Below, in pieces: positions 1-64,000 of a stretch of DNA of 64,000 nt. The notes beneath the pieces were generated by a model. The model was given only the letters and a program-made list of their open reading frames with translations, did not search any database and was not told the origin of the DNA. Numbering within the stretch: the stretch's first letter is position 1; the number at the start of each line of letters is the position of its first letter. This DNA is from Sphingomonas panacis (GTDB lineage: Bacteria; Pseudomonadota; Alphaproteobacteria; Sphingomonadales; Sphingomonadaceae), in contig NZ_CP014168.1 in the NCBI RefSeq assembly GCF_001717955.1, positions 1,712,001-1,776,000 on the forward strand, in the 5' to 3' direction. Both the position numbers and the translations under genes were made by a program.

Positions 1-199
1 GCGGAGCGACCTGCTTGGGGTCGCGCGGGCCGGTGTCGCGCTGGCCGTTGACGATGACGTCATCACGGCTCTGATCGTCGCTGACGTGCGGGGCGGTCGC
101 GTCATCGGCGCATGCGGGCATCGCGGCGAAGGCGCCGACGCAGGAGAGCGCGAGAAATGCGGGCTTGGCGACGACGCGGCGGTTGGTGTGGCGTGGCAA
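1..199 (-). CDS. TonB-dependent receptor, N-terminal part (runs off window)
   Basis: Only the first 66 codons are in the window; the gene continues past base 1. From a TTG start with a GGGGGA ribosome site just upstream, the protein has a basic n-region, a hydrophobic stretch ending near AMPACA, and then DDVIVNGQRDTG. This is typical of a signal peptide followed by the short linker before the plug domain of outer-membrane TonB-dependent receptors in sphingomonads. Such receptors import ferric siderophores, cobalamin or glycans. The palindrome at 262-276, 63 bp upstream of the start, looks like a Fur box and favours an iron substrate. No plug or barrel is visible, so the family call rests on the N-terminus only. 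Confidence 0.55.
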   Translation of the reverse strand, partial: MPRHTNRRVVAKPAFLALSCVGAFAAMPACADDATAPHVSDDQSRDDVIVNGQRDTGPRDPKQVAP

Positions 200-261
200 T
201 GGAATCCCCCTTATTCGTTGCGGGGTGAGCTATTGCGAGGCACTTTCACTGTCAACGCTAT

Positions 262-276
262 TGAGAGTAACTCTCA
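262..276. promoter_or_regulatory. Fur-box-like palindrome
   Basis: TGAGAGT-A-ACTCTCA is a perfect 7-1-7 inverted repeat, the layout of the Fur box TGATAATnATTATCA and its GC-rich variant TGAGAATnATTCTCA. It lies 63 bp before the TTG start of the receptor gene and overlaps the stop codon of the ribbon-helix-helix gene. Binding by Fur or another iron regulator is inferred. Confidence 0.5.
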
Positions 277-528
277 CTGCCGGAGCGCGATTTCGAACAA
301 CCAGCTTCGGATCGCGCTGGCGAGATTGGGTGGATCAGGCGCGGCGATGCGGACCGCGTCGATTTCCGCGATCAACGCGCTGAGCGGGAGCGCGTGCGCG
401 TGCGCGGCCTGTTCCAGCGCCTGCCAGAACACCGGTTCGAGACTGATCGACGTGGGATGCCCGGCGATCGTCACCGAGCGCTTGACCGGGCCGGCGAAGC
501 CGCCCGGCGGGGCCGCGATACCGCTCAA
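274..528 (-). CDS. Ribbon-helix-helix domain protein (RHH_4-like)
   Basis: An 84-residue protein with KRSVTIAGHPTSISLEPVFW, then ALIAEID and LASAIRSWLFE, matching the compact ribbon-helix-helix family common in alphaproteobacteria. These are putative DNA-binding proteins of unknown target. The TTG start at 528 gives MSGIAAPPGG and lies 4 bp after the cobT stop, so the gene probably sits at the end of the cobS-cobT transcript. A longer ATG frame from 618 overlaps cobT by more than 80 bp and is less likely. Its stop overlaps the Fur-box-like palindrome of the next gene. Confidence 0.7.
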   Translation of the reverse strand: MSGIAAPPGGFAGPVKRSVTIAGHPTSISLEPVFWQALEQAAHAHALPLSALIAEIDAVRIAAPDPPNLASAIRSWLFEIALRQ

Positions 529-532
529 GCGG

Positions 533-2365
533 TCAGGGCGTATCGAACAGCGCCGCGAGCTGCTCGATGATCGCGCCGCCAAGCTGCTCGGCATCCATGA
601 TGGTGACGGCGCGCGCATAATAGCGGGTCACGTCATGGCCGATGCCGATCGCGACCAGTTCGACCGGCGAGCGATTCTCGATCCAGCCGATCACCTGGCG
701 CAGATGCCGTTCGAGATAGCTGCCCGAATTGACGCTGAGCGTCGAATCATCGACCGGCGCGCCGTCCGAGATCACCATAAGGATCTTGCGCTCCTCGTGT
801 CGCGCGATCAGCCGCTGGTGCGCCCACAGCAAGGCCTCGCCGTCGATATTCTCCTTGAGCAGCCCCTCGCGCATCATCAGCCCGAGGTTGGTCTTGGCGC
901 GGCGCCACGGCTCGTCGGCCTGTTTGTAGACGATGTCGCGGATGTCGTTGAGCCGGCCAGGCTGGGTGGGGCGCCCGGCGGCGAGCCACGCCTCGCGGCT
1001 CTGCCCGCCCTTCCACGCGCGCGTGGTGAAGCCGAGGATCTCGGTCTTGACGCCGCACCGCTCGAGCGTGCGGGCGAGAATGTCGGCGCTGATCGCCGCG
1101 ATCGAGATCGGCCGGCCGCGCATCGACCCCGAATTGTCGATCAACAGCGTGACGACCGTGTCGCGGAACTCGGTCTCGCGCTCGATCTTGTAGCTCAGCG
1201 ACAGCATCGGATTGACGACGATCCGCGCCAGCCGCGCCGCGTCGAGCAGGCCTTCCTCCTGATCGAAGTCCCAGCTTCGGCTCTGCTGTGCCATCAGCCG
1301 GCGTTGCAGCCGGTTGGCGAGCTTGGTGACCGCGCCCTGCAAATGGACGAGCTGCTGGTCGAGATAGGCGCGCAGCCGCACCAGTTCGTCGGCGTCGCAC
1401 AAATCGGTCGCGGCGATCACTTCGTCGAAGCGCGTCGTCCACGCCTTATATTCGAACTGCGGCGGGAAATCGGACATCGGCCGATTGGGGCGGACCGGCA
1501 GCATGCCGTCCTCGCCGTCGTCGCCGGGCTCGCCGTCGCCGTCTTCGAACTGGTCGTCGTTGCGCTCGTCGCCTTCGCCGTCCTGCTGATCGCTTTCGCT
1601 CTCGGAACCGCGCGCCTCGATCTCGCCCTGGCCCTGCTCGGTATCGCCGTCGCCCTCGTCGGCGTCGTCGGTCTGCTCCTGCTCGTCGGCGCCTTCGTCC
1701 TCTTCGCCGCCCTCGTCGGTTTCCTCGGGGATCAGTTCGCCCTCGATGAGATCGAGGTCTTCGAGCAACCGGGTCGTCAGCGTGGCGAACGCGCGCTGGT
1801 CGTCGATCGCCAGCGCGAGCGAATCGAGATCGGCGCCCGCCTTCTGCTCGATCCAGTCGCGCACCAGCGCCATCGCCGGCGCGGCGGCGGCGGGCGGCGG
1901 CGCGCCGGTGAGCCGCTCGCGCACGACCAGGCCGAGCGCGGTCGACAGCGGCACCTCGTCACGGTTGCGCGCGCGCGTGATCGGATCGGAGCGCAGCTTC
2001 GCATCGAGCGCCGTCGCGAGATTGTCGGTGATACCCGCATAGCCGCGCGCGCCCAACGCCTCGACCCGCGCGCTCTCGACCGCATCGAACACCGCGCGCG
2101 CGACCGCTTCGGCCGGTGCCTGCCGCGCGTGGAGCTTGATGTCGTGGTGGCGCAGCCGAAGCGCGAACCCATCGGCGAACCCGCGCGCCTCCGCGACCTG
2201 ATCGGCCGGCAGGTTTCGCGCGGGCATCGGCACCTTGACGTGCTTGCCCGACTGGACCGGCGCATCGGCGGTGAAGCCAAGCTCGATCTCCGGCTCACGC
2301 GCCAGCGCCCGCGTGGCGCCGCCGAGCACGGTCTTGAAACGGTCGAGCGGGGTGTCGGTGGTCAT
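533..2365 (-). CDS. cobT: Cobaltochelatase subunit CobT
   Basis: A 610-residue protein matching CobT, which with CobS forms the AAA+ motor complex that drives CobN to insert cobalt into hydrogenobyrinic acid diamide in aerobic B12 synthesis. The N-terminal half is followed by a strongly acidic Glu/Asp linker (about residues 215-285). The C-terminal von Willebrand A domain carries the MIDAS motif DNSGSM at about residue 410 and a later ISDGAP motif. The ATG overlaps the stop of the upstream toxin gene by one base (TAATG), so translation is probably coupled to it. Length is normal for the family. cobN is not in the window. Confidence 0.95.
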
Positions 2366-2754
2366 TACCAGAGTACCTTGCAGCCGAATGCGGCAATCTC
2401 GCGGTCGCGCGTGATGACGACCATATCTTCCAGCAAGGCCTGCGCGGCGATGAGCCGATCGAATGGATCCTTGTGTCCACCCGATAACGATCCGCCGTGA
2501 ACGCCATGCCGCGCTGTTACGTCGAGATGGTTGAAGCCGTCCCGCACCACATCATCGACGAACGCCGACAGGCTGCAGCCAAAATCCGGCAATTGTCCTT
2601 TGCGCACCTTCGTCGCGATCTCCCAAGCGGACGCGGCGCTGACGAACACCTCACTGGCAGGGTCAAGCATCGCCGTTCTCGCGGCTTCGGCAAGCTGGGG
2701 CGCGTCCTGCCACCACCACAGCAGCGCATGCGTATCGAGCAGGAGTCGCATCAT
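2365..2754 (-). CDS. vapC: PIN-domain toxin, VapC type
   Basis: A 129-residue PIN-domain protein with the acidic residues expected of a VapC ribonuclease: [11 protein letters not shown] (Asp7), WEIATK (Glu45), [11 protein letters not shown] and TRD near the C-terminus. VapC toxins cleave RNA and are neutralised by a cognate antitoxin. The start overlaps the end of the upstream antitoxin gene by 4 bp, and the stop overlaps the cobT start by 1 bp. The toxin pair therefore lies inside the cobS-cobT operon. The RNA target cannot be predicted from sequence. Confidence 0.88.
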
Positions 2755-3038
2755 CCTGCGGGTGGAAACAGGCTGGCATTCTCGATCTCGTCCAACGCCT
2801 CGTCCGTGAAGCAGGGCGCCAGCACGGCCTCGGGTGACACATGCCTCAACAGATGCGCATACCGTCCCGGCTTGCGGGAAGGGCGAAGCGTTTGGGCGAG
2901 AGGTACAAGTCGCGCATAGGGTACGCCGCCTTTCGCCACGATAATTTCCTCGCCGGAATGCGCGCGATCAATCAGCTTCGAGAAATGCGTCTTTGCTTCA
3001 TGAACGTTGAACGTCGTCTGCGGATCGGCCTCAGCCAT
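2751..3038 (-). CDS. Antitoxin, Phd/YefM type
   Basis: A 95-residue protein with FNVHEAKTHFSKLIDRAHSG and IIVAKGGVPYARLVPL, the signature of the Phd/YefM antitoxin fold: an N-terminal DNA-binding dimer and a C-terminal tail that wraps the toxin. It precedes and overlaps the PIN toxin gene. Antitoxins of this class usually repress their own promoter, and the perfect palindrome at 3051-3072 just upstream of its start is the obvious operator candidate. Confidence 0.88.
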   Translation of the reverse strand: MAEADPQTTFNVHEAKTHFSKLIDRAHSGEEIIVAKGGVPYARLVPLAQTLRPSRKPGRYAHLLRHVSPEAVLAPCFTDEALDEIENASLFPPAG

Positions 3039-3050
3039 CGCTGCCTCCCG

Positions 3051-3072
3051 GCGGACTAATAGCTTAGTCCGC
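3051..3072. promoter_or_regulatory. Palindrome upstream of antitoxin; probable autoregulatory operator
   Basis: GCGGACTAA-TAGC-TTAGTCCGC has perfect 9-bp arms. It occupies most of the 42-bp gap between the cobS stop and the antitoxin start. An operator for the Phd-type antitoxin is the simplest reading. It could also act as an attenuating hairpin after cobS, though no T tract follows. Confidence 0.55.
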
Positions 3073-3080
3073 TAAAATCT

Positions 3081-4085
3081 TCAACCCTTCGCCGCCACGC
3101 TCTCGGGCAAGTCCTTGCCGAACACGCGCTGGTAATATTCCGCCACCAGCGGCCGCTCGGCCTCGTCGCATTTGTTGAGGAACGACAGCCGGAACGCGAA
3201 GCCGACATCGCCGAAGATCAGCGCGTTCTGCGCCCAGGTGATGACGGTGCGCGGGCTCATCACGGTGGAGATGTCGCCGTTCATGAAGCCGCGCCGGGTC
3301 AGGTCGGCGACCTTGACCATCTGGTCGACCACCTGCTTGCCCTCGGGCTTGTCATATTCGCCCGACTTGGCGAGCACGATCCGCGCCTCGATCGCGGCGG
3401 GCAGATAGTTGAGCGTGACGACGATGTTCCAGCGGTCCATCTGGCCCTGGTTGATCTGCTGGGTGCCATGATACAGCCCGCTGGTGTCACCCAGGCCGAT
3501 CGTGTTGGCGGTGGCGAACAGCCGGAACCACGGCGACGGGCGGATCACGCGGTTCTGGTCGAGCAGGGTCAGCTTGCCCTCGGTCTCGAGCACGCGCTGG
3601 ATGACGAACATCACGTCGGGGCGGCCGGCGTCATATTCGTCGAACACCAAAGCGGTCGGCGTCTGGAGCGCCCAGGGCAGAAGCCCCTCGCGGAACTCTG
3701 TGACCTGCTGGCCGTCCTTGAGCACGATCGCGTCGCGCCCGACAAGATCGATCCGGCTGATATGCGCGTCGAGGTTGATGCGGATGCACGGCCAGTTGAG
3801 CCGCGCCGCGACCTGCTCGATATGGCTCGACTTGCCGGTGCCGTGATAGCCCTGCACCATGACCCGGCGATTGTACGCGAAGCCGGCGCAGATCGCGATC
3901 GTGGTGTCCTTGTCGAACACATAGGCCGGGTCGAGATCGGGCACGCGCTCGTCGGCTTCGCTGAACGCGGGGACTTCCATGTCCGAATCGATCCCGAACA
4001 GATCGCGGACTTTCACCATGCGATCGGGCGCGTCGAGAATCGTCGTCTCGCGGCTGTCGGGCTGGGTGTTGGGGATGTCGGTCAT
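3081..4085 (-). CDS. cobS: Cobaltochelatase subunit CobS
   Basis: A 334-residue AAA+ ATPase matching CobS, the partner of CobT in the CobNST cobalt chelatase. Walker A is GYHGTGKS at residues 79-86, Walker B is [10 protein letters not shown], and sensor 1 is [12 protein letters not shown]. The ATG at 4085 giving MTDIPNTQ is preferred; the frame extends upstream to 4151 but without family-like sequence. It is the first gene of the cobS-antitoxin-toxin-cobT-RHH unit. Confidence 0.95.
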
Positions 4086-4219
4086 GAATGTGCGTACCGT
4101 GTTATGGGCTGTCGAGAAGCCCCGACAACGCATGACGCGCAGGAACGGCACTTCGTGCGATGCTCAGTGCGAACGATCGCGCGGCGCGTCAAGCGCCATC
4201 GGGCCTTGCGCGCGCAAAC

Positions 4220-4891
4220 TCACGTCGTCTTGGGTGGCAACGGGAACAGCGTGACGAAGCGTTCGGCGAGCGCGCGGTCGCCGGTGAGCGTCAGCATATC
4301 GGCGGCCTCGGCGTGGTCCAGGGGCAGTCCGCCATACACGACCGCGGCGATCGCCGGCGGCACGCCTGTGAAGGTGAGGGCGGCATCGCCGGGCTCGGCG
4401 CGCGCGACCGTGAAGCCGGTCGAGGCGAGCCGCGTGCGGAACACGTCGGGGCCGAGCCGGAAGCCGATCACCGCATCGAGATCGCCGACCGCCTCGCGCG
4501 CCAGCATCGTGCGGAACGACATCATCAGCGATGCGGGCGAGAGCGGCAGCGTGGGATCGTGCGCTGGCGAGCGCACCGCCCAGCGGCCAAGCTCCTGGAT
4601 CGCGGTCTCGCTTTGATAACCCCATTCGGTGAGTTCATAGACCTGCACCGATGCGGGCGGCGGCAGCTTGCGCCGGGTGAGGATGCCGGCCACCTCCAAA
4701 CCTTCAAGCCGTTGCGTCAGCACGTTGGCGCTGATCCCGCCGAGCCCGTTCTTGATCTCGCCGAAACGGCGCGGCCCGAACATCAATTCCCGCACGATCA
4801 GGAGGGACCAGCGCTCGCCGACCAGTTCCATCGCCAGCGCGGTGCCGCAGGCATCGTCGTACCAGCGTTTGATTACTTTTTCTAACTTCAT
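4220..4891 (-). CDS. HxlR-family transcriptional regulator with C-terminal SCP2-like domain
   Basis: A 223-residue protein. Residues 1-105 form a winged helix of HxlR type (CGTALAMELVGERWSLLIVREL, FGEIKNGL, ISANVLTQRL). Residues from about 115 resemble a sterol-carrier-like domain (LTFTGVPPAIAAVVYGGLPL), as in many HxlR proteins of this length. It is divergent from the VOC gene at 4957 with a 65-bp gap that contains GGTT-N9-AACC at 4892-4908, a possible operator. HxlR proteins often respond to aldehydes or oxidants, which would fit the neighbouring glyoxalase-like genes. The inducer is unknown. Confidence 0.85.
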   Translation of the reverse strand: MKLEKVIKRWYDDACGTALAMELVGERWSLLIVRELMFGPRRFGEIKNGLGGISANVLTQRLEGLEVAGILTRRKLPPPASVQVYELTEWGYQSETAIQELGRWAVRSPAHDPTLPLSPASLMMSFRTMLAREAVGDLDAVIGFRLGPDVFRTRLASTGFTVARAEPGDAALTFTGVPPAIAAVVYGGLPLDHAEAADMLTLTGDRALAERFVTLFPLPPKTT

Positions 4892-4956
4892 GGTTGCTTT
4901 TGATAACCGAAGATCGCATCACATGCAAAGCGCGAGTCGCACAGGAGTGGTTGTCG

Positions 4957-5364
4957 ATGCCCAAGATGATCTTTGTGAACCTGCCCGTCGAGGATGTGGC
5001 GAAATCGACCGCCTTCTATGAAGCGATCGGCTGCGTGAAGGACGCGCGCTTCTCCAACGAGCGCGCGTCGGCGATGCACTATTCGGACACGATATCGTTC
5101 ATGCTGCTCGGGCATGATTTCTATCGCACCTTCACCCCCAAGCAGATCATCGACGCGAAGACGACCAGCGGCGCGCTGATCGCGCTGTCGTTCGACAGCC
5201 GCGCCGAGGTCGATGCCATTACCGAGGCGGCGATCGCGGCGGGTGGACGCGAGGCGCACGACCCGGAGGACATGGGCTTCATGTACAGCCGCGCGTTCGA
5301 AGATCCCGACGGCCACGGCTTCGGGCCGTTCTGGATGGATGTCGCGGCGATGCCATCGGCCTGA
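4957..5364 (+). CDS. VOC-family (glyoxalase-like) protein
   Basis: A 135-residue single-domain VOC protein (MIFVNLPVEDVAKSTAFYEA at the start, FEDPDGHGFGPFWMD at the end). The ATG at 4957 follows an AGGAG site. The ORF also extends upstream to 4894 without a ribosome site. VOC proteins bind a divalent metal and include glyoxalases, dioxygenases and resistance proteins, so the substrate cannot be assigned. Divergence from an HxlR regulator suggests regulation by it. Confidence 0.85.
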   Translation: MPKMIFVNLPVEDVAKSTAFYEAIGCVKDARFSNERASAMHYSDTISFMLLGHDFYRTFTPKQIIDAKTTSGALIALSFDSRAEVDAITEAAIAAGGREAHDPEDMGFMYSRAFEDPDGHGFGPFWMDVAAMPSA

Positions 5365-5454
5365 TCTTGCAGGGTGGCCTGTGGCTGCGCGAGTCGCGGC
5401 TGCGTGCGCGGCCGCCACTCATTGTTTAAGAAGATACATACCGGGAGAGAGACG

Positions 5455-6234
5455 ATGCCGACGCCTTACGGACTACCGATCTGGTACGAACTCATCACCG
5501 GCGATGCCGCCGCCGCCAAAGCGTTTTACAGCGGGATCGTCGGTTGGACGATCACCGAATTCGGGCCGGCCGGAAGCGCGACGCCCTATACGATCTGGAA
5601 CGCGGACGGTGTCGGCGTCGGCGGGCTGGTCGAGATGGCCGATGCGCCCGGCGGTCCCGCGTGGGTCGGCTATTTCCATGTCGCGGATGTCGACGCCAAG
5701 GTTGCCATCAACACGGCAGCGGGCGGCAAGACGCATATGGGGCCGCTCGATCTGCCCGGCGTCGGCCGCATCGCGCTGATCGCCGACCCGCAAGGCGCGC
5801 CGCTGTATCTGATGACGCCCGACCCGGCGATGGGTGATCAGGCGAGCACGGCGTTCTCCGCGACGCTGCCGATGCGCTGCGCGTGGAACGAGTTGACCAC
5901 GCTCGACACGTCTACCGCGCTGCCTTTCTATGGCGACCTGCTCGGGCTGGTCTCGACCGAGAAAATGTCGATGGGGCCGATGGGCGATTACCTGTTCCTC
6001 GATGTCGGCGACACGCAGATCGGCGCGATGATGAACCGCCAGGCGCCCGAACAGCCGGTCAAATGGAGCTTCTACTTCCGCGTCGCCGATGTCGATGCCG
6101 CAGCGGAGCAGGTGCGGGCTGGGGGCGGCACGATCATCATGGGGCCGATGGACGTGCCCGGCGGCGAGCGCATCATCGTGGCGCTCGATCCGACAGGCGC
6201 GTCGGTCGGTTTCGTTTCGGGAGTGCGGCAGTGA
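5455..6234 (+). CDS. Two-domain VOC-family protein
   Basis: A 259-residue protein with two glyoxalase-like repeats. The first runs from about residue 5 to 125 (GLPIWYELITGDAAAAKAFYS, ALIADPQGAPLYLM). The second runs from about 140 to 257 (CAWNELTTLDTSTALPFYGDL, IVALDPTGASVGFV). The ATG at 5455 is chosen because a GGGAGAGA site precedes it. The stop overlaps the GTG start of the next gene. It resembles the two-domain CFP-30B/hydroxylase-like VOC proteins of actinobacteria and proteobacteria. Substrate unknown. Confidence 0.85.
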   Translation: MPTPYGLPIWYELITGDAAAAKAFYSGIVGWTITEFGPAGSATPYTIWNADGVGVGGLVEMADAPGGPAWVGYFHVADVDAKVAINTAAGGKTHMGPLDLPGVGRIALIADPQGAPLYLMTPDPAMGDQASTAFSATLPMRCAWNELTTLDTSTALPFYGDLLGLVSTEKMSMGPMGDYLFLDVGDTQIGAMMNRQAPEQPVKWSFYFRVADVDAAAEQVRAGGGTIIMGPMDVPGGERIIVALDPTGASVGFVSGVRQ

Positions 6235-6719
6235 CCAAGATCACGACCTGCCTCTGGTTCGACGGCCAGGCCGAGGACGCCGCGAATTTCTATGCGAGCG
6301 TCTTCCCCGATTCGACTGTGACCGCGATCCACCGCGCGCCGGCGGACTATCCGGCGGGCAAGGCGGGCGACGTGTTGACGGTGGAGTTCACCGTGTGCGG
6401 CCAGTCGTTCGTCGGGCTGAACGCCGGCGGCGGGAATCCCTTCACCAACGCGGTTTCGTTCCAGATCTTCACCGACGATCAGGCCGAGACGGATCGATAC
6501 TGGAACGCGATCGTCTCGAACGGCGGCACCGAGAGCGCGTGCAGTTGGTGCCGCGACCGCTATGGCCTCGCCTGGCAGATCGTGCCGCGCGTGCTGACGA
6601 CGGCGATGGCCAGCCCGGATCCGGCGGTGGCGAAGCGCGCGATGCAGGCGATGATGACGATGCGCAAGATCGACATCGCCGCGATCGAAGCGGCGGTCGC
6701 CGGGGAGGATGCGGCATGA
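6231..6719 (+). CDS. PhnB-like VOC protein
   Basis: A 162-residue protein beginning GTG (VTKITTCLWFDGQAEDAANF) and matching the PhnB/3-demethylubiquinone-methyltransferase-like VOC family: FYASVFPDS, FTVCGQSFVGLNAGG and CSWCRDRYGLAWQIVP. The start overlaps the previous stop (GTGA) and its own stop overlaps the next ATG, so it is translated as part of the VOC-VOC-PhnB-SRPBCC operon. Enzymatic role unknown. Confidence 0.85.
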   Translation: MTKITTCLWFDGQAEDAANFYASVFPDSTVTAIHRAPADYPAGKAGDVLTVEFTVCGQSFVGLNAGGGNPFTNAVSFQIFTDDQAETDRYWNAIVSNGGTESACSWCRDRYGLAWQIVPRVLTTAMASPDPAVAKRAMQAMMTMRKIDIAAIEAAVAGEDAA

Positions 6720-7162
6720 ACGAGACCAACGACCTGTCGATCACGCGGCTGATCGACGCGCCGGTCGATCGGGTGTGGAGCATCGTCACCGAACGACTCA
6801 CCGAATGGTGGTGCCCGAAGCCGTGGACGACCGAAATCGTCGAGCTGGACTGGCGCCCCGGCGGGCGCTCGGCGATGGTGATGCATGGGCCGAACGGGGA
6901 GCGCCATGCGCAGGAAGGCGTATTCCTGGAGGTGGTGCCGGGCGAGCGCTTCGTCTTCACCGATGCCTATGCCGTCGGGTGGCAGCCGCAGACGCCGTTC
7001 ATGACCGGGGTCTTCGCGTTCGCGGACGAGGGCGGCAAGACCCGCTACACCGCCACCGCCCGCCACTGGACCGCCGAGGCCAGCGCGCGGCACGAGGCGA
7101 TGGGCTTCGCGCAAGGATGGGGCGCGGTGGCGGATCAGCTCGCCGCGCTGGCGGAAGGCTGA
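6716..7162 (+). CDS. SRPBCC (AHSA1-like) domain protein
   Basis: A 148-residue START-like protein: SITRLIDAPVDRVWSIVTE, WWCPKPWTTEIVELDWRPGG and a C-terminal helix QGWGAVADQLAALAEG. This is the Activator-of-Hsp90-like branch of the SRPBCC superfamily, a hydrophobic ligand-binding fold often encoded next to PhnB-like and ArsR-type genes. The ATG overlaps the previous stop. Ligand unknown. Confidence 0.87.
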   Translation: MNETNDLSITRLIDAPVDRVWSIVTERLTEWWCPKPWTTEIVELDWRPGGRSAMVMHGPNGERHAQEGVFLEVVPGERFVFTDAYAVGWQPQTPFMTGVFAFADEGGKTRYTATARHWTAEASARHEAMGFAQGWGAVADQLAALAEG

Positions 7163-7168
7163 CCTTAC

Positions 7169-7196
7169 CGTCGCCCCGGCGCAGGCCGGGGCGACG
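7169..7196. terminator. Hairpin between convergent genes
   Basis: Perfect 12-bp stem (7169-7180 with 7185-7196) and a GCAG loop in the 37-bp gap between the convergent SRPBCC and J-domain genes. There is no long T tract, but the placement suggests a bidirectional terminator. Confidence 0.6.
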
Positions 7197-7199
7197 TGC

Positions 7200-7814
7200 T
7201 CAAGCAAACGCCGCCGCGCTTTTGAGCTGGGTATACGCCGCGATCACGTCCTGCAGCTTTGTCTCGAAGCTGCGGTCGCCGCCGTTGCGGTCGGGGTGAT
7301 AGCGCCGCACCAGTTCGGCATAGCGCTGGCGCAAGCCCCGCCGGTCGATGTCGGTCGGCAGGTCGAGCACCTTCAGCGCGCGGCGGTCGCTGTCCGAGAG
7401 CGGACGGCCATCCTTGCGGGCACCCGCCGCCGCCGTCGCGCCGCGGAAGCGCGCGCCGATCGCGTCGAGCGGGTCGGCGAAATCGGCCCAGCGCGGCGGG
7501 CGGTCGGCGCCACCATTGCCGGTGAACGCGCGCGTCTCGCGCTCCCAACCCGCGAACGGGCGCTGCGCGTCGTGGATCTCGTCCGCGCTCATCCCTGAGA
7601 AAAAATTGTAGCGCGCGTTGAACGCGCGGACATGGTCGAGGCAGAACCAGCGATACGGGCGCGGGCCCTCGAAATCGTTGCTTGGGCCGTCCGCCGGCGC
7701 GCGGAATTCGCCGGGCAGATCGCAGCCGGGCTGATCGCACACCCGTCCGCTCCCCTCCACGCGACCGTGAAAGCGGATATTGGGTCGGTCTTTCTTTTCG
7801 GTCTGGCGTGCCAC
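7200..7814 (-). CDS. J-domain (DnaJ-like) protein
   Basis: A 204-residue protein with a C-terminal J domain (about residues 138-200) containing the HPD motif in RRYHPDRNGG. The N-terminal region has two CxxC-like pairs (VCDQPGC, FCLDH) of unknown role. This architecture is common in alphaproteobacteria next to bolA. It presumably stimulates DnaK on particular clients. The GTG start at 7814 follows a GGAG site. The longer ATG frame from 7871 would overlap the divergent bolA start and was rejected. Confidence 0.87.
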   Translation of the reverse strand: MARQTEKKDRPNIRFHGRVEGSGRVCDQPGCDLPGEFRAPADGPSNDFEGPRPYRWFCLDHVRAFNARYNFFSGMSADEIHDAQRPFAGWERETRAFTGNGGADRPPRWADFADPLDAIGARFRGATAAAGARKDGRPLSDSDRRALKVLDLPTDIDRRGLRQRYAELVRRYHPDRNGGDRSFETKLQDVIAAYTQLKSAAAFA

Positions 7815-7854
7815 CCCGGCTCCCTGAATTGGCGAAACGGCGTATATAGGGGCG

Positions 7855-8139
7855 ATGAACACGCTCGCCACCAGTCCCGTCGCGGATCAGATCGCCGCCC
7901 GTCTCACCACCGCGCTCGCGCCGTCGTATCTGGAGGTGGTCAACGACAGCCACCACCATGCCGGCCATATGGGGGACGATCGCTCGGGCGAATCGCATTT
8001 CAGCGTGATCGTCGAAAGCGCGGCCTTTACCGGGCTTTCGCGCGTTCAGCGCCAGCGGCTCGTCAACCAGGCGCTGGCGGAGCTGCTCGCGAACCGCATT
8101 CACGCGCTGGCGATCAAGGCGCGCGCGCCGGGAGAATGA
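7855..8139 (+). CDS. bolA: BolA-family protein
   Basis: A 94-residue BolA protein: SHHHAGHMGDDRSGESHFSV, then FTGLSRVQRQRLVNQALAEL, with the conserved His residues used with monothiol glutaredoxins to bind a [2Fe-2S] cluster. Divergent from the J-domain gene across 40 bp, and 1 bp before the GST gene. A second BolA gene lies at 55067-55300 beside grxD, so this copy may have a separate regulatory or iron-sulfur role. Confidence 0.92.
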   Translation: MNTLATSPVADQIAARLTTALAPSYLEVVNDSHHHAGHMGDDRSGESHFSVIVESAAFTGLSRVQRQRLVNQALAELLANRIHALAIKARAPGE

Positions 8140-8140
8140 G

Positions 8141-8851
8141 ATGAGCTATCGGCTGTGGTACTGGCCTGAAATTCAGGGGCGCGGCGAGTTCGTCCGGCTC
8201 GCGCTGGAGGCCGGCGGCATCGCCTATGAGGATTGCGCGCGGGCGCAGGGTGCTGAGGCGCTGATGGCCAACCTCGCCAGCCACGCCGCCGGGCGCGGGG
8301 CGTTCGCGCCGCCGTATCTGGAAACCGGCGACGGTATCGTATCGCAGGTCGCCAACATCCTCGCCTATCTCGGCGAGACGCACGGCATCGCCCCGTCGGG
8401 GCTGGCCGACCGGCAGTGGCTGAACGGCATCCAGCTCACCATCGCCGATCTCGTCGCCGAGGCGCACAACGTCCACCATCCGGTCGCGATGATGGACTAT
8501 TACGAGGACCAGAAGCCCGAAGCCGCGCGCGCCGCCGCGCAGTTTCGCAGCGAACGCATCCCCAAGTTCCTCGGCTATTTCGAGGCCGCGCTCGGCGCCA
8601 ATCCGGGTGACTGGCTGATGGGCGATGCGTGGAGCTACGGCGACACCTCGCTGTTCCAGATCGTCGCGGGGCTGCGCTATATGTTCCCCGAGCGGATGGG
8701 CGCGATCGAGCGCGACTATCCGAAGCTGATCGCGCTGCACGACCGAGTCGCGGGCCTCGACGGCATCAAGGCGTACCTCGCCAGCGACCGCCGGATCGCG
8801 TTCAACACGCAAGGCATCTTCCGCCACTATCCCGAACTGGACGCGGCATGA
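8141..8851 (+). CDS. Glutathione S-transferase family protein
   Basis: A 236-residue protein with an N-terminal thioredoxin-like domain (LWYWPEIQGRGEFVRLALEA, ending DGIVSQVANILAYLGE) and an all-helical C-terminal domain. The early Tyr residues and the sigma-like RGEFVRLAL helix suit soluble GSTs. First of a tightly packed run GST-NUDIX-pirin-hydrolase with overlapping stop/start codons. Substrate unknown. Confidence 0.88.
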   Translation: MSYRLWYWPEIQGRGEFVRLALEAGGIAYEDCARAQGAEALMANLASHAAGRGAFAPPYLETGDGIVSQVANILAYLGETHGIAPSGLADRQWLNGIQLTIADLVAEAHNVHHPVAMMDYYEDQKPEAARAAAQFRSERIPKFLGYFEAALGANPGDWLMGDAWSYGDTSLFQIVAGLRYMFPERMGAIERDYPKLIALHDRVAGLDGIKAYLASDRRIAFNTQGIFRHYPELDAA

Positions 8852-9303
8852 GCGCGAAGGGGGCCGAGCGCGTGCCGCGTCCCGCCGCGCGCATCCTGCT
8901 GCTCGACGGCGAGGCGCGAATCCTGCTGTTCCGCTTCGATCCCGCCGACCGGCCGCCGTTCTGGTGTACGCCGGGCGGTGCGGTCGACCCCGGCGAAAGC
9001 TATGAAGCGGCGGCGCGGCGCGAATTGTTCGAGGAAACCGGCATCGTCGCCGAGCCGGGCGAGGAGGTGGCGCGCCGCGTCGTCGATTTCGTCACGCTGG
9101 AGGGCCTGCCCGTCACCGCCGACGAACGCTATTTCCGTATCGACGCCGGCACGGTCGAGGTCGATACCAGCGGCCACACCCCGCTCGAACAGCGCGTGAT
9201 GCGCGAATGGCGCTGGTTCTCGCGAGACGAGATCGCCACCTTCCATGAGCCGATCTTCCCGGAGGATCTGCTCGACATGATCGCGACGCGAGAGGCTCTA
9301 TGA
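8848..9303 (+). CDS. NUDIX hydrolase
   Basis: A 151-residue protein with a complete Nudix box (G-x5-E-x7-RE-U-x-EE-x-G-U) running from GGAVDPGESYEAAA through RRELFEETGI at about residues 45-67. This binds the metal for nucleoside diphosphate-X hydrolysis. It starts with an ATG overlapping the GST stop and ends overlapping the pirin start. The substrate cannot be predicted. Confidence 0.92.
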   Translation: MSAKGAERVPRPAARILLLDGEARILLFRFDPADRPPFWCTPGGAVDPGESYEAAARRELFEETGIVAEPGEEVARRVVDFVTLEGLPVTADERYFRIDAGTVEVDTSGHTPLEQRVMREWRWFSRDEIATFHEPIFPEDLLDMIATREAL

Positions 9304-10199
9304 CCGACGATCTCATCATCCAGACCTTGCTGCCGACGACTCACGATCTCGGCGGGTTCAAGGTCCACCGCACGCTTCCGGCCAAGCCGCGCACGATGGT
9401 CGGCCCGTTCATCTTCTTCGACCAGATGGGGCCGGCGCATCTGGACGTGGGGCAGGGCATCGACGTGCGGCCGCACCCGCACATCAACCTCGCCACCGTC
9501 ACCTATCTGTTCGCCGGGGCGATCGAGCACCGCGATTCGATCGGCAGCGCGGCGCGGATCGAACCGGGCGCGGTCAATCTGATGACCGCCGGGCACGGCA
9601 TCGTCCATTCCGAACGCTCGCCCGCCGACGAGCGCGCGGGCGGCCCCGAACTGTCGGGCATCCAGACCTGGCTCGCTTTGCCCGAGAAGGACGAGGAGAT
9701 GGACCCGGCGTTCGAGCATGTCGCGGAAACCGCGCTGCCGGTGTTCGGCGACGGCACGGTGCAGGCGCGCGTCATCATGGGTGAGCTGTGGGGCGTGCGG
9801 GCGCCGACCACCACCTATGCGCAGACGATCTATGCGGACATCGTGCTGGGCGCGGGCGGCAGCGTTCCGATCGATTCGTCCGCCGACGAACGCGCGCTGT
9901 ACGTGGCGCTCGGCGAGGCGACGCTCGACGGGATGACGCTTGAGCCGATGACGCTCTACGTGCTTCGCCCCGGCACCACGCCGACCTTGCGCTCGGCGAG
10001 CGGCGGCCGCGTGATGCTGGCGGGTGGCGAAGCCTTCGCCACGCCGCGCCACGTGTTCTGGAACTTCGTCTCCTCGCGCCGCGAGCGGATCAACGACGCC
10101 AAACGCGCGTGGAAAGCGCAGGAGTTTCCCAAGGTGCCGGGCGACGACGCGGAATGGATTCCGCTCCCCGAGGTGCCGCTTACGGTCAGTTACCCGTGA
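9300..10199 (+). CDS. Pirin-family bicupin
   Basis: A 299-residue pirin: metal-binding His in VRPHPHINLATVTYL and HGIVHSE in the N-terminal cupin, a C-terminal cupin from about residue 165, and ATPRHVFWNFVSSRRERI near the end. Bacterial pirins include quercetinases and redox-responsive regulators. The stop overlaps the GTG of the following hydrolase. Confidence 0.92.
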   Translation: MTDDLIIQTLLPTTHDLGGFKVHRTLPAKPRTMVGPFIFFDQMGPAHLDVGQGIDVRPHPHINLATVTYLFAGAIEHRDSIGSAARIEPGAVNLMTAGHGIVHSERSPADERAGGPELSGIQTWLALPEKDEEMDPAFEHVAETALPVFGDGTVQARVIMGELWGVRAPTTTYAQTIYADIVLGAGGSVPIDSSADERALYVALGEATLDGMTLEPMTLYVLRPGTTPTLRSASGGRVMLAGGEAFATPRHVFWNFVSSRRERINDAKRAWKAQEFPKVPGDDAEWIPLPEVPLTVSYP

Positions 10200-11041
10200 T
10201 CCGCGTGCCGCTTGCCACCGGCGTCGAGCTCGATGTCGCGGTAGCGGGGGATCCGGCGCACCCGGCGATCATCCTGCTCCACGGCTTCCCGGAATCGCAC
10301 CGCACCTGGCGGCACCAGATTCCCGAACTCGCGCGCGACCATTTCGTGATCGCGCCGGACCAGCGCGGTTATGCGCGCTCGTCCAAGCCGGCTGCGGTGA
10401 GCGATTACGCGCCCGACAAGATCATCGCCGACGTGTTCGCGCTGGCCGATCATCTCGGGCGGTCGACCTTCACGCTGGTCGGCCATGACTGGGGCGGCGC
10501 GATCGCGTGGGGCGCGGCCTTGACCCGGCCGGAGCGGGTGGAACGGCTGGTGATCCTCAACGCGCCGCACCCGTACCGCTTTCAGCAGACCCTGCGCGAT
10601 GACCCGGCGCAGCGGCGGGCGAGCGGCTATATCGGCTTCATTCGCAATACCCGGATCGATCGGTCGCGGCTGCTCGCTGGCGCGTTCGGCAACCGCATCG
10701 TCCAGCGACTCGCCGTGCTGGCGGTGGGGCGCGAGCGCGCCGCGCATCTCGACGAATGGAGCCAGCCCGGTGCGATGACCGCGATGCTCAACTGGTATCG
10801 CGCCGCCGGGATGATGACCCCCGCCGATGATGCGACGCCGGCACCGATCGTCAGCCAGCCGACTCTGGTGATATGGGGCATGCGCGACCGCTATCTGCTG
10901 CCGGTGCAGATCGAAGGGCTGGACGGGCTGGTGCCCGACCTGACGCTGGTCAAACTCGACGCCGGGCATTTCACGCCCTGGGCGGCGGCGGGTGCGGTCA
11001 ACGCCGCGCTATGCGACTGGCTCAGGATCAAGGGCGTGTAA
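10196..11041 (+). CDS. Alpha/beta hydrolase, epoxide-hydrolase-like
   Basis: A 281-residue alpha/beta hydrolase. HGFPESHRTWRHQ forms the oxyanion hole, GHDWGG carries the nucleophilic Asp typical of epoxide hydrolases and haloalkane dehalogenases, and the catalytic His is in DAGHFTPW. The GTG start overlaps the pirin stop. Without tools, epoxide hydrolase cannot be separated from dehalogenase, but epoxide hydrolase is more usual with HGFPE. Confidence 0.85.
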   Translation: MIRVPLATGVELDVAVAGDPAHPAIILLHGFPESHRTWRHQIPELARDHFVIAPDQRGYARSSKPAAVSDYAPDKIIADVFALADHLGRSTFTLVGHDWGGAIAWGAALTRPERVERLVILNAPHPYRFQQTLRDDPAQRRASGYIGFIRNTRIDRSRLLAGAFGNRIVQRLAVLAVGRERAAHLDEWSQPGAMTAMLNWYRAAGMMTPADDATPAPIVSQPTLVIWGMRDRYLLPVQIEGLDGLVPDLTLVKLDAGHFTPWAAAGAVNAALCDWLRIKGV

Positions 11042-11118
11042 CGTAACCGGCCCATTTTGGTTCCGTGTCCCGAAAAATTTACCGATTGTTGGGCATATTC
11101 GGCTAACAGCCTCCCGCA

Positions 11119-12810
11119 ATGCCGTGGCGCTCATCCCTTCGCTGTCTTGCCTGGCTCCTCGCGATGCTGGTTTCGCTGTGCGTGGGTGCGGCGAATGCGC
11201 AGGTCGGGCCGATCGGTCTGCCGATCCGCGCGTGCGTGCTGCGCGACGCGCCCGGGCTGGCCGCGGCGAAACTGTTCCACGCGCCCGAGCGCTTCGACTG
11301 CGCGACACCGCAGATTCGCCTGGGTGGCGGCGACTTCTGGCTGCTCAGCCAGCCACTCGACTTACCCGTCGCCAGCGACGCGCTCGCGGTGCGATCGTCG
11401 AGCGTGTGGCAGCGCGCGATGACCATTCATGCGCTGTACGCCGACGGCACGATCGTCTCGATTCGCAGCGACGATGTCGCGGCCTCGCGCCACCTCAGGC
11501 TTGGCGCGATCTTCCAGCGCTGGTTGCCGCGGCGGTCGGCGCCGTTGGTGCGTCTGCTCTGGCATGTCGAGGGCGCCGCCAATCTGCGCGGCATCCTGCT
11601 TGCACCGACGCTGGCGACGGACGCGGAGGTGACGCGATCCGATACGCGTCTCGCCGCGCTGTACGCCGGGGTCGGCGGGGCGTGCGCGGCGCTGCTGCTG
11701 TTCAATCTCGGCCTCGCCTATGCGCTGCGCCACCGCTTCATGCCGTACTACTGCCTGATGATGATCGCGCTGCTCGCCTATGACGTGAGCTCGTCGGGCG
11801 CGCTCGCGTGGCTGATGCCCGATCTCGCCAATACCGCGCGGATGCGGATCAACTATGTGCTGCTCGCGCTGGTCGCGGTGTCCGCGCTCGCGTTTCTGCG
11901 CAACTTCTTCGAACGGCGGGTGATGACGCCGTGGCTCAAGCGAGTCTGCGTCGCGGCGGCCGTGTCGGTTGGCGTGCCGGCGATGGGAATCGCGCTGATC
12001 GCGCCGGTCGCGTTGCGTCTGTTCGACACGCTCTATGCGTTCGGTTTCCTGTTCCTGCTCGGTTCGATTGTGCCGATCCTCGTCAATGCGTGGCGCCGGC
12101 ATAGCGCGTTCCTGCCGTTCTTCACGATCGCCTGGGCGCTGCCGATCGCCTTCGCGGTCGTGCGCGCGGCGTCGAGCCTGTTCGGCTGGTCGTATGATTT
12201 CTGGCTCGACAATTCGTCGGTCATATCGATGACGTTGGAGGCGCTGCTGTCGAGCCTCGCGATCGGACACCGCGTGCTGTTGCTCACCCGCGAGCGCGAC
12301 GAGGCGCGCGAGCAGGAGATCGCCGCGCGGCTGCTCGCCGATACCGATCCGCTCACTGGCCTGCTCAACCGGCGCGCGTTCCTGCGTGGCGCGGTCGGGC
12401 ATGAAGGCGATTTCACGCTTCTGCTCGCCGATCTCGACCATTTCAAACACGTCAACGAAACGATCGGTCACGACGGCGGCGACGAGGTGCTGCGCATCTT
12501 CGCGCGCACGCTGCGTCAGGCGCTCCCTGCTGGCACGTTGGTCGCGCGGCTCGGCGGCGAGGAATTCGCGGTGGTGATCGCAAACCACAAGGATACGCTC
12601 GCCGACGACCTGCTCGATCGGCTGCGGCAGGCGCGCATGCCGTTCGATATCACGGTGACGGCAAGCATCGGCCAATGTCGCGGACCGCTGATGCGCGAGG
12701 CCGACTGGAAGGCGCTGTACCGATCAGCCGATGCCGCTTTGTACGAGGCGAAGAAGGCCGGTCGCGACCGGGTGCGCGGCGCGCCCGCGCTCCGCCGCTT
12801 CGCCGCCTGA
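11119..12810 (+). CDS. Membrane diguanylate cyclase (7TMR-DISM-GGDEF)
   Basis: A 563-residue protein: signal peptide (about 1-28), an extracytoplasmic region to about 170, seven predicted membrane helices (about 175-390) of the 7TMR-DISM type, a short coiled coil (LTRERDEAREQEIAARLL), and a GGDEF domain with active site GGEEF. The usual RxxD inhibitory site five residues before GGEEF is absent, so product inhibition through that site is unlikely. It would make cyclic di-GMP in response to an external ligand. Downstream of the purine-unrelated hydrolase gene, with its own 77-bp upstream gap. Confidence 0.9.
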   Translation: MPWRSSLRCLAWLLAMLVSLCVGAANAQVGPIGLPIRACVLRDAPGLAAAKLFHAPERFDCATPQIRLGGGDFWLLSQPLDLPVASDALAVRSSSVWQRAMTIHALYADGTIVSIRSDDVAASRHLRLGAIFQRWLPRRSAPLVRLLWHVEGAANLRGILLAPTLATDAEVTRSDTRLAALYAGVGGACAALLLFNLGLAYALRHRFMPYYCLMMIALLAYDVSSSGALAWLMPDLANTARMRINYVLLALVAVSALAFLRNFFERRVMTPWLKRVCVAAAVSVGVPAMGIALIAPVALRLFDTLYAFGFLFLLGSIVPILVNAWRRHSAFLPFFTIAWALPIAFAVVRAASSLFGWSYDFWLDNSSVISMTLEALLSSLAIGHRVLLLTRERDEAREQEIAARLLADTDPLTGLLNRRAFLRGAVGHEGDFTLLLADLDHFKHVNETIGHDGGDEVLRIFARTLRQALPAGTLVARLGGEEFAVVIANHKDTLADDLLDRLRQARMPFDITVTASIGQCRGPLMREADWKALYRSADAALYEAKKAGRDRVRGAPALRRFAA

Positions 12811-12863
12811 GCCGCTTGTCGCTCTGTGGCGTTTACGGTAAGCGGTTCGCAGGAGACCAAGCC

Positions 12864-13061
12864 ATGCGCAATCGACGGATCGCTCTTTTCGTTGCCGTGG
12901 CGTTGGTGATGGTTGCAGCCGCGCGGCACCCGTCGGCCGATCTTCGCGTTCTGCTCCACGATCCCTCGGACCTCGCGCCGCACCGTGTTCAGGCGGCGAT
13001 CGATCTGGGGGTGATGGCGGTTTCGGTTCTCATCACCTGGACGTCGCACCGCTTCGCTTGA
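12864..13061 (+). CDS. Small membrane protein, unknown
   Basis: A 65-residue ORF with an AGGAGA ribosome site. It has a basic N-terminus (MRNRR), a hydrophobic helix (about residues 6-20), a polar middle and a second hydrophobic stretch (AIDLGVMAVSVLITW). I do not recognise a family. It ends before a repeat element and lies between the GGDEF gene and the purine cluster. The good ribosome site and amphipathic composition argue for a real gene. Confidence 0.5.
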   Translation: MRNRRIALFVAVALVMVAAARHPSADLRVLLHDPSDLAPHRVQAAIDLGVMAVSVLITWTSHRFA

Positions 13062-13079
13062 GCGGGACTGGAGCCAGCC

Positions 13080-13161
13080 CGTCATGCCAGCGAAACCTGG
13101 CACCTTTCGAGGCGAGGGCGCGCGCATGCCGCGAGAGACCCCAGCGTTCGCTGGGGTGACG
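13080..13161. repeat. Dispersed inverted repeat, family B copy
   Basis: Begins CGTCATGCCAGCG and ends CGCTGGGGTGACG, with imperfect complementary arms and an internal CGCGAGAGACCCCAGCG. Closely similar to the copy inside allC at 20166-20246. Lies between the small membrane protein and the purine cluster. Confidence 0.75.
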
Positions 13162-13189
13162 AGGACGTTCCCTGCACGCTTTTTTGCAA

Positions 13190-13218
13190 CGATCCATGTT
13201 CGTCATTGTGTTGGATCG
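13190..13218. promoter_or_regulatory. Candidate operator before the purine cluster
   Basis: CGATCCA (13190-13196) and TGGATCG (13212-13218) form a 7-bp inverted repeat with a 15-bp spacer. It ends 25 bp before the first gene of the 16-kb cluster, in the only sizeable upstream gap. A regulator site here is inference; no regulator gene lies in the cluster. Confidence 0.3.
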
Positions 13219-13243
13219 GTAGGGCGGGAGCGGGCATAGCGCG

Positions 13244-14383
13244 ATGATGGGGCGCGCGTTCAAGCTGGTACTTTCGATCGACCGATTCCTGCTGCTGCTG
13301 ATCGCGGTGGTGGTGGGCGCGTCGCTGTTGCCGGTGCGCGGGGTGGCCGCGGGCTGGGTCGATCTCGCCGCCGATCTCGCCATAGCCTTGCTGTTCTTCC
13401 TGCACGGCGCCAAATTGTCGCGCGCGGCGATCGTCCAGGGCATCGGCAACCTCAAGCTGCACGCGCTGGTGCTCGCATCGACCTATCTGCTGTTTCCTTT
13501 GCTCGGGCTGGCGCTGGTCGCGCTGCTGCACGGCTGGGGCAATCCGCTGCTGCTGTCGGGGCTGCTGTTCCTGACGTTGCTGCCCTCGACGGTGCAATCC
13601 TCGATCGCCTTTACGGCGATCGCGCGCGGCGATGTCGCGGCGGCGGTGTGCAGCGCGTCGCTGTCCAATCTGCTCGGCATCTTCGTGACGCCGCTGCTGG
13701 TCGTGCTGTTCATGCGGGCCGATGGCAACGGCGCGGTGTCGTCCTGGCATTCGATCTGGACGATCGCGGTGCAATTGCTGCTGCCCTTCGTCGCCGGGCA
13801 TCTGCTGCGCCCGGTGATCGGCGGCTTCGTCGATCGCAACAAGAAGATCCTCCAGCCGGTCGATCGTGGCTCGATCCTGCTCGTCGTCTATTCGGCGTTC
13901 AGCGCGGCGGTGGTGAACGGCATCTGGACTCAGGTGAACGTCGCCGATCTCGCCGGGCTGCTCGGCCTGAGCGCGGTGCTGCTGGCGGCGGTGATGGGGG
14001 TGAACGTGCTGACCGCGCGGCTCGCCGGTCTGTCGCGCGAGGATTTCATCGTGCTGCTGTTCTGCGGATCGAAGAAGAGCCTTGCCTCGGGCGTGCCGAT
14101 GGCGGGGGCGCTGTTCGCGCCGGCGCACGTCGGGCTGATGGTGCTGCCGCTGATGATCTTCCACCAGTTGCAATTGTTCGTCTGCGCGGCGCTGGCGGGT
14201 CGCTTCCGCAGCGTGGCCGACGCGCGCGCCGCGGCAGCGGCGATCCCGCGCACCGAGGCCGAGATCGCCGCCGCGGCGAAGGCGGCCGGCGTGCCGGTTC
14301 CCGAGGCATGTCTGCCGGGCGTGACCGCCAACCTCGCGCTGCTCGAACGGCATGCGGCGACGCTGCGGGGCACGCCGCAATGA
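13244..14383 (+). CDS. BASS-family (bile acid:Na+ symporter-like) transporter with AtzG/HpxX-like tail
   Basis: A 379-residue membrane protein of the YfeH-like bile acid:sodium symporter family, with about ten hydrophobic helices through residue 310. Family motifs include LLPSTVQSSIAFTAIARGDV and LLFCGSKKSLASGVPMA. YfeH-type proteins are about 330 residues. The extra C-terminus (about 334-379: RTEAEIAAAAKAAGVPV, then PGVTANLALLERHAATL) resembles DUF4089, the fold of AtzG/HpxX, which is the small obligate partner of AtzE-type amidases. The next gene is an AtzE-type amidase whose ATG overlaps this stop. A fusion of transporter and amidase-partner domain is my inference. The transport substrate may be an anion of ureide breakdown. 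Confidence 0.85.
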   Translation: MMGRAFKLVLSIDRFLLLLIAVVVGASLLPVRGVAAGWVDLAADLAIALLFFLHGAKLSRAAIVQGIGNLKLHALVLASTYLLFPLLGLALVALLHGWGNPLLLSGLLFLTLLPSTVQSSIAFTAIARGDVAAAVCSASLSNLLGIFVTPLLVVLFMRADGNGAVSSWHSIWTIAVQLLLPFVAGHLLRPVIGGFVDRNKKILQPVDRGSILLVVYSAFSAAVVNGIWTQVNVADLAGLLGLSAVLLAAVMGVNVLTARLAGLSREDFIVLLFCGSKKSLASGVPMAGALFAPAHVGLMVLPLMIFHQLQLFVCAALAGRFRSVADARAAAAAIPRTEAEIAAAAKAAGVPVPEACLPGVTANLALLERHAATLRGTPQ

Positions 14384-15711
14384 GGCGGGCGACCGAGATC
14401 GCCGCCGATGTCCGCGCCGGGCGCGTCACCGCGTCGGCGATCGTCGAGGCGTGCCTTGCCGCGCTCGCGCAGGACGACTTGGTCGCCGTCACCCGCATCC
14501 TCGCCGATCGCGCGCGGGCCGAGGCGGCGGCGGTGGATGCGCAGATCGCCGCCGGGCGCGATCCGGGGCCGCTCGCTGGCGTGCCGTATGGCGTCAAGGA
14601 TCTGTTCGACGTCGCCGGGCTGTCGACCACCGCCGGCTCGGCGCTTTACGCCGATGCCGCGCCGGCGCGCGCCGATGCCGAGGCGATCCGCCGGTTGCGA
14701 GACGCCGGCGCGGTGCTGGTCGCGACGCTCAACATGGACGAATTCGCCTACGGCTTCGCGACCATCAACGCGGCCTATGGCACCACGCGCAACCCGCACG
14801 ATCCGGCACGGCTGGCGGGCGGCTCGTCGGGTGGATCGGCGGCGGTGGTCGCGGCCGGGCTGCTGCCGTTCGCGCTCGGATCGGACACCAACGGCTCGAT
14901 CCGCGTCCCCGCCAGCCTGACCGGCGTGTACGGCATCAAGGCCACGCACGACGCGGTGCCGATGGCGGGCGTGTTCCCGTTCGCAAAGAGCTTCGACGAT
15001 ATCGGCCCGTTCACCGTCTCGGTCGCCGATATGCGGCTGGTGTGGGATGTGCTGAGCGGCACCACCGCCGAGCCGACCGAGCAACCGTTGCGCGTCGCAT
15101 TGCTCGGCGGGCGGTTCCGCGAGAATGTCGATCCCGATCAGCTCGCCGCGATGGCCGAGATCGCGCCCGACGCCCCGGTCATCGAACTCCCCGACATCGC
15201 CCGCGCCCGCTCGGCGGCATTCGTCATCACCGCATATGAGGGGGGCAAGCTTCACCGCGCCGCGCTCGCCGAACAGCCGATGGCGTTCGATCCGCAAGTC
15301 CGCGACCGGCTGATCGCGGGCGCGCTGCTCCCGCACGCGCTGTATGACGAAGCACAGGCGTTTCGCGCCGCCTTCAAGCAGCGCATCGCCGATCTGATCG
15401 CGCCCTATGACGTGCTGCTCGCGCCCGCCACGCCGTGCGTCGCGCCGCTGATCGCCGATCCGCGCATCACGATCGACGGCGCGCTCAGCCCGGCGCGCGC
15501 CGATCTCGGCATTCACAGCCAGCCGGTCAGCTTCCTCGGCCTTCCGTCGCTGGCGATGCCGCTCGCGCGGCCGGGGCGGTTGCCGCTGGGGTTGCAGGCG
15601 ATCGGCCACGCCGGCACCGAGCGGACGCTGTTCCGCTTCGCCGCGCGGCTGGAAGGACAAGGGGTGGTCGGCGTTTCGCCGGCGGGGGCGTTGCAGGGGG
15701 ACATGGCATGA
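14380..15711 (+). CDS. AtzE/HpxY-type amidase
   Basis: A 443-residue amidase-signature enzyme with the Ser-cisSer-Lys triad: Lys73 (PYGVKDLFDV), Ser149 (GGSSGGSAA) and Ser173 (SDTNGSIRVPAS). The 24-residue spacing between the serines is typical. The DTNGSIR variant matches AtzE, the 1-carboxybiuret hydrolase, and HpxY of ureide clusters rather than GatA. With HpxZ and HpxW nearby, it probably acts on oxalurate or a related carbamoylated acid. AtzE-type enzymes need the small AtzG partner, and no free atzG is present, but the preceding transporter ends in a similar sequence. Confidence 0.85.
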   Translation: MRRATEIAADVRAGRVTASAIVEACLAALAQDDLVAVTRILADRARAEAAAVDAQIAAGRDPGPLAGVPYGVKDLFDVAGLSTTAGSALYADAAPARADAEAIRRLRDAGAVLVATLNMDEFAYGFATINAAYGTTRNPHDPARLAGGSSGGSAAVVAAGLLPFALGSDTNGSIRVPASLTGVYGIKATHDAVPMAGVFPFAKSFDDIGPFTVSVADMRLVWDVLSGTTAEPTEQPLRVALLGGRFRENVDPDQLAAMAEIAPDAPVIELPDIARARSAAFVITAYEGGKLHRAALAEQPMAFDPQVRDRLIAGALLPHALYDEAQAFRAAFKQRIADLIAPYDVLLAPATPCVAPLIADPRITIDGALSPARADLGIHSQPVSFLGLPSLAMPLARPGRLPLGLQAIGHAGTERTLFRFAARLEGQGVVGVSPAGALQGDMA

Positions 15712-17045
15712 CGGACGAACAGGCGGCACCGCCGGGGCTGCTGGAGCGATATTTCGGCCTCGCCCGGCGCGGCACGACCGTGCGCACCGAAGTGCTGGCC
15801 GGCGCCACCACCTTCCTGACGATGGCCTATATCGTGCTGGTCAATCCCGCGATCCTCGGCCTCGCCGGCATGCCGGTCGCCGCGGTCGCGGCGGCGACCT
15901 GCTTCGCCGCCGCCTTCGCCTCGATCCTGATGGGGCTGGTCGCGAACACCCCGCTCGGCCTCGCACCGGGCATGGGGCTCAACGCCTATTTCAGCTTCAC
16001 CGTCGTCCAGCAGATGCACGTGCCCTGGCCGGTCGCGCTCGGCTGCGTGTTCATCTCGGGCATCTGCTTTCTGGTCCTGACGCTGACCGGCGTGCGCCAG
16101 TTGATCGTCGCGGTGATCCCGACCTATCTGTTCGCCGCCGTCGCGGGCGGCATCGGGCTGTTCATCGGCTTCATCGGGCTGAAGGATGCCGGCATCGTCG
16201 TCGCCAACCCGGCGACCTTCGTCGCGCTCGGCAATCTGCGCGAGCCGGCTGCGGCGGTGGCGCTGTTCGGGCTGCTGCTGATCGGCGCGCTCAGCGTGTG
16301 GGGCGTGCGCGGCGCGATGCTGATCGGCATCGTCGGCACGACGATCGTCGGCTGGCTGGCCGGGCTGGTGATCTTCAAGCCCGAACCGTACAGCCTCGCC
16401 GCGCTGACCGGCACGGCGTTCAAGCTCGATCTGGCCGGCGTGTTCAAGCTGTCGGGCGGCGTGTTCGAGATCGTCTTCGTGTTCCTGTTCGTCGATCTGT
16501 TCGACAATATCGGCACGCTCGTCGCCGTCACCAAGCGCGCCGGGCTGATGGACGCCGCCGGGCGAATCCCCGGCCTCAACCGTATCCTCATCGCCGATGC
16601 GACCGCGACGATCGTCGGATCGATGGCGGGCACCAGCACGGTCACGTCCTACGTCGAAAGCGCAGCGGGCGTGCAGGCGGGCGGGCGCACCGGGCTGACC
16701 GCGGTCGTCACCGGGCTGCTGTTCTTCGCGACGATGTTCGTCGCGCCGTATGCGCAGATCGTGCCGCTGGCGGCGACCGCGCCCGCGCTCATCATCGTCG
16801 GCGGGCTGATGCTGCTGCCGCTGACCGAGGTCGAGTGGGAAGACCCGCTCTCGGCGATCCCCGCCTTCCTCACGGTCGCGATGATCCCGCTGACCTTCTC
16901 GATCGCCAACGGCCTCGCCTTCGGCATCACCGCGCACGCCGCGCTCAAGCTGCTGCGCGGCACGATCACGCGGGGCGACTGGTTCCTGCTGGTGCTCGCG
17001 GCCCTGTTCGTGGTGCGCTTCGTGTGGATGAGCGCGGGGGCATGA
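15708..17045 (+). CDS. NCS2-family purine permease (AzgA type)
   Basis: A 445-residue polytopic membrane protein beginning with the AzgA-like LLERYFGLARRGTTVRTEVL and containing MAYIVLVNPAIL, APGMGLNAYFSFTVV and a membrane Glu/Asp-rich segment (FLFVDLFDNIGTLVAV), followed by GTSTVTSYVESAAG. This is the hypoxanthine/guanine/adenine proton symporter branch of NCS2. It would bring purine bases into the cytoplasm for the deaminases encoded downstream. ATG overlaps the amidase stop. Confidence 0.93.
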   Translation: MTDEQAAPPGLLERYFGLARRGTTVRTEVLAGATTFLTMAYIVLVNPAILGLAGMPVAAVAAATCFAAAFASILMGLVANTPLGLAPGMGLNAYFSFTVVQQMHVPWPVALGCVFISGICFLVLTLTGVRQLIVAVIPTYLFAAVAGGIGLFIGFIGLKDAGIVVANPATFVALGNLREPAAAVALFGLLLIGALSVWGVRGAMLIGIVGTTIVGWLAGLVIFKPEPYSLAALTGTAFKLDLAGVFKLSGGVFEIVFVFLFVDLFDNIGTLVAVTKRAGLMDAAGRIPGLNRILIADATATIVGSMAGTSTVTSYVESAAGVQAGGRTGLTAVVTGLLFFATMFVAPYAQIVPLAATAPALIIVGGLMLLPLTEVEWEDPLSAIPAFLTVAMIPLTFSIANGLAFGITAHAALKLLRGTITRGDWFLLVLAALFVVRFVWMSAGA

Positions 17046-17977
17046 GGCGCGCCATCCTGGCCTTGCTGCTGCTCGCCGCGACACCGGCGGCCGCCGAGAC
17101 GATCGACCGCACCCCGCGCACCGTCGTGATGACCGCGTTCCCGCCGGAATTCGCCGCGTTGGTGTCCTCGGTGAAGGCGCCGAAGCGATACACGCGCAAC
17201 GGCCTCACCTTCGTCGCCGGTACGATCGCGGGCAAGCCGGTGCTGCTGATGCAGAGCGGCGTGTCGATGGTGAACGCGGCGATGAACACGCAATTGGTGC
17301 TCGATCGCTTCACCGTCAAACGCATCGTGTTTTCGGGAATCGCGGGCGGGGTCGATCCCGGCCTCACCATCGGCGATGTCGTGGTGCCGCAGGATTGGGC
17401 GCAATATCTGGAGGTGTCGTTCGCGCGCAAGACGGCGGACGGCTGGGTGGCGCCCGAGGCGGTCGACAAGGAGGCGCCCGCGCCGTTCGGCATGATGTTC
17501 CCGCGCGGCGTGCGGCTCGGCAACGCGGCCGAGCCGGTGCGGCGCCATTATACGATCGGTGTCGATCCCAAGCTGCTCGCGCTCGCCCGCACCGTTGCCG
17601 GAACGGCGACATTGCGCCGCTGCCTCGCCAGGCCGCTCGCTGCCGCCACGCACGAGGCGATGGCGGCATCGCCGTGTCTCGCCCATCAACCCAAGGTGGT
17701 GGTGGGCGGCACCGGCGTCAGCGCGGGCGTGTTCGCCGACAATGCCGAGTTCCGCGACTATCTCTCCGCCGCCTACAAGGCGCGCGTGCTCGACATGGAG
17801 AGCGCCGCCGTCGCGCAGGTCGCCTATGCCAACCGCACGCCGGTGATCGTGTTCCGCAGCCTCTCCGATCTTGCCGGCGGCGATGCCGGCGCGAACCAGA
17901 TGAACACCTTCATGGCGCTCGCCTCCGTCAATTCCGCCGATGTCGTCCGCGCCTTCGTCGCGGCGCTGCCGGATTGA
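17042..17977 (+). CDS. Secreted purine nucleosidase/phosphorylase-like protein
   Basis: A 311-residue protein with a signal peptide (MRRAILALLLLAATPAAAE) and the nucleoside phosphorylase superfamily fold: VVMTAFPPEFAAL, FSGIAGGVDPGLTIGDVVVP, GTGVSAG and VLDMESAAVAQVAY. The DMES motif is the ribose-binding site of the MTA/SAH nucleosidase branch. Export means it would release bases from nucleosides in the periplasm, ready for the NCS2 permease. Hydrolysis rather than phosphorolysis is inferred from the MTAN-like motifs. Confidence 0.85.
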   Translation: MRRAILALLLLAATPAAAETIDRTPRTVVMTAFPPEFAALVSSVKAPKRYTRNGLTFVAGTIAGKPVLLMQSGVSMVNAAMNTQLVLDRFTVKRIVFSGIAGGVDPGLTIGDVVVPQDWAQYLEVSFARKTADGWVAPEAVDKEAPAPFGMMFPRGVRLGNAAEPVRRHYTIGVDPKLLALARTVAGTATLRRCLARPLAAATHEAMAASPCLAHQPKVVVGGTGVSAGVFADNAEFRDYLSAAYKARVLDMESAAVAQVAYANRTPVIVFRSLSDLAGGDAGANQMNTFMALASVNSADVVRAFVAALPD

Positions 17978-19563
17978 GCGCGGTGCTGAACACCGTCACC
18001 GGCACACGCGGCATCGTCACCGCGCCGCACCACCTCGCATCGCAGGCGGGGCTGGCGGTGTTGCGCGACGGCGGCAACGCGGTCGAGGCGTGCGTCGCGG
18101 TCGCGGCATGTCTGGCGGTGGTGTATCCGCACATGACCGGGCTTGGCGGCGACGGTTTTTGGGTGATCGCCGAGCCCGATGGCCGGGGCCATTCGGTGCA
18201 TGGCTGCGGCGCGGCGGCGGCGCGGGCCGATCTGTCGCTGTATGCCGGACTGGCGGCGGTGCCGACGCGCGGGCCGCTCGCCGCGAACACGGTCGCGGGC
18301 ACCGTCTCGGGCTGGGCGGCGGCACTGGCGGCGAGCGGCGGCCTGCTCCCGCTCGACCGGCTGCTGCGCGACGCGATCGACCATGCCGAGGCCGGTGTCG
18401 CGGTGACGGCGGGCGGGGCCGCGATCGCCGCCGCCAAGGGCGCGGAGTTGCGCGTCCAGCCCGGCGCTTATGCCAAAGTGTTCGAACCAGCGGGTCGCCC
18501 GCTTGCCGAGGGCGACGTGCTGACGCAGCCCCTGCTCGCCGAAACGTTGCGCACGCTGGCGGCGGACGGCCTCGACGGCTTTTATCAGGGCGCGCTCGCC
18601 GACCGGATCGCCGACGATCTCGCCGCGCTCGGCAGCCCCGTCTCGCGCGCCGATCTGGCGGCGCACCGCGCGACCACACCCGCACCATTGTCGGTCGGGA
18701 TCGCCGGCGCGACGCTCTACAACAGCGCGCCGCCGACGCAGGGCATCGCCTCGCTGCTGATCCTCGCGCTGTTCGACCGCTTGCAGGCGGCCGAATGCGA
18801 CGGATTCGACCATGTCCACGGGCTGATCGAATCGACCAAGCAGGCGTTCCTGTGGCGCGACCGGCATTGCGGCGATCCCGCGTGGATGCACGGCGAGCCA
18901 CAGGCTTTGCTCGATGACGCGGAGGCACTCGATGCGATGGCGGCGCGGATCGATCCGCGCCGCGCGCTGCCATGGCCGCAACCGCCGCAATGGGGCGATA
19001 CCTGCTGGTTCGGCGCGGCGGATGCCGAGGGTCGCGTGGTGAGCTGCATCCAGTCCACCTATTTCGAATTCGGATCGGGGCTGGTGCTGCCGCAGACCGG
19101 CATCACCTGGCAGAATCGCGGCAGTTCGTTCCGGCTCGCCGAGACCGGCTGGAACGCGCTCAAGCCGGGCCGCAAGCCGTTCCACACGCTCAACCCGGCG
19201 CTCGCCCGCTTCGATGATGGCCGCGTGATGGCCTATGGCACGATGGGCGGCGAGGGCCAGCCGCAGACTCAGGCGGCGCTGTTCACGCGGTATGCGCGCT
19301 ATGGCGTGGACTTGCAGGACGCGATCAGCGCGCCGCGCTGGCTGCTCGGGCGCACCTGGGGCGAGCCATCGACCACGCTCAAGCTGGAGGATGGTTTCGA
19401 CGACACGCTCTACGCGGCGCTTGCGGTGGCCGGGCACCATGTCGAGCGCGTCGGGCCGCTGACCGCCATGATGGGGCACGCCGGCGCACTCGTCCGCCAC
19501 GCCGACGGCGCTCTGGAGGGCGCGACCGATCCGCGCAGCGACGGCGGGGTGGCGGCATGGTAG
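17974..19563 (+). CDS. hpxW: Gamma-glutamyltransferase-fold oxamate amidohydrolase (HpxW-like)
   Basis: A 529-residue GGT-family protein from the TTG start that overlaps the previous stop; GTG at 17983 is an alternative. Features are HHLASQAGLAVLRDGGNAVEA at the N-terminus and the autoprocessing Thr of WGDTCWFGAAD at about residue 343. No signal peptide is present, unlike periplasmic GGTs. HpxW of Klebsiella, a GGT-like oxamate amidohydrolase, acts in ureide use, and the presence of hpxZ and an hpxY-like amidase here supports the same role: oxamate to oxalate and ammonia. Overlaps allC by 7 bp. Confidence 0.8.
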   Translation: MSAVLNTVTGTRGIVTAPHHLASQAGLAVLRDGGNAVEACVAVAACLAVVYPHMTGLGGDGFWVIAEPDGRGHSVHGCGAAAARADLSLYAGLAAVPTRGPLAANTVAGTVSGWAAALAASGGLLPLDRLLRDAIDHAEAGVAVTAGGAAIAAAKGAELRVQPGAYAKVFEPAGRPLAEGDVLTQPLLAETLRTLAADGLDGFYQGALADRIADDLAALGSPVSRADLAAHRATTPAPLSVGIAGATLYNSAPPTQGIASLLILALFDRLQAAECDGFDHVHGLIESTKQAFLWRDRHCGDPAWMHGEPQALLDDAEALDAMAARIDPRRALPWPQPPQWGDTCWFGAADAEGRVVSCIQSTYFEFGSGLVLPQTGITWQNRGSSFRLAETGWNALKPGRKPFHTLNPALARFDDGRVMAYGTMGGEGQPQTQAALFTRYARYGVDLQDAISAPRWLLGRTWGEPSTTLKLEDGFDDTLYAALAVAGHHVERVGPLTAMMGHAGALVRHADGALEGATDPRSDGGVAAW

Positions 19564-20963
19564 GCGGCGCCCGCGCGGTGGCGCGCTGCGACGCGCTGGG
19601 CGTGGCGCCGTACAGCGACATGGCGGGCGGGCTGTATCGCGGCTATCTGACGCCCGCCTATGTCGCCGCACAGGACGCGCTTGCCGGCTGGATGGCGGAA
19701 GCGGGCATGGCGGTGCGCCGCGACCCCGCCGCCAATCTGATCGGCCGCTATGAGGGCGAAGACGCGCAGGCGCCCGCTTTGCTGATCGGCAGCCATCTCG
19801 ACAGCGTGCGCGATGGCGGGCGCTATGATGGGCCGCTCGGCATCATGCTCGGCGTCGAGGCGGTCGCTGCGCTCAACGCGGCGGGGCGGCGGATGCGCTT
19901 CCCGATCGAGGTGATCGCGTTCGGCGACGAGGAAGGCTCGCGCTTCCCCGCCGCGATGCTGACCAGCCGTGCGGTGGCGGGAACACTGGACGCGGCTGCG
20001 CTGGAGATGGCGGACGGCGAGGGGGTTACGCTGGAAAACGCCCTAGCCACCCTCCCGCCGTTCGTCCTGAGCGAAGTCGAAGGACGTGCCGCAAACGCCA
20101 CGTCCGGGGCACGTGCTTCGACTTCGCTCAGCACGAACGGAGAAGAGAGTACCGCCCGCCACCTTCGTCACCCCAGCGAAAGCGGGGGTCTTCCGGGGGA
20201 GGGCGCGCCAGAGCCGCGCGAGACCCCAGCGTCCGCTGGGGTGACGGACTTTGCAAAGGCGCGCATCCTCGCCGCGCTCGCCTATCTCGAAACGCATATC
20301 GAGCAAGGCCCGGTCCTCGAAGCCGAAGGCCGCGCGGTCGGCACCGTCACCGGCATCGCCGCGCAACTGCGCTTCCAGGCGAGCGTCATCGGCATCGCCG
20401 GCCATGCCGGCACAGCGTCGATGCCGCTGCGCCGCGACGCGCTCGCCGGCGCGGCCGAGATGCTGCTCGCGATCGAGACCATCGCCCGCCGCGACGTGTC
20501 GGATCTGGTCGCCACCGTGGGCAAGATCGCGGCGCTGCCCGGCGCCGCCAACGTCATTCCCGGCGAGGTGCGCTTCACCATCGACATCCGCTCTGGCGAC
20601 GTGGCGCGGCGGGACCGCGCGGCGGAGGACATTCTCGATGCGATCGCCGCCATCGCCGACGCGCGCGGCCTCGATTTCGATGTCGAACATATCCACGATC
20701 TCCCCGCCAGCCCGTGCGATCCCGCGCTGATGGACCTGCTCGATGCGGCCACCGCCGCCGCCGGCCAGCCGATCCGCCGGCTCGTCTCGGGCGCGGGGCA
20801 TGACGCGATGGTGATGGCGGCGCTCTGCCCGACCGCGATGCTGTTCGTGCGCTGCAAGGGCGGTATCAGCCACAACCCCGCCGAGCATGTCGACCCCGCC
20901 GACGCCGAGATCGCGTTGCAGGTCATGCTCGGCTTCATCGACCGACTTGGAGATGCCTCGTGA
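19557..20963 (+). CDS. allC: Allantoate amidohydrolase (M20 family) with in-frame repeat insertion
   Basis: A 468-residue zinc amidohydrolase of the AllC/hydantoinase-carbamoylase group. Metal and substrate residues are visible in GSHLDSV, RYDGPLG, FGDEEGSRFP, ETHIEQGP and ISHNPAEH. It would convert allantoate to ureidoglycine, carbon dioxide and ammonia. The family is about 410 residues. The extra 60 or so (about residues 167-230) are encoded by two dispersed repeats at 20058-20140 and 20166-20246, giving FVLSEVEGRAA and similar low-complexity sequence between the EEG and ETHIEQG segments. The frame is kept, so the protein is probably made with a surface loop. Confidence 0.88.
   Translation: MVGGARAVARCDALGVAPYSDMAGGLYRGYLTPAYVAAQDALAGWMAEAGMAVRRDPAANLIGRYEGEDAQAPALLIGSHLDSVRDGGRYDGPLGIMLGVEAVAALNAAGRRMRFPIEVIAFGDEEGSRFPAAMLTSRAVAGTLDAAALEMADGEGVTLENALATLPPFVLSEVEGRAANATSGARASTSLSTNGEESTARHLRHPSESGGLPGEGAPEPRETPASAGVTDFAKARILAALAYLETHIEQGPVLEAEGRAVGTVTGIAAQLRFQASVIGIAGHAGTASMPLRRDALAGAAEMLLAIETIARRDVSDLVATVGKIAALPGAANVIPGEVRFTIDIRSGDVARRDRAAEDILDAIAAIADARGLDFDVEHIHDLPASPCDPALMDLLDAATAAAGQPIRRLVSGAGHDAMVMAALCPTAMLFVRCKGGISHNPAEHVDPADAEIALQVMLGFIDRLGDAS
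20058..20140. repeat. Family A inverted repeat inside allC
   Basis: Left arm CCGTTCGTCCTGAGCGAAGT, right arm ending GCTCAGCACGAACGG, the same element found between genes at 37694, 45110 and elsewhere. Here it lies wholly within the allC reading frame without a stop codon. Confidence 0.85.
20166..20246. repeat. Family B inverted repeat inside allC
   Basis: Begins CGTCACCCCAGC and ends GCTGGGGTGACG (12-bp complementary ends). Closely similar to 13080-13161. Twenty-five bases after the family A copy and also in frame with allC. Confidence 0.85.
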
Positions 20964-22195
20964 GCCTAGACCCCCTTCTGTTCGGCGAGATTGATCCGCC
21001 GCAGCGGCTGCTGATGGGGCCGGGGCCGGTCAACGCACACCCGCGCGTGCTGCGCGCGATGTCGGCGGATCTGCTCGGCCAGTTCGATCCCGAGATGACC
21101 GGCTATATGAACCAGGTGGTGGCGCTCTATCGCCCGATCTTCGGCACCGCGAACCGCTGGACGATGCTGATCGACGGCACCGCGCGCGCCGCGATCGAGG
21201 CTGCGTTGGTCAGCCTCGTCGCGCCGGGCGAGACCGTGCTGGTGGTCAATTTCGGCCGCTTCGGGCTGCTGCTCACCGAGATTCTCGGCCGCATCGGTGC
21301 GCGCATCGAAAGCATCGAGGCGCCTTGGGGCGAGACGGTGCCGCTCGATGCGATCGCCGCCGCGATCGCGCGCACTGCGCCGAAAGTCGTCGCCACCATC
21401 CACGGCGACACTTCGACGACGATGGCGCAGCCGCTCGATGGTCTCGGCGATCTTTGCCACGCGGCGGGCGCGTTGCTCTATGTCGATGCCACCGCGACGC
21501 TCGGCGGGATGGAGATCGCCGCCGATCGCTGGGGCGCGGACATCGTCACCGGCGGTTTGCAGAAATGCCTTGGCGGCCCGTCCGGCTCGGCGCCGATCAC
21601 GATTTCCGATGCCGCCGCCGAGCATATCTTCACGCGCCGCCATACCGAGGCGGGCATCCGCACGGGCCGCACGGTCGATGGCAACGGCCCGCGCATCGGC
21701 TCGAACTATTTCGATCTCGCCATGATCATGGATTACTGGTCCGAAAAGCGCCTCAACCACCATACCGAGGCGACCTCGATGCTCTATGCGGCGCGTGAAT
21801 GCGCGCGTGTCGCGCTCGGCGAGGGGCTGGAGGCACGCTACGCCCGCCACGCCGCCGCCGGCCGCGCGGTGACGGCGGGGTTGCGCGCGATGGGGTTGAC
21901 CGTGTTCGGCGACGACCGCTTCCGCATGACCAACGTGACCGGCGTCTACATTCCCGAGGGCGTCGACGGCGAGCGGGTCCGCGCGGCGATGCGCGACCAT
22001 TTCGAGATCGAGATCGGCACCGCCTTCGGCCCGCTCGCCGGGCGGATCTGGCGGATCGGCGCGATGGGGTACAATGCGATGAAGCATAAGGTGCTGATTA
22101 CGCTTGGCGCACTTGAGGCGTGCCTGCGCGCGGAGGGGTTCAGCCTGCCGCCGGGCGAAGCGGTGAGCGCAGCGCTTGAGGCTTGGGAGGCGTGA
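20960..22195 (+). CDS. pucG: Ureidoglycine-glyoxylate aminotransferase (PucG-like)
   Basis: A 411-residue class V PLP aminotransferase of the alanine-glyoxylate/ureidoglycine-glyoxylate group. The N-terminal MGPGPVNAHPRVLRAM, the PLP aspartate in YVDATATLGG, and the PLP Lys in GGLQKCLGGPSG (about Lys202) are present. After AllC, PucG transfers the amino group of ureidoglycine to glyoxylate, giving oxalurate and glycine. That product fits the downstream HpxZ/AtzE/HpxW functions. GTG start overlaps the allC stop. Confidence 0.87.
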   Translation: MSLDPLLFGEIDPPQRLLMGPGPVNAHPRVLRAMSADLLGQFDPEMTGYMNQVVALYRPIFGTANRWTMLIDGTARAAIEAALVSLVAPGETVLVVNFGRFGLLLTEILGRIGARIESIEAPWGETVPLDAIAAAIARTAPKVVATIHGDTSTTMAQPLDGLGDLCHAAGALLYVDATATLGGMEIAADRWGADIVTGGLQKCLGGPSGSAPITISDAAAEHIFTRRHTEAGIRTGRTVDGNGPRIGSNYFDLAMIMDYWSEKRLNHHTEATSMLYAARECARVALGEGLEARYARHAAAGRAVTAGLRAMGLTVFGDDRFRMTNVTGVYIPEGVDGERVRAAMRDHFEIEIGTAFGPLAGRIWRIGAMGYNAMKHKVLITLGALEACLRAEGFSLPPGEAVSAALEAWEA

Positions 22196-22219
22196 TGCGG
22201 TCCCGCTCCGGCTCCCCTT

Positions 22220-22272
22220 GTGCTCCCGCGAAGGCGGGAGCCCAGTCTGGGCTCCCGCCTTCGCGGGAGCAC
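22220..22272. repeat. 53-bp perfect palindrome (family B core)
   Basis: Two perfectly complementary 26-bp arms (22220-22245 and 22247-22272) around a single T, beginning GTGCTCCCGCGAAGGCGGGA. It fills most of the 100-bp gap between pucG and puuE, one of the few sizeable gaps in the cluster. It could attenuate or stabilise the transcript. Confidence 0.9.
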
Positions 22273-22295
22273 ATCCTTGCCTGGAGAGCGCGCGT

Positions 22296-23189
22296 ATGAT
22301 CACCCGTGACCTCACCGGATACGGCGCCACCCCGCCCGATCCGCGCTGGCCCGGCGGCGCGCGCGTGGCGGTGCAGTTCGTCGTCAATTACGAGGAAGGC
22401 GCCGAGAACAGCGTCCTCAACGGTGACGCCGGATCGGAGAAGTTCCTCTCCGAAATGGTCGGCGCGGGCAGCCATCCGGCGCGCGCGATGGCGATGGAGA
22501 GCCTTTACGAATATGGCAGCCGCGCCGGCTTCTGGCGGCTGCACCGGCTGTTCACGCAGCGCGATCTGCCCGTCACCGTGTTCGGCGTCGCCAAGGCGCT
22601 GGCGATGAACCCGCAAGCTGTCGAGGCGATGCTCGCCGCCGATTGGGAGATCGCCAGCCACGGTCTGCGCTGGATCGATTATCAGGGCGTGCCCGAAGCG
22701 ACCGAGCGCGCGCACATCGCCGAGGCGATCGCGCTGCACACGCGGCTCACCGGCAGCCGCCCGCTCGGGTGGTATCAGGGCCGCACCTCGCCCAACACCG
22801 CGCGGCTCGTCGTCGAGGAAGGCGGCTTCGTCTATGATGCCGACAGCTACGCCGACGATCTGCCCTATTACGACACCCGCTTCGGCGCGCCGCAACTGAT
22901 CGTGCCCTACACGCTCGACGTCAACGACATGAAGATCGTCGCCTTGAACGGCTTCACCGAGGGCGAGCAGTTCTTCCGCTATCTGCGCGACACGTTCGAC
23001 CAACTCCGTGAGGAGGGCGGGCGGATGATGTCGGTCGGCCTGCACGCGCGGATCGCCGGGCGGCCCGGCCGCGCGCGCGCGCTGGCGCGCTTCCTCGATC
23101 ACGTCATCGCGAGCGGCGACGCCTGGGTCGCGCGCCGCATCGACATCGCCCGTCACTGGCTGGAGGTTCACCCGTATGACCATCGATGA
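22296..23189 (+). CDS. puuE: Allantoinase PuuE (polysaccharide-deacetylase fold)
   Basis: A 297-residue protein starting MITRDLTGYGATPPDPRWPG, the conserved opening of PuuE allantoinases, with FVVNYEEGAENS, ASHGLRWIDYQ and GLHARIAGRPGR. PuuE is a cofactor-independent allantoinase unrelated to AllB and opens the ring of allantoin to allantoate. The ATG at 22296 follows a GGAGAG site after the palindrome. The 3' end overlaps hpxZ by 14 bp. Confidence 0.93.
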   Translation: MITRDLTGYGATPPDPRWPGGARVAVQFVVNYEEGAENSVLNGDAGSEKFLSEMVGAGSHPARAMAMESLYEYGSRAGFWRLHRLFTQRDLPVTVFGVAKALAMNPQAVEAMLAADWEIASHGLRWIDYQGVPEATERAHIAEAIALHTRLTGSRPLGWYQGRTSPNTARLVVEEGGFVYDADSYADDLPYYDTRFGAPQLIVPYTLDVNDMKIVALNGFTEGEQFFRYLRDTFDQLREEGGRMMSVGLHARIAGRPGRARALARFLDHVIASGDAWVARRIDIARHWLEVHPYDHR

Positions 23190-23556
23190 TCCCATTCTGC
23201 TCGCCGAAGTGACCGAAGCGTTTCAGGCGTATGAGCGCGCGCTGATGGCGGACGACGTGCCGGCGATGGATGCGCTGTTCCACGACGCGCCCACCACAAA
23301 CCGCTACGGCGTCGGTGAGGTGCTGTACGGCATCGACGCCATCCGCGCGTTCCGCAAAGGCCGTGGCGGCTCGCCGCAGCGCACGCTCGGCCGCGTTGCG
23401 ATCACCGTCTACGGCGACAGCTTCGCCACCGCCGACGCCGAGTTCTTCCGCGAGAACAGCGACCGGCGTGGCCGCCAGACTCAGGCGTGGGTCAAATTCG
23501 CCGATGGCTGGAAGGTCGTCTCGGCGCATGTCAGCCTGGAGGGGAGCACGCATTGA
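23176..23556 (+). CDS. hpxZ: Oxalurate catabolism protein HpxZ (AtzH-like, DUF3225)
   Basis: A 126-residue SnoaL/NTF2-like protein with VTEAFQAYERALMADDVPAM, LFHDAPTTNRYGVGEVLYG, and RKGRGGSPQRTL, matching HpxZ and AtzH. AtzH has been linked to AtzE-type amidase chemistry, which suits the AtzE homologue at 14380. The start overlaps puuE, and the stop overlaps the TTG of uraD. Confidence 0.85.
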   Translation: MTIDDPILLAEVTEAFQAYERALMADDVPAMDALFHDAPTTNRYGVGEVLYGIDAIRAFRKGRGGSPQRTLGRVAITVYGDSFATADAEFFRENSDRRGRQTQAWVKFADGWKVVSAHVSLEGSTH

Positions 23557-23993
23557 GCGCCCTTTTCGAACATAGCCCGTGGGTCGAGGCGCGCGCCGAC
23601 GCGCGGCCATCGAGCGGCAACCGCTACCATGATCTGATGGAAGTGGTGTACGACGCGCCGCGCGACGAAAAGCTGGCGTTGATCCGCGCGCATCCCGAAC
23701 TCGCCGGACGGGCGGCGATCGACGGCAGTCTGACCGAGGCTTCGGCGGCCGAACAGGCCTCGGCCGGCCTCGACCGGCTCACCCCCGCCGAGTTCGAACG
23801 CTTCCACGCGCTCAATGCCGCCTATCGGGATCGGTTCGACTTCCCCTTCATCATCTGCGTGCGGCTGACCGACAAGGCCGGCATCCTCGCCGCGATGGAG
23901 CGCCGGCTGGCGCACGATCGCGACACCGAGATCGCCACCGCCATCGCCGAAATCGGAAAGATCGTGCTGCTTCGGCTGGAAGACCAGGCGTGA
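23553..23993 (+). CDS. uraD: OHCU decarboxylase UraD
   Basis: A 146-residue 2-oxo-4-hydroxy-4-carboxy-5-ureidoimidazoline decarboxylase: the catalytic loop near RPSSGNRYHDLMEVV, AHPELAG, FHALNAAYRDRFDFPFI and ICVRLTDK. It yields S-allantoin. The TTG start at 23553 overlaps the hpxZ stop and follows GGAGGGGAG. Earlier codons belong to the hpxZ overlap and do not look like UraD. Confidence 0.92.
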   Translation: MSALFEHSPWVEARADARPSSGNRYHDLMEVVYDAPRDEKLALIRAHPELAGRAAIDGSLTEASAAEQASAGLDRLTPAEFERFHALNAAYRDRFDFPFIICVRLTDKAGILAAMERRLAHDRDTEIATAIAEIGKIVLLRLEDQA

Positions 23994-25405
23994 GTCTCGC
24001 CGATCTCGAAGCCGATCTTGCGCGGCAGCTTTCGCTGATCGGCCACGGCGGCGCCGACTGGACGCGACCCCGCACGCACCCGGACGGCCATGTCTATGAC
24101 GTGGTGATCGTCGGCGGCGGACAGAGCGGACTTGCCACCGCGTTCGGGCTGCTGCGCGAGCGCGTTTCGAACATCCTCGTTCTCGACGAGAATCCGCCAG
24201 GCCTCGAAGGCCCGTGGGAAACCTATGCGCGGATGCTGACGCTGCGCACCCCCAAGGGGCTGAACCCGATCGACTTCGGCGTGCCCGCGCTCACCTATCG
24301 CGCCTGGTGGGAGGCGCAGCACGGCGCGGAGGGCTGGGCGGCGGTCGACAAGATCGCGCGCGGCGACTGGATGGCGTATCTGCGCTGGTATCGCCGCGTG
24401 CTCGCGCTGCCGGTGCGCAACGCGACGAAGCTCGCGACGATCGAGCCGCTCGGCGATGGATTGCACCGGCTGCATCTGGCCGAAGGCGCGCCGCTGCTCG
24501 CGCGCAAAGTCATGCTGGCGACCGGCATCCAGGGCGGCGGCGAATGGCATACGCCGGCGATGATCCGTGATGCGCTGCCGCGTGCGCGCTACGCGCACAC
24601 CAGCGAGCCGATCGATTTTGCCGCGCTCGCCGGCAAGCGCATCGGCATCCTCGGCGGCGGCGCGTCGGCGTTCGACAATGCCAATGCCGCGCTGATGCTC
24701 GGCGTGGCCGAGGCGCATGTCTTCATGCGGCGCAACGTGCTGCCGCGCATCAACCCGATCCGCTTCATGGAGCAGGTCGGCTTCACCGGCCGCTATCCGG
24801 CGCTTTCGGATGCCGAGAAATATGCCGTGATGGCGAGCTTCCTCGGCCATAACCAGCCGCCGACCAACGACACCTTCACGCGCGCCGCCGCGTGGCCGGG
24901 GTTCGAACTCCACCTCGGCGCGCCGTGGCTGTCGATCGCGGAGGTGGATGGTGCGGTGCGCGTGACGACGCCGCACGGCAGCCATGACTTCGATTTCGTC
25001 GTGCTCTCGACCGGCCTCGTCAGCGATCCCGGCCTGCGCCCCGAACTGCGGCTGGTGGCGGACCGAATCGCACGCTGGGCGGATCGCTTCGCGCCCGCGC
25101 CCGGCACCGAGAACGCGCTGATCGACGCGCATCCCTATCTGGGGCCGGGGTTCGAACTGCTGCCCCGCGACGAAGCCGATGCCGACGCGCTGCACGGGCT
25201 GTTCGCGTTCAATTACTCCGCGCTGATCAGCCTCGGCCTGTCCGCCTCCGCGTTGTCGGGCCTCCAGACCGCGCTGCCGCGCGTGCTCAAAGGCATCACC
25301 GACCAGCTCTTCCTCGACGATCGCGCGCAGCTCGTCGCCGATCTGATCGCTTATGAGGAGGCCGAATTTCTCGGCGAATGGCCACCCGAAAGACCGACCG
25401 CATGA
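23990..25405 (+). CDS. FAD/NAD(P)H monooxygenase; candidate HpyO-type urate hydroxylase
   Basis: A 471-residue class B-like flavoprotein with an FAD dinucleotide motif (VVIVGGGQSGLATAFGLL, near residue 40) and a second NAD(P)H motif (IGILGGGASAFDNANA). It lies between uraD and uraH, where the urate-oxidising enzyme is needed, and no uricase (UaZ), PuuD or HpxO-type gene is visible. HpyO of Xanthomonas is a flavoprotein urate hydroxylase not homologous to HpxO. I assign this protein to that role from context, not from a proven alignment. GTG start overlaps the uraD stop. Confidence 0.65.
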   Translation: MSLADLEADLARQLSLIGHGGADWTRPRTHPDGHVYDVVIVGGGQSGLATAFGLLRERVSNILVLDENPPGLEGPWETYARMLTLRTPKGLNPIDFGVPALTYRAWWEAQHGAEGWAAVDKIARGDWMAYLRWYRRVLALPVRNATKLATIEPLGDGLHRLHLAEGAPLLARKVMLATGIQGGGEWHTPAMIRDALPRARYAHTSEPIDFAALAGKRIGILGGGASAFDNANAALMLGVAEAHVFMRRNVLPRINPIRFMEQVGFTGRYPALSDAEKYAVMASFLGHNQPPTNDTFTRAAAWPGFELHLGAPWLSIAEVDGAVRVTTPHGSHDFDFVVLSTGLVSDPGLRPELRLVADRIARWADRFAPAPGTENALIDAHPYLGPGFELLPRDEADADALHGLFAFNYSALISLGLSASALSGLQTALPRVLKGITDQLFLDDRAQLVADLIAYEEAEFLGEWPPERPTA

Positions 25406-25728
25406 CCAGCCTCTCGACTCACGTCCTCGATACCGCGCACGGCCGCCCCGCAGCGGGCGTGGCGGTGCGGCTGCTCGGCGCGGATGGGGCTGTGCTGTTC
25501 GTTGGCGAAACCAACGCCGATGGCCGCTGCCCCGGCCTGCCGCCGGTCACGACCGGCCGTTACCGGCTCGAATTCGCGGCGGCCGATTACTTCCGGGGGC
25601 AGGGGGTCGCGCTTGCCGATCCGCCGTTCCTCGACGTGATCGGGCTCGATTTCGGCATCACGCAAGGCCATTGTCACGTGCCGCTGCTCGTCTCGCCCTA
25701 CGGCTATTCGACCTATCGCGGCAGTTGA
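25402..25728 (+). CDS. uraH: 5-Hydroxyisourate hydrolase UraH
   Basis: A 108-residue transthyretin-like protein: STHVLDTAHGRPAAGVAV at the N-terminus, DFGITQGHCHVPLLVSPYGY, and the diagnostic C-terminal YRGS. It hydrolyses 5-hydroxyisourate to OHCU, the substrate of UraD. The ATG at 25402 overlaps the monooxygenase stop; the ORF extends 24 bp further upstream but those codons lie in that gene. Confidence 0.95.
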   Translation: MTSLSTHVLDTAHGRPAAGVAVRLLGADGAVLFVGETNADGRCPGLPPVTTGRYRLEFAAADYFRGQGVALADPPFLDVIGLDFGITQGHCHVPLLVSPYGYSTYRGS

Positions 25729-25729
25729 G

Positions 25730-27016
25730 ATGACGCTCCACGCTTTTCGCGGCGAACTGCTGTCGGTGCCGCGCGATCCGCTGCGCGATGCCGACGCGGT
25801 GCGCCACGAGGCCGACGGGCTGCTCGTCGTCGAGGACGGTATCGTCGTCGCGCGCGGCGCTTACGCCGATCTCGCCGAGCGCTTCGCCGATGTGCCGGTC
25901 GAGCCGCTGCCCGGCCTGATCGTGCCCGGCTTCATCGACGCGCATGTCCATTACCCGCAGATGGACAGAATCGCCGCGCACGGCGAACAGTTGCTCGACT
26001 GGCTGACGCGGCACATCTTCCCTGCGGAAAAAGCCTTCGCCCATCGCGCGCACGCCGATGCCGTCGCCGATGCGTTTCTCACCGAGCTGCTGCGCAACGG
26101 CACGACCAGCGCTTTGGTGTTCCCGACCGTCCACGAACACTCCGTCGATGCGCTGTTCGAAGCGGCGCTGGCGCGGCGGATGCGGATCGTGTCGGGCAAG
26201 GTGCTGATGGACCTCGGGCCGGAGGGCCTCGCCGACACGCCCGACACCGCACGCACCGGCAGCGAGGCGCTGATCGCGCGGTGGCGCGGGCGCGGACGGC
26301 TCGGCTATGCGGTGACGCCACGCTTCGCGCTGACCTCGTCGGATGCGCAATTGCAGGTCGCCGGCGATCTGGTCGCCGCGCACCCCGAGGTGCTGATGCA
26401 CACGCACCTCGCCGAGAACGTGCGTGAGTGCGATGCGGTCGCCGCGCGCTTCCCCGATGCGTACCATTATCTCGACGCGTATGATCGCTTCGGGCTGGTC
26501 ACGCCGCGCTCGGTGTTCGCGCACGGCGTCCATCTGTCCGACCGCGCCTGCACGCGGCTGGCGGAAACGGGCGCGGGCATCGCGGTGTGCCCGAGTTCGA
26601 ACCTGTTCCTCGGATCGGGCTTCTTCGATTTTCGCCAGGCCGATGCGCACGGCGTCGCCTTCGGCCTTGGCACCGATGTCGGCGCGGGCACGACCTTCTC
26701 GATGCTTCACACGGCGGGCCTTGCCTATCAGGCGGCGCTCGCGCGCGACTATCCGCTCGATCCGTTCCGCGCTCTGTATCTGGCGACGGCGGGGAGCGCG
26801 GCCTTGCTCCACATCGCCGACCGCGTCGGCGCGCTCGAGGTTGGGCAGGAGGCCGATTTCGTCGTGCTCGACTGCGCCGCGACCCCGCTGCTCGCGCGCC
26901 GCACGGCGGGCGCCGGGTTGGCGGAACGGCTGTTCGCGCTCCAGATCCTCGCCGACGATCGCGCGATCGCGCGGACCTATGTGATGGGCGACTGCGCATG
27001 GAGTCGTTCCGCCTGA
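25730..27016 (+). CDS. guaD: Guanine deaminase
   Basis: A 428-residue amidohydrolase: metal-binding PGFIDAHVHYPQMD, FPAEKAFAHRAHAD, THLAENVREC and LGTDVGAGTTFSM. These match GuaD, which converts guanine to xanthine. It starts one base after uraH. Xanthine dehydrogenase, the next step, is not in this window. Confidence 0.92.
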   Translation: MTLHAFRGELLSVPRDPLRDADAVRHEADGLLVVEDGIVVARGAYADLAERFADVPVEPLPGLIVPGFIDAHVHYPQMDRIAAHGEQLLDWLTRHIFPAEKAFAHRAHADAVADAFLTELLRNGTTSALVFPTVHEHSVDALFEAALARRMRIVSGKVLMDLGPEGLADTPDTARTGSEALIARWRGRGRLGYAVTPRFALTSSDAQLQVAGDLVAAHPEVLMHTHLAENVRECDAVAARFPDAYHYLDAYDRFGLVTPRSVFAHGVHLSDRACTRLAETGAGIAVCPSSNLFLGSGFFDFRQADAHGVAFGLGTDVGAGTTFSMLHTAGLAYQAALARDYPLDPFRALYLATAGSAALLHIADRVGALEVGQEADFVVLDCAATPLLARRTAGAGLAERLFALQILADDRAIARTYVMGDCAWSRSA

Positions 27017-27018
27017 AT

Positions 27019-27039
27019 CCCTCTCCCAACGGGAGAGGG
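27019..27039. repeat. Short GC hairpin after guaD
   Basis: CCCTCTCCC-AAC-GGGAGAGGG, perfect 9-bp stem directly after the guaD stop and before the 96-bp gap to the deaminase gene. Possible attenuator or terminator with only a TTTT downstream. Confidence 0.5.
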
Positions 27040-27112
27040 ACATGCTTTTGCGCAACGCAGTCGCACAATCATTGCATTTGATGCCGCACCGCAGCACCCC
27101 TAAGCTGCCCGC

Positions 27113-28126
27113 ATGACCGATCTCGACACTTTCATCACCGGGCTGCCCAAGGCCGAGCTTCACCTCCACATCGAGGGCAGCCTCGAACCCGAGCTGATGT
27201 TCGCGCTGGCCAAGCGCAATGCGGTGACGATCCCTTATGCCTCAATCGAGGACATCCGCGCGGCCTATGCGTTCGGCAACCTTCAGGATTTCCTCGACAT
27301 CTATTACGCCGGCGCCGACGTGCTGCGCACCGCCCGAGATTTCCACGATCTCGCCGCCGCCTATTTCGACCGTGCCGCTGCGGACGGCGTGCTCCATGCC
27401 GAGATCATGTTCGATCCGCAGACGCACACCGCGCGGGGCGTGGCCTTCGAAACCGTGATCGAGGGACTGCTGTCGGGCATGGCCGAGGCGGAGGCGAAAC
27501 ACGGCATCACCAGCAGCCTCATCATGAGCTTCCTGCGCCACCTGAGCGAAGACGATGCGTTCGCGACCCTCGCCGAGGCCGGGCCGTGGCTCGACCGGAT
27601 CGCGGCGGTTGGCCTCGATTCGTCCGAAGTCGGCCACCCGCCCGAGAAGTTCGCGCGCGTCTTCGCCGCCGCGGCCGCCAAGGGCCTCAAGCTGGTCGCG
27701 CACGCCGGTGAGGAAGGCCCGCCCGCTTATGTGTGGGAAGCGCTCGATGTGCTGCATGTCGATCGTATCGACCACGGTAACCGCGCGCTTGAGGACGAAG
27801 CGCTGGTCGCGCGGCTGGTGGCGGAGGGCATGACGCTGACGGTCTGCCCGCTCTCCAACCTCAAATTGTGCGTCGTGCCCGAGATCGCCGCGCATCCGAT
27901 CGACCGGATGCTCGCGCTCGGCCTCAAAGCAACGATCAATTCGGACGATCCCGCCTATTTCGGCGGCTATGTCGGCGACAATTACCGTGCGATCGCCGGT
28001 GGCAAGGGGCTGGACCGCGCCGCGCTGGCGACGCTTGCGCGCAACAGCTTCACCGGATCGTTCCTGCCGGCGGAGACGATCGCGGCGCACCTCGCGCGGA
28101 TCGATGCGTTCGTGGCGGCGCAGTGA
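27113..28126 (+). CDS. Adenine/adenosine deaminase (Add family, adenine-type motif)
   Basis: A 337-residue zinc deaminase: KAELHLHIEGSLEPE, LVAHAGEEGPP, IDHGNRALED and NSDDPAYFGG. The segment GLDSSEVGHPPEKFARVF is characteristic of the adenine deaminase (Aah1-like) branch rather than E. coli adenosine deaminase. It would turn adenine into hypoxanthine for the same oxidative route. The stop overlaps the ATG of the nucleoside hydrolase (TGATG). Confidence 0.85.
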   Translation: MTDLDTFITGLPKAELHLHIEGSLEPELMFALAKRNAVTIPYASIEDIRAAYAFGNLQDFLDIYYAGADVLRTARDFHDLAAAYFDRAAADGVLHAEIMFDPQTHTARGVAFETVIEGLLSGMAEAEAKHGITSSLIMSFLRHLSEDDAFATLAEAGPWLDRIAAVGLDSSEVGHPPEKFARVFAAAAAKGLKLVAHAGEEGPPAYVWEALDVLHVDRIDHGNRALEDEALVARLVAEGMTLTVCPLSNLKLCVVPEIAAHPIDRMLALGLKATINSDDPAYFGGYVGDNYRAIAGGKGLDRAALATLARNSFTGSFLPAETIAAHLARIDAFVAAQ

Positions 28127-29301
28127 TGCGGACACCCTCCGTTCCCCCGCGAAAGCGGGGGTCCAGGGCCACGAACGTTGGCGCTGCTTGGCTCTGGACC
28201 CCCGCTTTCGCGGGGGAACTGGTGTGTGTGGTGTTGGCGTTGCTTGTCGCGCTTGGAACGGCGCACGCCGACACACCCAAGCGCAAGGTCATCATCGATG
28301 ACGAGGGCTTCGGGCTGATGCACCTGATGCTGCTCGAAGACCCGAATGTCGAAGTGCTCGGCCTCACCACCGTATCGGGCAATGTCTGGGCGAACCGCGC
28401 GACCGCGATGGCGCTGCGCGGGCTGGAGATCGCGCACCGCACCGACGTGCCGGTGGTGCAGGGCGCGACCTTCCCGCTCGTCAACACCGAGGCGGCGACC
28501 GATCGCTGGGAAGCGCTCTACGGCAAGCTTACGTGGAAGGGCGCGTGGATGAAGCATTGGGTCGAGCCGACCCAGCAAAGCACGCCCGCCTATTTCGGCC
28601 CCGACGATCCGGTCGATCTGCCCGGCGGCAACCCCACCCACAAGGCGGCGGACGAGATCGCCGCCACTTTCCTGATCCGCATGGTGCATCGCTATCCCGG
28701 CGAGGTGACGATCCTCGCGGCGGGGCCGTTCACCAATCTCGCGCTGGCGCAGCGGCTCGATCCGGCGTTCGCGGGGCTGGCGAAGGAGCTGGTCTATATG
28801 GGCGGCAGCCTCAACCCGCATCAGGTGCTGACCGGCACCTCGGCGAGCGATTTCGCGCGCGAATACACCAACACTCCGCGCCGCGAGTTCAACGCGCGGT
28901 TCGATCCCGAGGCGGCAAGCATCGTCGCGCGCGCGCCGTGGCGCAAAATCGTCGCGGTGCCGGTCGATCCCTCGACCGCGACCGAACTCAGCCCGGCACT
29001 GCTTGCGCGGCTGGCCAAGGTCGCGCCGGGAGACGTGGCGAAATTCATAGGCGCGATGGAGCCGGGCCTCCCGCTGTGGGATGAAACGGCGGCGGCGGTG
29101 TGGCTCGATCCGGGAATCGTGACAGAGCGCGAGACGCTGTTCGTCGATTACAACACCATCTTCTCGGCAGGCTATGGCGACATGCTGTCGTGGCGCGAGG
29201 GCTATCAGCCGGGGTTGGGCGAGCGGAAGGCGGAGGTGGTGCGCGCGGTCGATCCGAAGCGGTTAGAGGCGCTGATGGTGCGCGAGATCGGGCGAAAATA
29301 A
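28126..29301 (+). CDS. Secreted nucleoside-hydrolase-family protein
   Basis: A 391-residue protein of the inosine-uridine nucleoside hydrolase fold: EVLGLTTVSGNVWANRAT, VTILAAGPFTNLALAQRL, ELVYMGGSLN. The calcium-binding motif usually written DxDxGxDD reads IIDDEGFGLM here, so the paired Asp are missing. The first 31 codons are mostly a family B repeat (28141-28219), and the hydrophobic export segment (LVCVVLALLVALGTAHA) follows it. The ATG at 28126 is coupled to the deaminase stop. A shorter start in the GTG/TTG run at 28221-28237 would remove the repeat. Activity is uncertain. Confidence 0.75.
   Translation: MRTPSVPPRKRGSRATNVGAAWLWTPAFAGELVCVVLALLVALGTAHADTPKRKVIIDDEGFGLMHLMLLEDPNVEVLGLTTVSGNVWANRATAMALRGLEIAHRTDVPVVQGATFPLVNTEAATDRWEALYGKLTWKGAWMKHWVEPTQQSTPAYFGPDDPVDLPGGNPTHKAADEIAATFLIRMVHRYPGEVTILAAGPFTNLALAQRLDPAFAGLAKELVYMGGSLNPHQVLTGTSASDFAREYTNTPRREFNARFDPEAASIVARAPWRKIVAVPVDPSTATELSPALLARLAKVAPGDVAKFIGAMEPGLPLWDETAAAVWLDPGIVTERETLFVDYNTIFSAGYGDMLSWREGYQPGLGERKAEVVRAVDPKRLEALMVREIGRK
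28141..28219. repeat. Family B inverted repeat at 5' end of nucleoside hydrolase gene
   Basis: Perfect 26-bp arms, 28141-28166 and 28194-28219, starting GTTCCCCCGCGAAAGCGGGG, with a 27-base loop. Read in frame it encodes peptide such as PPRKRGSRA and LWTPAFAGE, as seen in other copies. Confidence 0.9.
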
Positions 29302-29306
29302 CGCCC

Positions 29307-29417
29307 CCGTTCGCCCCGAGCGAAATCGAGGGCAGGTGCCTCGACTTCGGCCCCTTGGGCCGAAGTTCATCCTGAGCGGCTGGCTTGCCAGGCAGCCGAA
29401 GGGCTCGGCACGAACGG
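29307..29417. repeat. Family A repeat, long degenerate copy
   Basis: Left end CCGTTCGCCCCGAGCGAAAT, right end CGGCACGAACGG, with internal shorter hairpins. Fills the gap between the last purine gene and the clpA terminator. Confidence 0.75.
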
Positions 29418-29441
29418 TTGAAAGGGGTGGCGCGTAAAAAA

Positions 29442-29465
29442 AGGCCCGGTCTCGCGACCGGGCCT
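29442..29465 (-). terminator. Rho-independent terminator of clpA
   Basis: Perfect 10-bp stem AGGCCCGGTC/GACCGGGCCT with a TCGC loop. On the minus strand it is followed by a run of seven U residues (the A tract at 29436-29442). It lies 8 bp after the clpA stop and is convergent with the purine cluster. Confidence 0.9.
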
Positions 29466-29472
29466 GCTTGGA

Positions 29473-31791
29473 TCACTCCGTCGGCGTTTCCGCCTTGGCG
29501 GTGGACTTGCCCTTCTTCGGCTTCTTCGGCGCGGCGGGTACGATCTCGAACGAGAGCGCATTGTCCTTCATCTTCACGCTGACCTCGCCGCCATGCACCA
29601 GCTTGCCGAACAGCAGTTCCTCGGCGAGCGGCTGCTTGATCTTCTCCTGGATCAGGCGGCCCATCGGGCGGGCGCCGTAGAGCTTGTCATAGCCCTTGGC
29701 GGTGAGCCACGTCTTCGATTCGTCGTCGAGCGTGATGTGGACGTTGCGATCGGCGAGTTGCAGTTCGAGCTGGAGGATGAACTTGTCCACCACCCGCGCG
29801 ACCACTTCGGTCGGCAGGTATCCGAACGGCACGATCGCATCGAGCCGGTTGCGGAACTCCGGCGTGAACATCTTCTGCACGGCCTGCTCGTCCTCGCCCT
29901 CGCGGGTGAGGTTGCCGAAGCCCAATGTCTCGCGCGCCATGTCGGATGCGCCGGCATTGGTAGTCATGATCAGGATGACGTTGCGGAAATCGACCGTCTT
30001 GCCGTGCTGGTCGGTCAGCCGCCCGTTGTCCATCACCTGCAGCAGGATGTTGAACAGGTCCGGGTGCGCCTTCTCGATCTCGTCGAGCAACAGCACGCAA
30101 TGCGGCTGCTGATCGACCGCATCGGTGAGCAGGCCGCCCTGATCGAACCCGACATAGCCGGGGGGCGCGCCGATCAGCCGTGAGACCGAATGCCGCTCCA
30201 TATATTCGCTCATGTCGAAGCGCTGGAGCGGAATGCCCATGATCGTGGCGAGCTGCTTGGCGACTTCGGTCTTGCCGACGCCGGTCGGGCCGGTGAACAG
30301 ATAGTTGCCGATCGGCTTTTCCGGGTCGCGCAGGCCGGCGCGGCTGAGTTTGATCGCCGAGGCGAGCTTCTCGATCGCGGCGTTCTGGCCGAACACCACC
30401 CGCTTGAGATCGGTCTCAAGCGATTCGAGCGCCTTGGTGTCGTCGGTCGACACCGATTTCGGCGGGATGCGCGCCATCGTCGCGATCACGGCCTCGATCT
30501 CGCGGCTGGTGATGGTCTTCTTGCGCTTGGCGAGCGGCACCAGCATCTGCATCGCGCCGACTTCGTCGATCACGTCGATCGCCTTGTCGGGCAGCTTGCG
30601 GTCATTGATGTAGCGCGCGCTGAGCTCAACCGCCGACTTGATCGCGTCGGGGGTGTATTTGACCTTGTGATGGTCCTCGAACGCCGAGCGCAGCCCGGCG
30701 AGGATCTTGATCGTGTCCTCGATCGTCGGCTCGTTGACGTCGATCTTCTGGAACCGGCGCAGCAGCGCGCGATCCTTCTCGAAGTGGTTGCGGAACTCCT
30801 TGTACGTGGTCGAGCCGATGCAGCGGATCGTGCCGCCCGACAGCGCCGGCTTGAGCAGGTTGGAGGCGTCCATCGCGCCGCCGCTGGTGGCGCCGGCACC
30901 GATCACGGTGTGGATCTCGTCGATGAACAGCACCGCGTGCGGCAGCTTCTCGAGTTCGTTGACGACCGCCTTCAGCCGCTCCTCGAAATCGCCGCGATAG
31001 CGCGTTCCGGCGAGCAGCGCGCCCATGTCGAGCGAATAGATCACCGCCGGCAGCAGCACCTCGGGCACGTCACCCTCGACGATCTTGCGCGCGAGACCTT
31101 CGGCGATCGCGGTCTTGCCGACGCCGGGATCGCCCACATACAGCGGGTTGTTCTTCGAACGGCGGCACAGGATCTGCACCGTGCGATCGACCTCGGGGCC
31201 ACGCCCGATCAGCGGATCGACCTTGCCGTTCTTCGCCTTCTCGTTGAGATCGACGGTGAACTGCTTGAGCGCGCTCTCCGCCTTGCCCTTGGCCTCGGCC
31301 TTGGGCTTTTCTTCTTCCGCGCCCTTCACTTCACGAGGCTCGGGAGCGGCGCCGCCCTTGCCGACGCCATGCGATATGAAGCTGACGGCATCGAGACGGC
31401 TCATGTCCTGCTGCTGGAGGAAATAGACGGCGTAGCTTTCGCGTTCGGAGAACAAGGCGACGAGCACGTTTGCGCCGGTCACCTCGTCGCGCCCCGACGA
31501 CTGGACGTGCAGGATCGCGCGCTGCACGACGCGCTGGAAGCCACTGGTCGGCGACGGATCGGTCGCGGTATCGACTTTCAGCGCTTCGAGTTCGGTATCG
31601 AGATACTGCGCGACAGTGGTTTTTAGCTCGCCGAGATCGACCCCGCACGACGCCATTACCTTCGAGGCGTGTTCATCATCGACCAGCGCGAGCAGCAGAT
31701 GCTCGAGCGTGGCATATTCGTGGCGCCGCGACGACGCGGCTTCAAGCGCCTTGTGGAGCGTGGTTTCCAGCGCGGAGGCGAAAGAGGGCAT
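29473..31791 (-). CDS. clpA: ATP-dependent Clp protease ATP-binding subunit ClpA
   Basis: A 772-residue Hsp100 unfoldase: N-terminal Clp repeat domain ([20 protein letters not shown]), first AAA+ module with GDPGVGKTA, second with GPTGVGKTE, and a Lys-rich C-terminus (KKPKKGKST). It feeds substrates to ClpP with help from the ClpS adaptor. The ATG at 31791 with an upstream GGAG is preferred over a frame extension to 31815. clpS and clpP are not adjacent. Confidence 0.96.
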
Positions 31792-31927
31792 TATGATACT
31801 CCATGCGGGCCGCAAGCAGACGCGCGGCCCTTTCCGACTATGTTGGAAGGCGAGGGGTTCGCATCAAGCACTTGAAATGCGCCTGCCCGCCCTGTTTCGC
31901 GTTCGCCGCCCGGTCTGGCGGGGGCGG

Positions 31928-32125
31928 TCATCTCCGAAAGAGATCGTCGGCGATGGTGCGGTGCTTGCTGGCACGCTCTATCTGCTGGCGGCTGCGCGCG
32001 ATTTCACCCTCCAGCGCCACGATGCGCGCGGCAAGTTCGTCGAGCGAGAGGCGTTCGAGATCCTGCCGCACCAGTTGAGAGAGCGGATCGGTCGGGTTTT
32101 TCGCGAGAATCTCGTCGAAGTCCAT
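31928..32125 (-). CDS. DUF1192 protein
   Basis: A 65-residue acidic helical protein MDFDEILAKNPTDPLSQLV, then LSLDELAARIVALEGEIARS, matching DUF1192, a small alphaproteobacterial family of unknown function with a predicted coiled coil. Start chosen at the ATG at 32125; the upstream extension is unlike the family. Divergent from the quinone oxidoreductase gene. Between its stop and clpA there are 136 bp with no further gene. Confidence 0.85.
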   Translation of the reverse strand: MDFDEILAKNPTDPLSQLVRQDLERLSLDELAARIVALEGEIARSRQQIERASKHRTIADDLFRR

Positions 32126-32208
32126 GCCCGGATCGTTGACCGATGCGCGGGCGATGTCAATAAGGCCAGGGGGTGGGCGGTAATCCCGCGCGGGGGAGTT
32201 GCGTAGCA

Positions 32209-33213
32209 ATGGATGCGATACCGACGATGATGCGGGCGATCGACCCTGAGTCGCCCGGCGGACCCGAAGTGTTGCGAATCGTCGAACGGCCGGTTCCGAC
32301 GGTCGCCGCCGGCGACGTGCTGGTCCGCGTGGCGGCGGCGGGGGTCAACCGCCCCGACGTGCTTCAGCGCAAGGGCGGCTATCCGCCGCCGCCCGGCGCG
32401 CCTTCGATTCCCGGTCTCGAAATCTCCGGTGAGGTGGTCGCGGTGGGTGAGGGGGCCGGCTCCGAGCTGCTCGGCCAGCCGGTCTGCGCGCTTCTCGCCG
32501 GTGGTGGCTATGCCGAATATGCCAGCGTGCCGGCCGGGCAGTGCCTGCCCGTGCCCGAGACGCTGTCGATGCTCGAGGCGGCGGCGTTGCCCGAGACATT
32601 GTTCACCGTCTGGACCAATTTGTTCGAGCGCGCCTATGCGATCGAGGGCGACACCGTGCTGGTGCATGGCGGTACCAGCGGCATCGGCACGATGGCGATC
32701 AGCCTTGCCAAGCTGTTCGGGCTGACGATCATCGTCACTGCCGGCAGCGATGCGAAATGCGCTGCGGCGCTCGGCCTCGGCGCGGATCACGCGATCAATT
32801 ACGCCACGCAGGATTTCGTCGCCGAGGTCCGCGCGATCACCGCCGGGGTCGGGGTGGCGGCGGTGCTCGACATGGTCGGCGGCGATTATCTGCCGCGCAA
32901 CCTCAAATGCCTCGCCGATGATGGCCGCCACGTTTCGATCGCGGTGCAGCGCGGCGCCACCGCCGAAATCCCCATCTTCGAGATCATGCGGCGCCGGCTG
33001 ACGCTGACCGGATCGACACTGCGCTCGCGCGACACCGCGTTCAAATCGCTCGTCGCCGACGAGCTTCACCGCACCGTCTGGCCACATATCGAGGCCGGGC
33101 GGCTGCGCCCGGTGATGGACCGCAGCTTCCCGCTCGCCGAAGCCGCCGACGCGCACCGGCGGATGGAGGCGGGCGACCATATCGGCAAGATCGTGCTGAC
33201 GATGGCCGACTGA
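32209..33213 (+). CDS. NAD(P)H quinone oxidoreductase, PIG3-type zinc-free MDR
   Basis: A 334-residue medium-chain reductase: VLVRVAAAGVNRPDVLQRKG, GLEISGEVVAVG, VLVHGGTSGIGTMAISLAK (nucleotide-binding motif), HIGKIVLTM at the end. This is the quinone oxidoreductase/PIG3 family that reduces quinones or reactive carbonyls with NADPH. ATG at 32209 is used; the in-frame ATG at 32227 (MRAIDPE) is the next possibility. Confidence 0.9.
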   Translation: MDAIPTMMRAIDPESPGGPEVLRIVERPVPTVAAGDVLVRVAAAGVNRPDVLQRKGGYPPPPGAPSIPGLEISGEVVAVGEGAGSELLGQPVCALLAGGGYAEYASVPAGQCLPVPETLSMLEAAALPETLFTVWTNLFERAYAIEGDTVLVHGGTSGIGTMAISLAKLFGLTIIVTAGSDAKCAAALGLGADHAINYATQDFVAEVRAITAGVGVAAVLDMVGGDYLPRNLKCLADDGRHVSIAVQRGATAEIPIFEIMRRRLTLTGSTLRSRDTAFKSLVADELHRTVWPHIEAGRLRPVMDRSFPLAEAADAHRRMEAGDHIGKIVLTMAD

Positions 33214-33216
33214 GAC

Positions 33217-33813
33217 ATGGCGCACGCCGACCCGATCGTCGCGCGAGACCAGCATATCCGCAGCGCGATCCTCGGCGCCATCGTGCTCTATGCGGCGGCG
33301 GTGCTGCTGTTCACCGATCGCGCGCTGGTGATCGGCAGCCGTCCGTTGGTGATGCCCGGCGCCAGCATCCCGGTGTCGGCCGCGCCCAAGGGCTATGTCG
33401 ATGCGCTCGACCAATATGGCGTGCATTCGCCCAAGCTGGCGCACAGCCCGTTCTACCTGTCGCGTAAGCCCGCCATCGCGCCGCCGCCGGTCGAACGCGC
33501 GCCGCTCGCGGTCGATCGGCTGCATTTCGGCTATTCGATCATCGAGACGAGCATCCTCGGCGCGCCGTATTGGTACAGCAAGGATGACGGCTATGTCGTC
33601 TACTACGAAACGCTGCGCGAATATGTCTACGCGCCCGTCACCGACGATTACATGCGCCAGGTGAAATTGCCGGGGCCGAAGCCGCTGTCGAGCCAGTCGT
33701 TCCCGTGGTGGCAGCATGTCTGGGGCTGGGTCTTCCCGCTCGCGCTGGCGGGGTGGGGGCTGTTCGAAGTCGGCGCGGTACGGCGCTGGCGCGAGGCCGA
33801 AGGGCTGATCTGA
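33217..33813 (+). CDS. Membrane protein of unknown function
   Basis: A 198-residue protein I do not recognise. It has one hydrophobic helix near residues 17-33 (AILGAIVLYAAAVLLF), a periplasmic-type middle rich in Tyr and Pro (GAPYWYSKDDGYVVYYETLR), and a second helix near 167-187 (WGWVFPLALAGWGLFEVGAV). It starts three bases after the oxidoreductase stop and is probably in its operon. Confidence 0.65.
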   Translation: MAHADPIVARDQHIRSAILGAIVLYAAAVLLFTDRALVIGSRPLVMPGASIPVSAAPKGYVDALDQYGVHSPKLAHSPFYLSRKPAIAPPPVERAPLAVDRLHFGYSIIETSILGAPYWYSKDDGYVVYYETLREYVYAPVTDDYMRQVKLPGPKPLSSQSFPWWQHVWGWVFPLALAGWGLFEVGAVRRWREAEGLI

Positions 33814-33880
33814 TCGGTCGCGGTGCGCTGCGCGCCAGAGGATATGTATGCAGGATAGAGCGTGATGACATTCCCTCCAC

Positions 33881-33954
33881 CCGTTCGTGCTGCGTAGGGA
33901 TCGAGCAGGCGCTTGCGCCCTTCGGGCTACTCGGCCGTTACTCAGGGCGAACGG
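33881..33954. repeat. Family A repeat remnant
   Basis: CCGTTCGTGCTG at the left and CTCAGGGCGAACGG at the right, with a diverged centre. It lies in the 206-bp gap 33814-34019, in which I see no gene. Confidence 0.65.
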
Positions 33955-34019
33955 AGCGGACTCAACGTAAGTCGCGCGATCCGCCTTGACTTGGTTCGGG
34001 GCGGGCCTGAGATGCTCGC

Positions 34020-35036
34020 ATGCGTCGCGTGGGAGAAATCGACCTGCCGGATCGACTCGCGCCGGGGATTCCCGCGTGGGTGACGCAGATCGGCGTCGGC
34101 CTGCTGTGCGTTGGCGCCGGCTGGGTCGTGCGCTTCTTCTTCGATCTGATCTCGCCGGGCACCGGGCCGTTCGCGCTCGTCTTCCCGGCGCTGATCCTGG
34201 CGACATTGTTCGCGCGCTGGCCGGCGGGCGTGCTGACCGCGGCGATTTCGATTCTCTACGCCTGGCGCGTCGTGCTCGTCAAAGAAGGCCCGACCAGCGC
34301 CTCGCTCGCCGATCCGACCGGAATCCACCGCATGCTGGTGATTTCGGCGGCGGCGGCGATCACGATCTTCATCGCCGAAGGGTTCCGCCGCGCGGTGCGC
34401 CACGCCGTCGCCGAGCGTGACCGCGAGATTGCCGACCGCGACCTGTTCCTCGCCGAGTTCGATCACCGGATGAAGAACAATTTCGCGATCGTCGCGGGGT
34501 TGCTCGATATGCAGAAGCGCCGTGCCCAAGACCCCGCCACCGCCGCCGCGCTGGAGACGGCGCGGATGCGGGTCGAGAGCATCGCCCAGGCGCACCGCCA
34601 CCTCTATCGCGGCGGCGACCGGCTCGGCGTGGTCGAAATGGGGGATTACCTCCACCAGCTCTGCGGGGCGCTGGCCGAGGCGCTTTTCCTCAGCGGCAAG
34701 GTGACTCTGGTGTGCGAGGCGGACAAGGCGCAGGTGCCGCGCGACCGCGCCGTGTCGATCGGGCTGATCGTCAACGAACTCGTCACCAATGCCGCCAAAC
34801 ACGCGTTCGTCGGGCGCGAGACCGGGCGGATCGAGGTGACGTTCCGCAATCGTGGCGGCGGCTGGGCGCTGGGCGTCGCCGACAACGGCGTCGGCCTGCC
34901 GTCCAGCAGCACATCCGTGCCGCCCGGCAGCCTCGGCACGCGGCTGATCGACGCCTTCGCCCGCCAGGCCGAGGGGCGGCTTCACACCGAAAGCGGGCCG
35001 ACCGGCACGCGAGTCACGCTCGACCTGCAAGCCTGA
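34020..35036 (+). CDS. Sensor histidine kinase, HisKA_2 type
   Basis: A 338-residue kinase with three to four N-terminal membrane helices (about residues 20-125, DUF4118-like), a short coiled coil, the HisKA_2 dimerisation domain with phosphoacceptor His in FDHRMKNNFAIVAGL, and an ATPase domain (IVNELVTNAAKHAF, LGVADNGVGLP, GSLGTRLI). HisKA_2 kinases in alphaproteobacteria often feed general stress or light signalling. No response regulator is adjacent, so it is an orphan. The stimulus is unknown. Confidence 0.88.
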   Translation: MRRVGEIDLPDRLAPGIPAWVTQIGVGLLCVGAGWVVRFFFDLISPGTGPFALVFPALILATLFARWPAGVLTAAISILYAWRVVLVKEGPTSASLADPTGIHRMLVISAAAAITIFIAEGFRRAVRHAVAERDREIADRDLFLAEFDHRMKNNFAIVAGLLDMQKRRAQDPATAAALETARMRVESIAQAHRHLYRGGDRLGVVEMGDYLHQLCGALAEALFLSGKVTLVCEADKAQVPRDRAVSIGLIVNELVTNAAKHAFVGRETGRIEVTFRNRGGGWALGVADNGVGLPSSSTSVPPGSLGTRLIDAFARQAEGRLHTESGPTGTRVTLDLQA

Positions 35037-35199
35037 CCGACGCGACAAATCCTGTTGCCCGCGGCCGGCCTTTCGTTCAAAAGAAAGGTAGCGGTCACAT
35101 GGCTTTAGCCGGGTCGTCCGTCTCCTCGGAAATTTCGCGCGATCGTTCCAGATGCGAAATGCCGGGGCAATGATGATAACGCTAACAGGAGAGGCGTCG

Positions 35200-37689
35200 A
35201 TGCGTTACCGTGGGTTTGCCGAATTGCTTGCGACCGTCAGTCTGGTCGCCACCACCCATGCCGCTGTGGCCCAGTCGCTCAAGACCGGCCCCAACGACAC
35301 GCTCGAGACTCAGGGGCTCAGCGTCATCGTCGATCAGAACCAGTTCAGCCCGATCTTCTTCGACGAGAAGAACGCCGGCATCCAGCTCGTCCTCCACGGC
35401 GATCGCATCGCCACCGACGGCGCCGTCCGGCTCGACCGCACGCCCGAGCAATGGGCACCGGTTCCCGCGTTCATCAGCCGCGAGCGCGGCAGCGAACCCA
35501 ATCAGATCGTGGTACGCTCGGCCTACAAGGACCAGAACCTTTCCTACCGCGTGAAGGTGACGGCCGAGGGGACGGGGTTCCGCATCGCCGTCGATCTCGA
35601 TCAGCCGCTGCCGCACGCGCTCGCGGGCAAGGCCGGCTTCAACCTGGATTTCCTGCCGACCACCTATTTCGGCAAGACCTATCTGATGGACGCCGCCCCC
35701 GGCCTGTTCCCGCGCCACCCCACCGGCGAGATGGCGCTCGACGGATCGGGCGATCCGCTCCCGCTCGCCACCGGCGGCAAGTCGATCACGCTCGCGCCCG
35801 AAGACCCGCTCACGCGAGTCTCGATCACGTCGGATGCCGGCGCGCTGTCGCTCTACGATGCGCGCGCGCGGGCGCAGAACGGCTGGTTCGTGGTGCGCTC
35901 GCTGATCGCGGAAGGCGCGAAGGAGAATGCCGTCGTCTGGCATGTCCGTCCCAACGTCATCAAGGACTGGACGCGCCCGCCGGTCGTTTCGTTCAACCAG
36001 GCCGGCTACACGCCCGCGCGCGACAAGGTCGCGCTGATCGAGCTCGATCCCGCGTTCAAGGCGCCGTCAGAGGCCGAACTGGTCAAGCTCGCACCCGACG
36101 GCAGCCGGCAGGTGGTGCTGCGCGCGAAGACTCAGCCGCGCGGCCGCTTCCTGCGCTATGACTATGCCGCGTTCGATTTCTCGACCGTGCGCGACCCCGG
36201 CATCTACGCGATCGCATACGCGGGCAACACCACCAACCCGTTCCGCATCTCGCCCGACGTCTACGACCATGTCTGGCAGACCTCGCTCGATACCTTCCTC
36301 GCCGAGCAGATGGACCATGTCGGCGTGCGCGAGCAGTATCGCGTCTGGCAGGCGCCCTCGCACCTCGACGACGCGCGGCAGGCGCCCGCCAACCACGTCC
36401 ATTTCGACGGCTACCGGATGGGGCCGAACCTCGATTCGCCGTTCAAGGCGGGCGAGCATATTCCCGGTCTCGCGGTCGGCGGGTGGCAGGATGCCGGCGA
36501 TTACGACATCCAGACCCCCGACAATGCCTGGGTGGTGCGCGATCTCGTCTGGGCGCACGAACTGTTCGGGCTGAAATGGGATCAAACCAGCGTCGACGAG
36601 GCGGCGCGCGCGGTCGAGATCCGCAAGCCCGACGGGATCGAGGATTCGCTCCAGCAGATCCGCCACGGCACGCTGCAACTGCTCGCGCAGTACAAGGTGT
36701 TCGGCCACGCCATCGTCGGCATCATCGATCCGACGCTGCGACAATATGCGCATCTCGGCGATGCCGGTTCGCAGACCGACGGCAAGCTCTACGATCCCAA
36801 ACTTGGGCCGCTCGGCGATACCGGCGCGACCTCGGGCAAGCCCGATGATCGCTGGGCGTTCACCACCGATATCCCGGCGACCAACCTCTATGTCGTCGGC
36901 GCGCTGGCGGGGGCGAGCCGCGCGCTCGCCACGCTTGATCCCAAGATGTCGGCCGAGGCGCTCACCACCGCCAAGGCTTTGTGGGCCAAGCAGCAGCCAC
37001 GGCTGGTCGACAGCGACGACGGCCGCGAGAACAGCTTCGCCTCGCGCTTCCCCGATGTCGCCAACGTCTCGGCGACGGTCGAGCTGGTCATCACCACCAA
37101 GGGCGATCCCGTCTACACCGCCAAGCTGAAGGCGCTGTTGCCGACGATCAGCGAGCGCTTCGCCTTCATCGGCAGCGCGGCGGTGCGCGCGATACCCTAT
37201 ATGGATGCCGATTACCGGGCGAAGCTGGTGCCGCTGGTGCAGGCGGCCAAGGCGAAGATCGACACCGACATGGCCAAGAACCCGTTCGGCGTGCCGGTGA
37301 GCATGGGAACCTGGGCGGGGTCGCACGATGTCGCCACCTTCGGCAGCACGATGTACATGCTCCACGCCGCCTTCCCGGAGATCGTCGGGCCGGAATATTC
37401 GTTGCGCGCGCTCGATTACATGCTTGGCCGGCACCCCGCCAACAACCTGTCGCTGGTCTCGACCGTCGGCACGCAATCGCGGCTGATCGGCTACGGCCAC
37501 AACCGCGCCGACTATAGCTTCATCCCCGGCGGAATGACGCCCGGCGTGATCGTCATCAAGCCCGACTTCCCCGAGGTGAAGACCGACTGGCCGTTCCTGT
37601 GGTTCGAGAACGAATATACCGTGAGCACGACCTCGGCCTATATCCTCGCCGCCAACGCGGCGGCGGCGGCGGCGAAGGAGGCGAAGTAA
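35200..37689 (+). CDS. Secreted glycoside hydrolase family 9 (endoglucanase-like)
   Basis: An 829-residue exported protein with a signal peptide (residues 1-26, ending HAAVAQS). An N-terminal beta-rich region runs to about 260. An Ig-like cellulase domain (VVSFNQAGYTPARDKVALIE) comes next. The GH9 catalytic barrel follows, with GGWQDAGDYD (the base/nucleophile Asp pair) and the C-terminal acid in WFENEYTVSTTSAYIL. The ATG at 35200 is preceded by AGGAGAG; the frame extends to 35152 without a signal peptide. Substrate is probably a beta-1,4-glucan or glucosamine polymer. Confidence 0.85.
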   Translation: MRYRGFAELLATVSLVATTHAAVAQSLKTGPNDTLETQGLSVIVDQNQFSPIFFDEKNAGIQLVLHGDRIATDGAVRLDRTPEQWAPVPAFISRERGSEPNQIVVRSAYKDQNLSYRVKVTAEGTGFRIAVDLDQPLPHALAGKAGFNLDFLPTTYFGKTYLMDAAPGLFPRHPTGEMALDGSGDPLPLATGGKSITLAPEDPLTRVSITSDAGALSLYDARARAQNGWFVVRSLIAEGAKENAVVWHVRPNVIKDWTRPPVVSFNQAGYTPARDKVALIELDPAFKAPSEAELVKLAPDGSRQVVLRAKTQPRGRFLRYDYAAFDFSTVRDPGIYAIAYAGNTTNPFRISPDVYDHVWQTSLDTFLAEQMDHVGVREQYRVWQAPSHLDDARQAPANHVHFDGYRMGPNLDSPFKAGEHIPGLAVGGWQDAGDYDIQTPDNAWVVRDLVWAHELFGLKWDQTSVDEAARAVEIRKPDGIEDSLQQIRHGTLQLLAQYKVFGHAIVGIIDPTLRQYAHLGDAGSQTDGKLYDPKLGPLGDTGATSGKPDDRWAFTTDIPATNLYVVGALAGASRALATLDPKMSAEALTTAKALWAKQQPRLVDSDDGRENSFASRFPDVANVSATVELVITTKGDPVYTAKLKALLPTISERFAFIGSAAVRAIPYMDADYRAKLVPLVQAAKAKIDTDMAKNPFGVPVSMGTWAGSHDVATFGSTMYMLHAAFPEIVGPEYSLRALDYMLGRHPANNLSLVSTVGTQSRLIGYGHNRADYSFIPGGMTPGVIVIKPDFPEVKTDWPFLWFENEYTVSTTSAYILAANAAAAAAKEAK

Positions 37690-37693
37690 GCCC

Positions 37694-37781
37694 ACTCCGT
37701 TCGTGCTGAGCTTGTCGAAGCACGTGCCCCAAGCGCCGCGCTCTGGGCACGTCCTTCGACTTCGCTCAGGACGAACGGAGT
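37694..37781. repeat. Family A inverted repeat
   Basis: Ends ACTCCGTTCGT and ACGAACGGAGT are exact complements, with further imperfect pairing inside. It lies between the convergent GH9 and PLP-enzyme genes. Confidence 0.85.
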
Positions 37782-37806
37782 TTGGAGCGTCACCGCGTTC
37801 CGAGGA

Positions 37807-39096
37807 TCAGGCGATCCCCTTCATTTTCCGGAACGCATCGAACTGTTCCAGGAACCGGTCGAGATTGGCCTTGGACAGATAATAGGGCGTGGAGAGCCGC
37901 AGTTTGCTCGGCTCGCCGCCACGGATGCGGATCTTGTGGTTCTTCCACAGCCACGTCTCCAGTTCCATGCGCGAGACCGGGGGTACGTTGACGGTGATGA
38001 TGCCGCAGCGCATCGCCGGATCGGGCGAGGTCCAGCTGACAGCACCACGCTTCATCATTTCTGCGTGGAGGTAATCGGCCATCTGGCGGTGGCGCTTCTC
38101 GATCCGGCCGATGCCGATGCCCTGCGCCAGCGCGATCGACGCGTTCAGCCCCATCATCGTCGGGATGTTGGACGATCCGAACTGCTGGTAACGCCCTGCC
38201 TTGAGCGTCAGGTCGTCCCAAGAGTGCGTCACCGTCGTCGGCCACACCCGGTTGATGATGCTGTCGTCGCGCAGATACAGGAAGCCGGTGCCCTTCGGCG
38301 CGAACAGCCATTTGTGCATCGATCCGGTGTACAGATCGCAGCCGATATCATTGAGATCGACCTTCATCATGCCCGCCGCATGCGCCCCGTCGAACGCGGA
38401 AACGATGCCCTTGGAACGCGCCAGCGCCGAAATCTGCTTGGCTGGCAGCACCACGCCGGTGTTGGTGCTGATGTGGCTGACGAAGATGATCCTGGTGCGC
38501 GGGGTGATCGCGTCGTTGATTCGGTTGAGGATTTCATCGGGGCTTTTCGGCGGCTTTGGCATCGCGAAGGTCTTGATGACGATGCCGTGGCGTTTGGCGC
38601 GAAGCTCCCACGGCGCGATGCCGCTGCCATGCTCCTCGTCGGACATCAGCACTTCGTCCCCCGGCTTCATCTCGAAGCCGTTGCCGATGAAGCTGTTCGC
38701 CTCGGTGCAGTTGCGCACCATCGCGATCTGATCGACCCGCGCGCCCATCAGGTCGGCGAAGGGTTTACGGAACTCGGGCCAGGGGCCGTAGCCCCAAATC
38801 GGATAATCCTCCGGCGCCTCCTGCATCATCTGCTCGGTCAGCTCATAGCTGTCGAACACCGCCTTGAGCACCGGGCGCGGCGACGATCCGACCGTGCCGT
38901 TGTTGAGGTTGACGAGATCGGCCGGCATCAGGAACTGTTTGCGCAAGGCCCCCCAATAGGCGTCCTCGTTGGTCTCGTAGAGGCCGGGCGCCGGCATTGC
39001 GATCGGCTGCATCGCCGCGGCGAAAGCCTCGCGCCCGAACGGTGCGGCAAGCCCGGCTGCGGTTGCGGTCGCGAGCAGGGAACGGCGGTTGAGCAT
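37807..39096 (-). CDS. Tat-exported class V PLP enzyme (isopenicillin-N epimerase-like)
   Basis: A 429-residue protein starting MLNRRSLLATATAAGLAAPF, a twin-arginine signal, followed by a class V aminotransferase/cysteine desulfurase fold: NLNNGTVGSSPRPVL, SDEEHGSGIAPWEL, SAFDGAHAAGMM and the PLP Lys in GSMHKWLFAPKG. Isopenicillin N epimerase-like proteins with this leader are common in sphingomonads, but their reaction is not known. PLP would have to be bound before Tat export. The start at 39096 restores the Tat motif; the frame extends to 39192. Confidence 0.85.
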   Translation of the reverse strand: MLNRRSLLATATAAGLAAPFGREAFAAAMQPIAMPAPGLYETNEDAYWGALRKQFLMPADLVNLNNGTVGSSPRPVLKAVFDSYELTEQMMQEAPEDYPIWGYGPWPEFRKPFADLMGARVDQIAMVRNCTEANSFIGNGFEMKPGDEVLMSDEEHGSGIAPWELRAKRHGIVIKTFAMPKPPKSPDEILNRINDAITPRTRIIFVSHISTNTGVVLPAKQISALARSKGIVSAFDGAHAAGMMKVDLNDIGCDLYTGSMHKWLFAPKGTGFLYLRDDSIINRVWPTTVTHSWDDLTLKAGRYQQFGSSNIPTMMGLNASIALAQGIGIGRIEKRHRQMADYLHAEMMKRGAVSWTSPDPAMRCGIITVNVPPVSRMELETWLWKNHKIRIRGGEPSKLRLSTPYYLSKANLDRFLEQFDAFRKMKGIA

Positions 39097-39195
39097 CGGC
39101 ACCTCGATCTGGAAGGGTGCCAGCGAGGGTAGCGGCTTTGCTGCGCCGCGCAATCTATATTCCTGTAGGGAAAGCGGCGGTCTCGACGTCATTTA

Positions 39196-39228
39196 CCGTT
39201 CGTGCTTCGACCAGCTCAGGGCGAACGG
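39196..39228. repeat. Short family A hairpin
   Basis: CCGTTCG (39196-39202) and CGAACGG (39222-39228) as ends of a 33-bp element in the 156-bp gap between the ABC-F stop and the PLP-enzyme start. Confidence 0.7.
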
Positions 39229-39252
39229 GAAATGGCAATCCCGGCGACCGGA

Positions 39253-41034
<1,782 letters not shown>

Positions 41035-41050
41035 AGCGTGCGCCCCCTAA

Positions 41051-41071
41051 CGCTTTAGCGCAGCTAAAGCG
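41051..41071. repeat. Inverted repeat upstream of ABC-F gene
   Basis: CGCTTTAGC-GCA-GCTAAAGCG, perfect 9-bp arms, 17 bp upstream of the ABC-F start. Could be an operator or part of its leader. Confidence 0.6.
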
Positions 41072-41118
41072 AGGGCCTGCGCATGCCTGGCCGGCGGCGC
41101 CGTGGCGCCGTCCGACGA

Positions 41119-41180
41119 GTGTCAGGTAAACGATGCCCCGCATCGTTTAGGCCATGCCGGGGGCATGGCCGACCTGACAC
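41119..41180. ncRNA. Perfect three-way-junction element (possible structured RNA)
   Basis: Closing stem GTGTCAGGT (41119-41127) with ACCTGACAC (41172-41180). Hairpin one is AAACGATGC-CCC-GCATCGTTT (41128-41148). Hairpin two is GGCCATGCC-GGG-GGCATGGCC (41150-41170). All three stems are perfect 9-mers and only single bases (A41149, G41171) are unpaired at the junction. No gene overlaps it. Transcription and direction are unknown, so it may be an RNA, a leader or a mobile repeat. Confidence 0.45.
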
Positions 41181-41210
41181 TGGCTTTGCCGCGTCGGGCC
41201 TTCTCCCCAC

Positions 41211-41281
41211 CCGTTCGTGCCGAGCGAAGTCGAGGCACCTCCGCATGCGGATTGCCCCTCGACTTCGCTCGGGGCGAACGG
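41211..41281. repeat. Family A inverted repeat
   Basis: CCGTTCGTGCCGAGCGAAGT at the left, and an arm ending GGGGCGAACGG at the right, with strong complementarity. It sits in the gene-free island 41035-41449. Confidence 0.85.
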
Positions 41282-41320
41282 CGGAGGGTTATGTTTACGC
41301 TTCGGCGCCCAACCGCGACG

Positions 41321-41409
41321 GACGACACGGGAGTAAATCCCGCGTCGTCGGACAGGCCGCTGGCCTGCCGGCCGTCCTTGCGCGAGTCGGTGCGCAGCAT
41401 GGCTGCGCA
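41321..41409 (-). repeat. Cluster of three hairpins
   Basis: Three hairpins in series: 12-bp stem 41321-41332/41338-41349, CAGGCC-GCT-GGCCTG (41353-41367), and TGCGCAGC-ATG-GCTGCGCA (41391-41409). The one irregular pair in the first stem is A/C read on the plus strand but G-U on the minus strand, favouring a minus-strand RNA, possibly a leader of the ABC-F gene. Confidence 0.5.
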
Positions 41410-41449
41410 GCGCCGCGCTGCGGATCATTCACAGGCTGTTCAACGCGCA

Positions 41450-41773
41450 ATGCCTATGCGACACCTTATGAAGATGCTTGCCGCCTTTGCACTACCCCTG
41501 TTGCTCGCCGCACCGGCCGCTCCCGCAGCGCCCGCGCCCGAGCAGCAGCGCGACCAGCAACAGGCGTGGCGCCAGCGCCAGCAGGGCCGTATCCTCCCTT
41601 TACGCGAAATCGAGGCGAAGGTGCTGCCGGCGATGCGCGGCAGCCAGTATCTCGGCTTCGATTTCGAAGGGGACAGCGGGATTTACACGCTCAAGTTCCT
41701 GCGCGATGGCACCGTCATCTGGGTCGATGTCGATGGCCGTTCCGGCCAGATCATCGGCCGTACCGGCCACTGA
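41450..41773 (+). CDS. PepSY-domain exported protein
   Basis: A 107-residue protein with a signal peptide (LPLLLAAPAAPAAPAP), a Gln-rich linker (PEQQRDQQQAWRQRQ), and a C-terminal PepSY domain (YLGFDFEGDSGIYTLKFLRD, VDVDGRSGQIIGRTGH). ATG at 41450 or 41468 are both possible. Directly upstream of a response regulator and sensor kinase, it may modulate that sensor from the periplasm, as PepSY proteins do in PhoPQ-like systems. This is inference. Confidence 0.8.
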   Translation: MPMRHLMKMLAAFALPLLLAAPAAPAAPAPEQQRDQQQAWRQRQQGRILPLREIEAKVLPAMRGSQYLGFDFEGDSGIYTLKFLRDGTVIWVDVDGRSGQIIGRTGH

Positions 41774-41804
41774 GCCTAATCGCTGAATTCCGAAGGGGAC
41801 CACA

Positions 41805-42470
41805 ATGCGCGTGCTGATCGTCGAGGACGAACCCAATCTGGGCCAGCAGCTCAAGAACACGCTGGAGGGCGCGGGCTATGCGATCGACCTCGCCACCGAT
41901 GGCGAGGAGGGGCATTTCCTCGGCTCGACCGAGAATTACGATGCGGTCGTGCTCGATCTCGGTCTGCCCGAGATCGACGGGCTGACCGTGCTCGATCGCT
42001 GGCGCAAGGAGGGCAAGGTGATGCCCGTCCTCGTCCTCACCGCGCGCGACAGCTGGTCTGACAAGGTGGCAGGGCTCGATGCCGGCGCCGACGATTATGT
42101 CGCCAAGCCGTTCCAGTCCGAGGAACTGATCGCGCGCCTTCGTGCGCTGATCCGCCGCGCGAGCGGAAACGCGTCGTCCGAACTGATCGCCGGCGATGTG
42201 CGGCTCGACACGCGCAGCGGCAAGGTGACGCTGGCGGGCGAGCCGGTGAAGCTGACCGCGCAGGAATATAAGCTGCTCAGCTACCTGCTCCACCACAAGG
42301 GCAAGGTGGTCAGCCGCACCGAACTGATCGAGCATATCTACGATCAGGATTTCGACCGCGATTCGAATACGATCGAAGTGTTCGTCACGCGCATCCGCAA
42401 GAAGCTGGGGCAGGATGTCATCACCACCATTCGCGGGCTCGGCTACAGCCTCGAAGAACCCAATGTCTGA
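41805..42470 (+). CDS. OmpR-family response regulator
   Basis: A 221-residue regulator with a receiver domain (VEDEP, phosphoacceptor Asp51 in VVLDLGLPEIDG, Lys in YVAKPFQSEE) and a C-terminal winged helix (LTAQEYKLLSYLLHHKGK, VFVTRIRKKLG). Closest in layout to PhoP. Followed 45 bp later by its kinase. Confidence 0.93.
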   Translation: MRVLIVEDEPNLGQQLKNTLEGAGYAIDLATDGEEGHFLGSTENYDAVVLDLGLPEIDGLTVLDRWRKEGKVMPVLVLTARDSWSDKVAGLDAGADDYVAKPFQSEELIARLRALIRRASGNASSELIAGDVRLDTRSGKVTLAGEPVKLTAQEYKLLSYLLHHKGKVVSRTELIEHIYDQDFDRDSNTIEVFVTRIRKKLGQDVITTIRGLGYSLEEPNV

Positions 42471-42484
42471 GGCGTGGTCCACAT

Positions 42485-42504
42485 CCTCCCCCTGGCGGGG
42501 GAGG
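42485..42504 (+). promoter_or_regulatory. Hairpin covering the kinase ribosome site
   Basis: CCTCCCCC-TGGC-GGGGGAGG, perfect 8-bp stem. The right arm supplies the only Shine-Dalgarno-like sequence for the kinase ATG at 42516, so the hairpin could limit kinase translation unless ribosomes finishing the regulator open it. Confidence 0.45.
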
Positions 42505-42515
42505 ATCGGGTCCGC

Positions 42516-43898
42516 ATGACCGACACCGCCGCCCTCGACATTTCGCCGCCCAACCCGCGCGTGCGCACCACCGGATCGCTCAGCCGGCGCATGATCGTGA
42601 TCGCGGCGGCGTGGATTCTCATCCTGCTGACCGGCGGCGCGTTCGCGCTCGATCGCGTGCTGACCACCGCGATCACGAAGAATTTCGACGATCAGCTCGA
42701 ATATGTCCTCAAGGCGCAGATCGTCTCGTCCGAGATCGGCCCCGATGGCGAGGTGATGTTCTCCCGCGAGGCCGCCGACCAGCGCTTTCTCGAACCCGGC
42801 TCGGGATTGTACTGGCAGGTGAGCGCGCCCGGCCAGGAGGCGTTCGCGTCGCGCTCGCTGTGGGACCGGCGGCTTGCTTATGGCGGCAAGCACAACGATC
42901 TCGGCGTCCACATCTACAACAGCGACCAGTTCCCCGACGAGCGGCTGCGCATCGTCGAGCGCGATATCAAGCTGCCCGGATCGCCGGTGCGCTGGCGCTT
43001 CCAGATCGCGCAGAGCCGCGCCGGTCTCGACGCGCAGATCAAGGTTCTGCGCAGCACGATGCTCAAGAGCTTCGCGTTGCTCGGCTTCGGGCTGATCGTG
43101 ATGGCGGCGCTCCAGACCTTCTACGGGCTATGGCCACTGCGGAAAGTCCGCGAGGAGATCGCGCGGATGCGCGCCGGCAAGGCCCGCCAGATCGAGCGGG
43201 CGATGCCGATCGAGGTCGCGCCGATGGTCGAGGAGCTGAACGCGCTGATCGAGCATAACGAACGCCAGGCCGAGGAAGCGCGCCGCCACGCCGGCAACCT
43301 CGCGCATGCGCTCAAGACGCCGCTCACCGTCATCATGAACGCTGCGACCGCGCAGGCCGACGACCTCGGCGAAACGGTGGTACGCGAGGCGCGGACGATG
43401 CGGCGGCAGGTCGATCACCACCTCGCGCGTGCGCGTGCGGTCGGGCGGCGCGGTTCGGCGCACAGCCGGGCGGACGTCTGGCCGAGCCTCGAATCGGTCG
43501 AGCGCGCGGTCGCGCGGCTCTATCGCCATGTCCGTATCGACACCGACGGGCCGAAGGATTTGCAGGTCCATGTCGAGCGGCAGGACTTGGACGAGATGCT
43601 CGGCAACCTCGTCGAGAACGCCGCCAAATATGGCGGCGGCAGCGTGTTCGTGACGGTGGGCGCGCAGGCCGGCTTCGTCGAGTTCCTGATCGAAGACGAC
43701 GGCATGGGCATCCCCGAGGAGCAGCGCGCGCGCATCTTCGATCGCGGCGTGCGGCTCGACAGCGGCAAGCCCGGCACCGGCCTCGGCATGGCGATCGTCC
43801 GCGACGTGGCGGAGATCTATGGCGGCACGGTCTCGCTTGAGGAGAGCGAGGATCTGGGCGGGCTGCTGGTGCGGCTCAGGCTGCCTGCGGCGAACTGA
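42516..43898 (+). CDS. PhoQ-like sensor histidine kinase
   Basis: A 460-residue kinase: membrane helix near residues 25-47, a periplasmic sensor domain (about 48-180), second helix (FALLGFGLIVMAALQTF), HAMP-like linker, HisKA with phosphoacceptor His in NLAHALKTPLTV, and ATPase domain (NLVENAAKYGG, DGMGIPEEQ, GTGLGMAIV). The ATG at 42516 is chosen over a GTG at 42474 that reads through the hairpin. Partner of the preceding response regulator; the stimulus is unknown. Confidence 0.9.
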   Translation: MTDTAALDISPPNPRVRTTGSLSRRMIVIAAAWILILLTGGAFALDRVLTTAITKNFDDQLEYVLKAQIVSSEIGPDGEVMFSREAADQRFLEPGSGLYWQVSAPGQEAFASRSLWDRRLAYGGKHNDLGVHIYNSDQFPDERLRIVERDIKLPGSPVRWRFQIAQSRAGLDAQIKVLRSTMLKSFALLGFGLIVMAALQTFYGLWPLRKVREEIARMRAGKARQIERAMPIEVAPMVEELNALIEHNERQAEEARRHAGNLAHALKTPLTVIMNAATAQADDLGETVVREARTMRRQVDHHLARARAVGRRGSAHSRADVWPSLESVERAVARLYRHVRIDTDGPKDLQVHVERQDLDEMLGNLVENAAKYGGGSVFVTVGAQAGFVEFLIEDDGMGIPEEQRARIFDRGVRLDSGKPGTGLGMAIVRDVAEIYGGTVSLEESEDLGGLLVRLRLPAAN

Positions 43899-43926
43899 CG
43901 CCGCTCTCGCTATTCAGCCAACTAAC

Positions 43927-43959
43927 CCGTTCGTGCTTCGACAAGCTCAGCACGAACGG
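43927..43959. terminator. Family A hairpin as bidirectional terminator
   Basis: CCGTTCGTGCT (43927-43937) pairs perfectly with AGCACGAACGG (43949-43959). It lies between the convergent kinase and LLM genes, 29 bp after one and 20 bp after the other stop, so it may terminate both. Confidence 0.6.
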
Positions 43960-43978
43960 TATCTATCCGTAGAAGACA

Positions 43979-44986
43979 TCAGGCCGCGATAGCGTCCTTG
44001 GTGAGCGCCTGCATCGCCCCGGCCGCGATCTCCAGGCTGCGCTTGCGCGCTTCGTGATCGAACATCATGCTCGTCACCATGATCTCGTCGATGCCGGTGC
44101 GGGCGATGAACGCGGCGATGCCCTCGGCCACTTTGGCGGGACCGCCGATCGCCGAGCATTGCAGTACGTTGTCGAGCATCGCATTGCCCTGCGCACCCAA
44201 TCCGGCGCGGTAGCCGTGGATCGGCGGTGGCAGCAGCCCCGGCGTGCCGGTGCGCAGCGCGATGAACGCCTGCTGCTGCGAGGAGGCGAGATATTCCGCC
44301 TCGGCGTCGGTCTCGGCGGCGATGACGTTGAAGCCCGCCATCAGATGCGGCTTGGCGAGTACGGCGGACGGCTTGAAGTCACGCCGGTAGATCGCGATCG
44401 CCTCCATCAGCGAATCGGGCGCGAAATGCGACGCGAACGCGTAGGGCAGGCCGAGCATCGCGGCGAGCTGTGCGCCGAACGTGCTCGATCCGAGAATCCA
44501 CAGCGACACATTGGCGCCCGCGCCGGGCGTCGCGGTAATGCCGGTCTGGCCATCGTCGGCGAAATAGCTCTGCAATTCGAGCACGTCGCGCGGGAAGGCG
44601 TTGGCGTCGCTCGCCAGCGTGCGGCGCATCGCGCGCGCGACGCGCTGGTCCGAGCCGGGGGCGCGGCCGAGACCGAGGTCGATCCGGCCCGGGAACAGCG
44701 CATCGAGCGTGCCGAACTGCTCGGCGATGGCGAGCGGGGCATGGTTGGGCAGCATGATCCCGCCCGCGCCGACGCGGATCGTCGAGGTCGCCGCGGCGAC
44801 ATGGCCGATCACGATCGAGGTCGCCGCGCTGGCGATGCCCGGCATGCCGTGATGCTCGGCGGTCCAATAGCGCGAGAAGCCGAGCCGCTCGGCCGTCCGC
44901 GCCAGATCGGCGGCATTGGCGAGGCTTTGCGCGACGGAACCGCCTTGAACGACGGGGACGAGATCGAGGAGCGAATAAGCTGTCAT
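43979..44986 (-). CDS. LLM-class flavin-dependent oxidoreductase
   Basis: A 335-residue luciferase-like protein: [40 protein letters not shown] and [14 protein letters not shown] are the common features of the MsnO8-like LLM subgroup found in proteobacteria. It would use reduced FMN from a partner reductase. Start at 44986; the frame extends to 45085 with no family similarity. Substrate unknown. Confidence 0.88.
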
Positions 44987-45109
44987 GCGCCGGATGTGGG
45001 GAGGCGCATGACGGCTTACCAGACCGGACGGTACAAAAATCCGGCTCGCTTGCCGACAGCCGACATTTGGCTGTTGGGTCAGCAAATGGTCTGCATTTAT
45101 TACGCTTTA

Positions 45110-45192
45110 CCGTTCGTGCTGAGCCTGTCGAAGCACGTGCCAAGCGGTGCGTCGCCTGGGGGCACGTGCTTCGACTGCGCTCAGCACGAACG
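45110..45192. repeat. Family A inverted repeat
   Basis: CCGTTCGTGCTGAGC at the left and GCTCAGCACGAACGG at the right, with a long imperfect stem. Upstream of the LLM gene and downstream of trcR. Confidence 0.85.
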
Positions 45193-45220
45193 GGTGAAGA
45201 ATGGGTAGGGCGGAGTGACG

Positions 45221-45895
45221 TTACCGCCGGAACAGCGTCTCGGCGGTCGGCTCGGCTGGCGACGTGCTGCCGCCTTCGCCGGTCTCGCCACGCGCGGCCT
45301 GGTCGCGCTGGGCGCGCAGTTCGGTGATGAGCGCCTCGCGGTCACCCTCCAGCCGCGTGTCGACCGGCGCTTCGATGCCCGCCGCCTTGGCTGCCTTCGC
45401 GACCGCCGCGTCGAGCTCGCGCTGAGTCGTCAGACCGAGCGTGACCGGGTCTTTCGGGGTGATGTTGGCGATGTTCCAGTGGCTGCGGTCGCGGATCGCG
45501 GCGATCGTGGTGCGGGTGGTGCCGATCAGGTTGCCGATCGCGCCGTCCGAAATCTCGGGATGGTTGCGGATGATCCAGGCGATGCCGTCGGGCTTGTCCG
45601 ACCGCTTCGAGACCGGCGTGTAGCGCGGCCCCTTGGTGCGGCGGACCTGCTCTGGCCCTTTTAGGATCTGCAGGCGATATTCGGGGTTGGCCTGGCCCTT
45701 GTCGATCTCGTCCTGAGTCAGTTCGTGCGCGCGCACCGGGTCGCGGCCGGTCAGCTTGGTCGCGGCGGTATCGTCGGCGATCGCCTGGATTTCGAGGATG
45801 TGCAGCCCGCAGAATTCGGCGATCTGCTCGAACGAAAGCGAGGTGTTGTCGACGAGCCAGGACGCGGTCGCGTGCGGCATGAGCGGCTGGGCCAC
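45221..45895 (-). CDS. trcR: TrcR/DUF1013 cell-cycle regulator
   Basis: A 224-residue protein of the alphaproteobacterial DUF1013 family, named TrcR after the Caulobacter regulator. The core is PHATASWLVDNTSLSFEQIA, EFCGLHILEIQAIAD, KPDGIAWIIRNHPEISD, LIGTTRTTIAAIRDRSHWN. The GTG at 45895 has an AGGAG site at the right distance; the frame extends to 45985 through a terminator hairpin and was rejected. Confidence 0.88.
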   Translation of the reverse strand: MAQPLMPHATASWLVDNTSLSFEQIAEFCGLHILEIQAIADDTAATKLTGRDPVRAHELTQDEIDKGQANPEYRLQILKGPEQVRRTKGPRYTPVSKRSDKPDGIAWIIRNHPEISDGAIGNLIGTTRTTIAAIRDRSHWNIANITPKDPVTLGLTTQRELDAAVAKAAKAAGIEAPVDTRLEGDREALITELRAQRDQAARGETGEGGSTSPAEPTAETLFRR

Positions 45896-45920
45896 GAAAT
45901 ACTCCTTCAGAAACGGAAAG

Positions 45921-45942
45921 GGCCGCCCCTTTCGGAGCGGCC
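45921..45942 (-). terminator. Terminator after the GT4 gene
   Basis: GGCCGCCCC-TTTC-GGAGCGGCC. On the minus strand this is a 9-bp stem with one G-U pair and a GAAA loop, followed by CTTTCCGTTTCT. It lies between the glycosyltransferase stop and the trcR start. Confidence 0.65.
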
Positions 45943-46007
45943 GCAGTAATGCACACGACTTAATGCTTATAGCCCGCCGGGGCAAGCGCCCTGCGCGGTG
46001 CGGGAAA

Positions 46008-47048
46008 TCAGGCCGCGATCGCTGCGTCGTCCAGCCCTACGGGCGCGAGCGCCTTGAGGAATTGCCGTGCGCTCGCCTCCCAGGTGAAGCTCTGGCCGTA
46101 GGCGGCGCAGGTCGTGCGGTCGAGCGTCAGCGCCTGCGCGATCGCGGCGTCGAGATCCTCGTCCATCACGCCGACTCCGGGCTTGAGCACGTCGAGCGGC
46201 CCGGTCACCGGATAGGCGGCGACCGGCGTGCCGCAGGCCATCGCCTCGATCATCACCAGACCGAACGTGTCGGTGCGGCTGGGGAAGACGAACACGTCGG
46301 CGGCGGCATAAGCGGCGGCAAGCTCCGCGCCGAAGCGCGCGCCGAGGAACTTGGCCTCGGGGAAGCGTGCTTCCAGTGATGCGCGCGCCGGCCCGTCGCC
46401 GACGATGACCTTGGTGCCGGGCTGCGCCGTGGTCAGGAACGCCTCGATATTCTTCTCGACCGCGACGCGACCGACGTAGAGCTGGATCGGGCCGGCCCCC
46501 TCTTGCTTGAGCGCGCGCAGCTCAGGATCGGGTGCGGTTTCATGCGAGAATAGCGACAGATCGACGCCGCGCCCCCATTCGCGCACGCGCGTCAGGCCGT
46601 GGTCCTTGAGCGTGGCCTCGATCGACCGAGTCGAGGCGAGGATCGCCTGTGCCGGCGCATGGAACCAGCGGATGTAGCGCCAGATCCATTCGGGGTTCAC
46701 GCCGGTCCGCGCCGAAACGTAATCGGGGAATTGCGTGTGATAGGCGGTGGTGAACGGAAAGTTCTGCGTCAGGCACCAGCGCCGCGCGGCGAGGCACACC
46801 GGCCCCTCGGTCGCGAGATGGATGGCGTGCGGATTGAAATCGGCGAGCATCTTGCCGACCCCGTTCGTGCTGGCGAGCGCGAGGCGGATTTCTGGGTAGG
46901 TCGGGCAGGGCAGCGAATAGAACAGATCGGGCGAGACGACGAGGACTTCATGCCCCTGCCGCTCCAGCTCGGCGCGAACCGATTGCAGCGTGCGGACGAC
47001 CCCGTTGACCTGCGGGCTCCACGCATCGGTGGCGATCGCGATCCGCAC
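46008..47048 (-). CDS. GT4-family glycosyltransferase
   Basis: A 346-residue GT-B glycosyltransferase: IATDAWSPQVNGVVRTLQSV at the N-terminus, YVGRVAVEKNIEAFL and FPSRTDTFGLVMIEAMACGT in the nucleotide-sugar domain. The ending pattern is of the mannosyl/glucuronosyl lipid transferase kind. Five bases after the LpxH-like gene, so the two are co-transcribed and may act on the same envelope lipid. Donor and acceptor are unknown. Confidence 0.88.
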   Translation of the reverse strand: MRIAIATDAWSPQVNGVVRTLQSVRAELERQGHEVLVVSPDLFYSLPCPTYPEIRLALASTNGVGKMLADFNPHAIHLATEGPVCLAARRWCLTQNFPFTTAYHTQFPDYVSARTGVNPEWIWRYIRWFHAPAQAILASTRSIEATLKDHGLTRVREWGRGVDLSLFSHETAPDPELRALKQEGAGPIQLYVGRVAVEKNIEAFLTTAQPGTKVIVGDGPARASLEARFPEAKFLGARFGAELAAAYAAADVFVFPSRTDTFGLVMIEAMACGTPVAAYPVTGPLDVLKPGVGVMDEDLDAAIAQALTLDRTTCAAYGQSFTWEASARQFLKALAPVGLDDAAIAA

Positions 47049-47053
47049 CGCGC

Positions 47054-47968
47054 TCAGGCCGCCATCATCTCGATCTCCGCCGGCGCCTCGGTTTCCACCT
47101 CCGGCGGCTTTCGGGCGGCAATTTCGTCGGCCCAGTGCAACACCTCCATGCGACCGTCGAAATGCTCGACCAATGCCGTGCAGCCCTCCACCCAGTCGCC
47201 ATCGTTATAATATTGGACGCCGCCGATGTCGCGGATTTCGGCGGTGTGGATATGCCCGCACACCACGCCATCGACACCGCGCGCGCCGGCCGCTTCCGCG
47301 ATCACCTGTTCGTAATTCGAGATGAATTCGACCGCGTTCTTCACCTTCGCCTTCGCATGTTTCGAGAGCGACCAATATGGCAAGTTGAACCGGCGGCGAT
47401 AGGCATTCACCAGCCGGTTCAGGGCCATCAGCGATTCATAAGCAACATCGCCGACATGCGCCAGCCATCTGTGCGCGAGCGTGATCGCGTCGAATTCGTC
47501 GCCGTGCAGCACCAGCAGCCGGCGCCCGTCAGCGGTGGTGTGGATCGCCTTGCGCCGGATCGAGACGCCGCCGAAGCTCAGCCCGCTGAACTGGCGCATC
47601 ACCTCGTCATGGTTGCCGGGGATGTAGATCACGTCGGTGCCGCGCTTGGCGCGCTTGAGGAGGCGCCAAATGACGTCGTTGTGCGCGGCGGGCCAGTAGA
47701 ACTTCTTCTTCAGCCGCCAGCCATCGATGATGTCACCGACCAGATACATCGTATCGCTGTCGACATGGTCGAGGAAGTCGATCAGCATCTCGGCGTTGCA
47801 GCCGCGCGTGCCGAGGTGGATGTCCGAAATCCAGATCGTGCGGAACCGCTGCCGCTCGGGCGGGGTGCGCTCGGGGATCGTCGGCGTCGAATTGGCGAAA
47901 TCGAACAGGTCCGTCACCGAGCTGTCGCCCGGCAGCAGATCCATCGCAATCTTGGTGACGGCGTCCAT
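47054..47968 (-). CDS. LpxH-like metallophosphoesterase
   Basis: A 304-residue metallophosphatase of the UDP-2,3-diacylglucosamine diphosphatase-related family: ISDIHLGTRGC, YLVGDIIDGW, YIPGNHDEV, LVLHGDEFD and VVCGHIHTAEI give the full dimetal site. It is longer than LpxH and belongs to the alphaproteobacterial paralogue group paired with a GT4 gene, as here. A role in envelope glycolipid synthesis is inferred. Confidence 0.88.
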   Translation of the reverse strand: MDAVTKIAMDLLPGDSSVTDLFDFANSTPTIPERTPPERQRFRTIWISDIHLGTRGCNAEMLIDFLDHVDSDTMYLVGDIIDGWRLKKKFYWPAAHNDVIWRLLKRAKRGTDVIYIPGNHDEVMRQFSGLSFGGVSIRRKAIHTTADGRRLLVLHGDEFDAITLAHRWLAHVGDVAYESLMALNRLVNAYRRRFNLPYWSLSKHAKAKVKNAVEFISNYEQVIAEAAGARGVDGVVCGHIHTAEIRDIGGVQYYNDGDWVEGCTALVEHFDGRMEVLHWADEIAARKPPEVETEAPAEIEMMAA

Positions 47969-48052
47969 GCGCTTTCCCCCGGCAGGTGTCGGCTGAGACT
48001 GCGCTATGGCCGGGTTTTGTTACACCTTGAGTCGGACGCGATGACAGCCGCG

Positions 48053-48670
48053 TTACGCGGTGATGGCGACATGCCCCGGCTGCGCCGCGACTCGCGCCAG
48101 CCACGCCGATACCGCAGGCCAGCGCGCGAGATCGAACCCGCCTTCGTCCGCGACATGCGTATAGGCATAGAGCGCGATGTCGGCGAGCGTGAAGCGGTCC
48201 CCGGCGAACCAGTCGGCGCGGGCGAGATGATCTTCCGTCAGATCGAGCGCCGCCTCGGCGGCGGCCGTCCGCGCGGGGATCTGCCCGCGCTGTGCATCGG
48301 TAAGGTTGGCCTCCCCGATCATGGCGCGCCAGAACCGCAACGTCGCGACATTGGGTTCGTGGTTATACTGCTCCCAGAACATCCAGCGCAGCATGTCGGC
48401 ATGGTCGAAGCGGTCCTCCGGGATCAGCACGGACCCGTGCGCCAGCCAGACGCACGCCGCATTGCTCTCCGGTAGGAACCTCTCACCGATCTGGAGGACG
48501 GGGATTCGCCCGTTGGCACTGACGTCGCGCAGGAACGTGTCGGTGCGCGTCTCGCCCGTGAGGATATCATACTCACGCCGGGCGAGCGGAACGCCGAGAT
48601 GCGCGGCGGTCAGCCGGATCTTGTAGCAATTCCCCGACGGTGCATATTCGTGCAGGATCAGATCGGTCAT
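48053..48670 (-). CDS. Glutathione S-transferase family protein
   Basis: A 205-residue GST: thioredoxin-like domain (LHEYAPSGNCYKIRLTAAHL, GRIPVLQIGERFLPESNAA) and helical domain (FTLADIALYAYTHVADEGG). The conserved Ser in PSGNCYK is the probable glutathione-activating residue. ATG at 48670 with an AAGGGGG site. Single transcription unit. Confidence 0.88.
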   Translation of the reverse strand: MTDLILHEYAPSGNCYKIRLTAAHLGVPLARREYDILTGETRTDTFLRDVSANGRIPVLQIGERFLPESNAACVWLAHGSVLIPEDRFDHADMLRWMFWEQYNHEPNVATLRFWRAMIGEANLTDAQRGQIPARTAAAEAALDLTEDHLARADWFAGDRFTLADIALYAYTHVADEGGFDLARWPAVSAWLARVAAQPGHVAITA

Positions 48671-48741
48671 GGTCGCCCCCTTCGCTGCGCCGCTTGTGCC
48701 CGCATCTCGTGCGTGCGCCAAGCAAAGCGTGGCGGGCCGCA

Positions 48742-48758
48742 GATAAGCCGGGCTTATC
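48742..48758. repeat. Perfect inverted repeat between accC and GST genes
   Basis: GATAAGCC-G-GGCTTATC, 8-bp arms, in the 113-bp gap between the accC stop and the GST start. No T tract; it may be an operator for the GST gene or a terminator remnant. Confidence 0.45.
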
Positions 48759-48783
48759 AACCCGGCCTATCCGCCCCGAACGG

Positions 48784-50142
48784 TCAGTCCTGGTTCTCGG
48801 GGCGCGCGAGCCAGTCTTCGAGCCATTTGATCGTGTAGTCGCCGGCCTGGAACTCGGGGTCTTCGAGCAGCGCCTGATGCAGCGGGATCGTCGTCTTGAC
48901 CCCGTCGATCACGAACTCTTCCAGCGCGCGGCGCAGCCGCAGGATGCAGCCCTCGCGGGTGCGACCATAGACGATCAGCTTGGCGATCATCGAATCGTAA
49001 TACGGCGGGATGCGATAGCCCGCATACAGCCCGCTATCGACGCGCACGTGCATGCCGCCCGGCGCGTGATAATAGTCCACCCGCCCCGGCGAGGGCGCGA
49101 AGGTGCGCGGGTCTTCGGCGTTGATGCGGCATTCGATCGCGTGGCCGCGGAACTCCAGCTCCTCCTGCCGCACCGACAGCGGATGCCCCTCGGCGATGCG
49201 GATCTGCTCGCGCACCAGATCCATGCCGGTGATCGCCTCGGTGACGGGATGCTCGACCTGAAGCCGGGTGTTCATCTCGATGAAGTAGAACTCGCCGTCT
49301 TCCCACAGGAACTCGATCGTGCCCGCGCCGCGATAGGCCATGTCGGCCATCGCCTTGGCGACGATGCCGCCCATGCGCGCGCGATCCTCCGGCCCGAGCA
49401 CGGGGGAGGGGGCTTCCTCCAGCACCTTCTGGTGGCGGCGCTGGAGCGAGCAGTCGCGCTCGCCGAGGTGGATCGCCTCGCCCTTGCCGTCGCCGAACAC
49501 CTGGAACTCGATGTGGCGCGGGTTGCCGAGATATTTTTCGAGATAGACGGTGGCATCGCCGAACGCGGCTTTCGCCTCGCTGCCGGCCTGCTGCATCAGC
49601 GTTTCGAGCTCGTCTTCGGACGCGCACACCTTCATGCCACGCCCGCCGCCGCCCGAGGCCGCCTTGATGATGACCGGATAGCCGATCCGCGCCGCGATCT
49701 CGCGCGCCTCGACGATGTCGCTGATCGCGCCGTCCGAGCCCGGCACCAGCGGCAGCCCGAGCGCGCCGGCGGTGCGCTTCGCCTCGACCTTGTCGCCCAT
49801 CGTGCGGATATGTTCGGGCTTCGGCCCGACGAAGATCAGCCCGTGCGCCTCGACGATCTCGGCGAACTTGGCGTTCTCCGAAAGGAAGCCGTAGCCCGGG
49901 TGGATCGCGTCCGCGCCCGAAATCTCCGCCGCCGAGATGATGTTGGGGATGTTGAGATAGCTCTCGCCCGCCGCCGGCGGCCCGATGCAGATCGCCTGAT
50001 CGGCGAGCCGCACGTGCATCGCGTCGGCATCGGCGGTCGAATGCACCGCGACCGTCTGGATGCCCATCTCGTGACAGGCGCGATGGATGCGCAAGGCGAT
50101 CTCGCCGCGATTGGCGATCAGGAGCTTCTTGATTTCGGGCAT
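48784..50142 (-). CDS. accC: Biotin carboxylase subunit of acetyl-CoA carboxylase
   Basis: A 452-residue ATP-grasp carboxylase: [39 protein letters not shown], and [14 protein letters not shown] are all intact. It carboxylates biotin on AccB at the start of fatty acid synthesis. Two bases after accB, in the usual aroQ-accB-accC order. Confidence 0.97.
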
Positions 50143-50144
50143 GG

Positions 50145-50624
50145 TTATTCGACGACCACCAGCGGCTGATCGAACTCGACCGGCTGGCCGTTCTCGACCA
50201 GAATCGCCTTCACCGTCCCCGCCGAGGGCGCGACGATCGGGTTCATCACCTTCATCGCTTCGACGATCAGCAGCGTCTCGCCCGCCGCGACCCGGTCGCC
50301 CACGCCGACGAACGCCTTGGCGCCCGGCTCGGCCGAGAGATAGACCGTGCCGACCATCGGCGATTTGACTGCATTGGCGCTCGGCGCGGGCGATGCGACG
50401 ATCTCCGGCAGAGCCGCCGCCGCGACCGGCGCGGCCGGCGCAGGCGCGGCATAGTGCATCGGTGCCGCCGCGACCTGTGCGGCCTTGCGCGCGATGCGGA
50501 TCTTGCGGTCGCCGTCCTCGACCTCGATCTCGGTGAGATCGGTCGCGTCGAGCATCTCGGCGAGCTGGCGGACCAGATCGACATCGATCCGCATCGCGCC
50601 GGAAGTTGCTGTGTTATCGGTCAT
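50145..50624 (-). CDS. accB: Biotin carboxyl carrier protein
   Basis: A 159-residue BCCP. An N-terminal helical part, an Ala/Pro-rich linker ([15 protein letters not shown]) and the C-terminal lipoyl-like domain with the biotinylated Lys in EAMKVMN. The start at 50624 is used; MRIDVDLV at 50594 is an alternative. Forms an operon with accC. Confidence 0.96.
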
Positions 50625-50672
50625 ACGACCCCTGTTATCCTGTTCTTGCCCTGAATTTGGTGGCGCGTCCTG

Positions 50673-51107
50673 TCAGAACCGCGCGGCGGCTTCAAGCGCC
50701 AGCATATACGAATACGCGCCGAACCCCGCTATGGTGCCTTTCGCGGCCATTCCGACGTAGCTGTGGTGCCGAAATGTCTCGCGTGTATGCGGGTTGGAAA
50801 GGTGGACCTCGATCACCGGCGTCCTGATGCCCTTGATCGCATCATGCACCGCCACCGAAGTGTGGGTGAACGCGCCGGCGTTGAGCAGCACCGCCTTGGC
50901 GCCGATCGCTTGCGCCTCGTGAAGCCAGTCGACCAGATGCCCCTCGTGGTTCGATTGGCGCACATCGACCGTCAGATCGAGTTCGCGGGCGCGATCCTCA
51001 AGCATGCCGGCGATATCGTCGAGCGTGTCGTGCCCATAGATCTCCGGCTCGCGCGTGCCGAGCAGGTTGAGGTTGGGGCCGTTGAGGACGAAGATGGTGT
51101 CGGGCAT
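50673..51107 (-). CDS. aroQ: 3-Dehydroquinate dehydratase, type II
   Basis: A 144-residue type II dehydroquinase: [41 protein letters not shown] and [19 protein letters not shown], including the catalytic Tyr/His set. Third step of the shikimate pathway. First gene of the aroQ-accB-accC unit, 48 bp before accB. Confidence 0.96.
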
Positions 51108-51165
51108 CGAACTCTTTCAATTGCGGGCACGACGCGCACGCCTATATCGTGACGACCCTCCTTAC

Positions 51166-51229
51166 CCGTTCGTGTCGAGCGAAGTCGAGACACCAGCGCA
51201 GGTGTCTCGACTTCGCTCGACACGAACGG
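51166..51229. repeat. Family A element with perfect 29-bp arms
   Basis: 51166-51194 and 51201-51229 are exact complements, opening CCGTTCGTGTCGAGCGAAGT, with a 6-base loop. It lies between the divergent aroQ and thiS-thiG starts, the best preserved copy of the family in the window. Confidence 0.92.
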
Positions 51230-51267
51230 CACAGGGCGCGGCGCGGCACCGTAACGCAGGATACGAT

Positions 51268-52272
51268 ATGCATACAGATGGAACTCTCTCGATTCAGGTC
51301 AATGGCGAGCATCGCCGCGTGCGCGCCGGGCTGAGCCTCGCCGATCTGGCGGCCGATCTTGGCCTCGCGCCGGAGAAGGTCGCGGTCGAGCGCAATCTGT
51401 CGGTGGTGCCGCGCTCGACGCTGGCGCAGGTGCTGGTCGAGGACGGCGACGAACTCGAGATCGTGCATTTCGTGGGCGGTGGCGATCATGCCGGGCCTGT
51501 CGCGCAGGACACTTGGACGGTGGCGGGGCGCACGTTCCGCTCGCGGCTGATCGTCGGCACCGGCAAGTACAAGGATTTCGCGCAGAACGCCGCCGCGCTC
51601 GAGGCGTCGGGCGCCGAGATCGTCACCGTCGCGGTGCGGCGCGTCAACGTGTCGGACCGCAATGCGCCGATGCTGACCGATTTCATCGATCCGAAGAAGG
51701 TCACCTATCTCCCCAACACCGCCGGCTGCTTCGATGCGGAATCGGCGATCCGCACGCTTCGGCTGGCGCGCGAGGCGGGCGGCTGGGATCTCGTCAAGCT
51801 CGAGGTGCTGGGCGAGGCGAAGACTTTGTACCCCGACATGGTCGAGACGCTGCGCGCCACCGAGGTGCTGGCCAAGGAGGGCTTCCTGCCGATGGTCTAT
51901 TGCGTCGATGATCCGATCGCGGCGAAGCGGCTGGAGAATGTCGGCGCGGTCGCGATCATGCCGCTCGGCGCGCCGATCGGCTCGGGGCTCGGTATCCAGA
52001 ATCAGGTGACGATCCGGCTGATCGTCGAAGGCGCCGGCGTGCCGGTGCTGGTCGACGCCGGCGTCGGCACCGCATCGGACGCGGCGGCGGCGATGGAACT
52101 CGGGTGCGACGGCGTGCTGATGAATACCGCGATCGCCGAGGCCAAAGACCCGATCATGATGGCCGCCGCGATGAAGGCGGGCGTCGAGGCGGGGCGGCTC
52201 GCCTATCTCGCCGGGCGGATGGGTAAGCGGCGTTACGCCGACCCGTCGAGCCCGCTGTCGGGGCTGATCTGA
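51268..52272 (+). CDS. thiG: ThiS-ThiG fusion (sulfur carrier + thiazole synthase)
   Basis: A 334-residue protein. Residues 1-72 are a ThiS-like ubiquitin fold ([36 protein letters not shown]). From about 83 it is ThiG ([15 protein letters not shown], Schiff-base Lys177 in [29 protein letters not shown]). ThiG makes the thiazole ring of thiamine from ThiS-thiocarboxylate. Free ThiS ends in GlyGly, whose C-terminus is activated; here that GGG is internal. ATG at 51268 follows an AGGATACGAT context. No TPP riboswitch fold was recognised in the leader, which is mostly the family A hairpin. Confidence 0.92.
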
Positions 52273-52306
52273 GGCTGGCGTAGTCCTGATCCAGATTATG
52301 CTCGTG

Positions 52307-52331
52307 GGAACCGGGCAGGGCTTCGCGGGTT
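52307..52331 (+). promoter_or_regulatory. EcfG-type promoter candidate before csbD-like gene
   Basis: GGAAC (52307-52311), 16-bp spacer, GGTT (52328-52331); the alphaproteobacterial general-stress sigma EcfG consensus is GGAAC-N16-17-CGTT. It lies 63 bp upstream of a CsbD gene, a typical general-stress target. One mismatch in the -10. Confidence 0.45.
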
Positions 52332-52393
52332 CTATATCCGGGAGTGGTAGCGTCGGCCTAAGACGCGAACAAACTCACGTAGGAGATTGAATC

Positions 52394-52564
52394 ATGGGCG
52401 AACTCGGCGACAAAATCAAAGGCAACGTCAACGAAGCTATTGGCAAGGTCAAGCAGCACAGCGACGATCCGGCGACCCGTGACGAAGGCGCCGCTCAGGA
52501 GCTGAAGGGCAAGGGCGAGCAGGTCAAGGGCAAGATCAAGGGCGCGCTCGGCGACGACATCTGA
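52394..52564 (+). CDS. CsbD-family stress protein
   Basis: A 56-residue hydrophilic protein: MGELGDKIKGNVNEAIGKVK, then ELKGKGEQVKGKIKGALGDD, the repeat pattern of the CsbD family, which is induced by general stress in many bacteria. AGGAG at 52381-52385 precedes the ATG. It stands alone between thiS-thiG and a strong terminator. Confidence 0.93.
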   Translation: MGELGDKIKGNVNEAIGKVKQHSDDPATRDEGAAQELKGKGEQVKGKIKGALGDDI

Positions 52565-52591
52565 CGTCGCGACAGCCTTTGCCTAAAACGA

Positions 52592-52619
52592 GCCGCTCCG
52601 GGAAACCGGGGCGGCTTTT
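52592..52619 (+). terminator. Terminator of csbD-like gene
   Basis: 10-bp stem (52592-52601 with 52606-52615, one T-G wobble), GAAA loop and TTTT. It also lies between convergent genes, just 3 bp before the end of the TPP-enzyme gene. Confidence 0.85.
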
Positions 52620-52621
52620 CG

Positions 52622-54280
52622 TTATGCCTCGCCCGCCAGCATCGCGCCTGCGCTGATCGCGCGCATCTCGGTCTTGAGGTGGAGCAGCTTGACGCCGCCT
52701 TGCGCGAGCGCACGGTCGAGCGCGGGCGCGAACGCTTCGGTGGTCTCGACCGTCTCGGCCCAGCAGCCATAAGCGCGGCCGAGCGCGGCGAAATCGGGGT
52801 TGTGCAGCCGCGTGCCGCTCACCCGCCCCGGATAGTCGCGCTCCTGATGCATTCGGATCGTGCCGTAGCCGCTGTTGTCGATCACCAGCACCAGCATGTC
52901 CGCGTCCTGCGCCACGGCGGTCGCGAGTTCCTGCCCGTTCATCAGGAAGCAGCCGTCGCCAGCGAGCGCGACGACCTGGCGGTCGGGGTGGCGCAAGGCG
53001 GCGGCGGTGGCGGCGGGGACGCCATAGCCCATCGCGCCACAGGTCGGGGCAAGCTGGCTGTGAAGGTCATAGCGCCAGTAGCGGTGCCACCAGCCCGAGT
53101 AATTGCCCGCGCCGTTGCAGATGATCGTGTCCGCCGGCAACCGCTCGCGCATCGCCGCGACGCACGGCCCGAGATCGAGCGCGAGGCCGGGGCGTGGGGC
53201 GGGGGTGGACCAGGCGAGATACTCGGCATGGGCTTCGGCGCCGGTCGTGCGCGGCGGTATGTCGATCGACAGCAGGCCATCCGCGAACGACGCCATGTCC
53301 GCGCAGATCGCGAGATCGGCGCGGTAGACGCTGCCGAGTTCATCGGGGTCGGGATGGATATGGACGAGCGTCTGGCCGGGGTGCTCGGGCGTGATGAGCG
53401 TATAGCCATCGGTGGTCGCCTCGCCGAGCCGCGCGCCGATCACCAGCAGCAGGTCGGCGGCACGGATGCGTTCGACGAGCTTGGGGTTGGGACCATAGCC
53501 GAGATTGCCCGCCCACACCGGGCAGTCGTTCGGCACCGCGTCCTGCCGGCGGAAGGCGGATGCGACCGGCACGCCGCTGCGCTCGGCCCATTGTGCGATA
53601 TCGCGCGCCGCCGCATCGTCCCATCCGGCGCCGCCGATCAGCAGCATCGGCCGTTCGGCCCCATCCAGCGCGCCGCCGAGCGCGGCGATCTGGATCGGAT
53701 CGGTCGCCTGCACGACCCGATCCACGCGCGGCCGATCGACCGCCTCCACCACATCCTTGAGCATGTCCTCTGGCAGCGCCAGCACCACCGGGCCCGGTCG
53801 CCCGTTCATCGCGGTGGCGTAGGCACGCGCGACATATTCGGGGATGCGGCGCGCGTCGTCGATCCGCGCCGCCCATTTGGCGATGGGCGTGAACATCGCC
53901 TCGAAGTTGATTTCCTGAAACGCTTCGCGGTCGCGCGTGCCGCGATCGACGTCGCCGATGAACAGGATCATCGGCTGGCTGTCCTGCATCGCGACATGCA
54001 CGCCGATCGACGCATTGGTCGCGCCCGGCCCACGCGTGACGAAGGCGATCCCCGGCCGTCCGGTCAGCGCGCCGTCCGCGCACGCCATGAAGCCGACGCC
54101 GCCTTCCTGCCGGCATACGACGAGGTCGATCGCGGGCGTGTCGTGCAGCGCGTCGAGCACAGCGAGGAAACTCTCGCCGGGGACGGTGAAGATCCGGTCG
54201 CAGCCCTGCGCGCGCAGTTGATCGACGAGGATGCGGCCGCCGGTGCGGAGAGTGGCGGGGTTTGCGGAATCTGAAGCCAT
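52622..54280 (-). CDS. Thiamine-pyrophosphate-dependent enzyme (acetolactate synthase-like)
   Basis: A 552-residue TPP enzyme with the ALS/POX layout. The N-terminal domain carries FTVPGESFLAVLDAL, whose Glu activates TPP. A central domain contains LLIGGAGWDDAAARDI. The C-terminal domain has the GDG-N motif (GDGCFLMNGQELATAV, IDNSGYGTIRMHQ). It may act in acyloin or branched-chain metabolism, but no partner gene is nearby. ATG at 54280; the frame runs on through a repeat to 54499 and was not used. Confidence 0.85.
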   Translation of the reverse strand: MASDSANPATLRTGGRILVDQLRAQGCDRIFTVPGESFLAVLDALHDTPAIDLVVCRQEGGVGFMACADGALTGRPGIAFVTRGPGATNASIGVHVAMQDSQPMILFIGDVDRGTRDREAFQEINFEAMFTPIAKWAARIDDARRIPEYVARAYATAMNGRPGPVVLALPEDMLKDVVEAVDRPRVDRVVQATDPIQIAALGGALDGAERPMLLIGGAGWDDAAARDIAQWAERSGVPVASAFRRQDAVPNDCPVWAGNLGYGPNPKLVERIRAADLLLVIGARLGEATTDGYTLITPEHPGQTLVHIHPDPDELGSVYRADLAICADMASFADGLLSIDIPPRTTGAEAHAEYLAWSTPAPRPGLALDLGPCVAAMRERLPADTIICNGAGNYSGWWHRYWRYDLHSQLAPTCGAMGYGVPAATAAALRHPDRQVVALAGDGCFLMNGQELATAVAQDADMLVLVIDNSGYGTIRMHQERDYPGRVSGTRLHNPDFAALGRAYGCWAETVETTEAFAPALDRALAQGGVKLLHLKTEMRAISAGAMLAGEA

Positions 54281-54365
54281 GTGGCCGTGATTACCGTCTT
54301 GCCCCGAGCTTGTCGCTTGGGAAGATCGCCGCCGCGTTTGCGGAGCGCGTGAAACTGTTCTTGTT

Positions 54366-54446
54366 CTCCCGCGCATGCGGAAGTCCAGCGTTCCAAGCGC
54401 CGCACATCGGTGTTTTGCTTGGCTCTGGATTCCGGCGTGCGCGGGA
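54366..54446. repeat. Family B repeat, degenerate copy
   Basis: Left CTCCCGCGCATGCGGAAGTC, right CTCTGGATTCCGGCGTGCGC. It resembles the 28141-28219 copy including the central TTGGCTCTGG segment. Within the 430-bp gap 54281-54710, where no gene is supported. Confidence 0.75.
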
Positions 54447-54578
54447 AAACAGAATGCCATAATTCGTGCAACGATCCCGCCCGCGCCGGCGATACGCACT
54501 GTCGGAAAGCCTTACAACGCCACCGCCAGACGATCCGGGTTAACCAGAAAAATCCCGAAAATCCGCCGTTCGCGCAAA

Positions 54579-54595
54579 TTGGCACGCACCCTGCT
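54579..54595 (+). promoter_or_regulatory. Sigma-54-like promoter motif
   Basis: TTGGCACGCACCCTGCT matches TTGGCACG-N4-TTGCW with one mismatch, and TATAAT overlaps its downstream end (54595-54600). It points away from the TPP gene toward the hairpins and the antisense strand of grxD. No clear ORF follows. Function unproven. Confidence 0.35.
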
Positions 54596-54631
54596 ATAAT
54601 AGGATCATGCCGAGCGGTAACGCTTCAGCAG

Positions 54632-54695
54632 GACGGGCCGATGCTGCCCCCGATCTCGCGTCGGCCCGTCCGCACCCGGCATTTCCCGGATGCGG
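54632..54695 (-). terminator. Double hairpin after grxD
   Basis: GACGGGCCGA (54632-54641) pairs with TCGGCCCGTC (54661-54670). A second stem 54670-54679/54686-54695 pairs fully only on the minus strand with a U-G pair. Fifteen bp downstream of the grxD stop, so probably a terminator of the minus-strand operon. Confidence 0.55.
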
Positions 54696-54710
54696 ACGTG
54701 GTACCCGAGA

Positions 54711-55055
54711 TCAGGCGGCTTTCACCAGCCCAGCGTCGGTCAGCAACTGTGCCAGTTCGCCGCTCTCGTACATTTCCATCATGATGTCCGATCCGCCGAC
54801 GAACTCGCCCTTGACGTAGAGTTGCGGGATCGTCGGCCAGTCCGAGAACGCCTTGATGCCCTGGCGCACCGCCTGATCCTGCAACACGTCGACGCTGTCG
54901 AACTCGACGCCGACATGGTTGAGGATCGCGACGGCACGGCTCGAAAAGCCGCACTGCGGGAACAGCGGGCTGCCCTTCATGAACAGAAGCACGTCGCTCT
55001 TGCCGACCATGTCGGCGAGGCGGGCCTGGGTGTCGCCACTGGTTTCGGTGGTCAT
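54711..55055 (-). CDS. grxD: Monothiol glutaredoxin Grx4 type
   Basis: A 114-residue monothiol glutaredoxin with the CGFS active site in [11 protein letters not shown], and [19 protein letters not shown] for glutathione and cluster binding. Works with BolA in iron-sulfur and iron homeostasis; a bolA-family gene is 11 bp upstream. ATG at 55055 is preceded by GGAAACCGAG. Confidence 0.95.
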
Positions 55056-55066
55056 CTCGGTTTCCT

Positions 55067-55300
55067 TCACTCTGGAACGGCGGTGGTAAGCTGGAGTGCA
55101 TGGAGAACGCCGCCCATGCGTTCGCCCAGCGCGGCATAGACGGCGCGCTGTTGCTTGAGGCGCGTCATCCCGCGGAACGTCTCGCTGGTGACGCGCGCGG
55201 CCCAATGGTCGCCGTCGCCGGCAAGATCGGTCATCTCGACACGCGCGTCGGGTATCGAAGCGACGATCAGCGCCTCGATTTCATGAGCGGCCATCGGCAT
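55067..55300 (-). CDS. BolA/IbaG-family protein
   Basis: A 77-residue BolA-type protein: [51 protein letters not shown]. Immediately upstream of grxD, a common and functional pairing in which the two proteins share a [2Fe-2S] cluster. Starts directly after the DUF1476 stop. Confidence 0.9.
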
Positions 55301-55624
55301 CTATTCGGATGCCATCAACTGGCGGCGCGCCTCGACGGTATGTTCGTCGATCGCGCGGCGCACCAAGGCTTCGTCGCACGTGATATTGGCGGCGGTGAGA
55401 TCGCCGATCAGCTTGCGCACGACATCGTCGTCGCCCGCTTCCTCGAATTCGGCGTGAACGACCGAGGTGGCATACGCATCGGCCTCGGCCTTGGTCAGCT
55501 TCATCTGCTCGGCAGCCCAATAGCCGAGCAGGCGGTTGCGCCGCGCGATGATGCGGAACGCCATCTCCTCGTCGCGTGCGAACTTCGCCTCGAACGCCTG
55601 CTCGCGCTCGTCGAATGTGGTCAT
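55301..55624 (-). CDS. DUF1476 protein (ATPase zeta-subunit-like)
   Basis: A 107-residue helical protein starting MTTFDEREQAFEAKFARDEE, the conserved opening of DUF1476. In Paracoccus this family is the zeta subunit that inhibits F1-ATPase. Further conserved segments are AFRIIARRNRLLGYWAAEQM and LTKAEADAYATSVV. First gene of the DUF1476-bolA-grxD unit. The ATG at 55624 restores the conserved start; the frame extends to 55720. Confidence 0.9.
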   Translation of the reverse strand: MTTFDEREQAFEAKFARDEEMAFRIIARRNRLLGYWAAEQMKLTKAEADAYATSVVHAEFEEAGDDDVVRKLIGDLTAANITCDEALVRRAIDEHTVEARRQLMASE

Positions 55625-55732
55625 CTGGCTCTCCCCTCGGGCCGCAAAAAACTCGCACCCGAGATAGGGAAGGCGATGGGGTGGCGCAACCGCGTGCTGC
55701 GACAGCGCCTGTGTTCCCACACTTACCTTCTT

Positions 55733-55827
55733 CCCTCCCTGAAAGGGAGGGGGCGGGTCGGCTTGTGGTGGGCACCGCGTATCCTCGCGGGCCGACCCAC
55801 CCCTAACCCCTCCCTTCCAGGGAGGGG
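55733..55827. repeat. Composite REP-like element
   Basis: Two GC-poor-looped hairpins, CCCTCCCT-GAA-AGGGAGGG (55733-55751) and CCCCTCCCT-TCC-AGGGAGGGG (55807-55827), flank an 8-bp pair GGGTCGGC/GCCGACCC (55755-55762/55791-55798). It lies in the 210-bp gap after leuD and may end the leu transcript. Confidence 0.65.
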
Positions 55828-55834
55828 AATGCAG

Positions 55835-56440
55835 TTAGGCGGCGGCGTGGAAGCGTTCGCCGGCCATGAAGGGGCGGGTCCGCGCGAGATCGGCCTCATA
55901 GCCCGAGATCGCCGCGTCGCGCGCCAGCGTCAGCCCGACCTCGTCGAGGCCTTCCATCAGGCACTGGCGGCGGAACGGATCGAGTTCGAACGGGAACCGG
56001 TCCTGAAACGGCGTGGTGACGGTCATCGTCTCGAGATCGACCGAGACGCTATCGGTCTTCGCCACTTCGACGAGCCGATCGACCGCCTCCTGCGGGAGCA
56101 CGACGGTGACGATGCCGTTCTTGAAGGCATTGCCCGAGAAGATGTCCGAGAAGCTCGGCGCGATCACCGCGGCGATGCCCATGTCGGCGAGCGCCCAGGC
56201 GGCATGTTCGCGGCTCGATCCGCAGCCGAAATTGTCGCCGGCGATCAGCACCGGCGCGCCGGCATAGCGCGGATCGTCGAAGATGTTGTCCGGCTCCGCG
56301 CGCACCGTCTCGAACGCACCTTTGCCGAGGCCGTCGCGCGTGACCGTCTTGAGCCAGTGCGCGGGGATGATGACGTCGGTGTCGATGTTCTTCGCGCCCC
56401 ACGGATAGGCGCGGCCGGAGACTTGGGTGACGGGCTTCAT
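55835..56440 (-). CDS. leuD: Isopropylmalate dehydratase small subunit
   Basis: A 201-residue Leu[33 protein letters not shown] and [11 protein letters not shown]. With LeuC it isomerises 2- and 3-isopropylmalate in leucine synthesis. It follows leuC and a 35-codon ORF. Confidence 0.96.
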
Positions 56441-56503
56441 CGGACGAATGCCTTCAAAGAACGGAGGTGTCGGTATGCTTTACACCGACGCCGCGCCGGC
56501 GAG

Positions 56504-56611
56504 TCAGCGCTCGCCGGTGGTCAGCGTCAGGTTCGGGCGCGCCGTCGCTGCATAAGCGGCGACGCCGCTGACGATGGTGCCCATGATCAGCAAGATAAGT
56601 GCGCGCTTCAT
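56504..56611 (-). CDS. Small membrane peptide between leuC and leuD
   Basis: A 35-residue [23 protein letters not shown] followed by a short polar tail, probably one membrane helix or a signal anchor. Its ATG overlaps the leuC stop (ATGA), and GGGGAA sits 9 bases before the start. It is 63 bp before leuD. Coupled translation inside an operon is good evidence that it is expressed. I know no function. Too small for most gene callers. Confidence 0.6.
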
Positions 56612-58047
56612 GCAGTGTTCCCCAAACCGAACTCGCGGACGTCACTCAACCGGCCGTTGATCGCGGCGGCCGCCGCCATCGCGGGCGAAACCAGATGCGT
56701 CCGCGCACCCGGCCCCTGACGCCCTACGAAATTGCGGTTCGAAGTGGAAGCGCAGCGTTCGCCCGGCGGCACCTTGTCCGGGTTCATCGCCAGGCACATC
56801 GAGCAGCCCGGCTCGCGCCATTCGAACCCGGCGTCGAGGAAGATGCGATCGAGCCCCTCGGCCTCGGCCTGCCGCTTGACGAGCCCGGAGCCGGGCACGA
56901 CCAGCGCGCGCACGCCCTCGGCCACATGCCGCCCACCGGCGATGGCGGCGGCGGCGCGCAGATCCTCGATTCGGCTGTTGGTGCAACTGCCGATGAAGAC
57001 ATGCTGCACCGGCACCTCGGCGATCGGCGTGCCGGGCGTGAGGCCCATATAGTCGAGCGACTTCTGCGCCGCGACGCGCTTCGACGGATCGGCGAAGCTC
57101 GCGGGATCGGGCACGACGCCGGTGATCGGTACCACATCCTCGGGCGAGGTGCCCCAGGTCAGCGACGGCGCGATCGTGGTCGCGTCGATCAGGATCGTGC
57201 GGTCATAGGTCGCGCCCGGATCGGTGGGCAGCGTCCGCCAATAGGCGACCGCCGCATCCCACGCCGCGCCCTTTGGCGCCATCGGCCGGCCCTTGAGATA
57301 GGCGAACGTCTTCTCGTCGGGCGCGATCAGCCCGGCGCGTGCGCCACCCTCGATCGACATGTTGGCGATCGTCAGCCGGCCCTCGATCGACATGTCGCGG
57401 ATCGTCGAGCCGGTATATTCGATGACATGACCGGTGCCGCCGGCGGTGCCGATCCGGCCGATCACGTGGAGGATCACGTCCTTGGGCGTCACACCCGCGC
57501 CGAGCTTGCCCTCGATCCGCACCTCGAAGGTCTTCGACGGGCTGAGCAGCAAGGTCTGCGTCGCAAGCACATGCTCGACCTCGGAGGTGCCGATGCCGAA
57601 CGCGAGCGCCCCCAGCGCGCCATGCGCCGAGGTATGGCTGTCGCCGCACACCAGGGTCGTGCCGGGCAAGGTGAAGCCCTGTTCGGGGCCGACGACATGG
57701 ACGATGCCCTGCTCGGGCGCGACCGCGTCGATATAATCGACGCCGAAGTCGCGCGTGTTGCGCTCCAGCGCGTCGAGCTGCTGCGCGCTGTCGGGGTCGG
57801 TGATCGGCAGGCGGTGGCCCGCCGCATCGACGCGCGGCGTGGTCGGCAGATTATGGTCGGGCACCGCGAGCGTGAGATCGGGCCGGCGCACCGCGCGGCC
57901 ATTGGCGCGTAGCCCCGCGAACGCCTGCGGGCTCGTCACTTCATGGACGAGGTGACGATCGATATAGACAAGGCACGTCCCGTCGTCGCGCTTCTCGACG
58001 ACATGCGCGTTCCAGATTTTCTCGTACAGCGTTTGCGGGTTCGACAT
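56608..58047 (-). CDS. leuC: Isopropylmalate dehydratase large subunit
   Basis: A 479-residue aconitase-family enzyme: [55 protein letters not shown] and the [4Fe-4S] Cys in [11 protein letters not shown]. Start at 58047 (MSNPQTL); the frame extends to 58083. First gene of the leuC-small ORF-leuD unit. Confidence 0.96.
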
Positions 58048-58162
58048 GGAGCCGCGCTTTAACCCTTTGATGCGCGATCGCAACCTTAGACTGCATGTTC
58101 ATTGCGCAGGCTGGCGTGAGGTGAGAGGCAGACGCACGTTTTTCCGCCCCTGTTGGGGCATG

Positions 58163-58186
58163 TGTTTCGACGGGCTCAGCACGAAC
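58163..58186. repeat. Family A repeat fragment
   Basis: TGTTTCGACGGGCTCAGCAC followed by GAAC, one arm only, in the 150-bp gap between the esterase stop and leuC. The rest of this gap shows no gene. Confidence 0.55.
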
Positions 58187-58197
58187 TGGCTTGGGCG

Positions 58198-59088
58198 TCA
58201 GGGGCGGTCCAGCACCCGATGCAGGAACGCCGCGCTGTCCGCCAGCACCGGCGCTTTGCCCCGGAACGGCACCGACAGCGCCATCACCACCTCCTCGTGG
58301 CTGAGCATGGGATACTCGCGGACCGTCACCGGCGCGCCGAGCGCGGTCAGCCGCTTGGCCAGGCTGACCGTGTTGCGCGGCTCGACCTCGGTATCGCCCG
58401 AAGAGGTGACGAGCAGCATCGGCGGCGCATCGGCGCTGGCGTAGGTGATCGGCTGTGTCGTCAGCGGGTCGCGCGTTCCCTTGAACGCCTCGATCGCGCG
58501 CGGCGAGGTCCATGGGTAGAAATCATAGGGGCCGGACAGGCCGACCACCGCCTTGATCGTGTTCGGCGGCAGCTTTTGGGCGGACAAATAGCACGGATCG
58601 AGCGCGAGCAGTGCGATGATGTGCGAGCCCGCCGAATGCCCCGCCAGCGCGATCCGGTCGGGATCGCCGCCATAAGCCGCGATATGGTCGCGAGTCCACT
58701 TCACCGCCTCGGCGCCATCCTCGACGAAGGCGGGGAAGCGCACCGCCGGCACCTTGCGGTAATCGGGCACCACGACGACGAAGCCCTGTTTGGCGAAGGC
58801 GCGCGCCGCGAAGCGGTAGCCGTCCGGTGATCCCGCCACCCAGCCGCCGCCGTAGAAGAAGATCACCACCGGCAGCTTCGCGCCCGGCGGATGCGCGGGC
58901 CGCCATACATCGAGCGTCTGCCCGTGGCTGCCGAACGGCAGCGCCGCGCCCGGCCGCGTCGTGCCCCAGCCGCCGCCCATCGCGCCGTCGAGCAGGCTCA
59001 ACTGCCCCGGCGGCGAGAGCAGCCGGAGCGCTGCGACCAGCGCCACCGCGACCGCCAGCAGGCCGATCGCGGCGATGCGCAGGATCAC
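58198..59088 (-). CDS. Membrane-anchored alpha/beta hydrolase (HSL/carboxylesterase-like)
   Basis: A 296-residue hydrolase with an N-terminal hydrophobic helix ([20 protein letters not shown]), then [20 protein letters not shown] (oxyanion hole), [14 protein letters not shown] (nucleophile Ser) and the Asp/His of TSSGDTEV and LSHEEVV. Starts at a GTG overlapping the scoB stop. Last gene of the scoA-HAD-scoB-hydrolase unit; it may act on an ester linked to that pathway. Confidence 0.85.
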
Positions 59089-59729
59089 GCGATGGCGCTG
59101 GTGTAATGCGCGGTGGTCTTGGCGGCGACCTCCTCGGTCGTCACGCCGGGGGCGAGTTCGATCAGTTCGAACGCGCTGTCATGGTCGGGCCGGCGGAACA
59201 CGCACAGATCGGTGATGATCATGTCGACGACGTTCTTGCCGGTCAGCGGCAGCGTGCAGGCGGGGATGAACTTCGGGTCGCCGTTCTTGGAGGTATGCTC
59301 CATCACGACGATGATCTTCTTGACGCCCGCGACGAGATCCATCGCGCCGCCCATGCCCTTGATCATCTTGCCGGGGATCATCCAGTTGGCGATGTCGCCA
59401 TTCTCGGCGACTTCCATCGCGCCGAGCACGGTCAGGTCGATATGCCCGCCGCGGATCATCGCGAAGCTGTCCGACGACGAGAAATAGGCGCTTTGCGGCA
59501 GCTCGCTGATCGTCTGCTTGCCGGCGTTGATCAGATCGGCGTCTTCCTCGCCCGCAAAGGGGAACGGGCCGATGCCGAGCATCCCGTTTTCGGACTGGAG
59601 CGTCACTTCGACGCCCTCGGGGATATGGTTCGCCACCAGCGTGGGGATGCCGATGCCGAGATTGACGTAGAAGCCGTCCTGCAGCTCGCGCGCGGCGCGC
59701 GCCGCCATGTCGTCACGGGTCCAAACCAT
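59085..59729 (-). CDS. scoB: 3-Oxoacid CoA-transferase subunit B
   Basis: A 214-residue CoA-transferase beta subunit: [28 protein letters not shown], the catalytic Glu in [14 protein letters not shown], and [11 protein letters not shown]. It pairs with scoA at 60933 to transfer CoA from succinyl-CoA to acetoacetate. The ATG at 59729 is one base after the HAD stop; the open frame extends to 59960 in the HAD gene. Confidence 0.94.
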
Positions 59730-59730
59730 C

Positions 59731-60936
59731 TTATTTCTCCGTGGGAGCAGGATCGGGGGGCGGCGCCTCGCCGGGCGTCCAGCGCTTGTCGGCGGGGAAG
59801 ATCTCCGCCTGCGTGCCGTTGACGGCGGTGCCATATGCGGGGTTCGGCAGCATGAACCAGCCATGCCCCCACAGCAGGTAGATCTCGCGGTTCGCCGTAA
59901 GCTGGCGCCGCTCGGACAAGGTGATGTCGCCGGCGTTGAACAGATCGCTGAAATCGCCAAGCTGGTCGCCGACCATCGCGATCACGCAATAATGCACCGA
60001 AATGTCCTGGCGGCGCGCGTCCTTGCCGTTGCCGGTGCTGCCGCTGTCGCCCTTGAGCCACAGGTTGGTGCCATAGGCGACCGGGCCGACGCCGAGGCCG
60101 TTGAGCATCGCCGCGGTCTTCGCGGCATTGGCGCCCGAACGGTTGCTGTTGAAGATCACCTCGACATGCGAATCGCGCGCGACCTTGATCGCTTCGGCCA
60201 CGCCGGGCGCGAGCGACACTGCCTTGCTGCCCGAGCGTTCCCACGCATCCCAGCGCGCCGCATTATAGCCGCCGCCCGCCGCGAGGCTGGCCTGCTCGAA
60301 GCCGAGGTTGAACACCACCGTCTCGTCGATGTCGAACACGACGGCCATCGGCTTCTGGTCGCACGGCAGGAAGCTCGGGTTCTGGAGCGACGCCCCCGGC
60401 GCGAGCACGACCGAGCGCACGATATGCCCGATCGCGCGATCCGATGTGACGCCGAGCAGATAGTTTTCGAGCGCGATATAGGTTTGCAGATATTGCGCCG
60501 ACGCTTCGCCCGAGCCGTAGAGATATTGGATTCCCGCCGGCACCGCCGTCGTGGTGCGCGGGGCCGGCGGCGGCGGGGCGCCACGCTTGCGCTTGCGCGG
60601 CGCGACATAGGTGCGCGACGCGGACGGCGCCTCGTCCTCTTGCGCCGAGGCCTGCTGAAGCGCGATGTCGCTGCCGCCGCCCGGCTGGAGCATCGCCGCG
60701 TGGATCGGTGCGGGCGCGGTCTCGGGGCCGGCGAACGCGGCGGGGATCACCGGCGGCGCGCTCGCCGCTGCGGTGGCATAAGAAGCGATATCGGTATCGG
60801 TCTCGATCCGCCCGTTGAGGCGCGCATCATAATGGCGCCGCCCCATCATGTCGGCCGCCATCGGGATCGCCGCCGCGCAGCCTTGCAGCAGCGCCGCTGC
60901 CGCAAGCGACCCCGAGAGGGCGAGGAGTCGCTTCAC
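59731..60936 (-). CDS. HAD acid phosphatase lipoprotein inserted in scoAB
   Basis: A 401-residue class B/e(P4)-like acid phosphatase. It has a lipobox ([17 protein letters not shown]), a Pro/Ala-rich linker to about residue 150, then the HAD core with DxDET in [27 protein letters not shown], and [13 protein letters not shown]. The GTG overlaps the scoA stop, and scoB begins one base later. It is thus sandwiched between the two CoA-transferase subunits. Likely a periplasmic phosphatase for nucleotides; its link to ketone-body metabolism is obscure. Confidence 0.85.
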
Positions 60937-61637
60937 GCAGCGCGTTCCCGCACGGTGCGGAACTCGATCTTCTTGTCGTAGGGGCTGCCGACGATCAGCC
61001 GCTGCACGTAGATGCCGGGCAGATGGATGCAATCGGGGTCGAGGCTGCCGACCGGCACGATTTCCTCGACCTCGGCGACGCAGACCTTGCCCGCCGTCGC
61101 CATCGGCTGGTTGAAGTTGCGCGCGGTCTTGCGGAAGATCAGATTGCCGGTGCTGTCCGCTTTCCAGCCCTTGATGATCGCCAGATCGGCGCGGATGCCG
61201 CGTTCGAGGATATAGTCCTCGCCATCGAAGCTCTTCACTTCCTTGCCCTCGGCGACGAGCGTGCCGACGCCGGTCTTGGTGTAGAAGCCGGGGATGCCCG
61301 CGCCACCGGCACGGCAGCGCTCGGCGAGCGTGCCCTGCGGGCAGAATTCCACCTCCAGCTCACCCGCCAGATATTGCCGCTCGAACTCCTTGTTCTCGCC
61401 GACATAGGAGGAGATCATCTTCTTGACCTGGCGCGTGCGCAGCAGCTTGCCGAGGCCCTCGCCGTCGATCCCGGCGTTGTTGCTGGCGATGGTGAGATCC
61501 TTGGTGCCCGCATCGCGGATCGCGTCGATCAGCCGTTCGGGGATGCCGGACAGGCCGAAGCCGCCCGCGCAGATCGTCATGCCGTCCTGAAGCAACCCCT
61601 CTAAAGCGGCGGCGGCGTTCGGGTAGAGCTTCTGCAT
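60933..61637 (-). CDS. scoA: 3-Oxoacid CoA-transferase subunit A
   Basis: A 234-residue alpha subunit: MQKLYPNAAAALEGLLQDGM, CAGGFGLSGIPERLIDAI, IASNNAGIDGEGLGKLL, FNQPMATAGKVCVAEVEEIV. The ATG at 61637 with GGAGGGA upstream is preferred over the open frame to 62081, which runs through the blaI region. Confidence 0.94.
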   Translation of the reverse strand: MQKLYPNAAAALEGLLQDGMTICAGGFGLSGIPERLIDAIRDAGTKDLTIASNNAGIDGEGLGKLLRTRQVKKMISSYVGENKEFERQYLAGELEVEFCPQGTLAERCRAGGAGIPGFYTKTGVGTLVAEGKEVKSFDGEDYILERGIRADLAIIKGWKADSTGNLIFRKTARNFNQPMATAGKVCVAEVEEIVPVGSLDPDCIHLPGIYVQRLIVGSPYDKKIEFRTVRERAA

Positions 61638-61733
61638 GCGTGTCCCTCCAACATCCGGCGGATAGGGGTGCGGTGCAGCACTGGTCAAGAGAGGCGCACA
61701 CACGATTTGCGGCGACAGGGCGCGGGGCGTGTT

Positions 61734-61770
61734 GACTACAGTCGTAGTCGGTGCGATTACATCTGTAGTC
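61734..61770. promoter_or_regulatory. Tandem BlaI/MecI-type operators
   Basis: GACTACAGTCGTAGTC (61734-61749) and GATTACATCTGTAGTC (61755-61770), 21 bp apart centre to centre. The second contains TACA-TC-TGTA exactly as in BlaI/MecI/CopY boxes. They lie 17 bp before the regulator start. Confidence 0.75.
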
Positions 61771-61787
61771 AGTACGGGAGTGAGTCT

Positions 61788-62156
61788 GTGGCCGAACGGA
61801 TCAGCGATGCCGAACATGCGGTGATGGAGGTGCTGTGGGACGATAGCCCGCTCACCGCGCAGGACGTGGCCGAACGGGTCGCCTCGGCGCGCGAATGGTC
61901 GGCCAATACCGTCAAGACTTTGCTCGGGCGATTGCTCGCCAAGAACGTGATCGCGCACGAGGCCGATGGCCGGCGCTATCTCTACCGGCCGCTGGTTGCG
62001 CGCGAAGACTATGTCGAAGGCGAGTCGCGGCGGCTGATCGACCGGCTGTTCGGCGGCAAGCTCACGCCGCTGGTTGCGCATCTCGCCGAACGCGACGCGC
62101 TGTCCGCGCAGGACATCAGCGAGATCGAAGCTCTGCTCAAGGCGTTGAAATCATGA
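61788..62156 (+). CDS. BlaI/MecI/CopY-family repressor
   Basis: A 122-residue winged-helix repressor: RISDAEHAVMEVLWDDSPLT, ANTVKTLLGRLLAKNVIAHE, DGRRYLYRPLVAREDYV. The GTG at 61788 follows GGGAGTGAG. Such repressors are cleaved or released by a BlaR1-type protease encoded next door, as here (ATGA overlap). It is near no beta-lactamase gene, so its targets may differ. Confidence 0.93.
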   Translation: MAERISDAEHAVMEVLWDDSPLTAQDVAERVASAREWSANTVKTLLGRLLAKNVIAHEADGRRYLYRPLVAREDYVEGESRRLIDRLFGGKLTPLVAHLAERDALSAQDISEIEALLKALKS

Positions 62157-63763
62157 TCGGCTGGGCAGTCGAGGCGCTCGCCGGCTCGGCGCTGCTGATG
62201 GCGCTGGTGATGGCGATCCGCGCGCCGGTGCGCCGCGCGTTCGGGCCGGATGTCGCGTATGCCTTGTGGGCGATGCCGGTGCTGCGGCTGTGCCTGCCGC
62301 CGCTTCCGCAAACCGTGTCCGAAAGCGTGCGCCACGTCGCGATCCTGCCGGTCGCGCAGGCGAGCGAGCCGGTCACCATCCTGCTCGCCGCGCCGGCGCG
62401 CGCCGCCGCACAGTCGATCGGCTGGGAGGCGTTCGTGCCGGTGCTGGCGGCGGTGTGGCTGGTCGGCGCGCTCGGCTTCGCCGGGTGGCACATGCTCGCG
62501 CACCGGCGTTTTTGTCTGGATCTGCTCGCCGGCGCGGAGTCGCTGGAAGAGCGCGATGGCGTCGATGTCATCGAGACGCCGGTCGCGCGTGGCCCGCTCG
62601 CGTTTGGCGTCGTGCGCCGCTACGTCGCCTTCCCGACCGATTTCGATGCTTTGTACGACCCCGCCGAGCGCGATCTCGCATTGGCGCACGAACTCGGCCA
62701 CCACGCGCGCGGCGATCTGGTCGCCAACTGGATCGCGCTCGCGGTGCTTGCGCTGCACTGGTTCAACCCGCTCGCCTGGTACGCCTTCCGCGCGTTCCGT
62801 ACCGATCAGGAAGTGGCGAACGATGCGCGCGTACTCGCCGGCCGCCCCGCCATCACCCGCCACACCTATGCCTGCGCGATCCTGAAAGCGGCGCATGGCG
62901 GCGCGGTCTCGGCGGCGTGTCACCTCCACACCATCGACGATCTGAAAGGGAGACTGAGGATGCTGACCACCCGCCGCATTTCCCGCGTCCGCCTCGCCGG
63001 CGGCACCGCCACCATCGCGCTGCTCGGCGTCGCCGCGCTCGGGCTGACCGCCTCGGGCACGCAAGCCGCCGAGCATGTCCGCACCAAGGTAAAGACCGTG
63101 ACGGGGATCGACCTCGCGGCGCTCGACAGTGCTGCGCCGATCGCCGCCTTCGCACCGGCCGCGCCTGACCTGCCCGCGACGGGGGTGGAGCAAGCAGGCG
63201 CGGATGTTCCGCCCGCCCCAGACGTGCCCGCTTCCACCGCTGCGCCGGACGCGCCACCTGCACCGCCGGCGCCGGCGCCGGCGCCGTCGATGCGATCCGC
63301 GCCACCCGCGCCACCCGCTCCGCCGTTCGATGGCGACGCGCTCGCGGTGTCGGACCGTACCGAAGCGACCGATGGCCGCGTCACGCGCCGGCATTTCGTC
63401 CGCATCGGCAGGGACGGCGACGTCGTGACCGACACTGTCGCCGGCACTCTGCCGCGCGTGAGTTCGGCAAGCTGTGGTGGCGCCGACCGGCCGATGGTCA
63501 TCAAGGAAGAGCATGGCGGCAAGCGCAGCATCACGGTCTGCACCGACCGGATCGAACGCGCGGCATCGCGCGGCGCGGAACTGGCGGCGAACAGCGCGGC
63601 GATACAACGGACCGCCTATCGCTCCGCGCTCGATGGCCTGCGCCGTGCGCGCGCCAGCGTCACTGACAATGCGCATATGCCGACGGACGCGCGCCGCGAG
63701 GCACTGCAGGCGATCGACGCGTCGCTTGCCGAGCTTCAGGCCGATATCGCCCGCGAGGACTGA
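62153..63763 (+). CDS. BlaR1-like M56 membrane metalloprotease
   Basis: A 536-residue protein. The N-terminal about 300 residues have membrane helices and the zinc protease motif HELGHH. From about 265 there is a Pro/Ala-rich linker (APPAPPAPAPAPSM), and the C-terminal region from about 385 has a single Cys pair and low similarity to known sensor domains. M56 proteins sense beta-lactams or other envelope signals and inactivate BlaI-type repressors. Start overlaps the repressor stop. The C-terminal domain is not a recognisable penicillin-binding module. Confidence 0.88.
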   Translation: MIGWAVEALAGSALLMALVMAIRAPVRRAFGPDVAYALWAMPVLRLCLPPLPQTVSESVRHVAILPVAQASEPVTILLAAPARAAAQSIGWEAFVPVLAAVWLVGALGFAGWHMLAHRRFCLDLLAGAESLEERDGVDVIETPVARGPLAFGVVRRYVAFPTDFDALYDPAERDLALAHELGHHARGDLVANWIALAVLALHWFNPLAWYAFRAFRTDQEVANDARVLAGRPAITRHTYACAILKAAHGGAVSAACHLHTIDDLKGRLRMLTTRRISRVRLAGGTATIALLGVAALGLTASGTQAAEHVRTKVKTVTGIDLAALDSAAPIAAFAPAAPDLPATGVEQAGADVPPAPDVPASTAAPDAPPAPPAPAPAPSMRSAPPAPPAPPFDGDALAVSDRTEATDGRVTRRHFVRIGRDGDVVTDTVAGTLPRVSSASCGGADRPMVIKEEHGGKRSITVCTDRIERAASRGAELAANSAAIQRTAYRSALDGLRRARASVTDNAHMPTDARREALQAIDASLAELQADIARED

Positions 63764-63772
63764 CCTTGCGCG

Positions 63773-63801
63773 GCGGGCGCGGACTTGCGTTCCGCGCCCG
63801 C
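63773..63801 (+). terminator. Hairpin after the BlaR1-like gene
   Basis: 11-bp perfect stem GCGGGCGCGGA/TCCGCGCCCGC with a 7-base loop, in the 57-bp gap before the MBL gene. No T tract, so termination may be partial. Confidence 0.5.
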
Positions 63802-63820
63802 TGCCGCCACATCGCCCGGC

Positions 63821-64000
63821 ATGGACGAGCAGCACACCGGCACCGCGCAATCGCTTGAGCCGCTCGTCGTGCGCGTGCTCGCGCCCAATCCGTCGCCCTT
63901 CACCTATACCGGCACGCAGACCTATCTGGTCGGCACCACCGATCTCGCGGTGATCGATCCCGGTCCCGACGTGCCCGAGCATATCGACGCGATCCTCGCC
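63821..64000 (+). CDS. MBL-fold metallo-hydrolase, N-terminal part (runs off window)
   Basis: Sixty codons from ATG 63821 to the window edge: LAPNPSPFTYTGTQTYLVGT followed by LAVIDPGPDVPEHIDAIL, the opening of the LACTB2/RNase Z-like metallo-beta-lactamase-fold family. The HxHxDH motif lies beyond the window. It is probably a housekeeping hydrolase rather than a beta-lactamase, despite the BlaI/BlaR1-like genes upstream. Confidence 0.85.
   Translation, partial: MDEQHTGTAQSLEPLVVRVLAPNPSPFTYTGTQTYLVGTTDLAVIDPGPDVPEHIDAILA

Follow-up and report, generated by a model that had tools for sequence, protein, structure and literature searches.

A predicted AtzG/HpxX subunit at the C-terminus of a BASS transporter encoded beside an AtzE-type amidase in Sphingomonas panacis

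Where does an AtzE-type amidase find its small partner when its operon shows no free atzG gene? In Pseudomonas sp. ADP, as described in PMC6219798, AtzG takes no part in catalysis; the two proteins assemble into an obligate heterotetramer, and AtzE is insoluble when AtzG is missing. In the 64,000-nucleotide stretch of Sphingomonas panacis DNA analysed here (the window), the gene before the amidase encodes a transporter with a C-terminal tail (Table 1), which raises the question of whether this tail stands in for AtzG and, if so, what the arrangement does to the enzyme.

The transporter part belongs to the BASS/SBF_like family, with PF13593 matched over the full domain and ten transmembrane helices in the predicted model, which Foldseek aligns with PDB entries 3zux (TMt 0.82) and 8oyg (TMt 0.83). 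The ten-helix fold is that of ASBT_NM (3zux), to which the window's protein adds a C-terminal enzyme-subunit domain. On the positive-inside rule applied to the model (16 Lys/Arg on one side of the transporter, 2 on the other), both termini, the tail included, are predicted to be cytoplasmic. The first-pass annotation had reported a tail of about 45 residues in excess of YfeH-type BASS proteins; the extension is real, but it is larger than claimed, with 57 residues past the SBF_like domain, of which 15 form a linker and about 42 the AtzG-like domain. The tail sequence quoted there, PGVTANLALLERHAAT, is present in the ORF, and the reported 4-bp overlap with the amidase gene is the ATGA at 14380-14383 common to both ORFs, which makes translational coupling probable. 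The amidase itself scores above the curated AtzE-family cut-offs (NF006631, 529.1 bits against 461; TIGR02715, 527.2 against 425.75), and among solved structures it is closest to 6c62_A (E 9.1e-99); the remaining amidase matches in the window's genome reach at most 41% identity.

Table 1. Features of the fusion gene and the operon that follows it (positions in the window)
Feature	Position	Strand	Basis or remark
Operator/promoter-like element, conserved	13181-13220	+	palindromic, before fusion gene
BASS transporter-AtzG fusion gene	13244-14383	+	379 aa ORF, stop 14381-14383
SBF_like (BASS) transporter domain, residues 13-322	13280-14209	+	PF13593, E 2.5e-95
Variable linker, residues 323-337	14210-14254	+	alignment; pN/pS 0.37-1.30 in five sister pairs
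AtzG (HpxX)-like domain, residues 338-379	14255-14380	+	PF13318 match, residues 341-378
AtzE/HpxY-type amidase	14380-15711	+	443 aa; ATG within stop overlap
NCS2-type purine permease	15708-17045	+	PF00860, E 1.4e-39; ATGA-overlapped with amidase
Phosphorylase-superfamily (nucleosidase/nucleoside phosphorylase-like) protein	17042-17977	+	PF01048, E 2e-39
Gamma-glutamyltranspeptidase-family protein	17977-19563 (start approximate)	+	PF01019, E 1.6e-117
Allantoate amidohydrolase (HpxK-like)	19557-20963	+	NF006775, 559.5 bits, cut-off 479
Class-V aminotransferase	20960-22195	+	PF00266, E 9.9e-16; no curated model above cut-off
Allantoinase PuuE	22293-23189 (start approximate)	+	TIGR03212, 506.1 bits, cut-off 424.6
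HpxZ/AtzH-like protein	23179-23541 (matched stretch)	+	PF11533, E 8.8e-49; NF033625, 151.5 bits, cut-off 135

Identity of the tail

The first-pass annotation had likened the tail to DUF4089, which we take to be the older name of PF13318 (AtzG-like). Scored as a single sequence, the tail stays below the PF13318 cut-off of 24 bits, with 16.1 bits inside the full fusion protein and 21.0 bits (E 4.4e-4), just under the cut-off, when the last 46 residues are scanned alone. Across the 18 fused proteins compared, 14 tails scanned singly match the model at E <= 0.01 (best 2.5e-7), as do 13 full-length sequences at E <= 0.1. Comparison of alignments gave far stronger results: the 18 fused tails (A1) align by hhalign with 28 distant free AtzGs (A2) at a probability of 98.8 (E 6e-17), and with 22 close free AtzGs (A4) at 99.7 (E 2.4e-26). 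Free rows L076, L089, L090 and L109 were omitted from A2 and A4, and L074, L075 and L077 additionally from A5. When a profile built from free AtzGs only was run against six frames of the window's 5.3-Mb genome (150 of 187 candidates scored), the tail was matched at E 1.3e-22 and the next match stood at 0.18. A separate atzG homologue elsewhere in this genome, which according to the earlier annotation would speak against its reading, was looked for in the same search, and none was found among the candidates scored. The six-frame search with the Pfam model returned no match, tail included, and is uninformative, its controls being positive in 0 of 14 genomes.

As far as sequence can tell, the profile-profile and own-genome results point decisively to the tail being a genuine AtzG/HpxX domain, and the proposed likeness is borne out despite the sub-cut-off Pfam match. 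Modest single-sequence scores would also be expected from a chance likeness of an Ala/Leu-rich helical tail, AtzG being Ala-rich as well, but such a coincidence is scarcely credible and is ruled out for practical purposes by the two hhalign E-values and by the way the free-AtzG profile singles out the tail in 5.3 Mb. It would also leave aside the position of the tail directly before AtzE, through the ATGA overlap, and the existence of a relative with unfused BASS, AtzG and AtzE.

The tail lacks the C-terminal arm of a typical AtzG (the last ~11 model positions), its match covering model positions 2-39 of 50. This arm is present in most distant free AtzGs and absent also from the free AtzGs of the same clade; its absence is a lineage trait and not a result of fusion, and we do not hold the arm necessary for AtzG membership. 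In the AtzG-AtzE system of Pseudomonas sp. ADP (1-carboxybiuret hydrolase, 6c62/6c6g), AtzG likewise directly precedes AtzE, but there it is a separate 66-residue chain, whereas in the window it forms the armless C-terminus of a transporter, and the setting is cyanuric acid in the one and purine/allantoin in the other.

Structural comparison of so short a piece gave little. A hairpin model of the tail (59 residues) yielded only Foldseek E-values of 2.5 or worse, with a ribosomal chain as the top row; the best Z in a structure comparison was 4.3, to N-terminal residues of the Rhodococcus amidase 3a1k, which is weak, as expected for 59 residues, and the model aligns with 6c62_C over 46 residues. 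Searching PDB sequences with profiles of the tail returned mostly ferredoxins (best E 0.023 and 0.046) and not one AtzG chain. The model is also weakly like GatC chains, and GatC-GatA of GatCAB, in which a small helical hairpin subunit serves an amidase-signature enzyme, would be a parallel; no GatB or tRNA role is implied for the window, and AtzG is the closer profile in a comparison that covered AtzG profiles only.

Distribution, origin and loss of the fusion

The fusion is rare and recurs in other sphingomonads, a survey of which the first-pass annotation had proposed. A transporter match is present in 47 of 61 genomes of the same genus and reaches residue 377 or beyond in three of them, the window's included, the others among the matches listed ending at residue 356 or earlier. 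In a sample of 397 genomes of the family (4 candidates scored per genome), at least five carry a fused match, followed in each case by the amidase; three more rows that reach residue 361-369 only by stop read-through were excluded from this count. At least 15 genomes of a 298-genome sample have a match at 1e-6 (21 candidates scored per genome). A tail-restricted protein search returned nine proteins, 374-384 aa long, each of which includes the transporter domain and one of which has PF13318 among its precomputed domains, and a plasmid collection held a full-length match in Sphingobium sp. V4 (residues 2-376, 62.4%). Where a host is named, it belongs to Sphingomonas, Sphingobium or Novosphingobium; one fused locus (L044) comes under an Actinobacteria record title, which probably reflects mislabelling of the assembly.

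We compared 83 AtzE-type loci, namely the best 80 of 225 confirmed loci from named genomes together with the window and two genus-mates. Classed by a 6-sequence seed profile at E <= 1e-3, the position directly before the amidase holds the fusion in 18 loci, a free AtzG in 54 (counting as free the re-split L096, in which the transporter is ended by a stop and AtzG restarts at an ATG one base later), and neither in 11. The last class is uncertain for eight Stenotrophomonas/Xanthomonas/Pseudoxanthomonas loci and for L110, because the amidase start was extrapolated there (the match begins at residue 28-34, and in L110 at residue 64), and it also includes L061, which scored 0.0022 and is AtzG-like by eye.

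A tree of 51 transporter domains, drawn from loci with a transporter match above 100 bits and 260 aa, unites the fused ones and L096 in one clade (support 100/100), and in a tree of 65 domains, from which rows L009, L011, L018 and L095 were omitted, this same set forms one clade together with the tail-less L151 (99/96). L151 (1381-2511) has neither an AtzG tail nor AtzE in its ~1.5-kb flanks, and its tail was apparently lost. In a clade neighbouring the fused transporters, L159 (1510-3952) has BASS, AtzG and AtzE in three separate genes with an ATGA overlap at each junction, and this is likely the state before fusion; the grouping of its clade with the fused clade has support of 89/72 only.

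On an amidase tree of 41 of the 83 loci (identity at least 55.5%, AtzG class assigned), 10 changes between the fused and the free state are required, and well-supported branches force six or more of them. The direction of these changes is not given by this tree, and gene transfer is possible, but since the fused transporter appears to have a single origin, most of them are presumably losses. Loss is shown more directly by scraps of transporter on two free AtzGs, that of L050 opening with a segment that resembles the first transmembrane helix and that of L040 with one that resembles the end of the last helix (0/300 shuffles as good in each case). No significant relic was found in 9 of the 11 free AtzGs tested by shuffling, at significance levels uncorrected for the 11 tests; among the candidates, the hydrophobic start of the L048 AtzG was dropped, 141/300 shuffles being as good. 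As a separate observation, in Novosphingobium sp. Leaf2 (L048, 5435-5731) and Sphingomonas sp. PsM26 (L050, 9345-10004) the open frame of the free AtzG has one hydrophobic N-terminal stretch (17-residue hydropathy 2.04 and 2.15), so that these two proteins may still be membrane-anchored via a single helix.

AtzG itself is retained throughout. Among 30 named close loci (amidase at least 64% identical to that of the window), AtzG precedes the amidase in all, fused in 15 and not fused in 15 (L096 included), and with the window and its two genus-mates the count becomes 33 of 33. The transporter is present in 16 of the 30, and none was found in the stretch covered for the other 14; for three of the close free loci (15 in all) this stretch takes in less than 6 kb before the amidase, and a transporter farther off would be missed. 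Tethering therefore cannot be essential. This constancy bears on whether the tail could be a vestigial AtzG domain without a function today, beside an amidase that works alone or with GatC. Its shortness, its missing arm and its 21.0 of 24 bits would suit a leftover, but we consider this very improbable: AtzG is kept at every close locus even without a transporter, Cys, Gly, Asn and Leu positions are invariant across the 18 fused tails, and pN/pS in five sister pairs is 0.17-0.40 for the tail, compared with 0.10-0.21 for the transporter and the higher linker values of Table 1, by which measure the tail is under purifying selection.

Upstream elements and linker

The 40-bp palindromic element before the fusion gene is shared with its relatives. 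Allowing at most 13 mismatches in 40, it is found in 32 of the 38 loci shown, that is, in 32 of the 33 close loci (L042 misses it); the limit was chosen by us, and in the control, one mononucleotide shuffle per locus, the best placements had 17-22 mismatches. In relatives it reads about GCAACGATC-N6-GATCATTGC, and in close sphingomonad loci it precedes either atzG or BASS-atzG. Its distance upstream of the amidase is 1200-1233 bp in loci with the transporter and 225-461 bp in those without. Because the element fronts both forms, the transporter module seems to come and go between a shared start region and AtzG. Its palindromic core has a single match within the window, and a genome-wide search returned 15 rows, all with 3 mismatches and with palindromic places listed per strand (control 0). 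The element may be where a regulator of the purine operon binds. Separately, a 30-base repeat with a hairpin-like core occurs at 13132-13161 before the fusion gene and, with 2 mismatches, at 20217-20246 inside the allantoate amidohydrolase gene (0/100 shuffles had two matches); as the family models match this enzyme in two stretches, it seems to have gained the repeat as an in-frame insertion.

The linker is where a real AtzG tail might escape from its transporter, either by release after synthesis or by additional production from an internal start, giving free AtzE-AtzG with no tether and leaving the fusion merely to equalise the amounts of transporter and amidase. We judge this unlikely, though it deserves more weight than a leftover tail. 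The linker is variable in sequence and selection, relatives keep AtzG without the transporter and probably use it untethered, and 11 of the 18 fused genes have some ATG, GTG or TTG in the linker (GTG in the window). These codons, however, are not conserved: seven genes have none, only two have ATG, no column is common to more than two genes, and a ribosome-binding-like pattern precedes only four of the listed codons, at differing places in four loci. One genome, L096, separated the two genes again, and it did so with a proper stop and ATG. Given that linker starts are not conserved, the fusion protein is most likely the only source of the tail.

The operon and a possible transporter-enzyme unit

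Past the amidase, the operon continues with the genes of Table 1 and, after HpxZ/AtzH, with guanine deaminase and then adenosine deaminase. We assume NCS2 to be the name of the PF00860 permease family, and from context and recall we take the gamma-glutamyltranspeptidase-family protein to be HpxW-like and the class-V aminotransferase to be probably a ureidoglycine-glyoxylate (HpxJ/PucG-type) enzyme. The whole looks like the HPX oxalurate set of purine breakdown, HpxZ included, and the one piece otherwise absent from it, HpxX/AtzG, is, judged by its sequence, the fusion tail, in keeping with the earlier remark that no free atzG is visible in the cluster. We further take ggt-atzG-atzE-atzH to correspond to HpxW-X-Y-Z.

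PMC6219798 describes ggt-atzG-atzE-atzH clusters in Enterobacteriaceae, accompanied by genes for a transaminase and an allantoate amidohydrolase; the gamma-glutamyltransferase-family, AtzG, AtzE, AtzH, transaminase and allantoate amidohydrolase components are common to the window's operon, which differs in having AtzG fused to BASS, an NCS2 permease and another gene order. PMC12625717 names HpxY in two ways, as oxalurate amidohydrolase in one passage and as oxamate carbamoyltransferase in the legend of a figure, and thus leaves the activity unsettled. BASS genes that are related but unfused are likewise found next to purine genes, namely adenosine deaminase (L154-L156) and NCS2 (L157), and in two Novosphingobium genomes (L067, 10001-12276; L109, 10001-12336) a BASS gene of another clade lies directly downstream of AtzE, with AtzG free upstream. 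Such unfused BASS genes, beside purine genes or right after the amidase, support a purine-related transport role.

Taken together, it is highly probable that the tail serves as the amidase's only AtzG and holds AtzE at the inner membrane face beside the transporter. Binding of AtzE by the tail, and with it attachment to the membrane, we infer from homology: if the tail binds as AtzG does, membrane docking of the amidase follows. The ten-helix BASS transporter would carry a cytoplasmic C-terminal AtzG/HpxX subunit, on which the downstream amidase, probably translationally coupled, would dock as on its obligate subunit, with perhaps two transporters per amidase dimer. At a guess, the transporter imports the substrate of the amidase, a ureido-carboxylate (for example oxalurate or a precursor), and passes it on to the enzyme; channelling of substrate from transporter to amidase is likewise a guess. 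As a tentative proposal, which we hold to be somewhat more doubtful than probable, this would amount to a transporter-enzyme unit in which the amidase, docked through AtzG at the cytoplasmic mouth, hydrolyses a purine-derived ureido-carboxylate on entry, and AtzG, once a free assembly subunit, would have become a domain for docking at the membrane.

To our knowledge, enzymes held at a transporter by a fused obligate subunit are rare, and a literature search of open-licence papers found no published description of an AtzG-transporter fusion. The bicarbonate transporter SbtA with SbtB (7egl) offers a related fold with a cytosolic partner, the comparison of mode being our own; SbtB, however, is a separate, unfused signalling protein, whereas the partner in the window would be a fused enzyme subunit.

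For the sphingomonads, these loci provide a natural series around one retained subunit, with transporter and AtzG encoded by separate overlapping genes, fused, re-split, or left with the transporter gone. The fusion would tie an uncharacterised BASS transporter to the oxalurate end of purine breakdown, and the fused AtzG/HpxX illustrates how genome annotation can miss this subunit.
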